From Ligustrum vulgare (lineage: Eukaryota; Streptophyta; Magnoliopsida; Lamiales; Oleaceae): a stretch of DNA of 64,000 bases. Location of the stretch: the NCBI GenBank assembly GCA_963555705.1, contig OY743169.1, positions 45,620,124 to 45,684,123 on the forward strand, in the 5' to 3' direction. Shown one piece after another: positions 1 to 64,000 of this stretch. Under the pieces are notes generated by a model, which saw only the letters and a program-made list of their open reading frames with translations, ran no database searches and was not told the DNA's origin. Every line of letters begins with the position of its first letter. Positions within the stretch are counted from its first letter, which is position 1. A program made the translations under genes and the position numbers.

Positions 1-1
1 C

Positions 2-2563
2 TTGATTGGATTCCATCGACTCCATTTCCTCTTCCATTGCTCTTTTCCATTTTTCCTTTGCAGGACATGATAGAGCTTCGTGTACAGACTTAGGTTCCTC
101 CTCGTCTTGCAAAAATGCTAGAAAAGCTTGTCCTTCAATCTCAAAATGACGTTTAGGTATAACTTTTCTAGTACTTTTACGAGGTGTGAGCTCCATTGTG
201 ACCCGGTCACTTGGGGTTAGATTGCTCCCACTTGGATCAGAAGCTCGAACAGCTTCTTCTCGAACCTTCACTGATTCAGCTCTATCATCTAATTCAAATA
301 GAGGTTCTCCCTTTTTTATTTCTCCCCTATTAGGAAAATCCGTCTCGAGAAATGTTACATCTCGTGACTCTATTTCAGTGATGATCCCATCTTGATTTTC
401 ACCTATAAACACATATCCCTTAGACTGGTCCGAATATCTTATAAAAATACACTTTTTGCCTCGTGGACCTAATTTTCCAAATTTACTTGAGGAATCGTGT
501 ATGAAAGCAGCCGATCCCCAAGGTCTAAGGTAGCTTAAATCAGGTGTTCTACTTGTCCAAAGCTGATATGGTGTATCAGTTATTGATTTAGAGGGAACCC
601 TATTCAGAATATATGTCGCAGTTAACAAAGCATCTCCCCAATAGGAAATAGGTAAGTTTCCTTGTGCCATCATGGACCTTACCATTTCTAACAATGTTCT
701 ATTCCTCATTTCAGCAACACCATTTTGTTGAGGAGTATGAGGAATAGTCAATTGTCTAATTATACCTTTATTATTACAAAGTTCCTTGAACTCTTCAAAT
801 AGATATTCACGTCCTCGGTCAGTTCTTAAAGTTTTCACTTTTCTATCAGTTTGATTCTCTACCATGTTTAAATATAGTCTAAAGCATTCCAATGCTTCTG
901 ACTTATGAGAAATCAAATAAACATAACTGTACCGTGTGAAATCATCAATAAAGGTAATAAAATAGGAGGCTCCATGTCTAGCCCTAACATTCATAGGACC
1001 ACATATATCTGAATGTACTAATTGCAATGGAAATTCGGCCCTCAAGGCCTTACCAAAAGGTTTTCGAGTTGTTTTTCCCATCAGACAATGCTCACATGTA
1101 GGCAAGGTAACTTTAGAGATTGAACCTAGTAAGCCTTTTTTAGCTAACCTATTCATTCTCTCTTGCCCAATATGTCCTAATCTAGCATGCCAAATATTTG
1201 TATCAACATTCACATTTCTAGAAGAAGAAGTGGATACATCCAAAGAAAAACAACGATCTATATAATAAGCATAAGTGTTTGGATTACAATCCAACACCAT
1301 AAAACCATTACACAAATATCCAGATGCATAATGTGCATCATCATAATAAACATCAACAGAAGTACCATGAAAGTTCAAACTAAGACCTAATTTTAAAAGA
1401 ACAATAACTGATATTAAATTCCGTCGTATCCCAGGTACAAATAAGACATCATGAAGGAGAACAACACGACCACTACGCAAGTGTAACTTGCAAGTACCGA
1501 TTCCCTTCACCTCCACTCTTTCGTCGTTGCCAACGTATATCCATTTTGCACCAGGTGGAATTCGACGAAAATCCACAAATGCTTCTCGATCTTTGGCTAT
1601 ATGGTTTGTTGCTCCTGAGTCTAAAATCCACAAAGGATAAGAATCAGCAAGTAATACTGTGCTAGAAACATAAATAGCACTGAAAGAAGAACACATAAGA
1701 GCTACCTGTTTAGGCTCAGGGCATTCACGAGCAAAGTGACCCAGCACTTTACAATTATAGCATTTAACCTTGCTCTTGTCCTTCTTCTTTCCAAACCACT
1801 TCCCTTTCTTATAGCGTTTGTTCTTGTTCTTCTTAGGTCCCTTTCCAGTCTCTTTCCCTTTTCCTCGCCCGCCTTTGTCCCAGTTCCTTTTACTTTTAAA
1901 GCCTGAAGCCTTACGAGAACTAGACTCGGCTATATAAGCCTGACCTAGGGATTTGGCAGCTCCAAGCCGTTCATCCTCTAGCTCCACATGGCGGACAGCA
2001 TCAGCAAAAGTTTTTATGCTGTCATTGTGGGTCAAATTCACTTTCAAGTGTTCCCAACTATCAGGAAGAGAGCGGATCAAAGCTTGAACTTGCTGCTCAT
2101 CAGAGAGTATGTGACCAGCTGACTTTAGCTCCCTGATCATGTTAGACATAACCCTAACATGTTGTTTAATGTTATGATCAGGTGCCTTCTTGTAAGTATC
2201 AAACTTAATTGTCAGTTGTCTGAGCCTAGTCACACTTGTACCACCATATTTCTCTCTTAGGTACACCCAGATGTCATGAGCATTAGGGTATTGTTCACAC
2301 TCATGTATGAGATCATCAATCACAGAGCTCACCAAGATTGCACGTGCAGTGGAATCTTTCTTTTTCCAAGTTTGGTAAGTCTCTTGATCTCGTCTCTGTT
2401 GAGCAGTGTTTCCAGTACCAGGGTCTTCCATAACCTGGTTGATGCCTTCTAAGGTATCCTGTTCCTCCAGTACATACCAAATCTTATGACGCCAAGTGTT
2501 ATAGTTATCGCCATTTAACTTATCACCCTTGTTAAGATCAGCAATTATGTTCTTAGATGCCAT
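2..2563 (-). CDS. Ty1/copia gag-pol polyprotein, 5' part, open to window edge
   Basis: I translated this frame by hand from the ATG at 2563 and found no stop codon in 854 codons, so it is uninterrupted until it leaves the window. In order it shows a copia-type gag domain (about residues 1-235), a CCHC zinc knuckle (CYNCKVLGHFARECPE, about 264-280), the aspartic protease site DSGATNH (about 313), the HHCC pre-integrase zinc region (WHARLGH ... CEHC, about 455-500), the integrase core (DICG, TDRGREY, then the E in QQNGVAE), and the start of the reverse transcriptase linker near the edge. The product makes the virus-like particle and copies and integrates the element. RT and RNase H must lie to the left. 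The primer site and 5' LTR lie at 3745-4133. Open coding over this length suggests a young, possibly active copy. Confidence 0.93.
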   Translation of the reverse strand, partial: MASKNIIADLNKGDKLNGDNYNTWRHKIWYVLEEQDTLEGINQVMEDPGTGNTAQQRRDQETYQTWKKKDSTARAILVSSVIDDLIHECEQYPNAHDIWVYLREKYGGTSVTRLRQLTIKFDTYKKAPDHNIKQHVRVMSNMIRELKSAGHILSDEQQVQALIRSLPDSWEHLKVNLTHNDSIKTFADAVRHVELEDERLGAAKSLGQAYIAESSSRKASGFKSKRNWDKGGRGKGKETGKGPKKNKNKRYKKGKWFGKKKDKSKVKCYNCKVLGHFARECPEPKQVALMCSSFSAIYVSSTVLLADSYPLWILDSGATNHIAKDREAFVDFRRIPPGAKWIYVGNDERVEVKGIGTCKLHLRSGRVVLLHDVLFVPGIRRNLISVIVLLKLGLSLNFHGTSVDVYYDDAHYASGYLCNGFMVLDCNPNTYAYYIDRCFSLDVSTSSSRNVNVDTNIWHARLGHIGQERMNRLAKKGLLGSISKVTLPTCEHCLMGKTTRKPFGKALRAEFPLQLVHSDICGPMNVRARHGASYFITFIDDFTRYSYVYLISHKSEALECFRLYLNMVENQTDRKVKTLRTDRGREYLFEEFKELCNNKGIIRQLTIPHTPQQNGVAEMRNRTLLEMVRSMMAQGNLPISYWGDALLTATYILNRVPSKSITDTPYQLWTSRTPDLSYLRPWGSAAFIHDSSSKFGKLGPRGKKCIFIRYSDQSKGYVFIGENQDGIITEIESRDVTFLETDFPNRGEIKKGEPLFELDDRAESVKVREEAVRASDPSGSNLTPSDRVTMELTPRKSTRKVIPKRHFEIEGQAFLAFLQDEEEPKSVHEALSCPAKEKWKRAMEEEMESMESNQ

Positions 2564-3744
2564 GGTCTGTTACAATTTTAGAGACAATCATATAACGGTC
2601 CATTTATGCACACAAAGTATTTTTGCACTCATGCAAATTAAATTTCATGACAATTTAACACTAGGTATGAAGTCGAAAGTTCACTAAGTTCCCAATCATC
2701 GTCCATTATCCTAATGTTTCATTATCACAAAAATTAATTTCATAGTGCAAAACTATAAGTTCTAGGTGAGAGCTTCATTAACTCTCCCAACCTTGGAACT
2801 CCCACTTAACAAGTTCATTAGGCATGTACAATTTAAGCAAGACATTTTAATTACACAAACATATCACAAAATGTCATATATACATCCCATTAAAATAAGG
2901 AAACTATTATTTTCGAGTAATCATGATATATTGGAGTATATTCAAAAACTCCCACTGGGTCCAATAAGCAATTTAAAAAAAATGTGTGCCAATAGGCAAT
3001 TTTCAAAAAACATCCCACAATTAAACATGTAATAAAATAATAGAGGGACCAATCTATAATTTAAATACACCAATTTCTGGGTCCAATTGAAGATTTTCAA
3101 AATCTAGGGACTAATCTGCACTTTCTAAATTTCCTGGGACTATTCTGAAAATTTCAGAAATTGAGTGACCAATCTGAAATTTTCGGAATTTTAAAGATGA
3201 AAATTTAAATTTCAGAATTTTTAGGGTCCAACTTGAAACTTTCGAAAATCACAAGGACCAATCTGGAAATTTCAGAATTTGCAATCAAGCCCCCATCTTC
3301 ATCAATGCTGAGAGACAAAGTAGCATTTTCAGATTTTTGCCAAAACTTTAGGAAGCCATAACTTCTGCATCTCATGTCCGAATTTTATGATCTTTATATC
3401 ATTGGAAAGGATTTTGAAATATCTTTCCAACCATACCAAGTTTACACCGTGAAGTGGAGATTACAGAAAGTTACAGGCCTTCAAAATTTCGAGTTTCCAA
3501 ACTAGGGTTACGTTTCACTTTCAATATACATATCCAAATCTCATGAAATTTTGCAGATATGTTCTAAATACTATGAAAAACTTACAGTATGAATTTCACG
3601 AATTAATGTGAAGTATTTCTTGATCCGCCATTAAAGCATATTCAAGCTTTTCTTAAAAAAACTGTTTAACTGGCATTGATCAACATGCAATAGAAACACA
3701 TCATAATAAAAACACATTTATAGGCAAGAAAACAACCTGCTATG
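2564..3744 (-). other. Long untranslated leader of the copia element
   Basis: About 1.2 kb separate the primer site from the gag ATG, and no conserved coding sequence is visible. The stretch 3030-3300 is quasi-periodic: phrases like 'gggaccaatctgaaatttt' recur every 30-40 bases with drift. Similar wording is seen at 22690-22990, 23270-23470, 39720-39900 and 50900-51110, in leaders or LTRs of unrelated elements. Confidence 0.6.
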
Positions 3745-3756
3745 GCTCTGATACCA
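3745..3756 (-). other. Primer binding site (initiator tRNA-Met type)
   Basis: On the minus strand these bases read TGGTATCAGAGC, the usual complement of the 3' end of plant initiator tRNA-Met. Two bases separate it from the LTR end, as expected for a copia element. Confidence 0.9.
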
Positions 3757-3757
3757 A

Positions 3758-4133
3758 TGTTAGAATTGCTTGCATGCATATAAAACAATTTCACGATCTT
3801 AAATTATATAAACCGAGGTTGGATTACTTACCTCTTGATGTATGTTCTTACTGCAGAAATGTGTGCTCTTTGGTCACGAAATTCAGTCACAGATGGATAG
3901 AACTTCTTGTCCACAATCCAAGTGCCAATTGTTGAGTTAAATCTTCATAGATTCAAGCCACTACACTTATTTCTTTTCAACCATATGCTCACACCCGAAA
4001 ATCTCACTTATTTTCTTGTTGTTTCATGATAATAGATGATTATGAGTTATATGGAGGTTGATGGAAGTTATTCATGCCTTGGATAACTTCCCATAACTTC
4101 CCATATCAAATTCAAATGGTTCCTCCAATAACA
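3758..4133 (-). repeat. 5' LTR of the copia element (right boundary inferred)
   Basis: The left end (TGTTAGAATTGC on the plus strand) sits directly beside the primer site and is certain. I placed the right end at AATAACA because this gives short matching inverted ends (TGTTA ... TAACA) and a length of 376 bp, normal for copia. The partner LTR lies outside the window, so neither the target duplication nor LTR identity can be tested. Confidence 0.6.
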
Positions 4134-4804
4134 CCTTAATGGATCGGGTCGGTTCCGGTCATCCCACATGGGCGACCCGGTTTTAATCTAATATACGAAA
4201 AATAGATAAATCCAAACCTGCCTCGGCGCCTCGCGACTCGCGAATTTTGGGGTGGGGCAGATCGGAACTTCAACTCCATTTACCGTCCCGTTTAGTTTTT
4301 TTTTCTTCATTTTCTTTTTCTTATAATATTTTGCCTAAATAATTATTTGGAGCTGATTTAGGGAAGTACTTTGGTTTTTCCATCCTGTCCAATACCCGCC
4401 CCGTGGGTCGGTGGGACGAGTTTGTTTCGTCCCATTAGAGTCGAGTACTCGTTGGGTTCGGGATTGGTCGAATTTTTTTGTTATCTTTACTTGTGAGTTG
4501 AAAAAAAATTATATTGGTTGCAGCCATGTGTGTAGATGGGAAAAGTTTTAGGGTTTTCCCTATATATAAAAAGAGTTGCTTTGAAATCAATTATTCACAA
4601 GCCAATTGAATTCAATTGAGCTCTCTAAACCATTTGAACCAATTTAGCCCTTTTTTTCTTTTTCTTTTTCCCAATTGATTATTTCGATTATTTCATATTT
4701 ATTTATGTTTTATTTATTTTCTTGTGCACTCTGATTTTAACATGTATATATATCCGACATATTTAACTTTGATTTAAAATACAAGTTTCTCGCCAAAGCG
4801 AGCT
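4134..4804. other. No gene recognised; GC-richer patch and possible LTR piece
   Basis: No coding sequence is recognisable. Positions 4140-4260 and 4380-4470 are GC-richer, with gggtcggt/cccgcccc wording common in plant transposon ends. A TATA-like string (ctatatataaaa, near 4560) followed by a T-rich tract could belong to the LTR of the chromodomain element downstream, but I could not prove an LTR. Confidence 0.35.
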
Positions 4805-5068
4805 GTGTTTGAATTGAAGAAAATTGGAAAGAGGGTTGTTGAAGCTATTCTTGATCACCGAGTTACCCGAGCTTCTAGAAAGGATTATCAAGAGTATTTG
4901 GTCAAATGGAGCGGATGCATCAGTGATGAGAATACTTGGGAAAGAGAAAAAGACTTTGGAGCCTTCAAGTCTCTTATTGAAGAATATCATGAACTGATGG
5001 CATTGAGGATGTCGCCAAAACAGATGGGGGAGAATGTTATGGACCGCAACTATTACTTAGCCTATTGA
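4805..5068 (+). pseudogene. Chromodomain end of a Ty3/gypsy (chromovirus) integrase
   Basis: The peptide contains a chromodomain: VEAILDHRVTRASRKDYQEY followed by LVKWSG, a DENTWE acidic/aromatic patch and a C-terminal helix ending LIEEYHE. In chromoviruses this domain sits at the C-terminus of integrase and steers integration to particular chromatin. Nothing recognisable as integrase core, RNase H or RT lies upstream; the copia LTR occupies that side, so the element is reduced to its last roughly 90 codons and possibly a 3' LTR. It is not functional alone. Confidence 0.75.
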
Positions 5069-5572
5069 TCCACTCGCAGCAGCAGTTTGCCCAACTTTGG
5101 CTGCACTTTGTAAATAATATTGTAATTATTGTAATTCTCTTTTAATTGTAAAACTTTATTATGATTCTTTGGCTTTTTAATGTCTACTCCTGTCATTAGG
5201 ATTTTTTCTCCGAAGTCTATTATAGGGGGTAATAGAATTTAAAATTTTCAAGCTTTTTGATGTCCACCCCCTGCACCAACATTTGTAATTTACTGCTTTC
5301 TGCAATCAATGAACAATCAAGTTTCAATGCATTCAAGTTTTCTCTAGTAAAGTTTTCTTCAATTTGTAATCAAATCTTCTTTCGTCCCGAGACAAGCGAG
5401 AAAAGGCTGAAGGTAGTCTAGCGGGGCAGACTACTGCCGCACTGTGCCCCTTTCTGTGCAAGGAAGAAAAGCAACATGTGACCACCCTTTCAGTGTGTTG
5501 TCGCAGTGGCACGCCTCTTCCCTTACCATTACAATTTTAATAGGACTCAATTGGGTATGATGTTTGTATCTA
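5069..5572. other. Non-coding; possible 3' LTR of the chromodomain element
   Basis: No open frame of note. The region follows the chromodomain stop directly, where a 3' LTR would be expected, but no partner LTR exists in the window. The patch 5390-5530 has higher GC than its surroundings. Confidence 0.3.
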
Positions 5573-7143
5573 CTAGTTGTCCAAACGTGCTTTGCACGCT
5601 AATTGTCCATATAAAATAATTTTTAGAAATTATGTCTTGCAAAAATTTTGAGTTTTTCCCCATGAAAATTAGAAAAAAAAATGCAAGACAAGTAGATTTA
5701 AGAAAGTCTAATGATTTCTAGTATTTAAACAAAGTTTCTAAGAACATATTTACTCAATCAAAATCTTTGCTTGTTCGATAAAAGCAAATATGGCTTCAAG
5801 TTGAGAACAACGCCGATAATATTTGGGAATAAATGATAGGTTTTATTCATATTTGAAATATTATAAAAAGATTAAAAAAATTGTCAATGAAGATTTATTA
5901 CCAAGTATTTTTCCTTCATAACAAATTTTGGGATTTGTGATAATTCAACAATGCATAAGTTTTATAATTTCAGTGAGTTGTCATATTTAATCTCTTCAAT
6001 TTTGTTGTTTATCATGAAGTTGATTTCAATTTCATCGCGCATGATTTCTATTGTTCTAACTTTTTCACGATAATATCGATATATTTTCCCTAAAATTTTC
6101 AATTGTTATCTAAAATAGTGTAGTAAGACTGGTAAAAGTACTAAAAATGACAGCATATTTTTTTAATATCGAAAATTTATTAAAATAAAGATAGACAAAT
6201 ATAATGAAAAATATCACATCTTCATTAATCAAAAATTCAAAATAAGCTTTAAAACTTCCATCGATAAAGATAAGTTTTAATGAAATCGGTATAGATATTT
6301 AAATTTTTTTATATTTCAATCATCGTATGCGATCAACTTTCATAGAAACTCATGGTTGATACTTTTATTTGAGGACAAAACCATTCGATTTTTAAAAATT
6401 TAAATTTGAGTAAAATGATGACTCAAAAAAAGTTCAAGAAAATATGAGCTATATTGGGTAGTAAAGGTTGTATTGAATTCATTTTAGTGTAAAAGCATAC
6501 ATGGTTATTAAGGGTGGTTCTTGAAATTATAAACATGTGAATGAAAATTAGTAATTGAGAGTTATATGTAACTATGTAAATGTATTAGATTGAAGATTAT
6601 AATGTATGTAATTTTGGTTATGGAATGGGTCGTAGATATTCTCATTGGAATAACGACAATGTTGACAAATAAAAAGAATAATGGAATATTAAAAATATAA
6701 TTCAAAAATATATTATCCATATTTCTCACAACTTTCTTAATGATAAAAAATTATTAATATTTAATTAAAAAGGATAATTTTAGTTTCATGTAAAAAATTA
6801 TAATTAAAATATTTTTTCACTATTTCCTTTATGATAATGTATTAATATAATATTATTTGTATTGAGTGAAAATAAGTAATAAATTGAAATAAATTCAGGG
6901 AAAATAAAAGTGAAAATTGAAAGTCTTAAGCTTTATTTGAAATGCTTTTTGTGAGAAAGTAAGGAGTTTAGGTTGTAAATGTATTGAAATTAATGGCATT
7001 GTTGACAAAATAAAAAAATAAAAAATAAGTATTCATTAATTAACATTAAGAGTAAATATGAAATTATAAAAAAGTTGTGAGGGTAGAAAAGTCTAAAAAT
7101 GTTTTTCAATTTAAGCCACTTTTAAAAGTTGTATAGATAGAGA
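5573..7143 (-). mobile_element. Non-autonomous Helitron
   Basis: Read on the minus strand the element starts with TC (TCTCTATCTATACAAC, preceded by host A) and ends in CTAG followed by host T. Nine bases before the CTAG is a perfect hairpin, CGTGC-AAA-GCACG. A 5' TC, a subterminal 3' hairpin, a CTRR end and insertion between A and T without target duplication are the defining marks of Helitrons. The body is AT-rich and without coding sequence, so movement would need Rep-helicase supplied from elsewhere; the decayed Rep-helicase at 51.8-56.8 kb shows that autonomous relatives once existed. The 5' end could also lie a few bases further in, because TCTA is repeated. Confidence 0.65.
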
Positions 7144-7916
7144 TAAATACTGCAAATCATAAGATACTTCATACAATTGTTATACATACATGGCACAAGT
7201 TCACGTCAGCATGGAAAATTATTTTGTACTATGCAGCTGATTTTACCTTTTAGAAAATTTCTTTGATTCTTATGATAAGATATATTATTTGCAAGTGGTT
7301 AAATTTTAAATTCTCCATGATGTCAATATATTGTTACTTTTTAAGTCTTAAGGCATTCGGCTCAATTCTATGTTAAATCCTTCAGGATAGACCATTAGGT
7401 CTAATGTTAAAACTGAAATCGGGATTCTAAAGTAATTTCTTGAGTTATCTGTTATCGCGATCGGTTGCTCTAAACGAGGTTGAGGAAAATGTTTGGTACG
7501 AATGTACTTTATATTTATATTATGGAATTAGAATTTGAACATATCTTACTTGGTATTTTTAAATATTCACTCTTACTTTAAAATCATCAGATTAATATGG
7601 TTCATGTTAGACACGTGAAAGATTGGAAGAGTGGATGCCTATGAGCTGCCAAGTAAAAAGTTGCAACCAATAAATGTAATACGAGTGTTTCACCTATGCA
7701 ATGCATGACATTATATCGAAATATATAATTGCGACTTCAATACTTTCTATTTTTTTTTAATTATATGTCAAACATGTGTATATGATGAAATAAAAAATAA
7801 AATAATAAAATGATATTGTAATTTGGAAAAATAAAATGATTATTTAAACAACTAATGTATAGTATTTAAATGGAAAATAATAACTCGCGCAATTGAACAT
7901 CATTTAAAATTTTATT
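7144..7916. other. AT-rich non-coding stretch
   Basis: No gene, RNA or clear repeat boundary seen. Confidence 0.4.
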
Positions 7917-8079
7917 TTAGCCTGCGTTCGGGAATGATTATAACACGTAATGATTAGTGTTATTAGTGTTTTTGACGTAGACTTTGATGTTAAAAATTGG
8001 AGAGAGAAAATTTGTATGGTTAATAAAGTTGTTTGGAATTCGTATCGATTATAAACAAAGTTTATCGAATGCAGGCTTA
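7917..8079. mobile_element. Tourist-like (PIF/Harbinger type) MITE with TSD TTA
   Basis: A 157-bp unit (7920-8076) has imperfect terminal inverted repeats: GCCTGCGTTCGGGAA at the left, and the complement of GCCTGCATTCGATAAAC at the right. It is flanked on both sides by TTA (7917-7919 and 8077-8079), the 3-bp target duplication typical of PIF/Harbinger elements. There is no coding capacity. Confidence 0.7.
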
Positions 8080-8942
8080 GTTCATTCGTTGTATAAAAAG
8101 TATAAATATAAAAATATTATAATCACGTGTAACATTTGAATAGTAAAAAGAATGATAAATAAAATATTTGAAAAATAACCGTATGTGGGAACTACCAAAT
8201 TACATATAAATATTTATTGAAGCATTAAATTTTTTTATATAGTTAATTAGATAATTTTAAATAAAAATGCTCAAGCTTGAACTTTAGACACAATTGAAAT
8301 TGAGTTATATTTGTAATTATAGTTTGTTCGAGTATTATTTTTTAGTGCTATAATACTATTTATTGTTTAGTTTGTTTACGTGAATGACAACCCTTGAATA
8401 GAGATTTACAACTCAAAAAAAAAAAAAAAAAAAAAAGATTATTTGCATTCTCATGCAAAAATCTATCAACTTTTACTATTTTTGAACTGACTTCCAGATT
8501 CGAGGACCATGTGAATACGAACTGACTATGTTCAGATTAAATATGAATTATGTTGGTTGGTAATCTGAACTTCATTTCAAAATTAATCTTAGGCAATGAA
8601 ATCTCAGCTCGAAAATTTATCCAAATCAGACCCAGATACTAAGAAAAACTCTACACAATCCCACATCATTTGTTAACTTGTTGACTCACTTTCCACTAAT
8701 GACGTGATTCAACACCTAATAATTAGAAAATTATATATATATATATGTTCTTGCATGTTATTCCATCTCAAACAATTCAATGCATACTTGATTTATGATT
8801 TTGATAATTATTTTGAATATTAAAATTTTGTTTCATTCAAACTTATTACTTAGCCTCTATTTGGTAACTATTTATAAATGGTTGTTAATAAATATTGTTT
8901 ATAAATGGTAACGTGACAACATTTTGTTGGTGTATTTTTTGA
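8080..8942. other. AT-rich non-coding stretch
   Basis: It holds a poly-A tract (about 8409-8436) and a short TA run (about 8731-8744). At 8848 a TTAGCCTCTATTTGGTAAC string resembles one end of another Tourist-like MITE, but no matching second end was found. Confidence 0.4.
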
Positions 8943-9212
8943 AAACTAAAAAATAATGTACGAGAATCTTCTACTAATCGGGATGATAAAATCAAATTCA
9001 TAAAGGGTGGACTGAGTAAGGAGTCTTTGGATGATATTCGACTGACTCTTAAGACGCACCCAAGTGGTTATGTGCAACGTGAACTTCTCTCCTTATACGC
9101 TCAGTTTAACGAGGACAAAAATCGTTATAGTCTCCAAAATATAATAGCAAAAGATCCTGTTTGCCAGTCTGTTTTACAAAATGAGACTTCTGGCAGTTCA
9201 ACAATGATATAA
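8943..9212 (+). CDS. Unrecognised ORF or exon paired with the LOG gene
   Basis: The frame is open from the stop at 8940-8942 to the stop at 9210-9212, without a clear ATG, so it may be the last exon of a longer gene. The visible peptide includes DDKIKFIKGGLSKESLDDI and later RYSLQNIIAKDP. I do not recognise the family. A diverged copy (GLSKESLDDIGLFLEMHP ... RYGLGNLTEKD) lies at 29907-30122 on the minus strand, also just upstream of a LOG copy, so the pairing predates the duplication. Conservation of the same reading frame in both copies argues that it once coded for protein. The gap to the LOG start is about 300 bp. It could be a separate gene or an upstream exon of the LOG gene. Confidence 0.5.
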   Translation, partial: KLKNNVRESSTNRDDKIKFIKGGLSKESLDDIRLTLKTHPSGYVQRELLSLYAQFNEDKNRYSLQNIIAKDPVCQSVLQNETSGSSTMI

Positions 9213-9508
9213 GGTAAATCTCTTGATACACATTTAAAATATTTTGCTGTTTTCTTTCACGCGTTTTGGAAATAAAATATATTTTCCTTTCTCGAGTTTT
9301 GATAAAGCTGGAAATAAATCACTGAAAGGTGATATCTTTGGTAAAACAGTCAAAAGTTGGCCGATTTTGTCAAAAGTAAATCTTTACTTTTTCATAATCA
9401 ATCAAAAACAGTAAATTTTTCCGGATTTAAATAGCCAAACATATTTCATAGTTCAGGCATCCCAAAATCACATCTTCTTCGTAAGTTTTCTCTTCTATAC
9501 TATCAAAG

Positions 9509-10162
9509 ATGGAAGCACCAAAACTTCGACAGATCAAAACTATTTGTGTATTTTGTGGATCAAAAGTGGGGAAAGGCTTCAGTTATCTAGAAGCGGCCGT
9601 AGATCTTGGAAAGAAACTGGGGGAAAAAGGTATCACTCTTGTGTATGGGGGTGGTAGCAGTGGTCTAATGGGTTGTGTTTCCCAATCTGCTCTTGCAGAG
9701 AAATCAAAAGTAATCGGTGTCATACCTGTCCCTTTGGTAGATGTTGCAGGCAAAACACGAGGGCATGAAGTTCAAACATTATCCATCCATGAACGCATAA
9801 CTTGTATGCTATATGGTTCTGATGCCTTTATAGCCCTGCCCGGAGGTTTTGGTACCTTAGAAGAAATCTTTAACATTACCTCGTGGGCTCAACTAGATCT
9901 CCATACTAAGCCTATTGGGCTTCTGAATGTTAACAATTTCTTTGATGGCTTGTTAACCTTTCTTGATTATGCTGTGGAACAGGGATTCATCTCTCCATTT
10001 TCCAGAAGGCTCCTTATTTCTGCTCCTACTATTGATGAACTACTGGATAAGCTGCAGTCATATATCTCAATACAAGATCCAGCAGGGGTTAAGATAGATT
10101 GGTCGCAAGGAAGGGGAATCAAGCGAAAATGGAGTCCGGTTAATGTAAACTTAACTTTATGA
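9509..10162 (+). CDS. LOG-like cytokinin riboside 5'-monophosphate phosphoribohydrolase
   Basis: LOG enzymes release active cytokinin bases from their nucleotides in one step. This 217-residue protein has the normal family length and signatures: CVFCGS near the N-terminus, YGGGSSGLMG (usually YGGGSIGLMG), the HER motif carrying the substrate-contacting arginine, and the PGGFGTLEE catalytic motif with its glutamate (about 111-119), then SWAQL and GLLNV. No transit peptide is visible; LOGs are usually cytosolic. Between HER and PGG it reads ITCMLYGSDAFIAL rather than the more common KAAMARxADAFIAL, marking a divergent LOG subgroup. The whole coding region is one exon, whereas canonical LOG genes have several introns, so this may be a retrocopy. 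A TATA-like ttaaatag lies near 9425. A dead inverted copy lies at 29017-29724. It is the only complete cellular gene in the window. Confidence 0.87.
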   Translation: MEAPKLRQIKTICVFCGSKVGKGFSYLEAAVDLGKKLGEKGITLVYGGGSSGLMGCVSQSALAEKSKVIGVIPVPLVDVAGKTRGHEVQTLSIHERITCMLYGSDAFIALPGGFGTLEEIFNITSWAQLDLHTKPIGLLNVNNFFDGLLTFLDYAVEQGFISPFSRRLLISAPTIDELLDKLQSYISIQDPAGVKIDWSQGRGIKRKWSPVNVNLTL

Positions 10163-10169
10163 ATCTTAG

Positions 10170-10400
10170 AATAGGTGGGGGTAGAGTACGGAGTATTCTT
10201 ACTCTCGAGACACCCCTCTAATTTCCTAGGATTTCCTTAATGTTTAAATCTTGTGTGTACCTCAAAGGTTCCAGGTGGTAGATTACGGAGTATTCTTACT
10301 CTCGAAACACACCTCTTTGAAGGTTTCTTTATTTCCTCAAAAGGTCAGAGGTGGTAGGATACGGCTACTCCGGAAACACATCTCTCAATTTGAGGAATTT
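10170..10400 (+). repeat. Diverged tandem repeat after the LOG gene
   Basis: Three copies of a module like 'aggtggtagattacggagt' followed by 'attcttactctcgaaacac' and 'acctctttga' start near 10173, 10270 and 10346, spaced about 80-95 bp. The third is the most diverged. They lie in the 3' flank of the LOG gene. Function unknown. Confidence 0.6.
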
Positions 10401-10599
10401 CCCATGTTGCTTTCTTTTGATTTTGCGTGTTTCATGTATTTCTTTCCAATGTGACTCTTGTGTGTTCTCCTTACGAGAAAATAATAAATATCTCTGTTAT
10501 CATCTACTAAATCTCGTTTGTGATGTAAATGAATTTGCATGTCTAACCTCAATTCTCTTAGTGATTGCATACCATACTATGCTCTTAATTCCAAACGAT

Positions 10600-12168
10600 A
10601 AAATTCTAAGCAGAGTTTCCTTTGAAATTTGGACTTATTCAAACCGTAAGCATACTTCATAACTCACAATAATAAATAATTCCACATTTGATCACAACGA
10701 TCTAAAAATTGACCACAATTTCATCAAACTTCAATATCATAAAAAATATTCCAGAAAATCAATTCATAATTCCTCAACATAGAAATTTCAAATCATAGTC
10801 GTCAATATCACAATATCACTTCCTTCAATACCTTAATTGGCTCAAAAGATTACTCATACTTATATTTATAAGTCATAAATCATATTCCCAAAATTTAATC
10901 ACAAGGCCAAAGTTCATAATAAATTTCTCTTCAATATAGAGGCATAATTCACTTACTCAACATAATAGCCATTACTTAATTCCCAATAACCAAATCTTTA
11001 AATCTCTAACTTCATAATGCTTCTCATAAAAGTCTCATTAAAATCATATCACTTATAATCTTAACATCTCATAAAATTTCATAAAATTGGCTCGCTATTT
11101 CTCATTAAATCTAAATGATAGATAATCTGAACATATTTCTAATCATTTCTGTTGACTTCTCATACTTAATGCCATGTCTAAAATCAATTATGCAAAGTCC
11201 ATTTAAGGTTTATCATTTCTAAACTCGAGGACAACAATTATTTTGAAAATCATTCTTAAGTCATATTATTCCCATTATGCTCAACACCCGTTCTCTTTCT
11301 TTCTTTTCTTTCTGAATTTTTTTTTTTTTTTTTCAGAATTGAAACTTGAAGAGTGGTACCAATAATCATCCACAGTTTTTCCTTGCTTTTAAGCAAAGGT
11401 AGTGATAAAGGGATAAATTATTGAACCGAAAATTGAAACTTGAAGAGGAAGTACTAATAACCATCCACAGTTTTTCCCTTGTTTTTACACAAAGGTAGTG
11501 ATAAAGGGATAAATTATTGTACGAATTCATTATCAATTTTTGTTTGTTTAATATATTATTCCATATATTTTGGGCAAAAGTTACAACCCAACTTAATTTC
11601 TAATTGAGTCAATCTTACTAAGCTTAATATGAACCAAAATTCATATCAATATCCTCTATGTCTCATGATTCTACATAAAAAGGAATAAATTAAAATTCAG
11701 GCTTCTATCAATTCATATCATACTCAACATGTATATTTCACTTAAAGATTCATAACATATGAAGATTTCATACTTAACATGTCTTAATAAAATCGTAAAT
11801 GACTTGCAAAGCATATAACATACCTGGTTCGAGGAGTCAATACGTGGAGAGTGACATAGTAGAGTGATGAGTTAAAATATTTCATATAATCTTATTTTCC
11901 TTTAATCAACAATAATTTAATGTGGTTGTATCCAAATCAACATTTTCTTGAATCATAATTCCTAATTAATCACAGTCTTCAAAACAAATCCAATATCGAT
12001 ATAGTAATTATCTCCCCATCAATAATTAATAACTTAACCCAAATAAAATTTATCGTCAAATCTTATTTTTCCTTTAGTCCCCGAACTTCTAGAAATTTAT
12101 CAAAGACATCAATATAAACATCATATCACTAACTAATTATATTCCATAAAATTTTCAGGACATTACAA
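10600..12168 (-). mobile_element. Decayed gypsy interior/LTR-like sequence
   Basis: Read on the minus strand, 10670-11210 matches the plus-strand stretch 61970-62410 closely over several hundred bases (for example 'tgtgattaaattttgggaatatg' split in both), so both belong to one gypsy family. No frame is open. Part of 11500-12168 may be an LTR of a different element, starting on the minus strand with TGTAATGTCCTG at 12168, just after the purine-rich end motif described for 12169-12436. Confidence 0.5.
11336..11525. repeat. Two-copy tandem duplication, period about 94 bp
   Basis: The block beginning gaaacttgaagag at 11341 recurs at 11435 with only a few changes, including the shared tail aaaggtagtgataaaggg and ataaattattg. 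It is a recent local duplication preceded by a T-tract. Confidence 0.75.
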
Positions 12169-12436
12169 ACTCCCTTGCTTAAAATGAATTTTGTCCTTGA
12201 AATTCGCACATCAAATTTCATCATGCTTTTCAAAATCATAACCATACTTGACATGTGAAAATTCAATTTTTATTTTTATTTTTATAATGAATAGTGATTT
12301 CGTTCACTGTTCATCATGAATAGCACGTCGTTTTACTGTTCACGTGAATAGTGATTTTTTTTTTTTTTTTTTTTAAAGAAATAAAATTTCAAAAATCTAC
12401 AGAATCGTTTTTAAAACTCTTTGCTCTGATACCAAC
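12169..12436 (-). other. Primer binding site and shortened leader of a gypsy element
   Basis: On the minus strand 12423-12434 reads TGGTATCAGAGC, next to the LTR end at 12437. The following bases (AGAGTTTTAAAAACGATTCT) match those after the primer site at 60889, linking the two families. Only about 240 bp later comes a sequence resembling the pol-end motif of plant gypsy elements (aatttcaaggacaaaattc, then an AAGCAAGGGAG purine tract). Gag-pol is therefore almost wholly deleted here. Positions 12290-12360 hold repeated, partly palindromic ACTGTTCACGTGAATAGT-type strings. Confidence 0.6.
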
Positions 12437-12952
12437 TGTGACGACCCGAATTCTCGACCATTCGAGTGCCACAAAAAGTGACTCATATCATATTATCGAG
12501 ACTTAAATAGTAATGTAAAATTATTCAAAAGAATAATTAGAATCCCATAATTTAATTTGTGAATAAAAATAGAACATAATTTTCTTACATAAAGTTCAAC
12601 ATAATTATCTCATCAATCTTAACCACTTTTGCCACTTCCATGTTGACCGCCTCGAACCTTCAATTATCTGAAAATGGTAAATATCGTGTAGTGAGATTTA
12701 TAAAATCCCAGTAAGTATACCAAGCATAAATTTTCTTTTGAAAGCATATGGATCATTTTCATCATAACATAGGATAGGATTGAAATATTCATAAACATAG
12801 GGAGACACAAGAATTTTACCGAACTTAAATGGCAAGAATTCTTATGTGTAGCGCTACTAAACTCCGGTCCCCTTAGTATAATCATAAACATATCATATGG
12901 AACCCATAACAATCTTGTGAGATTGATTTCATAGCAATGATCCAAACATTTT

Positions 12953-13322
12953 CATAAAAACATAAGATATACTTACTTGTCATAAAAACATACTTACTTT
13001 TCATAAAAACATAAGGTATACTTACTTGTCATAAAAACATACTTACTTTTCATAAAAACATAAGGTGTATTTACCTTTCATAAAAACATACTTACTTTTC
13101 ATAAAAACATAAGATATACTTACTTGTCATAAAAACATACTTACTTTTCATAAAAACATAAGGTGTATTTACCTTTCATAAAAACATACTTACTTTTCAT
13201 AAAAACATAAGATATACTTACTTGTCATAAAAACATACTTACTTTTCATAAAAACATAAGGTGTATTTACCTTTCATAAAAACATACTTACTTTTCATAA
13301 AAACATAAGATATACTTACTTT
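12953..13322. repeat. Compound minisatellite inside the LTR, higher-order period about 98 bp
   Basis: Blocks all starting with cataaaaacat alternate in length: a 28-bp form ending agatatacttacttgt, a 21-bp form ending acttactttt, a 28-bp form ending aaggtgtatttaccttt, then the 21-bp form again. The set of four (about 98 bp) repeats nearly perfectly three to four times, so whole sets were amplified together. Confidence 0.85.
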
Positions 13323-13546
13323 TTAAAAGATTAAAATGAAGTGTAGTAGTAAATGGACCAAAACTTTCTTGACCACCTTGAATTTCTCTTACTTGTGGAT
13401 TTTGTCAAGAGATTGGAAATAAGTGTATATGTGTAGAGTTGTGTGTAAAAGAGATGGGTTTAAATAGATGTATAAAGTTGGCATATTGTAAACATAATCA
13501 TTCAATTCTATTAATTTTAACACATCCTTTTCTTAAAGTAAAGCAC

Positions 13547-14044
13547 CATTCATATACTTTTCCATATTTATACAAATAATATGCTCTTCATGATTATATA
13601 TAATGGAGTATATAAATCATTCATATACTTTTCCATATTTATACAAATATTATGCTCTTCATGATTACATATAATGGAGTCTTATCAATCATTCATATAC
13701 TTTTCCATATTTATACAAATATTATGCTCTTCATGATTATATATAATGGAGTATATAATTCATTCATATACTTTTTCATATTTATACAAATATTATGCTC
13801 TTCATGATTACATATAATGGAGTCTTATCAATCATTCATATACTTTTCCATATTTATACAAATATTATGCTCTTCATGATTATATATAATGGAGTATATA
13901 ATTCATTCATATACTTTTCCATATTTATACAAATATTATGCTCTTCATGATTACATATAATGGAATCTATCAACCATTTATATACTTTTCCATAATTATT
14001 AAATTAAGATTCTCATAATTATTATATATAATGGAACCTCTCAT
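13547..14044. repeat. 71/72-bp minisatellite with alternating (dimeric) variants
   Basis: Seven units begin cattcatatac at 13547, 13618, 13690, 13761, 13833, 13904 and about 13975. Odd units end in tatataatggagtatataa, even units in catataatggagtcttatca, so the amplification unit was a 143-bp dimer. Later units decay toward the right. Confidence 0.85.
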
Positions 14045-14329
14045 GCTTGCATATATTTTCTTAATTTAAATAATAAAAGTAATTTTTGTACAAATAAATA
14101 TTGGGATAACATTGAATTAAGTACTTAGACTTAATATACTTTAAATCAAGAGAATGGAGATATTTTTAGAAATTCGGAATTTAATTTAAAATCGAACGAT
14201 CTCGATTATTTCTTGACTTGGCTATACGAATACGTCGTGGCGTTAACTTAATAAAAATGGGTGAAATAGTAGCGACACGATTTTCTATTAAAATAATTAT
14301 TAATCGCGTAAAAATTCTTGGTCGCTACA

Positions 14330-14817
14330 ACTTATTTGTTTTTTGCAGACATTTTTACGTTTGCTCAAAGTTAAATTTTTTAACAAATTAATCGAAAAAG
14401 AACCGAAACCAAATCGAAATCGAAGTCATTCACTTCTTGAGTTTTGTGAATCGGAACCGAACCGAAATTTTCAGTTCGATTCCAGTTCCTTCAGTAACCG
14501 AACCGAAAACCGAAATACCCAGTCGTACTCCAAGATGGAAAAGCAGCATTTTCCCTGTCAGTATTAGGGTCAATGTTCGAAAAATGTGTATTTTTTTCTT
14601 TCAATTATTTTCATGGAGGCCTCAGAAGAACTCTTCAACATATTTTTCTCATGAGATCCCTTTATTTCTGTCTTTCAAGCTTTGTTTACCACATCATCTA
14701 ACATATACAAATGTGAGGTAGCAAATAAATAAAAACTTTTATTAACAATAAATTGCAATCAAATATACATAGAACAAACATTGTATTGTAATATATTATT
14801 ACTATTATTCCATCAAG
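14330..14817. other. Non-coding flank with CCGAACCGAA-type simple motifs
   Basis: Positions 14395-14525 are rich in aaccgaaaccgaa-like repeats, common in subterminal regions of plant hAT-type elements. No terminal repeat or transposase was found. The rest is AT-rich leader before the transporter fragment. Confidence 0.4.
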
Positions 14818-15258
14818 ATGGCGACTCGTAAACGAGGGCTAGAGAGAAGAAGAGAAACTGGAAGTGCCCCCGAAGATTCAATAGATCCACATGTGGAAAA
14901 AGAGCAAGAGCAGGACGAGGACGAGGAGGAAGAAGTTGATGAAGACGACGAATCATTATGGACATTTCGGGTTATGTTTTTAGGTTCAATATCATGTATT
15001 ATCTTATTAATTTTAAACCAATACTTTCTGTTCCAGACGACGCAATGCATTATGGCAATGGTATCCGCACTTATGATATTGTATCCTTTGGGTCACATAA
15101 TGGCAAAAATACTACCAAAAAGGAAGGTTTATTTTCCCATTTTCAGATTGGAGTTTTCATTAAATCCAGGGCCATTTGACGTGAGAGAATATGCATTGAT
15201 CAGCATATTTGCTAATATTGGTATCACCTCTTATTCTGTCATGTTTGAATTAACTTAG
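14818..15258 (+). pseudogene. N-terminal fragment of an oligopeptide transporter (OPT family)
   Basis: OPT proteins are large plasma-membrane carriers of small peptides and metal chelates, normally above 700 residues. This frame has an acidic N-terminal tail (EEEVDEDDE), then WTFRVMFLGSISCIILLILN, matching the first OPT membrane helix, a second helix, and the family signature SLNPGPFDVREYALISIFAN. After FANIG the match stops and the frame ends at residue 146, so only the first two helices remain. The copia element begins 100 bp downstream and I did not find the rest of the gene on its far side. The open frame is intact up to the break, so the truncation may be recent or the piece may be the first exon of a lost gene. 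Confidence 0.75.
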
Positions 15259-15358
15259 TTACTTGAAATATAATCGAATCAAGCATTTGTACTACGGAAT
15301 ATACATTTACTACTCTCAATTTGACTTGTATTATTTTCTGACCACTGCATAATTATAA

Positions 15359-15949
15359 TGTAGAGAAATAGTTGTCAAATTTTATTAACAAAAGAACAAA
15401 CAATAAATTGGAACACAATAATATAAATATTGATAAAAATAAAAAAATTGTAAATTCGAGCAGAATCTGGAATCGAGGCCCGTGCGAGTACAGTTTCCTT
15501 AAAACAGATTCGCTCCCTCACCAATCTATACTTGAGGTTTTTCTGAGTATCTATCTTCCATGATACAATGAAAGTTGAGTAGTTAACTCAGCATAAAGTT
15601 ATCATTCCGGAGAACCAAACTTATGTATGAATAATCACCAAAAGGACAAAAGAAAATTATGGACAAAATATAGAATAATTGTGTCTTGACAAAATAATTA
15701 TTTTCTTGTAGTAAAAACAATGGGGAGATGAGTTTAAATAGCATGAAATGGAGTTACAAAATAACTCCACAATTAACAAGGTACATTAATCATTGATTAA
15801 TTGTCATAGCTTGGGAGTTACATGAATGTGGCCATTTACTCCTTAATCAACAACAATAATTTCAGGAGCTTCCAGTTTGAAATCGATAAAAACATGGACC
15901 ACGTGGAGTTCCTATTGAACTCCAATTTCTCATTCACTTTTTTCCAACA
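15359..15949 (-). repeat. 3' LTR of the nested-host copia element
   Basis: Ends are TGTAGAGAAATAG (left) and CCAACA (right); on the minus strand TGTTGG ... CTCTACA. It is 591 bp against 586 bp for its partner at 26060, with collinear sequence throughout and many C/T and G/A differences. Confidence 0.9.
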
Positions 15950-16134
15950 ATCCCCCACATGAATGAAAATTGCAAAAGAAATAAAAACAAAAGACACAAA
16001 AGACTGGGTGATATAGTTCAAAGGTCGAAACATGTTCTACAATTTGTGTAAACGATGATATACCTCACACAGGATTCTTCCTTACATAGCTCAGTTCTCA
16101 CGGTTATGTTCGTTAGACCATAACATACGCCTGG

Positions 16135-17059
16135 TGATGTGATTCGGACCAGACGTCGAAGGGCGAAGTCGAGTCATCGGCTATATGACAATGATCTACG
16201 TGCAAAACGGAGCAAGTTCCATATTGGGATCGAGCCGAGAAGCGGGACGGATCAAGCCGAGCCGAGAAAACGAAGTTATTTGGGCAGAAAATCCATTACG
16301 ACCGTAATGGATGACCTTCATGGCCCTAACCCATGTATTCACGACCGTAAATCTTACAATCACGGCCGTAATCAATTATCGAAGGAAAAAGGAAAATTGC
16401 AGCAAAACGAGGCTTACGGCCGTAAGCTTGGAAGTTACGGCCGTAACATTCAAAGCAGGGGCAATTCACGGCCGTAAGAAATTCGTCACGGCCATAACTA
16501 ATAACACATTTTTGGATCAGAAAGGCATTTACGGCCGTAAATAAGCAGCGCCAGATTTTCCGGGAAATTCTCAATTATTTTGTTTCCTTTTTTATTTTAA
16601 GTTATTTGCATAATTTGGAATTTTAGCTTAATTAGAATTCTATTTTGAGTAAATTAGAGGCTATGTTATTTTGCTTATTTATATTCCTTTCCATTCATTG
16701 TAAAAAAACAAGTTTGAGTTTATGAATTAAATTGAGAGAAGATTCTCTTGTTAAAAGTTGAGTTTTTCCCTTTTGTTTCGAACTTATCAAAGATTCGTTC
16801 TTTGTGCCGTTCACCCAACGAACTTATTAAGGAATTGACAACCCTTGTGGCGTTCACCAATCTTTGTTCTTCAATCCGCATCGTCATTAATTGCGTCGTG
16901 ATTGTCGGGTCAAGGTTTTACCGTCAAATCTATCTTTTAATTCCCGTTTATTTATTCGTGTTCTTGTTATTTTTCGTGTCAGATTTGATTTAGATCTTTC
17001 CTAGGGTTTATTTCGTTATTCCGCATTTTCGACGAGATTCCCCGACTGGGATCTCATCA
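16135..17059 (+). repeat. 5' LTR of the non-autonomous gypsy element
   Basis: It runs from TGATGTGATTCGG to GGGATCTCATCA, 925 bp. Its partner (18875-19826) is 952 bp; the 27-bp difference is fully explained by a 21-bp motif unit plus small indels of 3, 2 and 1 bp. A TATTTATAT box at 16676-16684 is the likely promoter, with the ACGGCCGT array upstream. Confidence 0.9.
16293..16540. promoter_or_regulatory. Array of ACGGCCGT palindromes in the LTR
   Basis: About nine copies of the palindrome TTACGGCCGTAA or its half-changed forms lie between 16293 and 16540. Damaged copies (ACGACCGT, ACGGCCAT) differ by C-to-T or G-to-A changes, several at CpG, the pattern of methylcytosine decay. Position upstream of the TATA box suggests an enhancer or a silencer-binding array; function is inferred. 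Confidence 0.6.
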
Positions 17060-17061
17060 TC

Positions 17062-17073
17062 TGGTATCAGAGC
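17062..17073 (+). other. Primer binding site of the non-autonomous gypsy element
   Basis: TGGTATCAGAGC begins two bases after the LTR end. About 380 bp of T-rich leader follow before the gag start. Confidence 0.9.
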
Positions 17074-17457
17074 TTGGATCTATTTCAGATTCTTGCGTTT
17101 CTTGAATTTTCTTGATTTTTTTTTGTGTTCTTCGCGTTCTTCGTGCCAGTTATAAATTTTTTCAATTTGATCCATAAGAGTCAGTCCCAAAAATTCAAAA
17201 GTGTTTTTCTTGTTTGTTTTTCATCCAAATCCAGTTCTGTTTTTTCTGCCATACTCGTAGTCCAATTCTCTGGAAGATTAAAAAAAAAATTTGAAAATTT
17301 CATTTTTTTTCCATATTCCATATTTTCTCAATTCTTCAATTTGTTCTTATTCGTGTCTTGTTTATCTACCCTTGATAAAGAGTTCTTGAGAAGTAAAAAG
17401 AGTGATACACGAGTGATAAAGATTTTTGAGGAATTTTATTTCTTCTTGTTATAAACC

Positions 17458-18400
17458 ATGTCTCGCGGGGAGAAATCTTCATCAATAGGTGACAACAAAC
17501 AGCCCGAAAGAGGGGATAGGATATTGGAGCAGGGTGTTGAATTATTGGCAGAGATGCAGGCAAAACTTAAGAAGGTAATGGCTAGGATGGATAAAAGAGA
17601 TGCGTTGATTGCCCAATTGAAAAAGGAGCAATCGCGGGCGGACTCTATGTCTAGGAGGAGTAGTAAGCGTGAATGTCATGCTAGGTACGGAGATGGGATG
17701 GATGAAAGGCCATTGAAGCGAAAAGAGACATCAAAACAGGAGAGTAGTGATCATGTTCACAAAAGGAGGGAGGAACCGACAACTGAAGGTAAAAATAATT
17801 CTGATTCCAAGCCTCTTAAAGATAAAAATGTTAAGTGCTTTAAATGTTTGGAACGGGGTCACATTGCACTTGATTGTCCACGTAAGAAGGCTAAGTGTAA
17901 TAGTGAAGGAGCGAAAAGTGTTGTGGTGGATGAGTCAATTATTGATAGGCATGGTCTTAGCGTTAAGCGTAAGGCGAATGTTTTGGAAAATGTGGATGGA
18001 CAAAGGGATAATATTTTTCGCACTAGATGCTTAGTTGATGAAAAAGTTTGTAGCTTGGTGATTGACGGGGGAAGTTGTACTAATGTAGTTAGTACAATGT
18101 TGGTGGAAAAATTAGGCTTACCTTTAACGAAACGTCCAACGCCTTATAAATTACAATGGTTGACTGAGTCAGGGGAAGTTAAGGTGAAGAGACAGGCTTT
18201 AGTGAAATTTTCTTTTGGTTGGTATTCGGATGAGGTAATTTGTGACGTGGTGCCAATGTAAATTAGTCATATACTATTGAGGAGACCTTGGCAACATGAA
18301 AGGGCTGTGCTACATGATGGGTATACAAATAGATACAACTTAGTAAAAGGGGGGAAAAAGTTTACTCTAATGCCACTATCTCCAACTGAAGCCCCCTGAA
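17458..18400 (+). pseudogene. Truncated gag-protease of the non-autonomous gypsy element
   Basis: A 267-residue frame (17458-18261) starts with a charged, coiled-coil-like segment (LLAEMQAKLKKVMARMDKRD), then has the CCHC knuckle CFKCLERGHIALDC (about residues 126-139) and the protease region around VIDGGSCTN (about 201). The gag capsid domain present in the relative at 44164 is missing. A TAA at 18259-18261 ends the frame after DVVPM, but the next 140 bases still translate into sequence matching the relative (HILLRRPWQ), so the stop is a later lesion or the protein was allowed to shorten. RT and integrase are absent. Confidence 0.8.
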
Positions 18401-18874
18401 AGATCAATTGAAAGTGAAAAGTGAGTTTGAGGGGAAACATAAGAGAGTTGGGGTCACGACCTCAGAAAAAGGAGAGGGAGTGGAAATTAAATAAAATATA
18501 GTTGAGGCCACGACCTCAGAAAAAGGAGAGGGAGTGAAAGATAAAGAAAAGAGGGTTGAGGTTCAAACCTCAGAAAAAGGAGAGACTGAGTTCAAAAAAC
18601 AAAAGAAAAGAGAGTCTACCACAAAAATGAGTCTATTTGCACTTACTCACTCTAACACACCCCTCCCCAGTTCTTTAAAATCTGTTTCACAGGTACCGAA
18701 GTCAAACCATGAACTTAAGGCGGGAAAGAAATTCATTGGCAAAAATGAGCAGCCCAAAAGCCTAAAAGATCGCACGAAGCTTAAAAATTATCATCGAGCC
18801 CAGGAGAGTAGGAGGAATTTGAAAAGTCGACCAAAAATGGATTCGAGGTCGAATCCTTTTCAAGAGAGGGAGTA
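18401..18874 (+). repeat. Peptide-repeat linker and 3' remnant before the LTR
   Basis: Three copies of a segment encoding (E)[13 protein letters not shown] peptides (ccacgacctcagaaaaagga and variants) lie at about 18450-18590. The same repeated linker sits between protease and RT in the relative at 45570-45690. The sequence then jumps to the pol C-terminus (DSRSNPFQERE) at 18840-18875, showing that the deletion removed everything from RT to the integrase end. Confidence 0.75.
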
Positions 18875-19826
18875 TGATGTGATCCAGACTAGGCATTGAA
18901 GGGCGAATTTGAGCCATCGGCAATATGACAATGATCTACGTGCAAAAAGGAGCAAGTTCCATATTGGAATCGAGCCGAGAAGAGGGACGGATCAAGACGA
19001 GCCGAGAAAACGAAGTTATTTGGGCAGAAAATCCATTACGGCCGTAATGGATGACCTTCATGGCCGTAACCCATGTATTCACGGCCGTAAATCTTAAAAT
19101 CACGACCGTAATCAATTATCGAAGGAAAAAGGAAAATTGCAGCAGAACGAGGCTTACGGCCGTAAGCTTGGAAGTTACGGCCGTAACATTCAAAGCAGGG
19201 GCAATTCACGACCGTAAGAAATTCGTCACGGCCGTAACTAATAACACAGTTTTGGATCAGAAAGGCCTTTACGGCCGTAAGAGGGTCTGTCACGGCCGTA
19301 AATAAGCAGCGCCTGATTTTCAGGGAAATTTTCAATTATTTTGTTTCCTTTTTTATTTTAAGTTATTTGCATAATTTGGAATTTTAGCTTAATTAGAATT
19401 CTATTTTGAGTAAATTAGAGGCTATGTTATTATTTTGCTTATTTATATTCCTTTCCATTCATTGTAAAAAACACAAGTTTGAGTTTATGAATTAAATTGA
19501 GAGAGGATTCTCTTGTTAAAGGTTGAGTTTTTCCCTTTTGTTTCGAACTTATCAAAGATTCGTTCTTTGTGGCGTTCACCCAACGAACTTATCAAGGAAT
19601 TGACAACCCTTGTGGCGTTCACCAATCTTTGTTCTTCAATCCGCATCGTCATTAATTGCGTCGTGATTTTCGGGTCAAGGTTTTACCGTCAAATCTATCT
19701 TTTAATTCCCGTTTATTTATTCGTGTTCTTGTTATTTTTCGTGTCAGATTTGATTTAGATCTTTCCTAGGGTTTAAATTTCGTTATTCCGCGTTTTCGAC
19801 GAGATTCCCCGACTGGGATCTCATCA
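18875..19826 (+). repeat. 3' LTR of the non-autonomous gypsy element, with palindrome array
   Basis: TGATGTGATCCAG to CTCATCA, 952 bp. ACGGCCGT-type palindromes start at about 19038, 19060, 19081, 19102, 19156, 19177, 19208, 19228, 19271 and 19292: one more than in the 5' LTR, from a 21-bp unit difference at 19281-19301. Confidence 0.9.
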
Positions 19827-19831
19827 CCTGG

Positions 19832-22680
19832 TTCTTTGAGAGTTTCTAAGAATTTAGCCCAACACAATTCCTTTAGAAGTGACCCCACTTCTCTCTCACA
19901 TAACTGATCTCTTAATTAAGAGTATCCCGCTCTACTCCGCTCGGATTCCCGACGCATAAGAATCATTCAAAGAATATTGCTTGTCCTTCATCTTACAAGC
20001 ATCACTGTTACATCATAGGAATGGAAAAGGGATGTTAACCCCCACAGTGATTCAATTAAGTTTTTACAATTAGGTTGTCCCTTTGAACCTAGATCTTGGT
20101 ATCTCCAGTCAACTATATTGGATTTCCATTGTATTAACTCATTCATCCAAGGGCTTAAGTCTCAATCCTCTTGATGACTTTGCAACTAACTTTCTATTTA
20201 ATCATATGGTTAGTGGATCTGCAATGTTATCTTTTGACTTTACATAGTCAACATAGATAACTCCAATTGAGAGTAGTTTCTTATGGTATTATGTCTACTA
20301 CGTATATGTCTAGACTTATCATTATACATATTGCTTTATGCATCCAATTGCTGATTAAATATTGCAATGTATACAAATTACTGGCACAAACTTCGACCAT
20401 CTAGGAATATCCTCTGAGAATTGGCGTAGCCATTTAGCCTCTTCACCACACTTGTCAAAGGCAATAACTCAGATCCATGGTAGATTTGGTTATAATTGTT
20501 TGTTTAGAGGATTTCTATGATATCGCTGCACCTCCTAATGTGAATACAAATCCACTTATAGACTTTAAGTCTTTAATATCAAATATCCAGTTAGCATCGC
20601 TCTGTCCTTCAATAATTGCGGGATATCTGGTATATTGCAGTCCATATATATCAAGTATCTTAGTACTCTAAATATTCATTTCCAGTTGTCAGAACCTGGA
20701 TTACTCGTAGATCTACTCAGCTTGCCAACTGCATAGGCTATATCTAGTCTTGTACAACTCATTTAGTACATAAGACTTTTGATTATTCTAGAGTAATCAA
20801 TTTGAGAAATATCGTTGTCTCCATTTCTTGATAGATGTTGACTTGTGTTTATTGGGGTTCTAGCTACTGCAAAATCATCCTCGTTAAATTTCTTGAGAGT
20901 TTTGTCCACATAATGTGTCTGGCTTAGAACAAGCCCATTTAAGATTTTAACTCCAAGGATAACATCGGCTAAACCCATATCTTTCATGTCGAATATTGAG
21001 TTCAACATGTCTATTATGGATTTAATCATCTTATCATTATCGCCAATGATAAGCATATCATCAACTAAAGATATAAAGTGACATAGCCATTTTTAGTGTC
21101 TTTGATATACACACATTCTTCACGTTCGTTGATTTTAAAACCATTTTCCATCATGGCATTATCAAATTTTCATGCCAATATTTGATTGGTTGTTTCAAGC
21201 CATACAATGACTTCACTCACCAATTTACATACTTTCTTTTCCTGCATTGGTGATGAAAAGGTCTCAGGTTGTTCCATGTCAATTTCTTCTTCTAAATCTC
21301 CATTTAAAAAGTAGTTTTAACATTCATTTGATGTACTTTGAGACTGTACGAAGCTGCAATCGCAAGTATCATCCTAATGAATGTTATTCTTTTCACCAGA
21401 GAATACGTGTCAAAGTAATCAAAGCTTTCTCATTGCCTGTAACCTTTAGATACAAGTCTGGCCATGTACATATCGATAGTTCCATCTAATTCATTTTCTT
21501 TTGAAAATTCATTTGTAGCCTATGGTTTGCTTCCCGCAGAAAGATCCACTAGCTCCCAAGTATGATTTTTCAAATGAAATCCATCTCACTTTTAATGGTC
21601 ACTTTCCATTAAGGTCATTTTGAAGAGGTTATAGCTTCATTAAAGCTTTGAGGTTCAGTTTCTAGCATATAGGTAAGAAAATCAGGACCATAAGATGTTT
21701 CTGTCCTTTCTTGTTTGTTATGTTTTGATTCAACCTCAACTTCCTCATCCAATTTTCGGTCTTGACTATCTTCAAACATAGTCTCATATGTCCATTTAGA
21801 AGAGTTCGTTTCCTCTTTGGACCTTACAAAAATATATATTCAAAGAACGAAGTATTTCTCAGTTATCGTGTTTTTGTATGTCTTAAATCTTATATTCATA
21901 CACAATAAATCGATAAGCACTACTGTTGTGCACATATCTAATGATATTGCGATCAACAGTTTCCAAACCTATTTTCACTTTCTTTGGTGTAGGTATAGCC
22001 ACTTAGGCAAGACTCCCCCACATTCATAAGTATTAGTAGGAAGGCTTCCTCTCTTTCCATAACTTGTAAGAGATCTTATATTTCCAAGATGGAGGCATCT
22101 TTTCAATGATGGCAGCCACTTTGACATGAATCTCACGTGGAATCACTTTGATTGGTCACAGTCTTTGAATCCACCATCTTATATTCAAGGAAGATGCCAA
22201 CAACAAAAAAAATTCTTGGCTCCGACATCCTTGATTTTATATTTTGTCCAAAGACTCCCACAATTCTTTAGCCATTGTTATTATGAAGTACACGTTGCAC
22301 AATGAATCAACCAAGTTGTTCATGAAATAATTTCGACATAGGAAATCGGATGCTTTCAAGCATCCACTGCACTGATTGCCTGAATGTCACCTTGATCCTT
22401 TTGGATTATTGGAGCATTATTAGTTAAGAATCTCGCAAGATTTGAGGTGATCAGATAGAACATCATCTTCTGCATCCACCTCTTGAAATTCAACTCATTG
22501 AATTTCTCAGATTTCCAATGGTTAATCGGAACGTCCACAGTTAGGGCTTCAATTTGTACCACTATTTGGGTCACAACATGACTTGGCAATTTAGCGACAG
22601 TCTGAGCCACATTATAATTGGCATAGCCACAACTTAAGTAATAATAGGACTTGATACTTGGCAACTGTAATTTCACAAAA
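19832..22680 (-). pseudogene. Decayed copia gag-pol of the nested-host element
   Basis: On the minus strand 22356-22570 encodes a copia gag start (KFNELNFKRWMQKMMFYL, NLARFL, ISAVDAW); further gag pieces in changing frames run to about 22010. At 20763-21056 is the C-terminal part of copia reverse transcriptase (MLIIGDNDKMIKSI, FDMKDMGLADVILGVKI, LSQTHYVDK). The zinc knuckle, protease and integrase are largely deleted or unreadable. Frames are broken by stops and shifts throughout, so nothing functional is made. Confidence 0.8.
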
Positions 22681-23047
22681 CTTAGTGGCCAATTTTGAAG
22701 TAATTCTTAATTTTGGTGCTTAAAAAGAATTTTTACAAAGCTTTAGTGGTCAATTTATAAGAATTTCAAACTTTAGGTGCAAATTCAAAAAAATTCCAAA
22801 CTTTAGGAGCTGAATTGTAAAAATCCAAAACTCTCAATGCCCAACTTGAATAATTTATAACATTTGGAACTTAAATAATAAATTCCTTAATTTTAGGGAT
22901 CAATTTTAATAACTTAATAAGATTTGAGGACCTCAGTTTGCAATAAGCCAATAAAACGAAACTGCACAAGGAGCCCCCGAAATCTTCTAATTTTCGGTCC
23001 AAGCCCCTGCCTTAATAACTAATCCAGCTAGGTTTTCAAACACTAGC
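22681..23047 (-). other. Copia leader with quasi-periodic phrases
   Basis: Non-coding sequence upstream of gag. Phrases like 'tttagtggtcaatttataag' and 'aaactttaggtgcaaattc' recur every 30-40 bp with drift, the same style as the leader at 3030-3300. Confidence 0.45.
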
Positions 23048-24710
23048 TTAGCCGTTGAGTGTATTTTACATGCATATTTCATACATTTATGGTAGTAATT
23101 TTTGAGCAATTTGGACAAATACCTATTTAATTGTGCATATTTTGTGGGTTAATAGGTTTAATATTCAACTTCATAGAGAAAATACAAGAAAGAAGTTAAA
23201 TGAATGATTAATTGAAGAAATTGAGGAGAAAATAGTCAAATCGTTCAAAGAATTGAAGTTTGGGGACCAAATTAGCACTTCTGAAAGCTGTGAATTTCCT
23301 GCGCAACTGACCGAGGGACTAAATTACAACATCTCAAAAGTTGAAGGACCTCAAATGCAATTTCAGAAGGACCTTTTTGAAAGAAATCGAAAATTTTGGT
23401 GACCAAGTCGATCAACTTTGAAAGTTAGAGGACCCAGTTGCAATTAAGAGAAGGACCAAGCTGCAAGACATCCACCTAGAAGACCACGCGAACGCGTGGC
23501 TCGAACCAAGAGGCGCTCGCGACTCTGGCCAAAAATCCAACTTGAGAGTGTCTATATCAACCACGTGATTGCGAGGCCTCTAGGCGCATGATCGAGCGGT
23601 CATTATTTTGAAAAATATTTTGGGCCTATCTGGTTCGGTCCAAATGCTGTCAAACGTGGATCTACACAATTTTGGGGTGTTTTAAGACATTTTTTGGCTA
23701 GGGTTTGGGAATTCTTGCCCCTTTTCAAGTTCCAAAACCCTTTTCTCTTATTTCTCTCTTGATTTTCTTCACTTTTCTTGCAAGTTTCTCTTGTAATTAG
23801 TTATTTTTGTTGATGAATGTTGATGAAGGGAAGAAATACCTACAACATTGTGGAAGAACATTGATGTTTTGAAGCACAAATCATTGTTGAAGGGAAGTTT
23901 TCATTGTTAATATTTTTATTTCTTCATATATTTTAATTCATTGTTGAAATGGTGTATTTAATTCTTGAATTTTATTGTTATTTCACTATGGGCTAAGTTA
24001 TTTTGTGTTGGGATGATTGATGAAGCTTGACCTAACTTAGTTGAAATTAATGCTTGTATTGAGAATTTAAGCTATTTATTATCTTGTGCATTTATTGTTG
24101 TATTTATTGACTTGCATTTATTGTGGCCAAATTTATGCTTGAATTTCATGGAATGTACAATTATTGAGAAATTGTTGTGTATTCTAGATCAATACAATAT
24201 TTGCTCTATGTTCTTGTTAAGGATAGATATATACCTTAAACCCTAGATGATCCATTGACTATTTTCACAAAGGTTTAATGCAATTGGTGTGTTTTTTTAA
24301 TCGACATAGAGATATAGTAGGTTAATTCAACTAATTAGGGTTAATTTAACTCGAAAGAGGTAATAGACTAGGCTTGGAAAATCGGATCTAACATGATTAG
24401 AAAATCGTATTTCTATGTGCATGTTGAGAGTTTGATTATGTAATGGTTAAGTGGAATCAAGAATCCCAACACTCATTTATCATCAAGTTATCACAATTTT
24501 CTACTTATTTATTTACTATTGTGAATTTGATTTAAATATTAGAACATTTCCAAACCAAACTTGATTGTGTGTGTTTATTGTTGAAATTGATTAAATTGGA
24601 GTGTCCTTGAAATAGACAATCCTTGAGGGATCGATAAACCAGACTCATTTAGTCCACTATCACTTGTAAGCGATACGTGCATTTGCAGTGTGTTTCTAGC
24701 GAACATTAGC
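23048..24710 (+). mobile_element. Solo gypsy LTR, TSD TTAGC
   Basis: A 1653-bp LTR (23053-24705) is flanked by TTAGC on both sides (23048-23052 and 24706-24710). It starts CGTTGAGTGTATTT, where the relative at 40060 (minus) starts TGTTAAGTGCATTT, so the first base has mutated T to C, and it ends AAGCGATACGTGC ... GAACA. There is no primer site, purine tract or interior, so the element recombined down to one LTR. It lies inside the 15359-26645 copia element and is therefore younger than it. Confidence 0.85.
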
Positions 24711-25075
24711 CCCTGGCCCAAGTCCAATCAGCAAGGCCACAGACCCCCAGTGACCTAAGTGCGATGCGGCACCATCAATGGTGTTGAGTACCACACCCAC
24801 AGGTGTGCCTCTTCCACTAGCACCGACGGTGGTAAAAGCAGGCCGATACACTTCTTCCAAAATTCGCAGATAGTAGAATCTGGATACCATTCTCCACACC
24901 CAACAACTCGAAAGCCAAGATTTCATTTTGAAAATTTATAGAATTTTTTCCATTCAATTAGAGTCTCCATTTTTGAAGCAATTTCTGCTAATTTCAGAGA
25001 ACCTCTCTCGATCACTGCCCATTTACTCTTCGATTCCATATTTGATTTGCAAATGTTTTGGGTAATCTTAATTTC
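24711..25075 (-). other. Unassigned sequence between solo LTR and transporter fragment
   Basis: On the minus strand this follows the transporter fragment. Short frames are open (for example one with GASGRGTPVGVVLNTIDGAA) but I recognise no family. It is GC-richer than its surroundings at 24710-24860. It could be copia leader or more captured gene sequence. Confidence 0.3.
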
Positions 25076-25243
25076 TATGGCAATAAGATGAGGCACAGTT
25101 AAAGTCTTGGCTAATTGATGATGACCACTCCCTGAGGCAGATGAAGAGTGAGAATGAGCCGAATCCACCTGTTTTCTCCTCACAAGACTCCTCAAACCTC
25201 CAATACCACCACCGTTTTTCTGTGTATCAAAAATAAAACCCAT
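25076..25243 (-). pseudogene. First-exon fragment of a cationic amino acid transporter (CAT)
   Basis: The minus-strand peptide MGFIFDTQKNGGGIGG, LRSLVRRKQVDS, a serine-rich loop, then LAKTLTVPHLIAI corresponds to the N-terminus of plant vacuolar CAT2-4-type transporters, which move basic amino acids and have about 14 membrane helices. In the family LIAIG continues into VGxTIGAGVYIL; here the match stops abruptly at LIAI with no GT splice donor, so about 56 residues remain. The fragment is in the sense orientation of the surrounding copia element and lies between its 5' LTR and its gag leader, suggesting capture by the element. It makes no working transporter. Confidence 0.65.
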
Positions 25244-26059
25244 AACAACCACACCACAAAATAATTCACAATAGGATGCTCGAAGATTGAACTTTTCTTA
25301 CAAAATATCTATGGGATCATAACTTTGATGGTGTATGCAGATATATCTTCGTAAATTCTAACCAACAATAAAATCTTGGACAGGGATCATGGAATGGTGA
25401 TAGCCTGCTGCTTGCTAATGTAATCCCAAAAGCAAGGAAAGATAAATTCATTTTGGAATCAGAGCCTTCGGGTCGGTGGATTGGAGTGGGGTTACGGATG
25501 GAGATTCAGCTAGGATTCTTATCAGAGAAAGTGAATTCTTTGGTTTTATAATTTTGTTGTTCTCGATAATAGAAAGGCAGCAATACACTACATCTATTCA
25601 AATCTGCTTCCAATGGTGTAGGACATTTTACAGCAACTGGTTTTATTGTCTCTTTTACAACCTCTAATTTCCTAACCAAACTCATGTGCAAAACAAAGAT
25701 AATCAACCAAGTCAATGACACCCAGATAGCCCAAATGTCCAGAATTTGAACAACCGTGCAATAGGATATCTCAAAAGTCATTTATGGAAAAATAGAAAGG
25801 AATTGTTGAGTGGCAAAACAAGTTGCTAGTGCTTTTTTTTTTTCTGTTGTTGTTCAATGTTTTTAGAAAATCAATAGTGACCAACCAACCATCCCCAAGA
25901 AAAATACAATTGCTGCCAGTAATTAAGAAAATAGTGAGAAATACTTCAATGATCACAATTTATTGTTTCACTCAATTTTAAAAAATAACGTGAAACAAGA
26001 TCTTTCTTTATTTGTTCTTTGAGAAAATCAAATTCTTGACAAAAAATCTATTTTAAGTT
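25244..26059 (-). other. Sequence between captured transporter start and 5' LTR
   Basis: This is where the copia primer site should be, but no TGGTATCAGAGC-like sequence is present beside the LTR. A 91-residue minus-strand frame (25506-25781) has one hydrophobic helix but no recognised family. The stretch may be the transporter gene's 5' leader or flank carried along with the exon. Confidence 0.35.
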
Positions 26060-26645
26060 TGTAGAGAAATAGTTTTCAAATTTGATTGACAAAAGAACAA
26101 ACAATAAATTGGAACACAATAATATAAATATTGATAAAAATTCAAAAATTGTAAATTCAAGTAGAATCTGGAATCAAGGCTTGTGCGAGCACACTTTCCT
26201 TAAACAGATTCGCCTCCTTACCAATCTGTGCTTGAGGTTTTTCTGAGCGTCTGTTTCCCAGGATACAAAGGATGTTGAGTAGTTAACTCAGCAAAAAGTT
26301 CCACTCCGGCGAACCAAACTTATGTATGAACAATCACCAAAAGGACAAAAGAAAATTATGGACAAAACATAGAATAATTGTGTCTTGACAAAATAATGAT
26401 TTTCTTGTAGTAAAAACAATAGGGAGATGAGTTTAAATAGCATGAAATGGAGTTACAAAATAACTCCACAATTAACAAGGTACATTAATCCTTGATTAAT
26501 TGCCATAGCTTGGGAGTTACATGAGTTATAATGTGGCCATTTACTCCTTAATCAACAACAGTAATTTCTAGTTTTAAATCGACAAAAACATGGACCACGT
26601 GAAGTTCCTATTGAACTCCAATTTCTCATTCACATTTTTTCAACA
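26060..26645 (-). repeat. 5' LTR of the nested-host copia element
   Basis: Collinear with 15359-15949; ends TGTAGAGAAATAG and TTCAACA. The outer 5 bp TATAA match those at the other end. Confidence 0.88.
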
Positions 26646-26650
26646 TATAA

Positions 26651-28525
26651 TTAGTTCATTCCTGTCAGATATTTCATATACGGAAATCTCTTTGTTTCGT
26701 TATTTCACACTGGTGCCAATTTTTATTGTAATCCATATAAGCTTGATAAAACTTTGAAAGTCTATTATTTAAACAGCCTATTTGCCCACCCTACTTTTCT
26801 AAAAACCCATGACTATATTTAATTAATTAAATTAAATGTTATAAATGGGTTTTTACAAAAGAAAAGAAACATCAAAATCATAATTATAAACATTAAGAGA
26901 GAAGAAAAACTATTTCGGAATCCATTGAATCTTCATTCTCTCTGTGTATCCTTTCCATTACTTCGTTCTCTCGATTAGTGGCCATTGAAAAGTACATCTC
27001 TAAGATCTTCATTAACCCCTTATATCCCTTTCTTCTAGGTTGTTTTGATTTTTTGATCAATTGGGGTTTTAAAACATCAAAACAGACCGAAAATTCACGG
27101 CATAGCACCAAGGTGCAATAGTGCCTAGTCGTGGCTTTTTTGATTGGGTAGCGCCTAGACAGCTGTTCTATCCATTTTTTTCTTTAGCTTCATCGAGTGA
27201 ATTTCAAACATGTATAGGTTTGATCTACAACTCTGAATTGTGATTTTTTTTTTTTTTTTTTTACTTTAACTCCAAATTCAATTACCTTTTACACAATACA
27301 ATAGGGGGCCAACAGAGATCTTTATTCTCATATTTTTGCACAATTTTCTTTATATGCTCCGCATGTAGCTTTCTTGTTTAGCTCCAATCTCTTCCAAGTT
27401 CGAGTTTTAACATAAAATAACAAAACAAACAAAAAATTAACTATAAACATACTTAAGAGAATTCACAATTGTTCTCTTCTGATTGTCCAAATAAGTGTAA
27501 AATTATACTTATCAAACATTCCAAACTAAAACTATTGTTCACCATAAAATAAAACAACTTATTCACAATCAGACAAACGCAATGCACATCATGAACTTCG
27601 ACACTTGATAACGTAAACATGTAAAATTGCTTTTCGTATTTGCTTCAGAATTTAAACATTATGTCTAACCTATGAATCATATCAACGTTATCATGCAAAC
27701 ACTAAATTTTCGCACATCCAATGTAAAATGGGCGTGTGGTAAGAATCAAGTAAAGCACTACACGTTCATAAGGTGGCTCATTTCAGACCCTCAATGGTCA
27801 GATTTATCCTTTTTTCACTCTTGAGATACACACCCCAAACTTATTTTCTTTTTTTCTCTTCCCAAGGTGTATCCTAAGGCTGAATTTCCAATTCCCGAAT
27901 TTCTTTCATTGCTCAAGTTTGGTTGAGTCAAACTGGTAACATCAACAATTTATGAACATGATGATTCTCCTTTTATTGAGTGTCTCAACTTCAAACATTC
28001 ACTAGATTTAATAATGGGGATTAGATCACCAGAATTTGATCATTATCTAGCTTCCACCTATCAGCTAAGATCACTTCACACAACTTCTTAACACATGGAA
28101 TCAACAGAATTCTAGATCAACTCTTTTACCAGCTCGAGCTCGACCACCACCAAACTATACTAAATTTTTTGTACTGATGTACTATAATACGATTTAAAAG
28201 TTAAGCATCTAAGTTCAACATTTTAATCTAAAAGTTCTAGGGATCAGCCTATGAGTGTACAACACTTCACTTAATCCGTGTACAAAAATAGCTCCATATT
28301 TCATATTGGGGAGCTAAAATTCCAACTATAGCATATAACTCATTCAAAAATCAAAAATTAAAACATCATCTAAAGTATATGTATCATGGCCGACAAGACT
28401 ATCTAACTCACAAAGGACACAATTTACTTTTTATATTTTAGCATTCACAAAATTCCCACTAAACACAGAAAATTTTAGCAAATAAATCAATCACATGACA
28501 AAATAAAATTTCACGCATTTATACG
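26651..28525. other. Non-coding AT-rich stretch; probable 3' region of an Athila/Tat-like gypsy element
   Basis: No recognisable gene. A short minus-strand frame at 26893-27111 has no known family, and a T-tract lies at 27245-27262. The region is downstream (minus sense) of the purine motif at 28530-28580, where Athila/Tat-like elements have long non-coding DNA. Confidence 0.35.
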
Positions 28526-28529
28526 ACAA

Positions 28530-28580
28530 CAAATTAAGAAATACCCCAAACTTAAATAAAACATTGTCCTCAATGTTAAA
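28530..28580 (-). other. Athila/Tat-type conserved motif before the polypurine region
   Basis: Minus-strand CATTGAGGACAATG followed by TTTAAGTTTGGGG is a hallmark found after the coding region of plant Athila/Tat gypsy elements. It shares orientation with the LTR and primer site at 31302-33150. Confidence 0.6.
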
Positions 28581-29016
28581 GAAAATATGAATGTAAAGAA
28601 CTCACTTGAGTGAAGACATCAGTTGTCTTCATTTTCATCATCGTCATGGTGTAGAGGTTGATAGAGTGGAAAAATTGTAGCTTGGGGAACTATGATTACA
28701 CTATATATCAAGGCAATTTCTCTTGTCTTACCTTGTTGAAGTTTGCTTCACAATCTCTAATAATCCCACATCATGATTCTTTGATAACTGAGAGATCACA
28801 CTGATTTAGAAAGGTTTTATGGGAGGAGAAGAGTTTGAATTGTAAAGTTTAAGTGAACGGGGAAACAAAAGTTTTGGCTAGAGAGTAATTGAAGGAGAAT
28901 GAAAGTCTGAGAGATATCACCTAGTTTTTGCAGCTATAACAAAAGATGCTTGAAAAATATAAAAATCAATAAGAAAAAAATGTTGTGAGTAAAATCAAAA
29001 GATAAGAATTCCACAT

Positions 29017-29553
29017 TCACAATTTTAACTCCAAATCTAACTCATCTGAGTCCCTTTTTTGCTTGTTGCTTTCTAGTAATGACCAATCAATCCGGGCTCC
29101 ATCCGGATCTCTTAATGAAACATATGTTTGCAATTTCTCAAATAACTCGTTGATAGATGATGTAGAAATCACAATTTTTTGAGCCACGGGATAAATAATT
29201 TTTTTTCATCACATGATCAAGAAATGCAAATAAACCATCAAAGAACTTATTAACATTTAAGAGTCCAATGGGTTTAGTGTGCATGTTCATTTAAGTCCAG
29301 GAGATAACATTAAAAATTTGTTCTAATGTATCAAAACCTCCTAGTAACGCAATAAGAGCATCAAAATCAGTAATCATTATGGCCATGCGTTCATGAATGG
29401 ATTTTTTTTTTACCTCATATCCCAATGTTTTTTCAGAAAATTTTGTTAAAGGGGGTTGTATGACACCAAAAGTCCTCGTCCCATGTATATGTGCAGCCTA
29501 GGAAACACACCCCATTAACCCACAACCACAACTACCTCCTTCATAGATTAGAT

Positions 29554-29628
<75 letters not shown>

Positions 29629-29724
29629 GTTCGACTGTTGTAGCAATGTAGTCGGCATCTTCTCAGAGTGTTGATCCACCAAATGCACATATAGTTTTGA
29701 TCACACGAACTGAGCGTTTATCCA
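29017..29724 (-). pseudogene. LOG-like pseudogene (inverted copy of the 9.5-kb gene)
   Basis: From the ATG at 29724 the minus strand follows the LOG gene at 9509 along its whole length: VIKTICAFGGS, then after a long CT expansion YEGGSCG and LMGCVS, IHERM, GGFDTLEQIFNVISW, TKPIGLLNVNKFFDGLF, and a C-terminus ending near 29017. Stops and shifts are present early and late, the catalytic PGGFGT has become LGGFDT, and YGGGSSG is altered, so it is dead. A 70-bp TC microsatellite occupies former coding sequence. Like the intact gene it has no introns, and it carries the same upstream partner ORF. Confidence 0.85.
29557..29626. repeat. (TC)35 microsatellite
   Basis: An uninterrupted 70-bp TC run lies inside the LOG pseudogene. 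The matching part of the intact gene is unique sequence, so the run arose after the copy died. Confidence 0.95.
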
Positions 29725-29906
29725 TTTGAAGCAATAGCGACTCACCTGAATCTAACACTTGAAATAAAACATGAAATGAAAAAAATATCAAAGATAAATT
29801 ATATACACGTAATTGTGATTTTGGCTTACATCTTCCTCTGGTTTTAGGTCAAAAAATGACTTAAACACCTTCTATGAGTTGGGGATATGCTTCCCATCGA
29901 ATTTTC

Positions 29907-30374
29907 TTATAAATTGGCAAACAAGTCTTTTTCAGTCAGATTCCCAAGACCATAACGTTGTTGTTCAATTTTTAATTGATTCCTTAAATCAAGAAGTGAC
30001 ATTTGTACACACGCATTAGGATGCATCTCAAGAAACAATCCAATGTCATCTAAAGACTCCTTACTCAGTCCATCCATAATGAATGCTATTTTATCTTCCT
30101 GATTTATAGACACGTACCCCATTGAATGACATCGTGTGTTACAGGACCATTGAGCACATTTATAACACTACATATAAACGTTTTCCTATTCTTTTCTTTT
30201 CTTTTCAAAACTACTCTTACCTAGTCCGGACATATGTTTAGTACAAAGATCAGAATTTTTGCTAGCTAATCGAACTTTTGCTTCAATTAACCAATTAATA
30301 TCTTTTGGGATTCCTTTGTACATTAACATCCTTAAGCGTTCTCTTCTGGCTAGGTAGATCTTTTTTCCAATCAT
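29907..30374 (-). pseudogene. Inverted copy of the unrecognised ORF upstream of LOG
   Basis: The minus-strand frame 29907-30122 contains EDKIAFIMDGLSKESLDDI and RYGLGNLTEKD, aligning with DDKIKFIKGGLSKESLDDI and RYSLQNIIAKD at 8970-9160. A further frame at 30186-30374 (KIYLARRERLRMLMYKG) may be an upstream exon; I saw no matching piece near 8.5-8.9 kb. The family is unknown. Order and orientation relative to LOG are the same as in the intact locus. Confidence 0.55.
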
Positions 30375-31301
30375 TTAAAGGAAAAACTAGATAGTATTTG
30401 CGAAGAGTTAAAGCACAAAATCCATTTTTTTGGAAAATAAATAAGATCAAAACAAGCTAAAAAGAAAACACACAAGAAGAAAAAAAATACATAATGCTAA
30501 TCGAAGAAGAAAGAAATTGAATCTGAAGCAGTGACTTAAGTTTTACCCAAGTATTAAAATGATCGTTTATATAGAAAAAATTCCAGTATTATGAAATCTG
30601 CCACATGGTAAAATTAAATGCACCAAATGACTTTTCCACATACACATTTTTCCATAAAGTTCTACATTTTGACCACTTTTACAATGCTCGAGACATTTTG
30701 TCTGTTGCCACAATGATCAAAATATTTATTGTGCTTACTGCTCGAAAAACTCTCTCTCTCTCTCTCCCCCCCGTCTTTTTTTAACCCTAGAACTGAAACC
30801 GAAAATTATCCCCCAATATCTACAAATATTTTTAAATAAAAAAATAAAAGGACAAATCAAGTAGATACTACTTGAGCAAAAATCTGATTTTTGAAAGTTG
30901 ATTAGAGTCGAAATTTTCGAATTCGATTGCTTAAATCCTTTTACTTTTTTAGTATTGGGGTATGTGACAGCTATCTAAAAAATGAAAAGAAAAAAAATCA
31001 TAAAAAATGAGTTAAAAATCTAAATAAAATAGTAGAAAAATTTGGGTAACCTTCCAATAAGCGCGTGTTTATAGTGTATAGCTAGACTTTGTCATTTCTC
31101 ATTCTTTATCAACTGGATTCTCCAGTTGCATCTCTTTAATGTCTTGAGGTATAGATGATTGATAATATGATTTTCCCATTTCTCCTCTTGATCTCAGGTT
31201 GTGATGTAATGTAGTAAGCTTTTTGCTCATTTTCAACCTACAAAATAAATAATATATACAAAATAAATAAAAATAGCACGATTAACAAACTAATGGCACA
31301 A
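30375..31301. other. Non-coding stretch after an Athila-like primer site
   Basis: No gene recognised. Contains a short CT/C-run (30750-30772) and A-rich tracts. If the LTR at 31326-33150 is a 5' LTR, this is the start of that element's interior. Confidence 0.35.
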
Positions 31302-31319
31302 GCCTCGACAACGATGCCA
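31302..31319 (-). other. Athila/Tat-type primer binding site
   Basis: The minus strand reads TGGCATCGTTGTCGAGGC, a decayed form of the TGGCGCCGTTGCCGGGGA string that follows LTRs in plant Athila/Tat gypsy elements. It lies a few bases past the LTR end at about 31325. Confidence 0.6.
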
Positions 31320-31324
31320 AAACT

Positions 31325-33150
31325 TGGTCGCACTACAAATGGTGCTCCAAAATAAGTCCTTACTCCTTAATACTTGAATATTTTGGTGTTGTGAAGTATA
31401 TTAGAAAGTAAGGGTCATTCTTCCACAGATATTGAGATTGTGATAATTTAAATTAATTGATTTTTTAAAATTGGGGGGAGGTTTGGTTTTGTTGTTACAA
31501 TAAAACAAATTAAAAAAAATTGCAAAGCTGTAAAAATAGTGAAACAAGTAAAGTTGTATAAAGTGTGTGAATAATATGATTGAGGAATTAGTATCCACAC
31601 CTAGACATTAGGTTGCAATAAATAAATAAGTTCGTTTCAATTAAGTTTATCAATTGTAATAACCCTAAAAAAAAAAACCCGCAAGTTCGGCTAATTGAAA
31701 TCCTTCCTACTTAGTTGTTGGATAGAACAAGCTCTCTATTCAATCTCTTTCCAATCAACAATCTAGAACAAGATCTCTAAATTTAATTAATTGAAAGATT
31801 AAACTCTTAAGGATAGATTATTCTAGACAACAAACTCATAAGCTTGGTTTATTTAACCTTGGTCACATTCTACTTGCAAGATAGCGATTCGCCTTATTCA
31901 AATTACCTTTGCATTTGTTATATATTTTGTTGGTAACTTAACAATTACAGATTAAGCACCAAAATATAACATTTATCACTTTAACTCTATTACTTAGTAG
32001 GCCTCCAAAGCAACAAGGAAAGAACAATATGGCATGAAATCGATGGAATGCAAACACAATCAAAATGTGTAAAGAAATGAACTAAGTTTTATAAATTAGA
32101 AACACTTGTCTAAATGCTTCAACTTCTTCCTCAATCAAAGGTGAAATTAGATAGTCATGTTGCACAATATTAACATCAAGCATAAGAAATATAAGCATGA
32201 GAAAAATCAAAGGAAAGAATAAAGAAAGCTTAGTGATGTGAATTGTTGATAATTTCTCCAAGAAACCTCACTTGAATTCTTTTAATGAATTCCCCACAAA
32301 ACTTGATTTCTTCTCTTTGTTGTAATGTCTAAGAAGTGTATGCAAGAGGTGTATGTAAGATTTGTGTCTTCTCCCACATTTTCCCTTGATATTTATAAAA
32401 TGAAATAGCATCTCCTTTATGATAGGATAATGTCCATTTGCAAGAATTATTCTCTTCCACCAAGAATTGTTCCCATCCACTATTGATCCTATCTTTTCTT
32501 TTCCACCATTTTCTACATTCACTTTTTAACTTGACTCCATTAATTGGTGTCTAGTCTTTGTGTCCACACTTGTACATAATGGATTTCTAAAAAAATTGAA
32601 ATAATATAGAAAACCGAATTTTGAAATCTTCCTTGGACACACAACAGATTTTTCCTCTGACTAGTAGTCGATAATTTCATCGTATCTTCTTCGTTTAATG
32701 TCCGATTGACGTGATTCGAAATTCCGTGGAATGCTGATTCAAAGGGATACAATTCATCTACGAAAGACATTTACCAATTCGAATGTTTATGGGACGAAAC
32801 ATGAGCCTTAATATGAAGCTTGCATAACTTGTTCGGCTAGAATTCTTTCATTTCGCCTGTTTGCATTTATTTCGCCCAATTCAGCTTCCAAACTCTTCCA
32901 ATTGAATCTTTAGCATCATGCGAGAGTGGATAAATGGTCCAAGTCATCTTTTTGAAAGTTTTCATTTATGTCCCCGAACTTTTAGTTTTCTCTTTTTAGC
33001 TGGATTTTCTGATAATTTCCTTTGATTCCTTCATTTCGCATTGGGTTTCACCTAATACATAAAATACAATTAAATTAAGCTATAATTCATTAAAATAAAT
33101 AACAAATTCTCTAGTTTAATGATCAAGATAAGTGTATTTGCATTAGCTTG
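31325..33150 (-). repeat. Athila/Tat-like LTR (right boundary approximate)
   Basis: The minus-strand 3' end is adjacent to the primer site. The wording near 31390-31430 (agtaagggtcattcttccac) is typical of these LTR ends. The right end, about 33150, is placed where sequence resembling the LTR starts at 23053 and 40060 begins. There is no coding sequence. Confidence 0.5.
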
Positions 33151-33179
33151 CTAACCCATTTGTACCTCTAGATATATCA

Positions 33180-34370
33180 TCGTGCCTCCCATGTTGCTCA
33201 TATGATCTCAATTTTGTCAAGGCTTGATTCATCTTTCTTGAATAGTAACCTTGTTTCTTAAATAAAGGTCCTCAAAATATCTTCCAATGCCGGTTTCTTC
33301 TCAATGATATGATCATTGAACCTAGGATGAGGTTGGAGGACATTCCTATTATTTCCATAGGAGAGACTTTCATGATTCCACAGCTCTGAATGGTAATTTA
33401 AAGATTTGTTTCCCCATTGATTGAAGTTCCAATTCTTTATGTATTAAACCTTCTCATTCTCCATTTCAGTCTATTAGTTTGGTGTGAAAAATAGATGTAA
33501 CATACTCTACATTTTGTTGATTTCGTTGGGTAGTTAATGCAGCTATTTGGCTAGTAAGTGTTGACATTTGAGTTGCAAGAGCAATGATTGGGTCTACCTC
33601 ATAAAGACCAGCCACCCATTTCGCACTTGAACGCTCACTTGACCATTGATAACTGTTGGTACCGATTTCATCTAGCAAAGTATAAGCCTCATTTGCAGTC
33701 TAAGAAATTAAAGTACAATCAATAGCAACATCAACTATTGTTCATGTCTGGCCATTTAGCCCACTGTAGAAAATCTCTATCTGCATCCAATTCTAATAAC
33801 CATGCTGAGGATATCTTCTAAGTAATTCCTTGAATCTCTCCCACGCCTTATAAAATGGTTCAAAATCAGTTTGTTTGAATTTTCCAAACTTACTCCTTAA
33901 TTTAGCTGATTTGGAAGAAGGAATGAATTTGATGAGAAATTTCTTCCCTCCCACGTGGTAATAGTTCCTGACTGCATTGATTGGAGCCATCACCTTGCTT
34001 TATCCCTAAATGAGAATGGAAACAAATGCAGCCTAATCGTGTCTTCAACAAAACCATTCATCTATACATTGTTACAGATCTCCATAAATTAGCAAGATGA
34101 ACTTTTGAATCTTCTAATGAAGATCCTTCAAACTAAATTTGGTGCCTCATGCTAATCAATGCAGGCTTCAGTTCAAAGTTATTTGCAACAAAGCTTGATG
34201 CACAATATCATGGTAGTTGTCATTTACCACTAGTCGGACATAGTCTGAAATAGCCACTTGTTGTTGGTTGTAATCAGCAACCATTTCTTCGATCTCTTTT
34301 CTTCTAATTACAACCTTTAATCACCAAAAGGTTTTCTCGATTCAGGATCAAAAGGTAGTAATTCGAAACT
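33180..34370 (-). pseudogene. Decayed Athila/Tat-like gag
   Basis: Minus-strand pieces in shifting frames match the retrotransposon gag domain: RLHLFPFSFRDKA (about 34030), KSAKLRSKFGKFKQTDFE and YKAWERFKELLRRYPQHG (33800-33920), then NSYQWSSERS and LYEVDPIIALATQMSTLTSQ (33510-33660). Many stops and frame changes make it non-functional. It lies upstream of the LTR in minus order, so gag and that LTR are either a deleted gag-3'LTR pair or parts of two tandem elements sharing one LTR. Confidence 0.75.
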
Positions 34371-35240
34371 CCTCAATCTTTGCATAAACAACTGAAACAC
34401 AAACAAAAAAATTAAAATTAAAGTAGTCTAAATTAAAATAATCAGCGTTAATAAGTAATAATATATAAACAGATTTTATGATTTAACAAAAAATAAAAAA
34501 AGAAAATCTCTCTCCTCCGGCGGAATCAGGAATGCACCCACGGATCCACCATTTCCACCAGACCCCCCCCCCCGCTATTACCACCTGAAAACATTCCCAC
34601 ACCATCAACATTCAGGTCTCAAACTTTCCTCCAACCCACACTTCCCAAAATCAGCCACAAAATCTGACAGTTTCGCAACCCAGCCTCCATCCTCCTCTGT
34701 CTGGCAACGACATAGATCCAAAGGGTGGGACACCACCAGAAAACCTCTCACCCTTATCTGGTGCATCCTTTGAACCATCACACCCCTAAGAATTCAATCT
34801 CTTGCATCCGACTACTCTTGTTCCAACGGATAAATTTTCCACCCCAAACCATAATCACACAAGCCTCCAACACTGATACTCTTGGCCATGCAGCACCACT
34901 ACCGGTCTCCTACATCCCTGCAAATCCCACTTCTACTTTAGAGCTCTGTCATGCAGCTTTATAGCCTTAACTCCAATTGGCGGAGGCTAGGGTTTTGAGT
35001 GAACATCCACCACATTCACTCCCAAACCCGGCAGCTTCCACCACTACTTCAACCATCAACCTGCCTCCTTTGACATTTCCTACAATCCTAGGAAACCAAA
35101 TGGGAGAAAAAATTAATGAGTTTATTGGATTGACAACAAACTATTCAAGACCTATGGTTATACATACTAAATTCATAATCCAGCCAAAGCAGTGCCAAAT
35201 AGGTCTCAGACACTTGCTGAACAGACTGGAAATGTAAAAA

Positions 35241-36612
35241 ATGGTCCTGGACCAACTTCCACGTGCTGGCACTAGGCCGGTAGTAGCACTGATGCGCGTG
35301 CCTCAAGCGCTCGCGTGCTCCTCTGCTCCTACAACAGCTTGTTCTTATGGAGTTGATTCTGCAGCTATTCGTGATCCACCATATCCTCGAGATGCTCTTC
35401 TGGTCGTCCAGATAGGACGTAATTTTGCGTCAACCATTGCTTGGAATGTTCGTACTACTGCTGATAGAATGATGAGGAAATCATTTGAGCCAGTCCTGCA
35501 GGCTTCCTCAGGTTTATTATTGGAGCAGGGTAGTGGGAAGTATTGTGGAGAGCCTTCAGTTGAACTTTCAGCTGGGATGGAGACTGCTCTAGCCAAGCCC
35601 TTCAGATATACATTGGTTGGGAAGTTTTCACACAGGAAGCCTTCTATGGATAGGGTACGTAAAGCTTTTGAAAAGTTTAATTTTTTTTTGGGTGATTTTG
35701 TGGTTGGATTGATAGACTATAAGCATATATTGATACATCTTTCGCATGAGGAGGACTATACTAGATTATTCTTTAGACCTACTTGGTATGTGGATGGTTG
35801 CCCTATGCATGTGCTTAAATGGACTACTGATTTTCATCCCGATAGGGAAACCCCCCATTACTCCTGTTTGGGTTTCGTTTCCTTTGTTGCCTGTGCATCT
35901 TAGGGCTAAGCAGTTTTTATACATATTAGCTAAGAGTATTGGAGTGCCTTTGAGGATTGATGAGGCTATTGCCGATTTGCTAAGACCCAGTGAGAGTAGG
36001 GTTTGTGTGGAAGTTAACTTAGAGAATAAGTTACCTTATAGGATTTGGATTGATAGAGGGCTGGGTCACAGTTTTTGGCCAAGTGTGGTTTATGAGAAAT
36101 TACCTTTATTTTGTGGGAAGTGTAGAGCTGGTGATAGTTCTTTTGGTCCTCCCCCTCTAGCTCCTCCGACTACTTCTATTTCAGTTACTCCTTCAGTTAG
36201 TGAACCTATTATCTCTTTTGTCCCTCCACCTATTCCGTCCCGGGACAGGGGGAAAGCGGTTGTTATAGATTCTACGCATCATTGGGTTCCTATTTTAGGT
36301 TCTACTTCTAGGGTCGTTATTTCAAGTGCTCCTGCTATTCTACCAATGGTACAGTCTCCCCTTACTATTTCAGTAATCCCACCTATTGTTTTAGTTCTAG
36401 TTAGTTTACCTCAGGGTACCATTTGTGTTCCTCCGACTTGTACCCAGGTGGACGTTACTCTGTCTGATGCTCTGGCTATTCCTCAGGTTCAGGGTGGGGG
36501 CCATGTTGCCTCTATTATTCATGTTGATACTTTATCTCCCACAGTGCCCATTATTCCTTCTATCCATCGAGATCATTTTATTGAAGGAATCTTGTGTATT
36601 TCCCACTCTTAG
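35241..36612 (+). pseudogene. LINE ORF1 (DUF4283-type RNA-binding protein), frameshifted
   Basis: The first frame (to about 35860) has FRYTLVGKFSHRKPSMDRV, KHILIHLSHEEDYTRLF, WYVDGCPM and LKWTTDFHPD, the DUF4283 domain common to plant LINE ORF1. A one-base shift near 35850 moves the reading to the frame with PITPVWVSFPLLPVHL, RVCVEVNLENKLP and YEKLPLFCGKCRAG, the start of the zinc knuckle, whose later Cys/His residues are lost. A serine/proline/valine-rich tail follows to 36612. The shift makes it inactive. Confidence 0.8.
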
Positions 36613-36964
36613 GTTAATCCTGCGGGCCCTGATGCGATTATTCATTGGGATGTGAGTTAGGGCCTTCCATGCACATGGTCATTGGTGATTGCTACTTGTC
36701 TGCCTATAGCTATGCCTTCAATGTCAGTCTCTTCTGGTGAGGAGAATTCTTTACCTATTGAGGCAGATGTTGGAATTTGATCAGAAGGGTTTGAAGGGTT
36801 TAGATGATGGATGGTCGGGGGATAGATTTGTTCAGGATGGTGTGAGCATGGAGCCTGCTAAGACTAGGGGTCATCACCCAAAGGGCCCTAATACTCAGAA
36901 AACCCGCAAGCAGACTTGTAGCCAGATACACCGTGCAGCTACTTCTCACCCCCTTGGTTCTCAT

Positions 36965-37515
36965 GATGGGATTCATAATATGGAATATTAGGGGTGTTGG
37001 GAATCTGATACTCAGAGGTTCTAGAAAAAGCTTCGCCAGTAGCATTGTGTTTTTCTTCTTGTTATCATTGAGCCTTTAATTACCTTTGAAGATTTTGATT
37101 TCGTTCAACGATACTTAGCCTTTGATCACGGGATGGCTAACCAGTCGAACAAGATTTGGTGTTTCTGGCACATGGGGACTAGTGTTACTTCTTTCATTGA
37201 TCATGCCTAGTTTTTACGTTGTAGGGTGGAGGATCCTAGAGTAGCCATGCCTTTCTATTTCTCCCCTATATATGCTTCTTGTTCTCCTGCTGTTCAGAGG
37301 GATTTATGGGAGGGGTTGCACCACTTTTCCCTCACAATGGATGGACCATGGTTAGTTGGGGGACATTTTGATGTTATCTCACATTTTGGTAAGCGCACAG
37401 GATCCACAACTAGTGACAGAGGTAATACTGAGTTTGGAGATATGATTCTTGATTTTGGATTGACGGATGCATGTTTTGTTGGGAGTCCTTACACTTGGAC
37501 TAATCATCACAACAT
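36965..37515 (+). pseudogene. LINE ORF2 endonuclease fragment
   Basis: It starts with GFIIWNIRGVGN, the usual ORF2 opening, and continues in changing frames to YASCSPAVQRDLWEGLHH, GPWLVGGHFDVISH (family: GGDFN, so the catalytic Asp and Asn are changed), RTGSTT and LTDACFVGSPYTWTN. This is the apurinic-type endonuclease that nicks the target. It is truncated before the domain ends. Confidence 0.8.
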
Positions 37516-37970
37516 AAAACAACTAGCCCATTATATAAATATTTCTCAAAAGAAAAGGTTTATGCAAATACATCACAAAATATAGAAATTAAAGATAAAA
37601 ATACAAGAAAAATGAAATACAACACTTACTTGATTTTTGCTCCAAGAATTCTTTGAACTTTGTTTTGTATTTCCACTTTCCTTCTTACTTCTTTGATCCA
37701 ATGGGTGCTAGTGACTTGAAAATTATACTAAACTACAAACTAAATTACAAATTAAAGCAAAAACAAAGAAAAGAGATAAACAGGCTAGGGTTTTTAGAGT
37801 GAAAATTGGAATTTTTGTGAAGGGAGAAGTGGGGGTATAGATACCCTCAAAAATTAAACCTAAAAAGGTCCCAAAAACACGTTCAAACCGAGCTAAATGT
37901 GACCTTAGGCGAAAATAATAAAATATGATATTAAATTTCGGTTGGGTAAAAAATTTGCCCACTCGATCGG
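37516..37970. other. Non-coding stretch between LINE remnant and hAT element
   Basis: AT-rich, no recognised gene or repeat boundary. Confidence 0.4.
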
Positions 37971-39585
37971 TAGGTATGTCAACGAGCCGAGCCGTGAGCC
38001 AAACATCAAGGCTCGAGTTTTTTTTGGCCTGAGTCAAAGCTCGACCAAAATTTTGAGGCTCGGCTCGAACTTTTTCGAGCCAAGCCGAGCCCGAGCAGGG
38101 CCGGCCCGTGTTTTTTTTTTTAAGTCAAATGCGGCGAATAAATTGTAATTACTTAAATGAATTGTAATTATGTACACAATAAATGCAGTTAAAATATCAA
38201 ACATAAGATTTAATAAAAATGGAAATGTAGATTTCGTAAAGTTTATCTATATTAAATTACTAATTGTTTTATATATATTCAATACAGGTTACAAGTTAAA
38301 TTGTTACAAGTTACAACCCTCCTCCTTTTTCCGGGCTTGGGACCGGCTACGATCAACATAGGTGGAGTTAAAAATTGTACATGAATAAAAAATTTCGTGT
38401 ACAATTTTTTTAAAAACATAATAATTTAAATTACACAAAATGATTTTTGAAAACTTACAATTTCTTCTATCTTAAATATTGCTTCAAGTCCTCGGCTATG
38501 ATGCTGTCAACTTTATCTTGAAGTTGTAAATCTGCACATTCCCAATCCTTCAAGCATACAAGAGCTTCTAATATGTCTTCATTCAGTATTGATCGTTCGT
38601 CTGACAAAATCCTACCACTTAAACTAAATGCAGCCTCCGATGCCACGGTGGACACTGGAGGTGTTAGTAAATCACGTGCAATTTTTGCTACAACTGGATA
38701 TTGCCTTTCATTACACCTCCACCAAGTTAGATCATCAAAATTCTATAATTCTTGTGGTGTTAAAACATTGCGAACGTCCACACAAGTGTACCTAGCTAAT
38801 TCAGATGGAATTTCAACGTTTGTACCACCTATCGATCTAGATGTGTTTCCACTGGAACTAATTGAGGGAGCACTTGCATTTGTGTTAATAAAGTCCCATA
38901 AAGAATTAGAATGCATTGGAGTACTTTGGGAAACATTAGTTTGAGAACTAGAACTGCATTGATCTTTTTTTGTAGTATAATAATTGTACATTTCACATAA
39001 TAAAGATTCCGTATTAACATGTGATAATTCTATATTTAAATTTTGTGAAATTCCCTTTATAATAGCCTTAGTGCCCATTAAATTTAGTCGAGGATCCATC
39101 ACCGATGCTAAAACAAATAAAGAAGGTAATTCTTCCCAGTATTTGCAAAATTTTAACTACATGGAGCTGACTACATCATTAAAAATTGGAAAATTCCTAT
39201 ATTGATTGAATGTTTGTACAATATGAAAAAAGTGCTGTAAAACAAGTGAAGATGTTAGGTAATAAACACCACTGCATGCATTTGTGGCATCATAAAAGGC
39301 TTTTAAAAATCTTTTTACACAAAATGTAATTTCCCAATCCCAATTTTCTAAATTATGGTCAGATCCATACGTATGTCTACCATTATAATACATTGAAATA
39401 ATTGTATCATAATTTTCACATGAGTGTAACATAAGGTATGTAGAGTTCCATCTATGTGATACATTCGTAGAAAATGAATGTTCTTCTAAACTATACTCCG
39501 CACACAAACTATTAAATGCCTGTTTTCTTGATGGTGATACATTTATGAAATTTATTGCTTGTCTAATTTTTTCATAACCGCGCGA
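37971..39585 (-). pseudogene. hAT-family transposase remnant (RICESLEEPER-like)
   Basis: The left end, taggtatgtcaacgagccg, followed by repeated CGAGCC/GGCTCG motifs (37980-38110), resembles the ends and subterminal repeats of plant hAT elements. On the minus strand 39157-39507 has VSHRWNSTYLMLHSCENYD and WDWEITFCVKRFLKAFYDAT; 38743-39102 has the linker with DPRLNLMGTKAI; 38467-38655 has the dimerisation domain (STVASEAAFSLSGRILSDER, LEALVCLKDW). The N-terminal BED zinc finger and the far terminal repeat are missing; sequence beyond about 39585 is gypsy LTR. Frame shifts separate the pieces. Confidence 0.8.
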
Positions 39586-40060
39586 TCGTACCGTTCAATT
39601 CTGACCACCAGCTTTGTCTCGGGTCCGTTTTGAGGTCCAAGTCACGTTCGCGACTTGGTTCGCGTGGCTCAGCTGGAAGGTGGTTTAACAGCTAAGTCTC
39701 TTCCGTAATTGCCATTAAGTCATCCATCTTTTAATCTTGAGCAATTTAGTCCCCAAATTTTCATATTTCTATCAAGTAGGTCCTTCTAAAATTGTACTTT
39801 TGGCCCTTCAACTTTTGAAATCTTGCAATTTGGTCCCTCGTTTAATTGCGCAGCTCGCCCAAGACTTTCCGGGAGTGACAAAATGGTCTCCAAACTTGGA
39901 ATTTTAGCAGAATCTTCACTCCTTTTGTGATTTTTAGCCTAAAACTTGGACATTAACCTATTTAAACACAAAATATGCATGAATTAGTAGATATTTGCTC
40001 AATATATTCCAAAATATGCTAGTTTAAAGGTATAAAAAGTGTATAAAAATGCACTTAACA
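39586..40060 (-). repeat. Truncated gypsy LTR, same family as the solo LTR at 23053
   Basis: On the minus strand it starts TGTTAAGTGCATTTTTATAC at 40060 and runs parallel to 23053-23550 (shared phrases include caattaaacgagggaccaaa and ttcaaaagttgaagg). It stops at the hAT remnant after about 475 bp of an expected 1.65 kb. It abuts CACTA coding sequence at a GTAAGTATA splice-donor-like string, so it inserted into or beside a CACTA intron. Confidence 0.7.
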
Positions 40061-40079
40061 TATACTTACAATTTTATCA

Positions 40080-41025
40080 AACACTCCCCTCGTTTTCTCA
40101 TTGGGGATGTAGTAAGTTTCATATTCCTTTTTTTTTTATCTAGATCGAACCCAATCTAAACTGCGATCATCGCTTACTATCAACGAGCTAATCATGTCAC
40201 ATGAAGATCTAGAAGATAGTGGGTCACTTACTAGCCATTGTGGCTTCATCCCCGCATAACCAGCTGAGCCCAAATAATGTAAATGCTCGTTACGCAATTG
40301 ATTAACCCTGGCCTTCTTACTTTTTCCTGAAAAAAATCACATGTCATTAGTTTTCAACTCAATAAATCACATGTTTTTAGTTTTCAACTCAATAAACCAC
40401 ATGCTTAAATTTAATTATACCTTGAATTTCTCTGCCTGGCGTTCTTTCTTGAACAATTCTCATTGCTCTTCAGTTATGAAATCATAAAGCTACGTAGGAT
40501 CTTTATATTTCGGGTGGTCATGTGTAATGTAATCATGAACCAGCCTCGTCTTGAAATCTTTCCACCGCATCCCCGCAAATTTCAAAACACGTTTTTTTGC
40601 ACTGTCATCGAGGATGTTGAACTCCTTCTGAAAGACAAGGATAATATGCGATGTTGTAAAAAAAATTACGATCACTTATCAATCCAATACGTATAAAGTG
40701 ACATTACCTTTATCTCTTCCCACATCATATCCTTAAGGCCTTGATCAACTTTGTGTCAATCACTGATGTTTATGTCAAAGTGAATACGTACCAAAGACCT
40801 GATAAAATTTCTGAAGTTCGTCACGCCTGGTCCAATCGGCCTAAAATAATCATCGAACTCAATTACATTCACCTCCTTCCCAGCCTTCTTTATGTTCTTG
40901 CACATAGTTGGCCCTCTTGTTCTTTTTGTTTGGGCAGTACGATGATCATCTGAAGAGCTTGAAGACTCGTCCATTATATTGGAACAATTGTGCACGTACC
41001 TGCACATATAACAACGAAAGTGCAT
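40080..41025 (-). pseudogene. CACTA second-protein region (plant transposase, Ptta/En/Spm type)
   Basis: Pieces are TKRTRGPTMCKNIKKAGKEV and EFDDYFRPIGPGVTNFRNFI (40756-40960), FNILDDSAKKRVLKFAGMRW and DFKTRLVHDYI (40490-40640), then KKARVNQLRNEHLHYLGSAG and DPLSSRSSCDMISSL (about 40180-40320). This matches the TNPA-like/Transposase_24 family that accompanies TNP2 in CACTA elements. AT-rich gaps between pieces look like introns. Broken at 40060 by the LTR. Confidence 0.7.
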
Positions 41026-41026
41026 A

Positions 41027-41044
41027 TATATATATATATATATA
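41027..41044. repeat. (TA) microsatellite
   Basis: Short TA run in a probable CACTA intron. Confidence 0.8.
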
Positions 41045-41251
41045 TCAAATTATAGTTATCAATATCACAAATAAATATTAACAACATATAGAGCATATAT
41101 AAAGATTACAAGAAAGTTATAACCAAGAATATGTAAAGAATATTAACATATAGAGCATATATAAAGATGACAAGAAAATTATAAGCAAGAATATGTAAAT
41201 GAACTCACATAATTAATAATCACGAACGAAGATCAATCCTTCTTCATGATC

Positions 41252-42464
41252 CTAACACATGTAATTTGATTCAATTTTATCTTCCCCTAAAGTTGCACTC
41301 CCTTGAATACCAATAGAAAATGGACAGGTTTCATCAAAGTGATCATAATCTTCTTTATCTACCACATCATCAATGACAACAATGCGTCTCTTGCCTTGAA
41401 GGACGACTGACCACTTAGTATTGGCAGGATCAAGAACATAAAATATCTGTTTCGCTTGTGATTCAAGTATGAATGACTCGTCAAGATAACCCAAACGTCC
41501 AAAATCCACCTAAGTGAAACCTAATTCATTCACCCGAACACCCCGTCGATTATCAACCCGTTTACATTGGAATAGAGGAAACTTGAACTCACTGTAATCA
41601 AGTTTTGAAATATCTTCAATGACACCATAATAGGACATCGAGGCATCTATTGGCATTGTATCTTTAGCACTTGAAAAATCTCTTGAAAGTGCTACTTGTG
41701 TCACTCCACCATTTTGCATCGCACTCTTATCATCCTGACGTTTAGTGTAAAACGTATACTCATTAATGTCATATACTTCATAAGACCTTTCAATCGTGCT
41801 AGGGCCATACGCTAACCACTTTACCATTTCAACAATTGTATTCGGCGTTTGTGACAACTCTTTCATCACTCTATCTTTGAACCATTTTGCAAATGAACGA
41901 TTATGTTCATTAGTTACCCACCTTTCAACTTTTGAAGGATTTTGCTTCCTTAAGATGGACATGTGCTCGTCCAAATATGGATGAAGTTCAGGAAGGTGTT
42001 GTAATACAAGGAGGTGTGCTTTATCTCGTAATTCAACATTGGGGACGATTGATTTGCTTCCAATCGTACCTTTACCTTCGAGTCTTCCCTCGTGACGAGA
42101 TTTAGGAACACCAATAGTCTCAATGTCTTCTAGGTAATCAGTACAAAATTCAATAGCTTCCTCACCAGCATAACCTTCAATGATACTGCCTTCAGGTCGA
42201 AATCGATTTCTCACATATCCTTTCAATATACCCATGTATCTCTCAAATGGATACATATACCTCAAGAACACTGGACCACAGATCTTAATTTCTCTTACCA
42301 AGTGAACAAGTAAGTGCACCATAATGTCAAGAAATGATGGCGGAAAATACATTTCAAATTGATAAAGAATGATAACAATATCGGCTTGCAAATCATCCAA
42401 CGCCTCCGGATCAACAACTTTACTGCAAATTGCGTTGAAGAAAAAACACAGTTTTATAATGACA
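41252..42464 (-). pseudogene. CACTA TNP2-type transposase, C-terminal part
   Basis: From 42464 the minus strand encodes the DUF4218 region (DDLQADIVIILYQFEMYFPP, MVHLLVHLVREIKICGPVFL, RYMYPFERYMGILKGYVRNR) and then the DUF4216 region (YYGVIEDISKLDYSEFKFPL, FQCKRVDNRRGVRVNELGFT). An in-frame TAG at about 41510 replaces a residue in the FT-VDFGRLGY junction, after which the frame continues (FILESQAKQIFYVLDPANTK) to 41252. So there is one visible nonsense codon besides the gypsy insertion. TNP2 cuts and joins element ends. The start codon just beyond 42464 belongs to the inserted LTR. Confidence 0.85.
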
Positions 42465-43306
42465 TGATGTGATCCATACCACGGATACAAGCCCGCACAA
42501 AGATCCGTTGAAGATCAAAGGAGGACCGATGACTCAATTGCAGACAAAGAGGGCCAAGGAAGCAATGGACGAGTTAGTTCAAGAAACAATGGCCAAAACA
42601 ATGTTCGTGTCATCAAAAGAAGCAAGTTCCATGTTGGGGCCGAGCCAAAACGATGAGTGGATCAACCTTATTCATTGCGTCGAAGAAAGTGGTGCAGTTT
42701 CAATGTTACGGCCGTAACATACAAATCCTCACGGCCGTAAAGATTGAGTATCACGGCCGTAAAGGTTAACATCACGGCCGTAAGGGAGTTGCTGCTTAAA
42801 TTGAAGTTTGGACGTTTTGGACTTACGGTCGTAAGTCATATGTCACGGCCGTAAGAGTAAGTCAGAAACAAGTTTACGGCCGTAAGGAAAGTGGTCACGG
42901 CCGTAAAAATGTATACACGGAATTTTAGGTTATTTTTATTTCCTTATTTTTAGGTAGTTGTTTCCTTATTTAATTAGAAGTCTTAACCTAGTTTTTTACC
43001 CTATTTATAGGGATGTAATTTTCATTATTCATAACGAACTTTGATATATTAATTGAGAGGCAAATTGCTTTCACATTCTTATTCTTTATTGAATAAAATC
43101 CGAACTTGCGAGTTAATTCTTGTTTGTTCAAATCTTGGGTGAAATTTATCTTCTTTGTGATCAAGAGGTCAACATATCAATTGATTGTGTTGGTTGCTTG
43201 ATTCAATTAATTTGAATCAATCTCTAAATCGTGGTTCTTGGCGTTCTTGGGTCGATTCCAATAATTTGTGGGTTGCGTAGCTACAATTGCTACGTGGTTT
43301 GCATCA
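42465..43306 (+). repeat. 5' LTR of the gypsy element (842 bp)
   Basis: TGATGTGATCC to TTTGCATCA. A TATTTATA box lies at 43002-43009. The 8-copy ACGGCCGT array lies 100-300 bp upstream of it. The first 250 bp are open in the frame that ends pol in the 3' LTR. Confidence 0.93.
42705..42907. promoter_or_regulatory. Eight phased ACGGCCGT palindromes in the 5' LTR
   Basis: ACGGCCGT (or one-base variants) starts at 42708, 42731, 42753, 42774, 42825, 42845, 42876 and 42897, giving gaps of 23, 22, 21, 51, 20, 31 and 21 bp, close to 2, 2, 2, 5, 2, 3 and 2 helical turns. Most copies extend to CACGGCCGTAA or TTACGGCCGTAA. The array is upstream of the TATA box. A DNA-binding role is inferred, not shown. 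Confidence 0.65.
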
Positions 43307-43308
43307 TC

Positions 43309-43320
43309 TGGTATCAGAGA
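43309..43320 (+). other. Primer binding site of the gypsy element
   Basis: TGGTATCAGAGA, two bases after the LTR; the last base differs from the usual C. Confidence 0.85.
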
Positions 43321-43876
43321 TTAGGCTCCAAAAATCAAGGTTATATCTTGTTTTTGTTTTTTCTTGAGTTTCTTATTCTTGTTCTTCGTGTTCTTCCAGC
43401 TTTGAGTCTTTAATCCAGAAAAGTGTCACAAAAAATTCAATAGTCGTTATTTCCTTCGTTTGTTATCCAAATTAAATTTCGTTTGTTGCGTCTTTCTCGT
43501 AGTTGAATTTCCGAGAATAAAAAAAAAAAAACGAAAATTCGCAGTCCAATTAAAATAGTTGATATTTGATTTCAAAAAATACTTTCATGAAGCAATCTTT
43601 AGTTTCCATAAAAAGTGTCAAGTCCCTTATAGAGTCAAATTCAGTTCTCTAAAGGTCTTCTTTGAGTTTTCCAAAAAATTCATTACTTCTCACTCATATT
43701 CGATTTGAAGCAATCGGGTTTAAACTTGTTTGAGTTCGGGTTCGTTCTTTAAAGCAATTGGGGTGAAAGCTATTGAGTGGAAAAAGGCAGAGTGGTGAGA
43801 TCAATAGAGGGTAAAAGCCAAATTTGAGTGAAACACCAGCGAAATACACGTGAGGCATATAATATTTAGTTTTAGG

Positions 43877-44167
43877 ATGTCTGAACAATCTGCTACTACA
43901 AAAAACAACGATCGAGTCCACATGACGGAAGAGATGGTACAACGGTTTGAGCGGCTGTTTGGAGATGTGCTAGGCAGGTTAGAAAGGCTTGAGCAACCTC
44001 GGAAAGTGCCTAATGCCCGTAGGCAAGGTGGGCAAGGTCGTAGAGTAGAGGGGGTTGATGAGAATGAAGAAGTTAGTGATTTTGACGATGGGGCAATTGT
44101 TGATAGAGTAGTTAGGCATGGAAGAAGGGATAGAGATCTTGATGGCGATAGAATGGTGGTAGTATGA
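43877..44167 (+). CDS. Gag N-terminus of the gypsy element, separated by a frameshift
   Basis: The 96-residue frame starts [20 protein letters not shown] and has a predicted amphipathic helix ([20 protein letters not shown]) and a basic/acidic linker. It ends at a TGA that overlaps the ATG of the next frame (44164). In related elements gag reads continuously into KMTIPSFKG, so I take the frame change near 44150 as a mutation rather than a regulated overlap, without proof. Confidence 0.7.
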
Positions 44168-46107
44168 GCAACATCAAAATGACAATTCCGTCATTCAAGG
44201 GTAGGAGTGATCCGGAAGCATACTTAGAATGGGAGAAGAAGATGGAATTAATTTTTAATTGCTACACTTATTCGGAAGAAAAAAAGGTTAAGGTAGCTGT
44301 ACTTGAATTCTCCGATTACGCTACTACTTGGTGGGATCAATTGGTGACTTCTAGGAGGAGGAATCGCGAGAGGTCCGTTAGTACTTGGGATGAATTAAAA
44401 GCTATCATGAGAAAGAGGTTCGTTCCTAGTCATTACCATCGGGAGCTGCATCAAAAATTACAAAGTCTCTACCAAGGATCAAAAAGTGTGGAGGATTATC
44501 ATAAGGAGATGGAGATGTTGATGATTAGAGCTAATGTAGAAGAGGATAGGGAGGCTACGATGGCTCGATTTTTGAATGGATTGAATAGGGATATAGCTAA
44601 TGTGGTTGAACTACAGCATTACTTGGAGATGGAGGATATGTTGCACATGGCTATAAAGGTGGAGAAACAATTGAAGAAAAAGGGAATAGCAAGGTATCAA
44701 TCGGGTTCTAATTCTTCTTGGAAGCCGAAGTGGGAAAGTAAAGGAGATGGGGCTGTTTCTAAGGGAAAATTTGAAGCATCAAAAGGAAAGTTTGAGGCAC
44801 CAAAAGGGAAGGAGGAACAAGTTAGTAAATTCGTACCTAAAGGGGAGCCGCAACCATCTAGGAGCAGAGACATTCAATGTTTCAAATGCTTGGGGAGAGG
44901 ACATGTGGCATCTCAATGTCCTAATAGGCGAGTGGTCCTTTTACGAAAGGATGGAACTATGGAGAGTGATAGTGAGGAAGAGGATTCTAGCGATATGCTA
45001 GCATTGGAGGAAGTATGTGATGATGAGGATGTGTTGTCCGGGGAGCATGGCGAGTTGTTAGTGGCAAGGCGAGCCCTTAGTGCTCAAATCCACACGGATG
45101 ATTTGGAACAACAACGGGAGAACATATTCCATACACGATGTCGCGTTAATGACAAGGTATGTAGTATGATTATTGATGGTGGTAGTTGCACTAACGTCGC
45201 TAGTACTATACTTGTTGAAAAATTAGGATTACCTTTGTTAAAACATCCTAAACCTTATAGGCTTCAATGGTTAAATGATAGTGGTGAAATTAAGGTGAAT
45301 AGGAGGGTGTTGGTAAGTTTTTCTATTGGTAGCTATGTGGATGAAGTTATGTGTGATGTGGTACCTATGCATGCCGGGCATATTTTGTTGAGTAGGCCTT
45401 GGCAATATGATAGGAAGGTCACGCATGATGGGTATAAAAATAGGTATAGCTTTATCAAAGGGGGAAAAACCATTACACTTGCACCATTGACACCATCACA
45501 AGTGTATGAAGATCAAATAAAACTGAAAAATGATGAAGAAAAAAGAGTAAAGGAAAATGAGAGAAAGAGAGTTGAGGCCACGACCTCAGAAAAAGGAGAG
45601 GAAAAGAGAGTTGGAGCCACGACTCCAGAAAAAGGAGAGGCGAGAGAAAAAAAGAGTGTTGGGGTACATACCTCAGAAAAAGGAGAGGGAGCGAAGAGTG
45701 TCAGAAAAGAAAGAAAAATGAGTTTCTACGCAAAAAGGAGTGAAATCAAAAAGGCATTCATGGAAGAACGACCGATGGTCCTTCTGCTGTACAAGGAATC
45801 ATTCCTTGCATTTGATGAAACTAACAAATCCCTCCCTAGTTTGGCTATTTCTTTATTGCAGGAATTTGACGATATATTTCCCGAAGACATACCTAGTGGG
45901 TTACCACCCATTCGAGGTATTGAACATCAAATTGATTTTGTACCTGGAGCAGTCATTCCGAACCGCCCCGCTTATCGAAGTAACCCCGAGGAGACGAAGG
46001 AGCTCCAAAGGCAAGTGGAGGACTTGATGAGCAAAGGGTATATAAGGGAAAGTATGAGTCCTTGTGCCGTCCCCGTATTACTTGTGCCGAAGAAGGACGG
46101 GACGTGA
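44164..46107 (+). CDS. Gag capsid, zinc knuckle, protease and start of RT
   Basis: The 647-residue frame holds the retrotransposon gag domain ([48 protein letters not shown]; residues about 7-150), the CCHC knuckle [15 protein letters not shown] (about 239-253), the aspartic protease with [13 protein letters not shown] (about 338), a repeated linker ([23 protein letters not shown]; about 470-515), and the RT N-terminus up to [11 protein letters not shown]. The next codon, normally Trp (KKDGTWRMCVD), is TGA at 46105-46107, a one-base G-to-A change. Pol continues in the same frame immediately after it. Confidence 0.93.
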
Positions 46108-48204
46108 AGAATGTGTGTTGATTGTAGAGTCACCAACAACATAACGGTAAAGTATCGTCATCCTATTCCTAGGTTAGATGATATGTTGGATGAATTGCAT
46201 GGCTCTAGCATAGTTAGTAAAATTGACCTTAAGAGTGGTTATCATCAAATTCGAATGAAAGAAGGAGATGAGTGGAAAACTGCTTTTAAAACTAAGTATG
46301 GACTATATGAATGGTTAGTAATGCCTTTTGGACTTACTAATGCACCTAGCACATTTATGCGTTTAATGAATCATGTTTTACGTGCATTTATAGGTAAATT
46401 CTTCGTAGTTTACTTCGATGATATCTTGATATATAGTAAAACTTTGAATGAGCATATGGAGCATGTTAGGTGTGTGCTTGTGGTTTTAAGACAAGAGCAA
46501 CTTTTTGCTAACTTTAAAAAGTGTGATTTTTGCATGGAAAAAGTTGTGTTTCTTGGTTATGTGGTTAGTGCTAAAGGGATAGAAGTAGATGAAGAGAAAG
46601 TCAAAGCTATTAAAGAGTGGCCAACACCTAAAAGCATAACTGAGGTTAGGAGTTTTCATGGCTTGGCTAGTTTTTATAGGCGCTTTGTTAAAAATTTTAG
46701 CACGATTGCCGCACCACTCACAGAAATTGTCAAAAAGAGTGTAGGGTTTAAATGGGGTGTAGAACAGAAGCATGCATTTGATACTATCAAAAATATGTTA
46801 TGTGAAGCACCGGTTTTATCACTTCCTAACTTTGACAAGGCTTTTGAGATTGAATGTGATGCCTTAGGGCTAGGCATTGGAGCTGTTTTAATGCAGGATC
46901 AAAGGCCAATCGCCTATTTTAGTGAAAAACTAAAAGGGGCTGCACTTAATTATCCCACATACGACAAGGAGTTATACTCACTTGTGCGCGCTTTGGAAAC
47001 ATGGCAACATTACTTGTGGCCACGGGAGTTCGTGATACACACTGATCATGAATCCTTGAAACATTTGAGGGGACAAGCTAAGCTAAGTAAGAGACATGCA
47101 AGGTGGGTAGAGTTCATCGAAACATTTCCCTATGTCATCCGGTACAAACAAGGTAAGGTGGCAGATGCATTGTCTCGAAGGTATGTTCTTCTAAATTCTT
47201 TAAATTCTAAATTACTTGGATTTGAATACATTAAGGACATGTATGTTAGTGATCCGGACTTTTCTATTATTTATGATTCATGTGGTAAAGGGGATGTGGA
47301 TAAATTCTTTAAACATGATGATTATTTATTCCGAGAAAATAAATTGTGTGTCCCTAGGTGTTCAATGAGGGAGTTACTTGTGAGGGAGGCCCATAGTGGA
47401 GGTCTAATGGGTCATTTTGGAATTAAAAAGACCATTGAAATCCTAAGTGAACATTTCTATTGGCCTAAAATGAAAATTGATGTGGTTCGGGTTTGTAATA
47501 GATGCATTACTTGTAAAAAGGCTAAGTCTAGGATTAAACCCCATGGATTATATATGCCTTTACCCGTCCCTAGTGAACCTTGGGTCGATATCGCTATGGA
47601 TTTTGTTTTAGGATTGCCTAGGACTAAGAAGGGTCGAGATTCTATTTTTGTGGTAGTAGATCGCTTTAGTAAAATGGCACATTTCATACCATGCCACAAA
47701 ACTGACGATGCTACAAACGTAACTGAAATTTTCTTTAGGGAAGTCGTGCGCTTACATGGGGTGCCTAAAAGTATTGTCTCGGATAGGGATGTTAAATTCC
47801 TTAGTCATTTTTGGAGAGTCTTGTGGAACAAATTAGGAACAAAACTACTTTTCTCTACAACTTGTCTCCCACAGACCGATGGACAGACCGAGGTAGTAAA
47901 TAGGACAATGATTCAATTGTTGCGCACGATAATCAATAAAAATCTGAAAAATTGGGAAGAGTGTTTACCATTTATTGAATTTGCATATAATAGGGCTATA
48001 CATTCTACTACTTCGTGTTCACCATTTGAAATTGTTTATGGTTTTAATCCGCTAACACCATTGGATTTAATTCCTTTACCTGTGAATGAACGTAGTAGTT
48101 TAGATGGCAAGAAAAAGGCTGAGATGGTTAAAGCACTCCATGACAAGGTGAGGTTGGCGATTAAAAAGAAAAATGAACATTATGCTTCGCAGGCTAACAA
48201 ATGA
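46108..48204 (+). CDS. RT, RNase H and integrase of the gypsy element
   Basis: Following the TGA, RT continues ([47 protein letters not shown], and the catalytic [11 protein letters not shown]). RNase H has [18 protein letters not shown] (usual D-A-S is D-A-L), [19 protein letters not shown] and [10 protein letters not shown]. Integrase has the zinc region ([32 protein letters not shown]) and the D,D,E core ([39 protein letters not shown]). A TGA at 48202-48204 interrupts the frame after QANK. Same frame as the preceding part. Confidence 0.93.
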
Positions 48205-48715
48205 AGAAAGGGCATCATATTTGAACCCGGTGGCTGGGTTTGGGTACATTTGAGAAAGGAGCGGTTTCCAGAACAGCGCAAGTCAAAGTTACAACCGCGA
48301 GGGGATGGTCCATTCCAAGTGATCGAAAGGATAAAAAATAATGCCTATAAACTCGATCTTCCTGGTGAGTATAATGTTTCGGCATCATTTAATGTTTCTG
48401 ATCTATCTCCGTTTGATGCAGGTACAGATTCGAGGTCGAATCCTTTTGAAGAGGGGGGGGAATGATGTGATCCAGACCACGGATACAAGCCCGCACAAAG
48501 ATCCGTTGAAGATAAAAGGAGGACCGATGACTCGATTGCAGACAAAAAGGGCCAAGGAAGCAATGGACGAGTTAGTTCAAGAAACAATGGCCAAAACAAT
48601 GTTCGTGTCATCAAAAGAAGCAAGTTCCATGTTGGGGCCGAGCCAAAACGATGAGTGGATCAACCTTATTCATTGCGTCGAAGAAAGTGGTGCAGTTTCA
48701 ATGTTACGGCCGTAA
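48205..48715 (+). CDS. Integrase C-terminus, reading into the 3' LTR
   Basis: After the TGA the frame continues with [40 protein letters not shown] and [18 protein letters not shown] to [12 protein letters not shown], stopping at 48465 just inside the 3' LTR. In the next frame the protein would continue through the LTR ([40 protein letters not shown]) to a TAA at 48713-48715, which lies inside the first ACGGCCGTAA palindrome. One G more or less in the purine tract would join them. There is no canonical chromodomain. Confidence 0.7.
48448..48462 (+). other. Polypurine tract
   Basis: A run of purines with a long G tract directly before the 3' LTR; primes plus-strand synthesis. Confidence 0.85.
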
Positions 48716-49283
48716 CATACAAATCCTCACGGCCGTAAAGATTGAGTATCACGGCCGTAAAGGTTAACATCACGGCCATAAGGGAGTTGCTGCTTAAATT
48801 GAAGTTTGGACGTTTTGGACTTACGGCCGTAAGTCATATGTCACGACCGTAAGAGTAAGTCAGAAACAAGTTTACGGCCGTAAAAATGTATACACGGAAT
48901 TTTAGGTTATTTTTATTTCCTTATTTTTAGGTAGTTGTTTCCTTATTTAATTAGAAGTCTTAACCTAGTTTTTTACCCTATTTATAGGGATGTAATTTTC
49001 ATTATTCATAACGAACTTTGATATATTAATTGAGAGGCAAATTGCTTTCACATTCTTATTCTTTATTGAATAAAATCCGAACTTGCGAGTTAATTCTTGT
49101 TTGTTCAAATCTTGGGTGAGATTTATCTTCTTTGTGATCAAGAGGTCAACATATCAATTGATTGTGTTGGTTGCTTGATTCAATTAATTTGAATCAATCT
49201 CTAAATCGTGGTTCTTGGCGTTCTTGGGTCGATTCCAATAATTTGTGGGTTGCGTAGCTACAATTGCTACGTGGTTTGCATCA
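48463..49283 (+). repeat. 3' LTR of the gypsy element (821 bp) with seven palindromes
   Basis: Identical in layout to 42465-43306 but 21 bp shorter, fully explained by loss of one spacer-plus-palindrome unit. Some palindromes have changed by C-to-T/G-to-A (ACGGCCAT, ACGACCGT), while ACGGTCGT of the 5' LTR is intact here. Confidence 0.93.
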
Positions 49284-49926
49284 TGACATGTCTAACATGT
49301 TTTGGAAGTTTGCCTCGAATTGCAACCGGTAACAAGTGTTGCATTAAGACATGACAATCATGAGACTTCATGCCAACCAATTTCAGGTCCTTCATCGACC
49401 CAAGACTTTTGATGTTTGAAGAGTATCCGATGGAACCTTAATAGCATGCAAGCACTCACAAAAACTTGTTTTTTCTTTTCTAGACAAAGTATAGCAAGAT
49501 GGGGGTAAATAAGTACGTTTTCTGACTCTTGCGGTGCTAACTGATCCCGTATCCCCATTTCTACCATGTCCTTCCTGACTTTGATACAATCTTTCGTCTT
49601 TCCTTGAATGTTCAATAATGTCCCAATGATGCTATCACATACATTTTTATCCATGTGCATTACATCAAGACAATGTCTTGTTGATAAATGTTGCCAATAA
49701 GGTAGATCCCAGAATATGGACCTCTTCTTCCAAATACTCTTCTGAGGAGGCTTAAAAGGTTTTCCAAACAAAATATCAATATTTTTAACTCGTTCATATA
49801 CCTCACCTCCTGTTAACGGAAAGCAAGCTGCTCGAGCCTCGATTTTTCCATTGAATGACTTTTTCTTCTTTCGATAAGGATGGTCAGCAGGGAGAAATCT
49901 TCTATAAGGATCTACTGAAACAACAG
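49284..49926 (-). pseudogene. CACTA TNP2-type transposase, central part
   Basis: The minus strand from 49926 encodes VDPYRRFLPADHPYRKKKKS, the KRSIFWDLPYWQHLSTRHCL and DVMHMDKNVCDSIIGTLLNI motif of TNP2, GKTKDCIKVRKDMVEMGI, and (after a frame change around 49450) SHDCHVLMQ and LLPVAIRG, right up to the gypsy insertion point. The N-terminal catalytic part is missing: sequence upstream of a TTTCAG at 49926 is unrelated, either a lost exon or a truncation. Confidence 0.85.
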
Positions 49927-50600
49927 TAATACCCCTAATTATGTCCTATTGGAATTGATGTCCAAGCCTAATTAATTGGGTTGAATTTGAGTTTCTAGTA
50001 GAATAAGATTAAATAATATGATTAATTAATTCAAACTCATTAATTAACCTTATTATTATTATTATTTAGGTTGAGGTTTCCAATGCTCAACTATAAATAC
50101 AAAGCTTATGTTTAGTATTTGCGAGCGAAACAATTAGAAGAATTGGTGTGTGACTTTTATTGTCTTGCTAGTACAAGAAATAAAAGTGAGAATCTTTAAT
50201 TATTCCAAACTTCATCTTCAATTGTTCGTGGTTGCAGAGTCCAAAAATTCGTTGATTACTGTTGGAGATGGGACAATTGGACAATTGTGGTACTTTCATT
50301 GTACTTCCTATTTATGGTGTTTATCAAAATATAATTTTTATCATAAATTTTATCTAAGTGGAAGGACTATTCGAGTTCTTGGTTTTGAATCGGTTAATTT
50401 TGTAGTGCAAGTTTGATTCGAAACCTAATGTTATTGTTTGAACCTACTTTATTATTAGTCATAATTTGATACAATATTTTGATGAAATCAATAGTTGATT
50501 ATACTTATTTTTTGTTTCTACTTTTTCAAGAAAGTTGATTTTCTTTTTCCCAATCTGATTTTGGAAAGAAATTTTAATTTTGGTAAAAAAATTAGATGAA
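49927..50600 (+). repeat. Possible copia-like LTR
   Basis: Non-coding, with a TATA-like ctataaatacaaag at about 50089-50102 and phrases (ttattgtcttgctagtacaa) like a copia LTR. It replaces CACTA sequence abruptly at 49926. I could not define ends or a target duplication. Confidence 0.3.
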
Positions 50601-51850
50601 ATAACGGGTCAGAAGGAGGTGGAAAGCGAAAAATGCTGTAGCCAGCCTTAGCAACAAAAGCCTGCAACGACACACACTGTCAAGCTTTCGGTAGCGAACC
50701 TGGAACACCCATCCCTGGTGTGATACCAGCTTACATCTATGCTGTCAAAAGTAGCGACGAATGCCGCTACTGTACATTGCAGTAGCATCATCCTCACATG
50801 GCGATGTACTGCTATTGTTTGCAAGCGACGAAACGACGCCATATTGTTTTCGTAAGCAACACCGATGATAGTCGGTGCCTTTTAGGAAGGGTAGAATTCG
50901 ATTGGTTAATTTGGGGATGGGGGCCTCTTGTCCGATTTCTGAATTTAAAGGCTCATATTTTCAATTTCGAAAGAAGGTCAAGTTACAATTTTAAAGAGTG
51001 CCTATAATGCAATTTGTGAATCGTAGTGGTCCTTCTAGTAATTTCAATTTAAGGGCTTAAATCGCAAATTTTAAACAGGGGCATGTTTTATAATCTAGGA
51101 ACTAAAAAGAGACTTCTATAATTTTAATTAAAGTTGTGTCATGATGCAATCTTCAAAATCGAGGTTTTTAAGGCCCTGTTCTCTTTGCTGTTTTGAGGTT
51201 GTTTTCTGTTTTTATTTTTGAAAATACTAAAAACTTGTTCTCTTTATCATTTTTGAAAACACATTTTGGAAAAAAAAAAAAAAAAAAAACTTGTACACAA
51301 AACGCAAAACAACCAAAACCTTGTTTTGGGATTTTTTTTTTTTTTTTCAAAAAAAGAATTATCCTAACTTTGAACTAAGCTTAAAATAATATTTATTTAT
51401 TTATTATTTTTTTGGGGAAAATTATCCTAGCTTGGAATTAAGCCTAAATAAAGTTTTTTTTTTTTTTTTTTTTTGAGAATTATCGTAACTTGGAATTAAG
51501 CCTAAAATAAAGTTTTATTGAATTCAATATCAACATTACAAAAAAAATTAAGTGAGAATTCTTGTTATTATATTTCAAAAATGTCTTGATAAATGAACTC
51601 TGATGGTTTTGAAAGAACTTGCATTTTCTGGATTTTAATAGAACTAGAGTTTCCTCAAATCCCAAACCTGACCAAGCTGTGTTAATATAGACTCTTAGTG
51701 CTCACATTAGTGTGTTACAAGTAACCATGTTTTCAGTGTATTATGAAAGAAAATTTGAGTTTAAGTCAGTAGTATTCTGCAAGCAAATTAATTAAAAATA
51801 GTTGAAGTAGTATTCTGCAAAATTTCAAACAGAACGTATATTTCAGCTTT
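50601..51850. other. Non-coding region with an unexplained GC-richer patch and tandem T-rich units
   Basis: 50600-50880 is GC-richer and has recurring gtagcga/gctactg words; no coding family recognised. 50900-51110 has quasi-periodic leader-style phrases. 51200-51360 has long A and T tracts with partial complementarity. Confidence 0.4.
51357..51530 (+). repeat. Three-copy tandem repeat, period about 60-65 bp
   Basis: Units starting aattatcctaactttgaac (51357), attatcctagcttggaatt (51421) and attatcgtaacttggaatt (51479) each end in a T-tract of different length. Confidence 0.7.
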
Positions 51851-53241
51851 TCAAGTCTTGGAATAAAAACTCTCTCCTACATTGCTTCCACACATGATTG
51901 TAGCTTCAACAACATGAAGACCAAGTTTTATAATAATGAGCCCTATTCCATTACACAAACCTACAGAATGGTCAATGTTTCTTAGAAGCATCACGGGGAC
52001 AACGACCTTTAGCATCAACTCATGAGCCAGCACACCCGAACTCTTTATAGAATTACGAAATTTCGTAGAATGAATATCTTCAAAAAAACCATTACTAATT
52101 TCTAACCTGCACAAAGAATCTGAACTCAAATAAGACCTACCTTCAGCCAGATTGATAGAAACCATGTAATCGTTTATGTTTTGCACAAGATCAAGTGTTG
52201 GGGCAAGTATAGCTCTCCTATGCAAACACGACACATCATCATTCTTGTCAGTAAATGATAGATATGTACTTTCGACAATGGATTTCATGGGATTATCAAA
52301 CACATCTACCAACAGGTCATTTGGCACCTCTATTCTTGCATGACCATCATTATCACCCCCAAACGTTCCGACTCCGCTACTCAAAATCCATTCAAAGAAT
52401 TCCTTCAACTTCGTACCAAAGTCATCGTAGCCAAGATTTTGGAGTCTCATATTTTTCGTCAATCTTAATACCTTGCAATATGTCCATAAATATGACAAAT
52501 TGATGGTTGCCAGTACAATGTCTTGCATACTTCCTTTAGGAATAACTGGTAGAATTTAATAGAAATCTCCACCTAATACAATTGTCTTTCCTCCAAAAGG
52601 TTGATTACAACTTAGGGGATTCTCAATTCTTATTATGTTGCGTAAAGTTCTGTCCAGTGATTCAAAACAATGTCTGTGCATCATTGGTGCCTCATCCCAA
52701 ATTATAAACTTTGCCTTTACCATAAGCTCTGCAAGGTCACTACCCTGGAAAATATTACATGTTGAGTCTTCATTACTGTTCAAGGGGATTAAAAATCTCG
52801 AGTACGCCATTCTACCACTAGGCAGTAGAAGAAAAGTATTCCACTTGATGCAACATTCAACACTATTTCATTCTTTGACCACAAGGCAGCTGATAGAGTA
52901 TTCCACACAATTTTTTTTCCAGTTCCTCCACAACCATATACAAAATATATACCTCCCTTCACAGAATAAACAGAATACATGATAGTTTTGTAGACACTTC
53001 TTTGTTCATCAGTCATCATTTGCAATAGTTTCTTGTGTTCTTCAACCAACGATAAATTGTCATATCTCAACTCATCGTATATAAGTATATCAACAATAAT
53101 TGATGTATCACAATCATCGGGATAAGGCATGGCACGAAAATCACGCAAACTCTTTCCTCTACTTTGCAAAATCTTTTCAATCTCCAAAAGAGTAAAATTT
53201 TGAATTTCTTCATCTGTCAATTGCAGTTCTGATTGACACAC
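51851..53241 (-). pseudogene. Helitron helicase domain (PIF1 type), decayed
   Basis: In minus order: TDEQRSVYKTIMYSV, the Walker A region VYGCGGTGKKI (family GGTGKT, so the key Thr is Lys), SSGI; then WDEAPMMHRHCFESLDRTLR and FGGKTIVLGGDF (Walker B region, 52556-52740); then LTKNMRL, a GHARIEVPNDLLV-like region, RRAILAPTLDLVQNINDYM, LMLKVVVPVMLLRN and NGIGLIIIKL to 51851. Frame changes near 52800 and 52540 split it. The helicase unwinds DNA during rolling-circle transposition; this copy is inactive. Confidence 0.85.
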
Positions 53242-53574
53242 AAAGATTACACATACTGAGAAACAATGCTTAGATTAAAAGATCACTAATAAATAATAAC
53301 CTCTTTTAGTGTTATAAACGAAAATTAGTAAATACAAAATTATGAAATCAATGATACAATGTCAACAAATATGAACTGGATGTCACATAGGAACTTGAAT
53401 TACCTTAGTGCCCTAAGATTCATTTCCACATGTAGAGTATGTCATCATAAAAATAATGTCAAGTGACTTGCCCAACGAACTCTAGTCTAGGAAGAGATTC
53501 AGAAAGTAACAATGTTGCAAATAGACTCCTCAAAGAATGGGCTGATCCCCAATGGCTAGCTTCAGTTATGCTTT

Positions 53575-54379
53575 CTACATCTCTTTGTCATCATCCAGCA
53601 AACCAAGAGCATAGCAAGCGTCTTTGAAATATGTGGACTGCACTCCATCCAGACACATAATTTCTTCATATGATGTAGGCCCTCGAACCACGTTCAATAA
53701 AGTACATAAATAATACATTTCCCTTTGTCCGAGAGCCACATAAAAATACGTCCAATTGAGAATCCCCGCTTTCTCGGTTGCCATTCCCTTTTATCTGCTT
53801 TCCACACAAATTTTGTTGGAAATTCTTAATATGTCAAGTTTCTAGCATCTAATTATTTCTTATTTGCATCCATCCATGCAGTAAACATTCTTTGTCTGGC
53901 CGTATCTCGATTCCAAACATCTTCAATTTGGTCATTATCATTAAAAAATATGCACTGCTCATCAGAGAGGTGGAAAGACAATCGTTCAACGGGAGTTTCC
54001 CTAATGTGTATATCGTACCCAAATAGATGCCAAGCAGCCTCACATGGCGAGATGTATATGCAATCTAAGTACATTTTAATCTCATCCACTTTATCTTTAC
54101 CTCCATCATTATTAGTGTTGTTATAAAATTTGTTGTTACTCGATCGTGCCCTTTGTTAACATACTTGAAAAGATATTTAATGGATCGATATTGATTGCAC
54201 CATGCAACGTTGATATAAAAAACATATTTCATAACCAGATGACGATTGTGAGGAACAACGTATTTGTTATCAAGCTCTATACCATTCTTGTTCACAGTTC
54301 TTCCATTGTCACGATGTCTGTACACAGGATATCCAGTATCATCAATAACTATACATTAGGTAAATATTTTTGGGTAACG
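53575..54379 (-). pseudogene. Helitron Rep-helicase linker region
   Basis: Pieces from right to left are GYPVYRHRDNGRTVNKNGIE, NKYVVPHNRHLVMKYVFYIN and SIKYLFKYVNKGHDRVTTNF (54065-54350); DEIKMYLDCIYISPCEAAWH and LFGYDIHIRETPVERLSFHL (53853-54089); and [20 protein letters not shown] with YFKDACYALGLLDDDKEM (53575-53720). These are conserved parts of plant Helitron proteins between the Rep and helicase domains. Non-coding gaps and frame changes separate them. Confidence 0.85.
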
Positions 54380-55099
54380 CTTACTGTTACGACCATGACT
54401 AATTTTACATGACACGTCATCCATATGGGCCCACTAGGGGATCCACAAAACATCCATTCACATAATCATGACCCACAGGCCAAACCGTGGATACCAAATT
54501 TGCTGGACTCTTACATGCCTAGGTACCCCTATGCCGAGGTGATCCTATGCTGAGGTACCCCTATGTCCGGGTGATGCTATGTCGAGGTACCCTTATGCCG
54601 AGGTACTCCTAAGCCGAAGTGAGTACCCTGGAAAGGTGACAAGATAGCTTGATGCGACAACATCTTTAAAGGGATTTGATGGTTACTTTATCCCTGTGAC
54701 ATGTAGTAATGATTATAGCCAAAGAAATGGTTTACCTCATGAATAGTTAGGATCTCGCCATGTGTAAAGCATAACACGTGTCACAATATAAGAGAATTAC
54801 TCATTCTATAAATAGAGCACACTTGCCTCCAAGGAAAATATTGGTAATTCAATACTCTAACTTAATATATAAAATCTCACTCCCTTTTCTCTCTTTTACA
54901 TATTTACATTTCCCGCACCCAATATATATTCACTTGAAATGAGTACTGACTTTGGCATTGGAGTGCAAACGGGAGCCACCTCGGCCCCCTTTGCAAACTG
55001 ATTGTTTATCATAGTGCGCAGGAGATCCACGTGTTCAAGAGGGAGGAGCTGAGACGTGTTGGTCCAAGGTCCAGCTGGATTTTGTGGTCAACATCTTAC
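54380..55099 (+). mobile_element. Solo LTR inside the Helitron gene, TSD CTTAC
   Basis: CTTAC occurs on both sides (54380-54384 and 55095-55099). Helitron coding is collinear across it: minus-strand ...DAVR(C) on the right and KRYPKIF then GYPVYRHRD on the left. The LTR (54385-55094, 710 bp) starts TGTTACGACC and ends GGTCAACAT; the final T lies outside the usual TG...CA, so the duplication or end may have shifted by a base. A ctataaatagag TATA box is at 54805-54816, and the wording near the 3' end (actgactttggcattggagt) is typical of plant gypsy LTRs. Confidence 0.85.
54519..54628. repeat. 16-bp tandem repeat within the solo LTR
   Basis: Six to seven drifted copies of cgaggtacccctatgc, some with tgat for tacc. 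It lies in the upstream (U3) part of the LTR. Confidence 0.75.
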
Positions 55100-56810
55100 A
55101 GCATCGACCATTAGACATGCAAGGAGAATCATTACACCGCATGGACCATGAATCATTAGATCTTTCACAACGATATAGGAGTGTGGATCAATCAACTTAT
55201 CAAGAATTTCAGCGAAAATTATATTGTTAATATGTTCTGTATTAGTATACATCGAATCTTTTTTCAGGAATAGCAAATGTGTACATGCGGCATGCCACAC
55301 TTTTGAAACTCAATTGTATAGGTCACTAAATTTAAAATATATATATATTAATTTTTTTTTTCAAATGCAACGTTTATAACAAAATAAATAAAAAAATGAA
55401 AACATGATATTAAATAATATAACAATAAATATTTAAATAAATTCTTTCTGTACCTGATCTAACTAAACCAAATACCTCATTATGCCTGAGATCTTTAATG
55501 AGTAATTCCAACTTCATCTTAAACACTCTGCACAATATTTATGGTCGGTCCTCTGGCCGTAACCCTCTATCTTGAGGATAATGAACAATCTCTGGCCATT
55601 TAGGATTACCCGGGAAAGTGATAAACAAATTAGGATAGCCTACCCATAGGCTTATAGCCATTGCATCTTAGTAGTTATGGATCATGTATTGCGCACTATC
55701 AGTATATGACGATAGTAAATAAATTCTCCTGCCGTGCATAGAAGGATTTCTTTGACCTCGTAACAATGCATCATCTAATCCACAATACATGTGACATCTC
55801 AATTCTTTCTGATTTGTACGTATGCAAGTGAGACGTGAAGTCTCAACCATTGAGTACGCATCAACCACAAATTGTTTAAAAAGTCTTCTGGAGAACAAAA
55901 TATTAGGTGATTCGGTATCTCTTTCTTGTAGTCTGTAAGAAAAAAAATCCCTCATAGACACTCATTTCTGACCACCGGTTGTTATAGAATGAGAGTCTTC
56001 TAATAGAATATCTTCTCTGTAACCATCTTGACCTAACAGACCGGTGCAAGTCTCAATGATAATATCTCTATCACCAGTAATTGTTTCAAAATCACCAACA
56101 ATCAATAGTGTTATGTAGTCTTTCTCTGGAATGTTGTAACGCCGACCATCATCAGTTCACCGTCTTACAAGTCTAAGCCTTACATTTTTCGATTCCTCCA
56201 TATGCAATGTGTCTCAGGCCATTCGAAATGACTTTGCAAGTAGATTGTGCTCAACCAACATATTTTTTTGATCATCTACTATTTTCTCATGCAACCTACA
56301 TTCACTTGAGGCTTATCTGAAACATAAATTAGCTAATAGGTAAGAAATTAACAAACTTAATAACTGGTATCCATATGCAACATATATATTTAATAGAACA
56401 TACCCAATAGCTTGTAGTCTATTTGATATCTCATTTTCAGTATCATATATATACAATTGAGCAAACTTCAGTGATCTCCCCTCAACTGGCAACAAACTTC
56501 CAATATAATGATAATTTTGATCATGCAATCTAAATACGGAAGGCGACTTACCGTTATTTATGCTCAAATCAATCTTCCCTCCTATAGAAATAAAGGAAAA
56601 CATCATTTTGTACAGTCGGATATTTTCAATGAAATGTTTGCTTAATTGATCTTTGCCAAATAGTAGTTCGTTGAATATTTGTGGGGTTCTTCCATCATGG
56701 GTAACTTCACTTTCCCAAGCATGCAACATTTTGAAGATTTGGAAATCGACATGTCTTGTATCGCTTGTTCGTTCTCTCCTCAAAGCAGAAAAAAGTATTA
56801 CAAAACTCAC
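55088..56810 (-). pseudogene. Helitron N-terminal and Rep (HUH) region, decayed
   Basis: From right to left: ENIRLYKMMFSFISIGGKID, SLLPVEGRSLKFAQLYIYDT and ENEISNRLQAI (56313-56640); MSMRDFFSYRLQERDTES, LFKQFVVDAYSMVETSRLTC and a GLDDALLRGQR segment (55668-55961); then the Rep HUH site, read as EFQKCGMPHVHI near 55265-55320, followed after a frame change by FAEILDKLIDPHSYIVVKDL and MIHGPCG (55130-55220). Rep nicks and rejoins single strands. Stops and shifts make it non-functional. Confidence 0.85.
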
Positions 56811-57076
56811 ACTTGTTGGAAGGATCGCCTAAGTCCGTGTATTATGTTGATACATTAATATTTATTTATCGTTATCAACTTAATAGTCGAAAAAATAATA
56901 AATTTTAAATTCATATATATATATATATAAGAAATACTTTCCTCCATATGCGGATGTAAGGAAATATACATTTATCAAACACTTAAATACATATGATATA
57001 ATTTTTTTTTTTTACACTTGAGGATCAATTTCATTTTTATACATATTGTGTGCAATTGTAAATAATGGTAATAAAT
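56811..57076. other. AT-rich non-coding stretch
   Basis: Contains a TA run at about 56916-56929 and a T-tract near 57003. The 5' end of the Helitron was not found. Confidence 0.4.
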
Positions 57077-57717
57077 GTTCGCTAAAATCGTGTACCGCAA
57101 GCGCACAGGTTGCGTTCAAGTAATAAACTGGACTTTATGAGTTCGGGTTGTCGATCCCACAAGGAATGTATACTCAATTAGACACTCTAGTTAATTTAAT
57201 TTCAACAACGGCGTCACACAATAAGTTTTTGATTTTTTTTTTAGTGAAAATAAAACATAAACAAACAAACTTTAAATTTTAACAACAATAAGAAAAAATG
57301 GAATATTAAAAAGTTGGGATTCATGATTTCACTTATACAACACTTGATTAATTTGCATTTTGTAAATAAAATTAACTACTTAAGATAGACAAATGCAAGA
57401 CAATAAACATAAATCAAAATACACAATATTAAAAGACAATAATCATAAATTGAAATGCTTGAAAGTAAATAACTCAAAATATATAAACAAACTTAAAATA
57501 ACTAAGTGAAGTTAAGTAACACCAATCATCCCAACAAAATACTATTTAGCCTATAAACAAAATTAACTCATAACAAAGTAACAACAACATTTAACAACTA
57601 AAAAAATCATTTTAACAACAAACTAACATAAATGATTAGTAAATAAACTTCAACAAAAAAAAAAAAAGCTTGAAATTAAACAAAGCAAGTAAAAATACAA
57701 AAGCTTAAAAGATAAAC
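57077..57717 (-). repeat. Truncated Athila/Tat-like LTR
   Basis: TGTTCGCTAAAATCG and then caagcgcacaggttgcgttc and tgtcgatcccacaagg are the minus-strand 3' end of a gypsy LTR of the style ending at 24705 (complement TGTTCGCTAG). No primer site lies on its left, so it is a solo or 3' LTR. After 640 bp it is cut off by the next LTR. Confidence 0.55.
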
Positions 57718-58645
57718 TGTAACGCCCCGAATTCCGTGGAGCTCGGGACGCCACGTCGTCCTTTAAATTTGATTTTATTGCAGAAAATCAATTTAATTCA
57801 AAGCCTCACATTCATTATTTGGAACATCAGCGGAAACTTAATTAATTGAAAATATAGAACAATACATAAAACTTAGGTCTCAATTGTTTAAATAAAATTA
57901 ACGATAAATAATCCAATCAGTAATATTCGTAAATTGACTAAAAATTTCATCATCTATTAAATTTGCCACCGCTGTCATTTCATTCGCCGCCTTCTCCAAG
58001 ATCTGCAAAAACTGTTAAAATAATGGAATGAGTATTTCGAAAAATACTCAGTAGACTCATCGCCAATAATTAATTTACAGAATAATTGAACACGTAATTA
58101 TGCAATCATACAGTGACATCATCATCATATTCTTGGGCTCTTGTATTTTCAAAATCAAGGCTGTTAAAATCATAGGGTGTGGGTAGTCTCGTCTCGTGCA
58201 CTTAAGGCACATAAGTTATGCATAACATCATCATTTCTCATCTTATCTCATAAGACATATTCTTTTCTCGTCTCATGCATCAAAGCATGTAAATCACGTA
58301 ATTTCACATAAGACATGCAATTATAATTTAAACTAATTAGTGGGGGCGAGTCTACCTCAAATCACGAGTCTGAAAGTTAAGCAAGAATGTTCACGTTGTT
58401 CTTCTAACTGTCCAAGCGCATTGTCTAGCCAATAGTAAATAAACCTTAAAGTGGTATTTGGAAATCAAATGTTTCAATTGAAAGAGCTTTAAAAGAAGAA
58501 ATAAAAGTTTAGGGATTAAAATTAAAATCAAACATAGTTGGGATTTGAAAATAGTTGAAATCAAAATAAATGATTTGCAAAAGCTTATGAGTTGAATAAA
58601 ATATTTTAAAACCAAAAGATCAAAATAATACTTTAAAGTTGAGGG
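57718..58645 (-). repeat. Partial gypsy LTR, minus orientation
   Basis: Starts TGTAACGCCCCGAATTCCG, the complement of a typical LTR end (CGGGGCGTTACA). There is no primer site to its left. It is interrupted on the right by the TG of the LTR at 58646, so its other end is missing or lies beyond the window. Confidence 0.5.
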
Positions 58646-60872
58646 TGTAATACCGCTTTTTCGTTTTACGTGCTTTCTTGGATTTCGCGTAATTTTTTCT
58701 ATTAATGTCTCTATTAATCATTTTGACATTATTATTGTTGATATTTATTTGAATTATTTTGCAGTGGGAGGAATGGGACGCCGTCTCGTTCAATGTGCCA
58801 AATATGTCAATTAAAAGTTTATAAATCATCTACATGAAATTTTATGCCTAATAATTTATTTTAATTGTTACTTGCCAAATTCTATTTTTTTATTGAGTCA
58901 TAATTTGCCTAAATTGCATAAATTGAAATTGTCGAGTTTAGTGGCACTTTGAATTTAATTGAGGGTTGGGGGCTTAAATTGCCAAATTAAGAGAGTTTGG
59001 GGTTGATTTGTAAATTACCCAAAATTTATACTAAACCTAACCTAATAACCCTCAAACCCGTCCCTCACTCAGGCTCTCTCTCACTCTCACGCCACTCTCT
59101 GTCTCGGTATCTCTCTCTCTCTCGCCGCTCACACTCAAGCTTCCGTCTCTCTCGCCTCTCACCAAACCGCAACCTCTCGCCGGCAACGTCGCCGACCGCC
59201 AGTCACCAACCTAACACGGTAACACACTACTTCCCTCGATCGCGCACCCACACTCACAAGACACAACACACCCGCGGGCTGCACACAACACACACACTCG
59301 AAAACATGTATATAATGATGTGTGTGTATCTATATATTATACATATATGTGATTTTTTTTACATTGGGTGATAGTTAAATTTCAAAATTTTAAAATGCTA
59401 AAATTCAGATTGGGGGTAACGTTTATATGTGTGTGTATATAGTTATACATACATATTTATATAATTCATATTTGAAGTTTTTAAGAATTTATGATTTTAA
59501 TTGTGTTAACTTACTGTTTGAACCTAATTGTTAATCAAGATAACGGTAAATGCTAAGGACGTCAAGTAAGTAAACTTCCCCCTATTTTCATAGAAGTTGA
59601 ATGTAAATGTGAAAGTTATGTGTAAATGACTGTCGTGCAACTTACTTGCTTTGATGAATTGCATTTACATTATGAAAGCATATGTTATTGAGAAGAATGT
59701 TTAAGCATGCACATTATCATGTCATTGCATCATCAAGCATGCATTGACATCGAAATTTGGAAGTCAAATGTTTTAAATGAAAGAAATGTGTCAAAGTGCA
59801 AGTTTGTTCAAAAGTTATGTATCCCAAGTTTTTAAAGAATGAATGGGTGTGCTTCTAGTTCATGAAAGATGCGAGTGGGAAATGGGGCGCGGGGGACCGG
59901 CGTACCCGAATGTAATGAACCGCCTTGCGGTGGGAAAGTGAATGTTACACCGCTTTGCGGTGGGAAAGTGAATGTTACACCGCTTCGCGGTGGGAAAGTG
60001 AATGTTAAACCGCTTTGCGGTGGAAATGCGCATGTTAATCTGGTTCCAAATAAGAATGGCCCACTGTTATCTGATTGACTAGAAGTTACACCAAGTGAGC
60101 TCACGATGGAATGAAGTGAAAGTTTTGAAATGTCAAGTGAAAGATTGAAAAGTTTGAAAGTTTTGAAAGGTTAAAGTGAATGGGGATACATATTTCAAAG
60201 TTTAAAGCATTTCATGTCATAAGCATGCATTCATGCATAAAGTTTACTTACTGAGCTTTAGCTCACCCCAATCCCTCCCCAACATTTCAGGTGATGAAAG
60301 CTAGGTGATCCGAGGAGAGCACTTGGTGACAGACTCAGGCTACACCGCTTCAAGTTTTTAAAGAAAATAAAGTTAAAATTTGAAGTTAATTAAGTTTATA
60401 ATTAATTATTTCTTAATTCATTCATTTTATGTTGATAATCGTTTGGTTGAGATTAGTTTTAAATTAGTTATGGAATTTCTAATATTGGTTATATTATCAC
60501 TTATTGCACTTAATTGAAGCTTATTGATACAAAATGTTGTGTTGAGGAGTTTGGGGATTGAGTTTGAAATAATGTGGTGATGTTGGAGTTTGAAGTAGAA
60601 TTGAGGTTGTATGGTGAATATTGGATTTCTATTTGAGTTGAGTTTATGTTGTAAAATGGTTTTGATGTCCCCCTACAGGTTGGTTAAGTCCAATTTATAG
60701 AGGAGACTCTGTCGAAATTTCTATAAGATTTTAAAAATAGAAAATAAAAAGGTTGAAGTTTTTAAATGATTTGTTTTCCGCATTTTAATGTTTAAACGTT
60801 TTAAATTCCGCATTTAATGTGAATGGAAGTTAACACGCCTAGGTTTAAGGTTTTGAAACTTGGGGTGTTACA
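58646..60872 (+). repeat. 5' LTR of a Tekay/Del-like gypsy element (about 2.2 kb)
   Basis: Runs from TGTAATACCGC to GGGGTGTTACA, directly followed by a primer site. It contains a CT-rich tract (59070-59170) that can be read as a serine/arginine-rich peptide but looks like low-complexity leader DNA, and the hairpin minisatellite at 59920. The left boundary is chosen by the TG at the junction with the preceding LTR and is less certain than the right. Confidence 0.65.
59920..60039. repeat. 30-bp minisatellite, four units, each with a hairpin
   Basis: Units start at 59920, 59950, 59980 and 60010. Each is ccgctttgcggtgggaaagt plus gaatgttaca with small changes. The first 11 bases (CCGC-TTT-GCGG) form a perfect small hairpin, and the loop base change in unit 3 (TTC) keeps the stem. 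The long open frames across it on both strands follow from the 30-bp period. Confidence 0.9.
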
Positions 60873-60875
60873 TTT

Positions 60876-60888
60876 TTGGTATCAGAGC
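60876..60888 (+). other. Primer binding site of the gypsy element at the right edge
   Basis: TTGGTATCAGAGC, four bases after the LTR end at 60872. Confidence 0.88.
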
Positions 60889-63800
60889 TAAGAGTTTTAA
60901 AAGCGATTCTGTAGACTTTTAAAATTATTTGAAATGGTTCGGGTACTGAGTCACGCCTCAAGTGCTTCTCCCTCGATCATCTGGTAAGTTAAATTTTGTT
61001 TAAATTATGCAATGTTATGTGATGTTCCAGTTATCACAATCTCTTGCATGTTAATGTGTAATGTTGTAAAGTGAAATGTCAAGAATGTAGTTTGTGAATA
61101 TAATGAGTATATCTTCGTTATGTAAATGAAGAAGTGAGAAAGTAATGGTTATTAAAAATTTGGGTGCTGTTTATTAGATCTTTTTGTGAAATAAGAAATG
61201 AATATGAATGGTATATCGGCACGAGAGTATACAATGTCCAAACGAGAAGTTGAGAAGTCATCGAACTTAGTATTAAGCACTGATCGTATTTGATCTCGGG
61301 ACTACCCACTCATTTGATAGTCCAACAGTTATAGGAAAAATTGATTTACCCATTTCAATAGCTGGAGACCAAGTTTATATTGTCAACGCCATTTGAAGAA
61401 TTGTTGAACTAAAGTTATGTGTTGAGAAATGTCCCAATCATGGTGAATGGGAAGGAGTAGATGATGGATTTCATAACACTGAATACCCACAAACTTGATG
61501 TCATACTAGGAATGAGATGATTATTATGGTATAAGGTTTCAATCACTGGCTACGTTAAGGTGGTATCTGAACCTTCAAATGAAACCCTTTTTCGCCTTGT
61601 TGAGGTTAGAACTTTCATATCGATATTATCAGTGATGAAGGCTCGTCAATTGATGAATAAGAGTTATTAGGCCTACCTGGTTGCAATAATTGAAGTGTCT
61701 AAGGTGAATACTTCTCTCGAACAAATTTCAGTTATTCGAGAATGACTAAAGATTTCTCAGACAATCTTTGTGATTTACCGCCTAAAAGAGAAATTGAATT
61801 CGTCATCGATTAAGTGCGCAACTCTAGTATCCAAGGTATAATATCGGATGACTCCTTCGTAACTTAAAAGAGCTCAAAGTGCAACTATAGAATCTCATGG
61901 ACAAAGGTTTTGTTCGACCTAGCTTTTTTGCCATGGGGTGCTCAGGAGCTATACATGAAGAAGAAAGATGGTTTTATGAGACTTTGCATAATTGAAATTA
62001 GACATAGCAAAACCAATTTTATGAAGTTGTGAAGAGATGTTGAGATTATAAGTGATATGATTTTATTGAGACTTTTATGAGAAGAATTATGAAATTTGAG
62101 ATTTAAAGATTTGATTCTTAATTATTGGGAATTAAGGAATGGATATTGTGTTTGAGTATGAGAATTATTCCTCTATTTTGAGAGAAATTTATTATGTAAT
62201 TTGGTCTTGTGATTAAATTTTGGGAATATGATTTGTGGCATATATTTATAAGTATGAGTAGTCTTTTGAGCCATCTAATGTATTGAAGGAAGTGAGATAT
62301 TGATATTGGAAATTATGATTTGAAATTGTTATGTTGATTTGTGACTAATATGTTATTGGATATACTACATAGAGAGAATATTCAGGTAATTTCTATCGTT
62401 TTAATTATTTTGGTGATATTTGGTGATAAAGAAGTTTTAGAGATGACAAATTATTATGGTTTGATATGTTTTTAAAGAAATAGTAAAGATTTATTGAAAT
62501 TTGGAGAGAATTTTCCATGGGCTTACAGAGATTAATGAAGAGACGTGATGTCATTTGGGTTATTGAATAATGACTTAAGTAATCGGCAAATATTTCTTTA
62601 TACAGAGTTTAGAGGCTATGTTGAGAGCTTGCATTTTAGACCTTTGTGATGGTTAGGAAAACCATTTACCGTCTGTTGAATTTACATGTAATATGATTAT
62701 TGGGATTAGTCAGTTATCATGAATGGGAGATATTGAAAATATTTTATGGTGAGATGCCTTAAAGGAGTAACCATTTATTCAAAGTGAGAAATTGGGGACA
62801 TGCGATTGAATGTTTGGGATTATGTGAGATAATGATTGTCATAAGGTCAATTGTATATAAAAGGTATAATAGATGATTGTAAGGAATAATGTGATGATGA
62901 GAACTGAAGGTGATAATGTATTGAAATTATGAAATAAGTTGACCATCCATGAATAAGTTATGTTGTATTTGGTTCTAAGTGGAAATTCAAAGAATGATGA
63001 ATCTCAGTCATGGAAAATGAATCAGGATTTCCTCATAATGTGAATGATTCACTGATGTACATTAAGTTTTCAATATTGATGAAAGAAACTTTATCAGGTC
63101 CTAGATTTGTACAAATATTGCAGAAGTAATGCATCTGATCGGAGGAAGGTTTATGATAGTACATACCATGAAATTGTGGAGATTATTATTGATGGTATCT
63201 TGATTCAAAAATAAGAAATGAAATTTTAGGCAATTGTCCTTGTGGATAGGATTTATGGAAAATGAGAATAAGACTTCACAATGATTATTTATTATGGAGT
63301 AGTGTGCAGAAAGAGTGACAATGGTAGGATCCAAGATTTATTGATTTTGAGAGATTGATATATAATCTTAGTGAGCATATTGACGTATAAGGTTTGTGTG
63401 AAGGATATGATGGTTATTATGTTGTAATCTCAGAGAGATTGATATGATTATTTGAGGTCAGTTGTGTGACTTTACTTATAATGGGATTGTATCTTTGGGT
63501 TAAGTAAACTTGATGAGGAATTCTATATGAATCACAAAAGTCTTACTCATTAGTGATAGGTCAATGATTTATTTATAAAATACTTGGTTAGAGTATTGTT
63601 ATGATGATTCTGAAAGCATGGATTCTTAAATTAGTACTTTGGCTTTAGTTTTAAGATGAGTGTATGGTGCTGAATACTTGATTACAATATATAAGTATGG
63701 ATTACAGGATTTAAGTTGATCCTTTGATTTTAAAAGAAATGTCAGCATGTTCAGAAAGGATTTCGTTTGTGAATCTTTCCAGAAAGATTCTGTCAAAGTT

Positions 63801-64000
63801 TTAGTATTCCTACTATATATTTTGGTATGGACGACGAGTTTCACAAATTCTGGTTTATGAAGTCTTATTTTGGTCAATCTTCTTGATTTTAATTTTAAGA
63901 ATGTGATCAATCAGTATATATATATTAAGGTGTAGGCGTTAGAATAGATCCTATGAAAGGCTGAAAGTAGAAAGTTAGTGAATGGATTCATAAGTGGGAT
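60889..64000 (+). pseudogene. Decayed gypsy gag-pol interior, continuing past the window
   Basis: Around 61730-61990 the plus strand, in broken frames, reads LCDLPPKREIEFVID, LKELKVQL and LMDKGFVRPSFFAMGCSGA, matching the stretch just before and at the start of gypsy RT (GLPPKREIEF ... ELKELK ... LDKGFIRPS). Traces of protease lie near 61290-61560. From 62000 on there are no recognisable domains, but 61970-62410 is strongly alike to 10670-11210 (minus), so this interior was carried as a unit by more than one copy. Gag is largely deleted. All frames are riddled with stops. Confidence 0.7.

Follow-up and report, generated by a model that had tools for sequence, protein, structure and literature searches.

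Arrays of paired palindromic sites upstream of the TATA box in the LTRs of two Ty3/gypsy lineages of Ligustrum vulgare

The long terminal repeats (LTRs) of two deep Ty3/gypsy lineages in the genome of Ligustrum vulgare contain arrays of a 12-bp palindromic site, placed shortly before the TATA box and built from couples of sites two helical turns apart. From its sequence and its position, each such array is probably a promoter-proximal enhancer in the U3 of the LTR, bound by putative host protein dimers. The arrays were recognized in a 64,000-nucleotide stretch of contig OY743169.1, from here on the window. The sample described below consists of the window and 20 ten-kb regions of the same 1.385-Gb genome, picked for holding a site pair, a choice that favours couples of 20-24 bp and does not favour any longer gap.

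Within the window, 34 sequences match the 8-mer ACGGCCGT with at most one mismatch, compared with a mean of 3.64 and a maximum of 8 in 100 shuffles, none of which reached 34. Thirty-three of these matches fall into four LTR arrays of two elements, A and B, the lone remaining match being at 9593. A sequence-only reading of the window had described two of the arrays, and both descriptions are reproduced exactly. In the LTR at 42465-43306, eight ACGGCCGT sites occupy 42708-42904, with starts at 42708, 42731, 42753, 42774, 42825 (one mismatch), 42845, 42876 and 42897 and gaps of 23, 22, 21, 51, 20, 31 and 21 bp. In the LTR at 18875-19826, ten sites, three of which have one mismatch, occupy 19038-19299 with gaps of 22, 21, 21, 54, 21, 31, 20, 43 and 21 bp. 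With the site taken as T[T/C]ACGGCCGTAA, these arrays extend over 42706..42906 (5' LTR of element B) and 19036..19301 (3' LTR of element A), both on the + strand, as are all window features given below. Beyond that reading, the partner LTRs have arrays of their own, with the same 12-bp site and a CAGA companion, at 16298-16538 and 48706-48881. The former has eight sites (16296..16540, 5' LTR of element A) and the latter seven (48704..48883, 3' LTR of element B), each being one 21-bp site unit shorter than the array of its partner LTR, which implies that units are gained or lost singly.

Element B (42465-49283) has TG..CA LTR ends, with a 5' LTR of 842 bp (42465..43306, TGATG..CATCA) and a 3' LTR of 821 bp (48463..49283), and is enclosed by the target duplication TGACA at 42460-42464 and 49284-49288. 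An alignment of its two LTRs has 8 differences in 823 bases and one 21-bp gap. The primer binding site TGGTATCAGAG, presumably of the methionine-initiator type, lies at 43309..43319, followed by an ORF for gag and protease (44164..46107, 647 aa) and another for reverse transcriptase, RNase H and integrase (46111..48204, 697 aa). This domain order, together with the LTR ends and the target duplication, is that of Ty3/gypsy elements, so that the earlier label of gypsy is borne out here. It does not extend with equal force to the shorter element A (16135-19826), where the sole ORF of at least 150 aa (17458..18261, 267 aa) gives only a weak protease match. Element A, which is apparently non-autonomous, has LTRs at 16135..17059 and 18875..19826 with gaps and 34 differences over 931 aligned bases, the target duplication CCTGG on both sides, and a counterpart of the primer binding site at 17062. 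A short direct repeat around GTTGAGGCCACGACCTCAGAAAAAGGAGAG, with copies 54 or 87 bp apart, is common to A (18416-18592) and B (45540-45695), where it lies within the gag-protease ORF. The window also contains tandem repeats of 49 bp (12900-13377), 71/143 bp (13476-14046) and 30 bp (59889-60038), as well as a further TGGTATCAGAG sequence at 60877 with no array nearby.

The window and the 20 regions together yield 43 arrays with 296 adjacent gaps. The full site, T[T/C]ACGGCCGTAA, is 12 bp long: of 339 array sites, 324 have AA as the right flank and 335 have TT or TC as the left flank, C being the second base in about half. The central 8-mer is exact in 268 sites, the other 71 having one mismatch by the rule of the search. 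Each site contains two CpGs. The core is palindromic, although the site as a whole has a direction, given by the second-base C and by the one-sided CAGA. Nearly all gaps belong to a few classes, namely 20-23 bp (188), 29-32 bp (27), 42-45 bp (35), 51-55 bp (39), 63-64 bp (2) and 75 bp (3), and a more decayed site is visible inside the gaps of 63, 64 and 75 bp. The two gaps outside these classes, 14 and 37 bp, each occur in one LTR and are absent from the other LTR of that element.

The sequence-only reading saw an even row of single sites, a description that has to be replaced, as the real unit is a couple two turns apart. Among 25 representative arrays (three internal arrays and, for each element, one of its LTR arrays), which have 5-10 sites each, the 110 gaps no longer than 26 bp all measure 20-23 bp, with a mean of 21.08 and a standard deviation of 0.74, and the two-turn couple is thus certain. 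Complete elements carry two such LTRs. Successive couples are mostly 29-32, 42-45 or 51-55 bp apart, with 27 bp in some lineages. Couples are often accompanied by CAGA, which starts exactly 13 bp upstream of 45 of 82 first sites; of the lone sites, 1 of 4 has it at this distance, and of the 110 second sites none. The background of CAGA in these LTRs is 0.0041 per position. By class, the companion is found at 29 of 59 first sites in type I LTRs, 10 of 14 in type II LTRs and 6 of 9 in type II internal arrays (the types are defined below), and 24 of the 25 representatives have at least one. In the window it is exemplified by 42863..42866, before the site at 42876, and likewise by 48861, 16285, 16518, 19025, 19143 and 19258. 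The 30 of 59 type I first sites that have no CAGA at this position count against the enhancer reading.

Helical phasing, which had been proposed for the array as a whole, is firm within couples (21.1 +/- 0.7 bp) and no more than suggestive between them. Taken together, the 171 gaps in the 25 representatives have a vector length R of 0.85 at 10.5 bp and a best zero-phase period of 10.57, values dominated by the couple gaps. The 20 longer gaps of 8 representatives give an R of 0.69 (p = 2e-5 against uniform 24-76). For 39 between-couple gaps from 15 arrays, a set that includes L064 and L065 from a search for out-of-phase distances and leaves out L066 (gaps 21, 69, 27), R is 0.60 at 10.5 bp, which none of 200,000 uniform draws of 24-60 reached; their best period is near 11.5, and collapsing them to 7 homology classes gives p = 0.20. 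Because of the latter value and the lineages with 27-bp gaps, between-couple phasing is not independent evidence. Strict helical phasing throughout is weakened by the same two results, and phasing between couples is likely a tendency rather than a rule. Random spacing in other families had been named as the outcome that would contradict a conserved arrangement. Instead, the spacing is kept, apart from the minority with 27 bp.

These preferences extend through the genome. The exact pattern CACGGCCGTAA-N10-14-ACGGCCGTAA occurs 13,220 times in the 1.385 Gb, both strands summed, and its reversed control 0 times. The autocorrelation proposed earlier was carried out genome-wide for distances of 24-41 bp, in addition to this one pattern for 20-24 bp, and exact site pairs number 7,882 at 29-32 bp versus 930 at 24-28 bp and 2,359 at 33-41 bp, all such counts including family copies many times over and possibly perfect-palindrome pairs on both strands. 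Within the 33-41 bp class, 40-41 bp, equal to two couple gaps, is frequent among the matches listed. By comparison, 257 Gb of bacterial and archaeal genomes returned 12 stretches with the pair pattern (N8-14 allowed) and viral contigs returned one; these contigs hold isolated ACGGCCGT pairs or scattered sites and no arrays of the plant kind. In Bacteroides sp. 224, exact ACGGCCGT pairs spaced by 22 bp are present on four contigs (L056, L059, L060 and L063) and probably represent a bacterial repeat with no relation to the arrays of the plant.

In 37 of 40 LTR arrays, a TATA box follows 81-138 bp past the array. Type I LTRs have TATTTATA at 81-138 bp, and type II LTRs have TATAAA[A/T] at 84-86 bp. 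In the window, TATTTATA is found at 43002..43009 and also at 48979, 16676 and 19440. The boxes at 43002 and 19440, 95 and 138 bp past the last 10-mer ACGGCCGTAA, agree with the earlier statement that a box lies downstream of the array in both families, and the multi-site platform before a TATA box, as proposed earlier, is supported. The patterns used found no TATA box for three of the 40 LTR arrays (that of L031 and both of L042). Only one of the three internal arrays, that of L041, has a TATA box close by, 29 bp away, which counts against the enhancer reading.

The sequence-only reading spoke of two families, which proves too narrow, since the arrays occur in two deep Ty3 lineages, one of which has an internal array as well. 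Array-bearing LTR pairs represent 13 type I and 4 type II elements; a single array only was found in regions L031, L036, L046, L048 and L050. What looks like an endogenous pararetrovirus (caulimovirid) lies at L036:7590-9827, where ORFs encode domains of a viral movement protein, a protease and a reverse transcriptase. Ten of the 13 type I pairs show the TGGTATCAGAG primer site next to the LTR; the flanks examined for L039, L042 and L043 do not contain it. For a comparison of type I with the chromovirus branch of Ty3/gypsy, in which a chromodomain follows integrase, there is an ORF of L040 that has an SH3_Tf2-1 domain after integrase and no match to a chromodomain in Pfam. Type II comprises L035, L041 and L045, plus L049 by LTR similarity. 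Its LTRs start with TGATAAGTGT, and those of L041 and L045 end in ACACGCATCA, directly followed by TTTTTGGCGCCGT. L049 has three type II arrays at intervals of about 3.3 kb, as in a tandem LTR-internal-LTR-internal-LTR structure. The type II ORFs of at least 180 codons have gag and protease domains only (Retrotrans_gag, aspartic protease), or gag only in L049. The gags of element B and L041 are 25% identical over 85 residues, and the primer sites also differ between the lineages. Athila elements have a primer site of the TGGCGCC type. For a comparison of type II with Athila, there is TTTTTGGCGCCGT after the LTR in L041 and L045, and among the 120 gag relatives listed for type II, 3 carry PF03078, the ATHILA ORF-1 family; these elements offer no reverse transcriptase for a tree.

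Type II elements L035, L041 and L045 have an additional array of three couples after the gag-protease region, with gaps of 20-22, 42-45, 20-21, 42-45 and 21 bp (L041:5779-5936, L035:6266-6423 and L045:4389-4543). By analogy with the Sirevirus boxes before the envelope gene, discussed below, this internal array could be a second promoter. In L041 alone, the 300 bp that follow contain the TATA box and then a 42-codon frame resembling a coiled coil. Between type I and type II LTRs, long spacers are scarcely alike: the mean z is 0.76 for five-turn spacers (21 pairs), near chance, and 1.46 for four-turn spacers (20 pairs), a slight value to which the shared CAGA adds, compared with 4.4-5.8 within type II LTRs. 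This implies that a grammar rather than a copied block is common to both lineages. Whole-array homology of types I and II has little support from these values; very old common descent of their arrays is possible.

The sites are under selection. Identity across five alignments of related LTRs is 0.91-0.97 for site columns and 0.55-0.71 for spacers. Partner LTRs within elements (17 pairs, from all regions with at least two LTR arrays) were set against 10 disjoint pairs of same-lineage elements. Site columns were those with a motif in either copy, a definition that inflates between-family site identity, though it favours conservation in both comparisons alike. Between elements, sites differ at 58/945 positions (0.061), spacers at 327/1094 (0.299) and flanks at 740/5125 (0.144), and all 42 same-lineage pairs give closely similar values of 0.054, 0.289 and 0.142. 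Within elements, sites differ at 56/1680 (0.033), spacers at 29/2057 (0.014) and flanks at 199/9120 (0.022), 69 of these flank differences (69/519 flank bases) being contributed by L049, where the two outer LTRs compared are possibly not true partners. For sites, the contrast of between-element with within-element differences has a Fisher p of 4e-20 against spacers and 1e-9 against flanks. By these rates, site decay in dead copies is no slower than the decay of flanks, yet the sites persist in lineages. This combination, conservation between families with free decay after insertion, implies that selection acts while the elements replicate. Spacers diverge faster than flanks between elements and more slowly within an element; the former counts against the enhancer reading.

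A fixed sequence with fixed couple spacing, direction and a place upstream of the TATA box points to a DNA-bound protein and a promoter function. We suggest that a sequence-specific host protein, probably a dimer, would read the palindrome TTACGGCCGTAA and dock on each site. Two such dimers, two turns apart and facing the same side of the DNA, would act as one unit, perhaps as a tetramer, helped by a second protein contact at CAGA 13 bp upstream, and several such couples would activate the promoter whose TATA box lies about 80-140 bp downstream. A host factor is the likelier binder, as the ORFs of at least 150 aa in element B encode gag-protease and pol only. A literature search on LBD proteins as the binder gave nothing useful among the matches listed.

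On sequence grounds, the enhancer appears to fit better than a silencing target. If the role were at the RNA level, neighbouring palindromes would pair in the transcript as hairpins that feed small RNAs, and the array would be a target of host recognition and silencing. The RNA of the element B array (42690-42920) does fold more stably than all 200 shuffles (z -5.4), a property that the DNA reading does not need and that counts against it, and 110-nt windows below -40 kcal/mol occur in 4 of 8 arrays tested, the 19038 array not among them. Of the 71 one-mismatch sites, 35 are CHG and 21 CpG transitions, as expected of methylated, silenced copies. There is also a precedent, as PMC10760457, in the text accessible to us, cites Bousios 2016 for maize Sirevirus LTR palindromes as small-RNA hotspots and has them proposed as the hairpin source. 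Those palindromes resemble the present arrays in clustering in the cis-regulatory part of the LTR and in strong predicted RNA structure, but differ in the palindrome itself and in superfamily. Nevertheless, we consider an exclusively RNA-level role unlikely: hairpin arms could covary, yet the site sequence is identical across families and lineages; RNA pairing needs neither 21-bp couples nor CAGA at -13; and a pure silencing target should be lost under selection on the element, whereas the sites are kept. The two roles could also exist together. More doubtful still is an architectural function, by which sites at a period of about 10.5 bp place or exclude nucleosomes around the promoter. The overall R of 0.85 is in its favour, as is the wheat element RLG_Quinta, whose nucleosome-placing LTR motif, QuinCent, was gained from another retrotransposon (PMC11302176). 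As far as the accessible text of that paper goes, QuinCent and our arrays are alike as regulatory LTR motifs found across superfamilies or lineages, with inverted-repeat character and a place upstream of a predicted promoter. However, QuinCent is a single 162-bp sequence that is homologous between donor and recipient, whereas here there are short sites with little or no spacer homology. In addition, nucleosome signals need far less specificity than is seen in a strict 12-bp sequence that has its companion on one side only, and gaps of 27 bp are tolerated.

The same grammar in unrelated families of one genome might suggest a regulator encoded by a mobile element, such as a trans-activator or anti-silencing factor that serves several families. 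This is very unlikely, given that only gag and pol ORFs were seen in B (at least 150 codons) and L032 (at least 180 codons). The least probable explanation, to which we give hardly any credence, is that a 21-bp unit was duplicated in tandem and left the array as a neutral relic. It would account for the single-unit differences between the LTRs of A and of B and for a few recent duplicates in L041 and L045; spacer identity of at least 0.8 is found for 2.4% of couple-spacer pairs within arrays, versus 0.15% between lineages, and these recent duplicates count against the enhancer reading. But couple spacers as a whole match at 0.384 within arrays, 0.347 between lineages and 0.328 when shuffled, while the sites are conserved, and a relic would not produce the between-family versus within-element contrast of the sites. 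For most arrays, the spacer comparison contradicts simple 21-bp duplication, an outcome that had been named as one that would refute the earlier reading, and it upholds the earlier statement that spacing is kept despite spacer divergence, other families too having kept their gaps.

Among the matches listed, the open-licence literature contained no report of such arrays in Ty3/gypsy LTRs and no plant LTR paper with ACGGCCGT by title, and CGGCCGTAA jointly with retrotransposons had no match in the literature searched. Tandem activator boxes of the Tnt1/Tto1 type are short binding sites in U3 that drive transcription through host factors. The arrays here likewise consist of repeated short sites in U3, putatively binding sites, although Tnt1/Tto1 boxes have two or three copies of other sequences and, to our knowledge, no couple grammar. 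The accessible part of PMC2829016 refers to Tnt1 box I and to arrays with two or three motifs. The same paper describes what is, strikingly, the closest known kind, the RM boxes of Sireviruses (Ty1/copia). These are palindromes with a CGG-CCG core in 12 of 13 elements, present in 8 to 32 copies per element, mostly in the upstream half of the LTR and ending shortly before the TATA box, with divergent flanking sequence and no common binding factor found (PMC2829016, as accessible). The present arrays share the palindrome with a CGG-CCG core, the high copy number upstream of the TATA box and the divergent flanks, and the likeness extends to extra internal copies, placed upstream of the envelope gene in Sireviruses and after gag-protease in type II. 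Its authors call RM boxes Sirevirus specific, from comparison with classic Ty1/copia elements (PMC2829016). The hosts here are not Sireviruses but Ty3/gypsy elements, element B having gag, reverse transcriptase, RNase H and integrase of the Ty3 type. Unlike RM boxes, all arrays examined in this genome use a single box in which CGG directly adjoins CCG, and neither couples two turns apart nor a CAGA companion are described for RM boxes in the accessible text of PMC2829016.

It is conceivable, and we put it forward tentatively, that one class of plant DNA-binding protein reads CGG-CCG palindromes, as two dimers on sites exactly two turns apart with a CAGA contact, and was recruited independently by two Ty3/gypsy lineages and by Sireviruses. 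If one class reads them all, a convergent cis-regulatory grammar would place much of a genome's retrotransposon load under the same host regulator. That grammar, a 12-bp palindrome with couples at 21 bp and CAGA at -13, is compact and testable. In L. vulgare, the 13,220 couple-type pairs suggest that thousands of elements from two deep lineages answer to one regulator. The identity of the protein would tell when and where these elements are transcribed and why they multiplied, and also whether the CGG-CCG boxes of Sireviruses respond to this protein as well.
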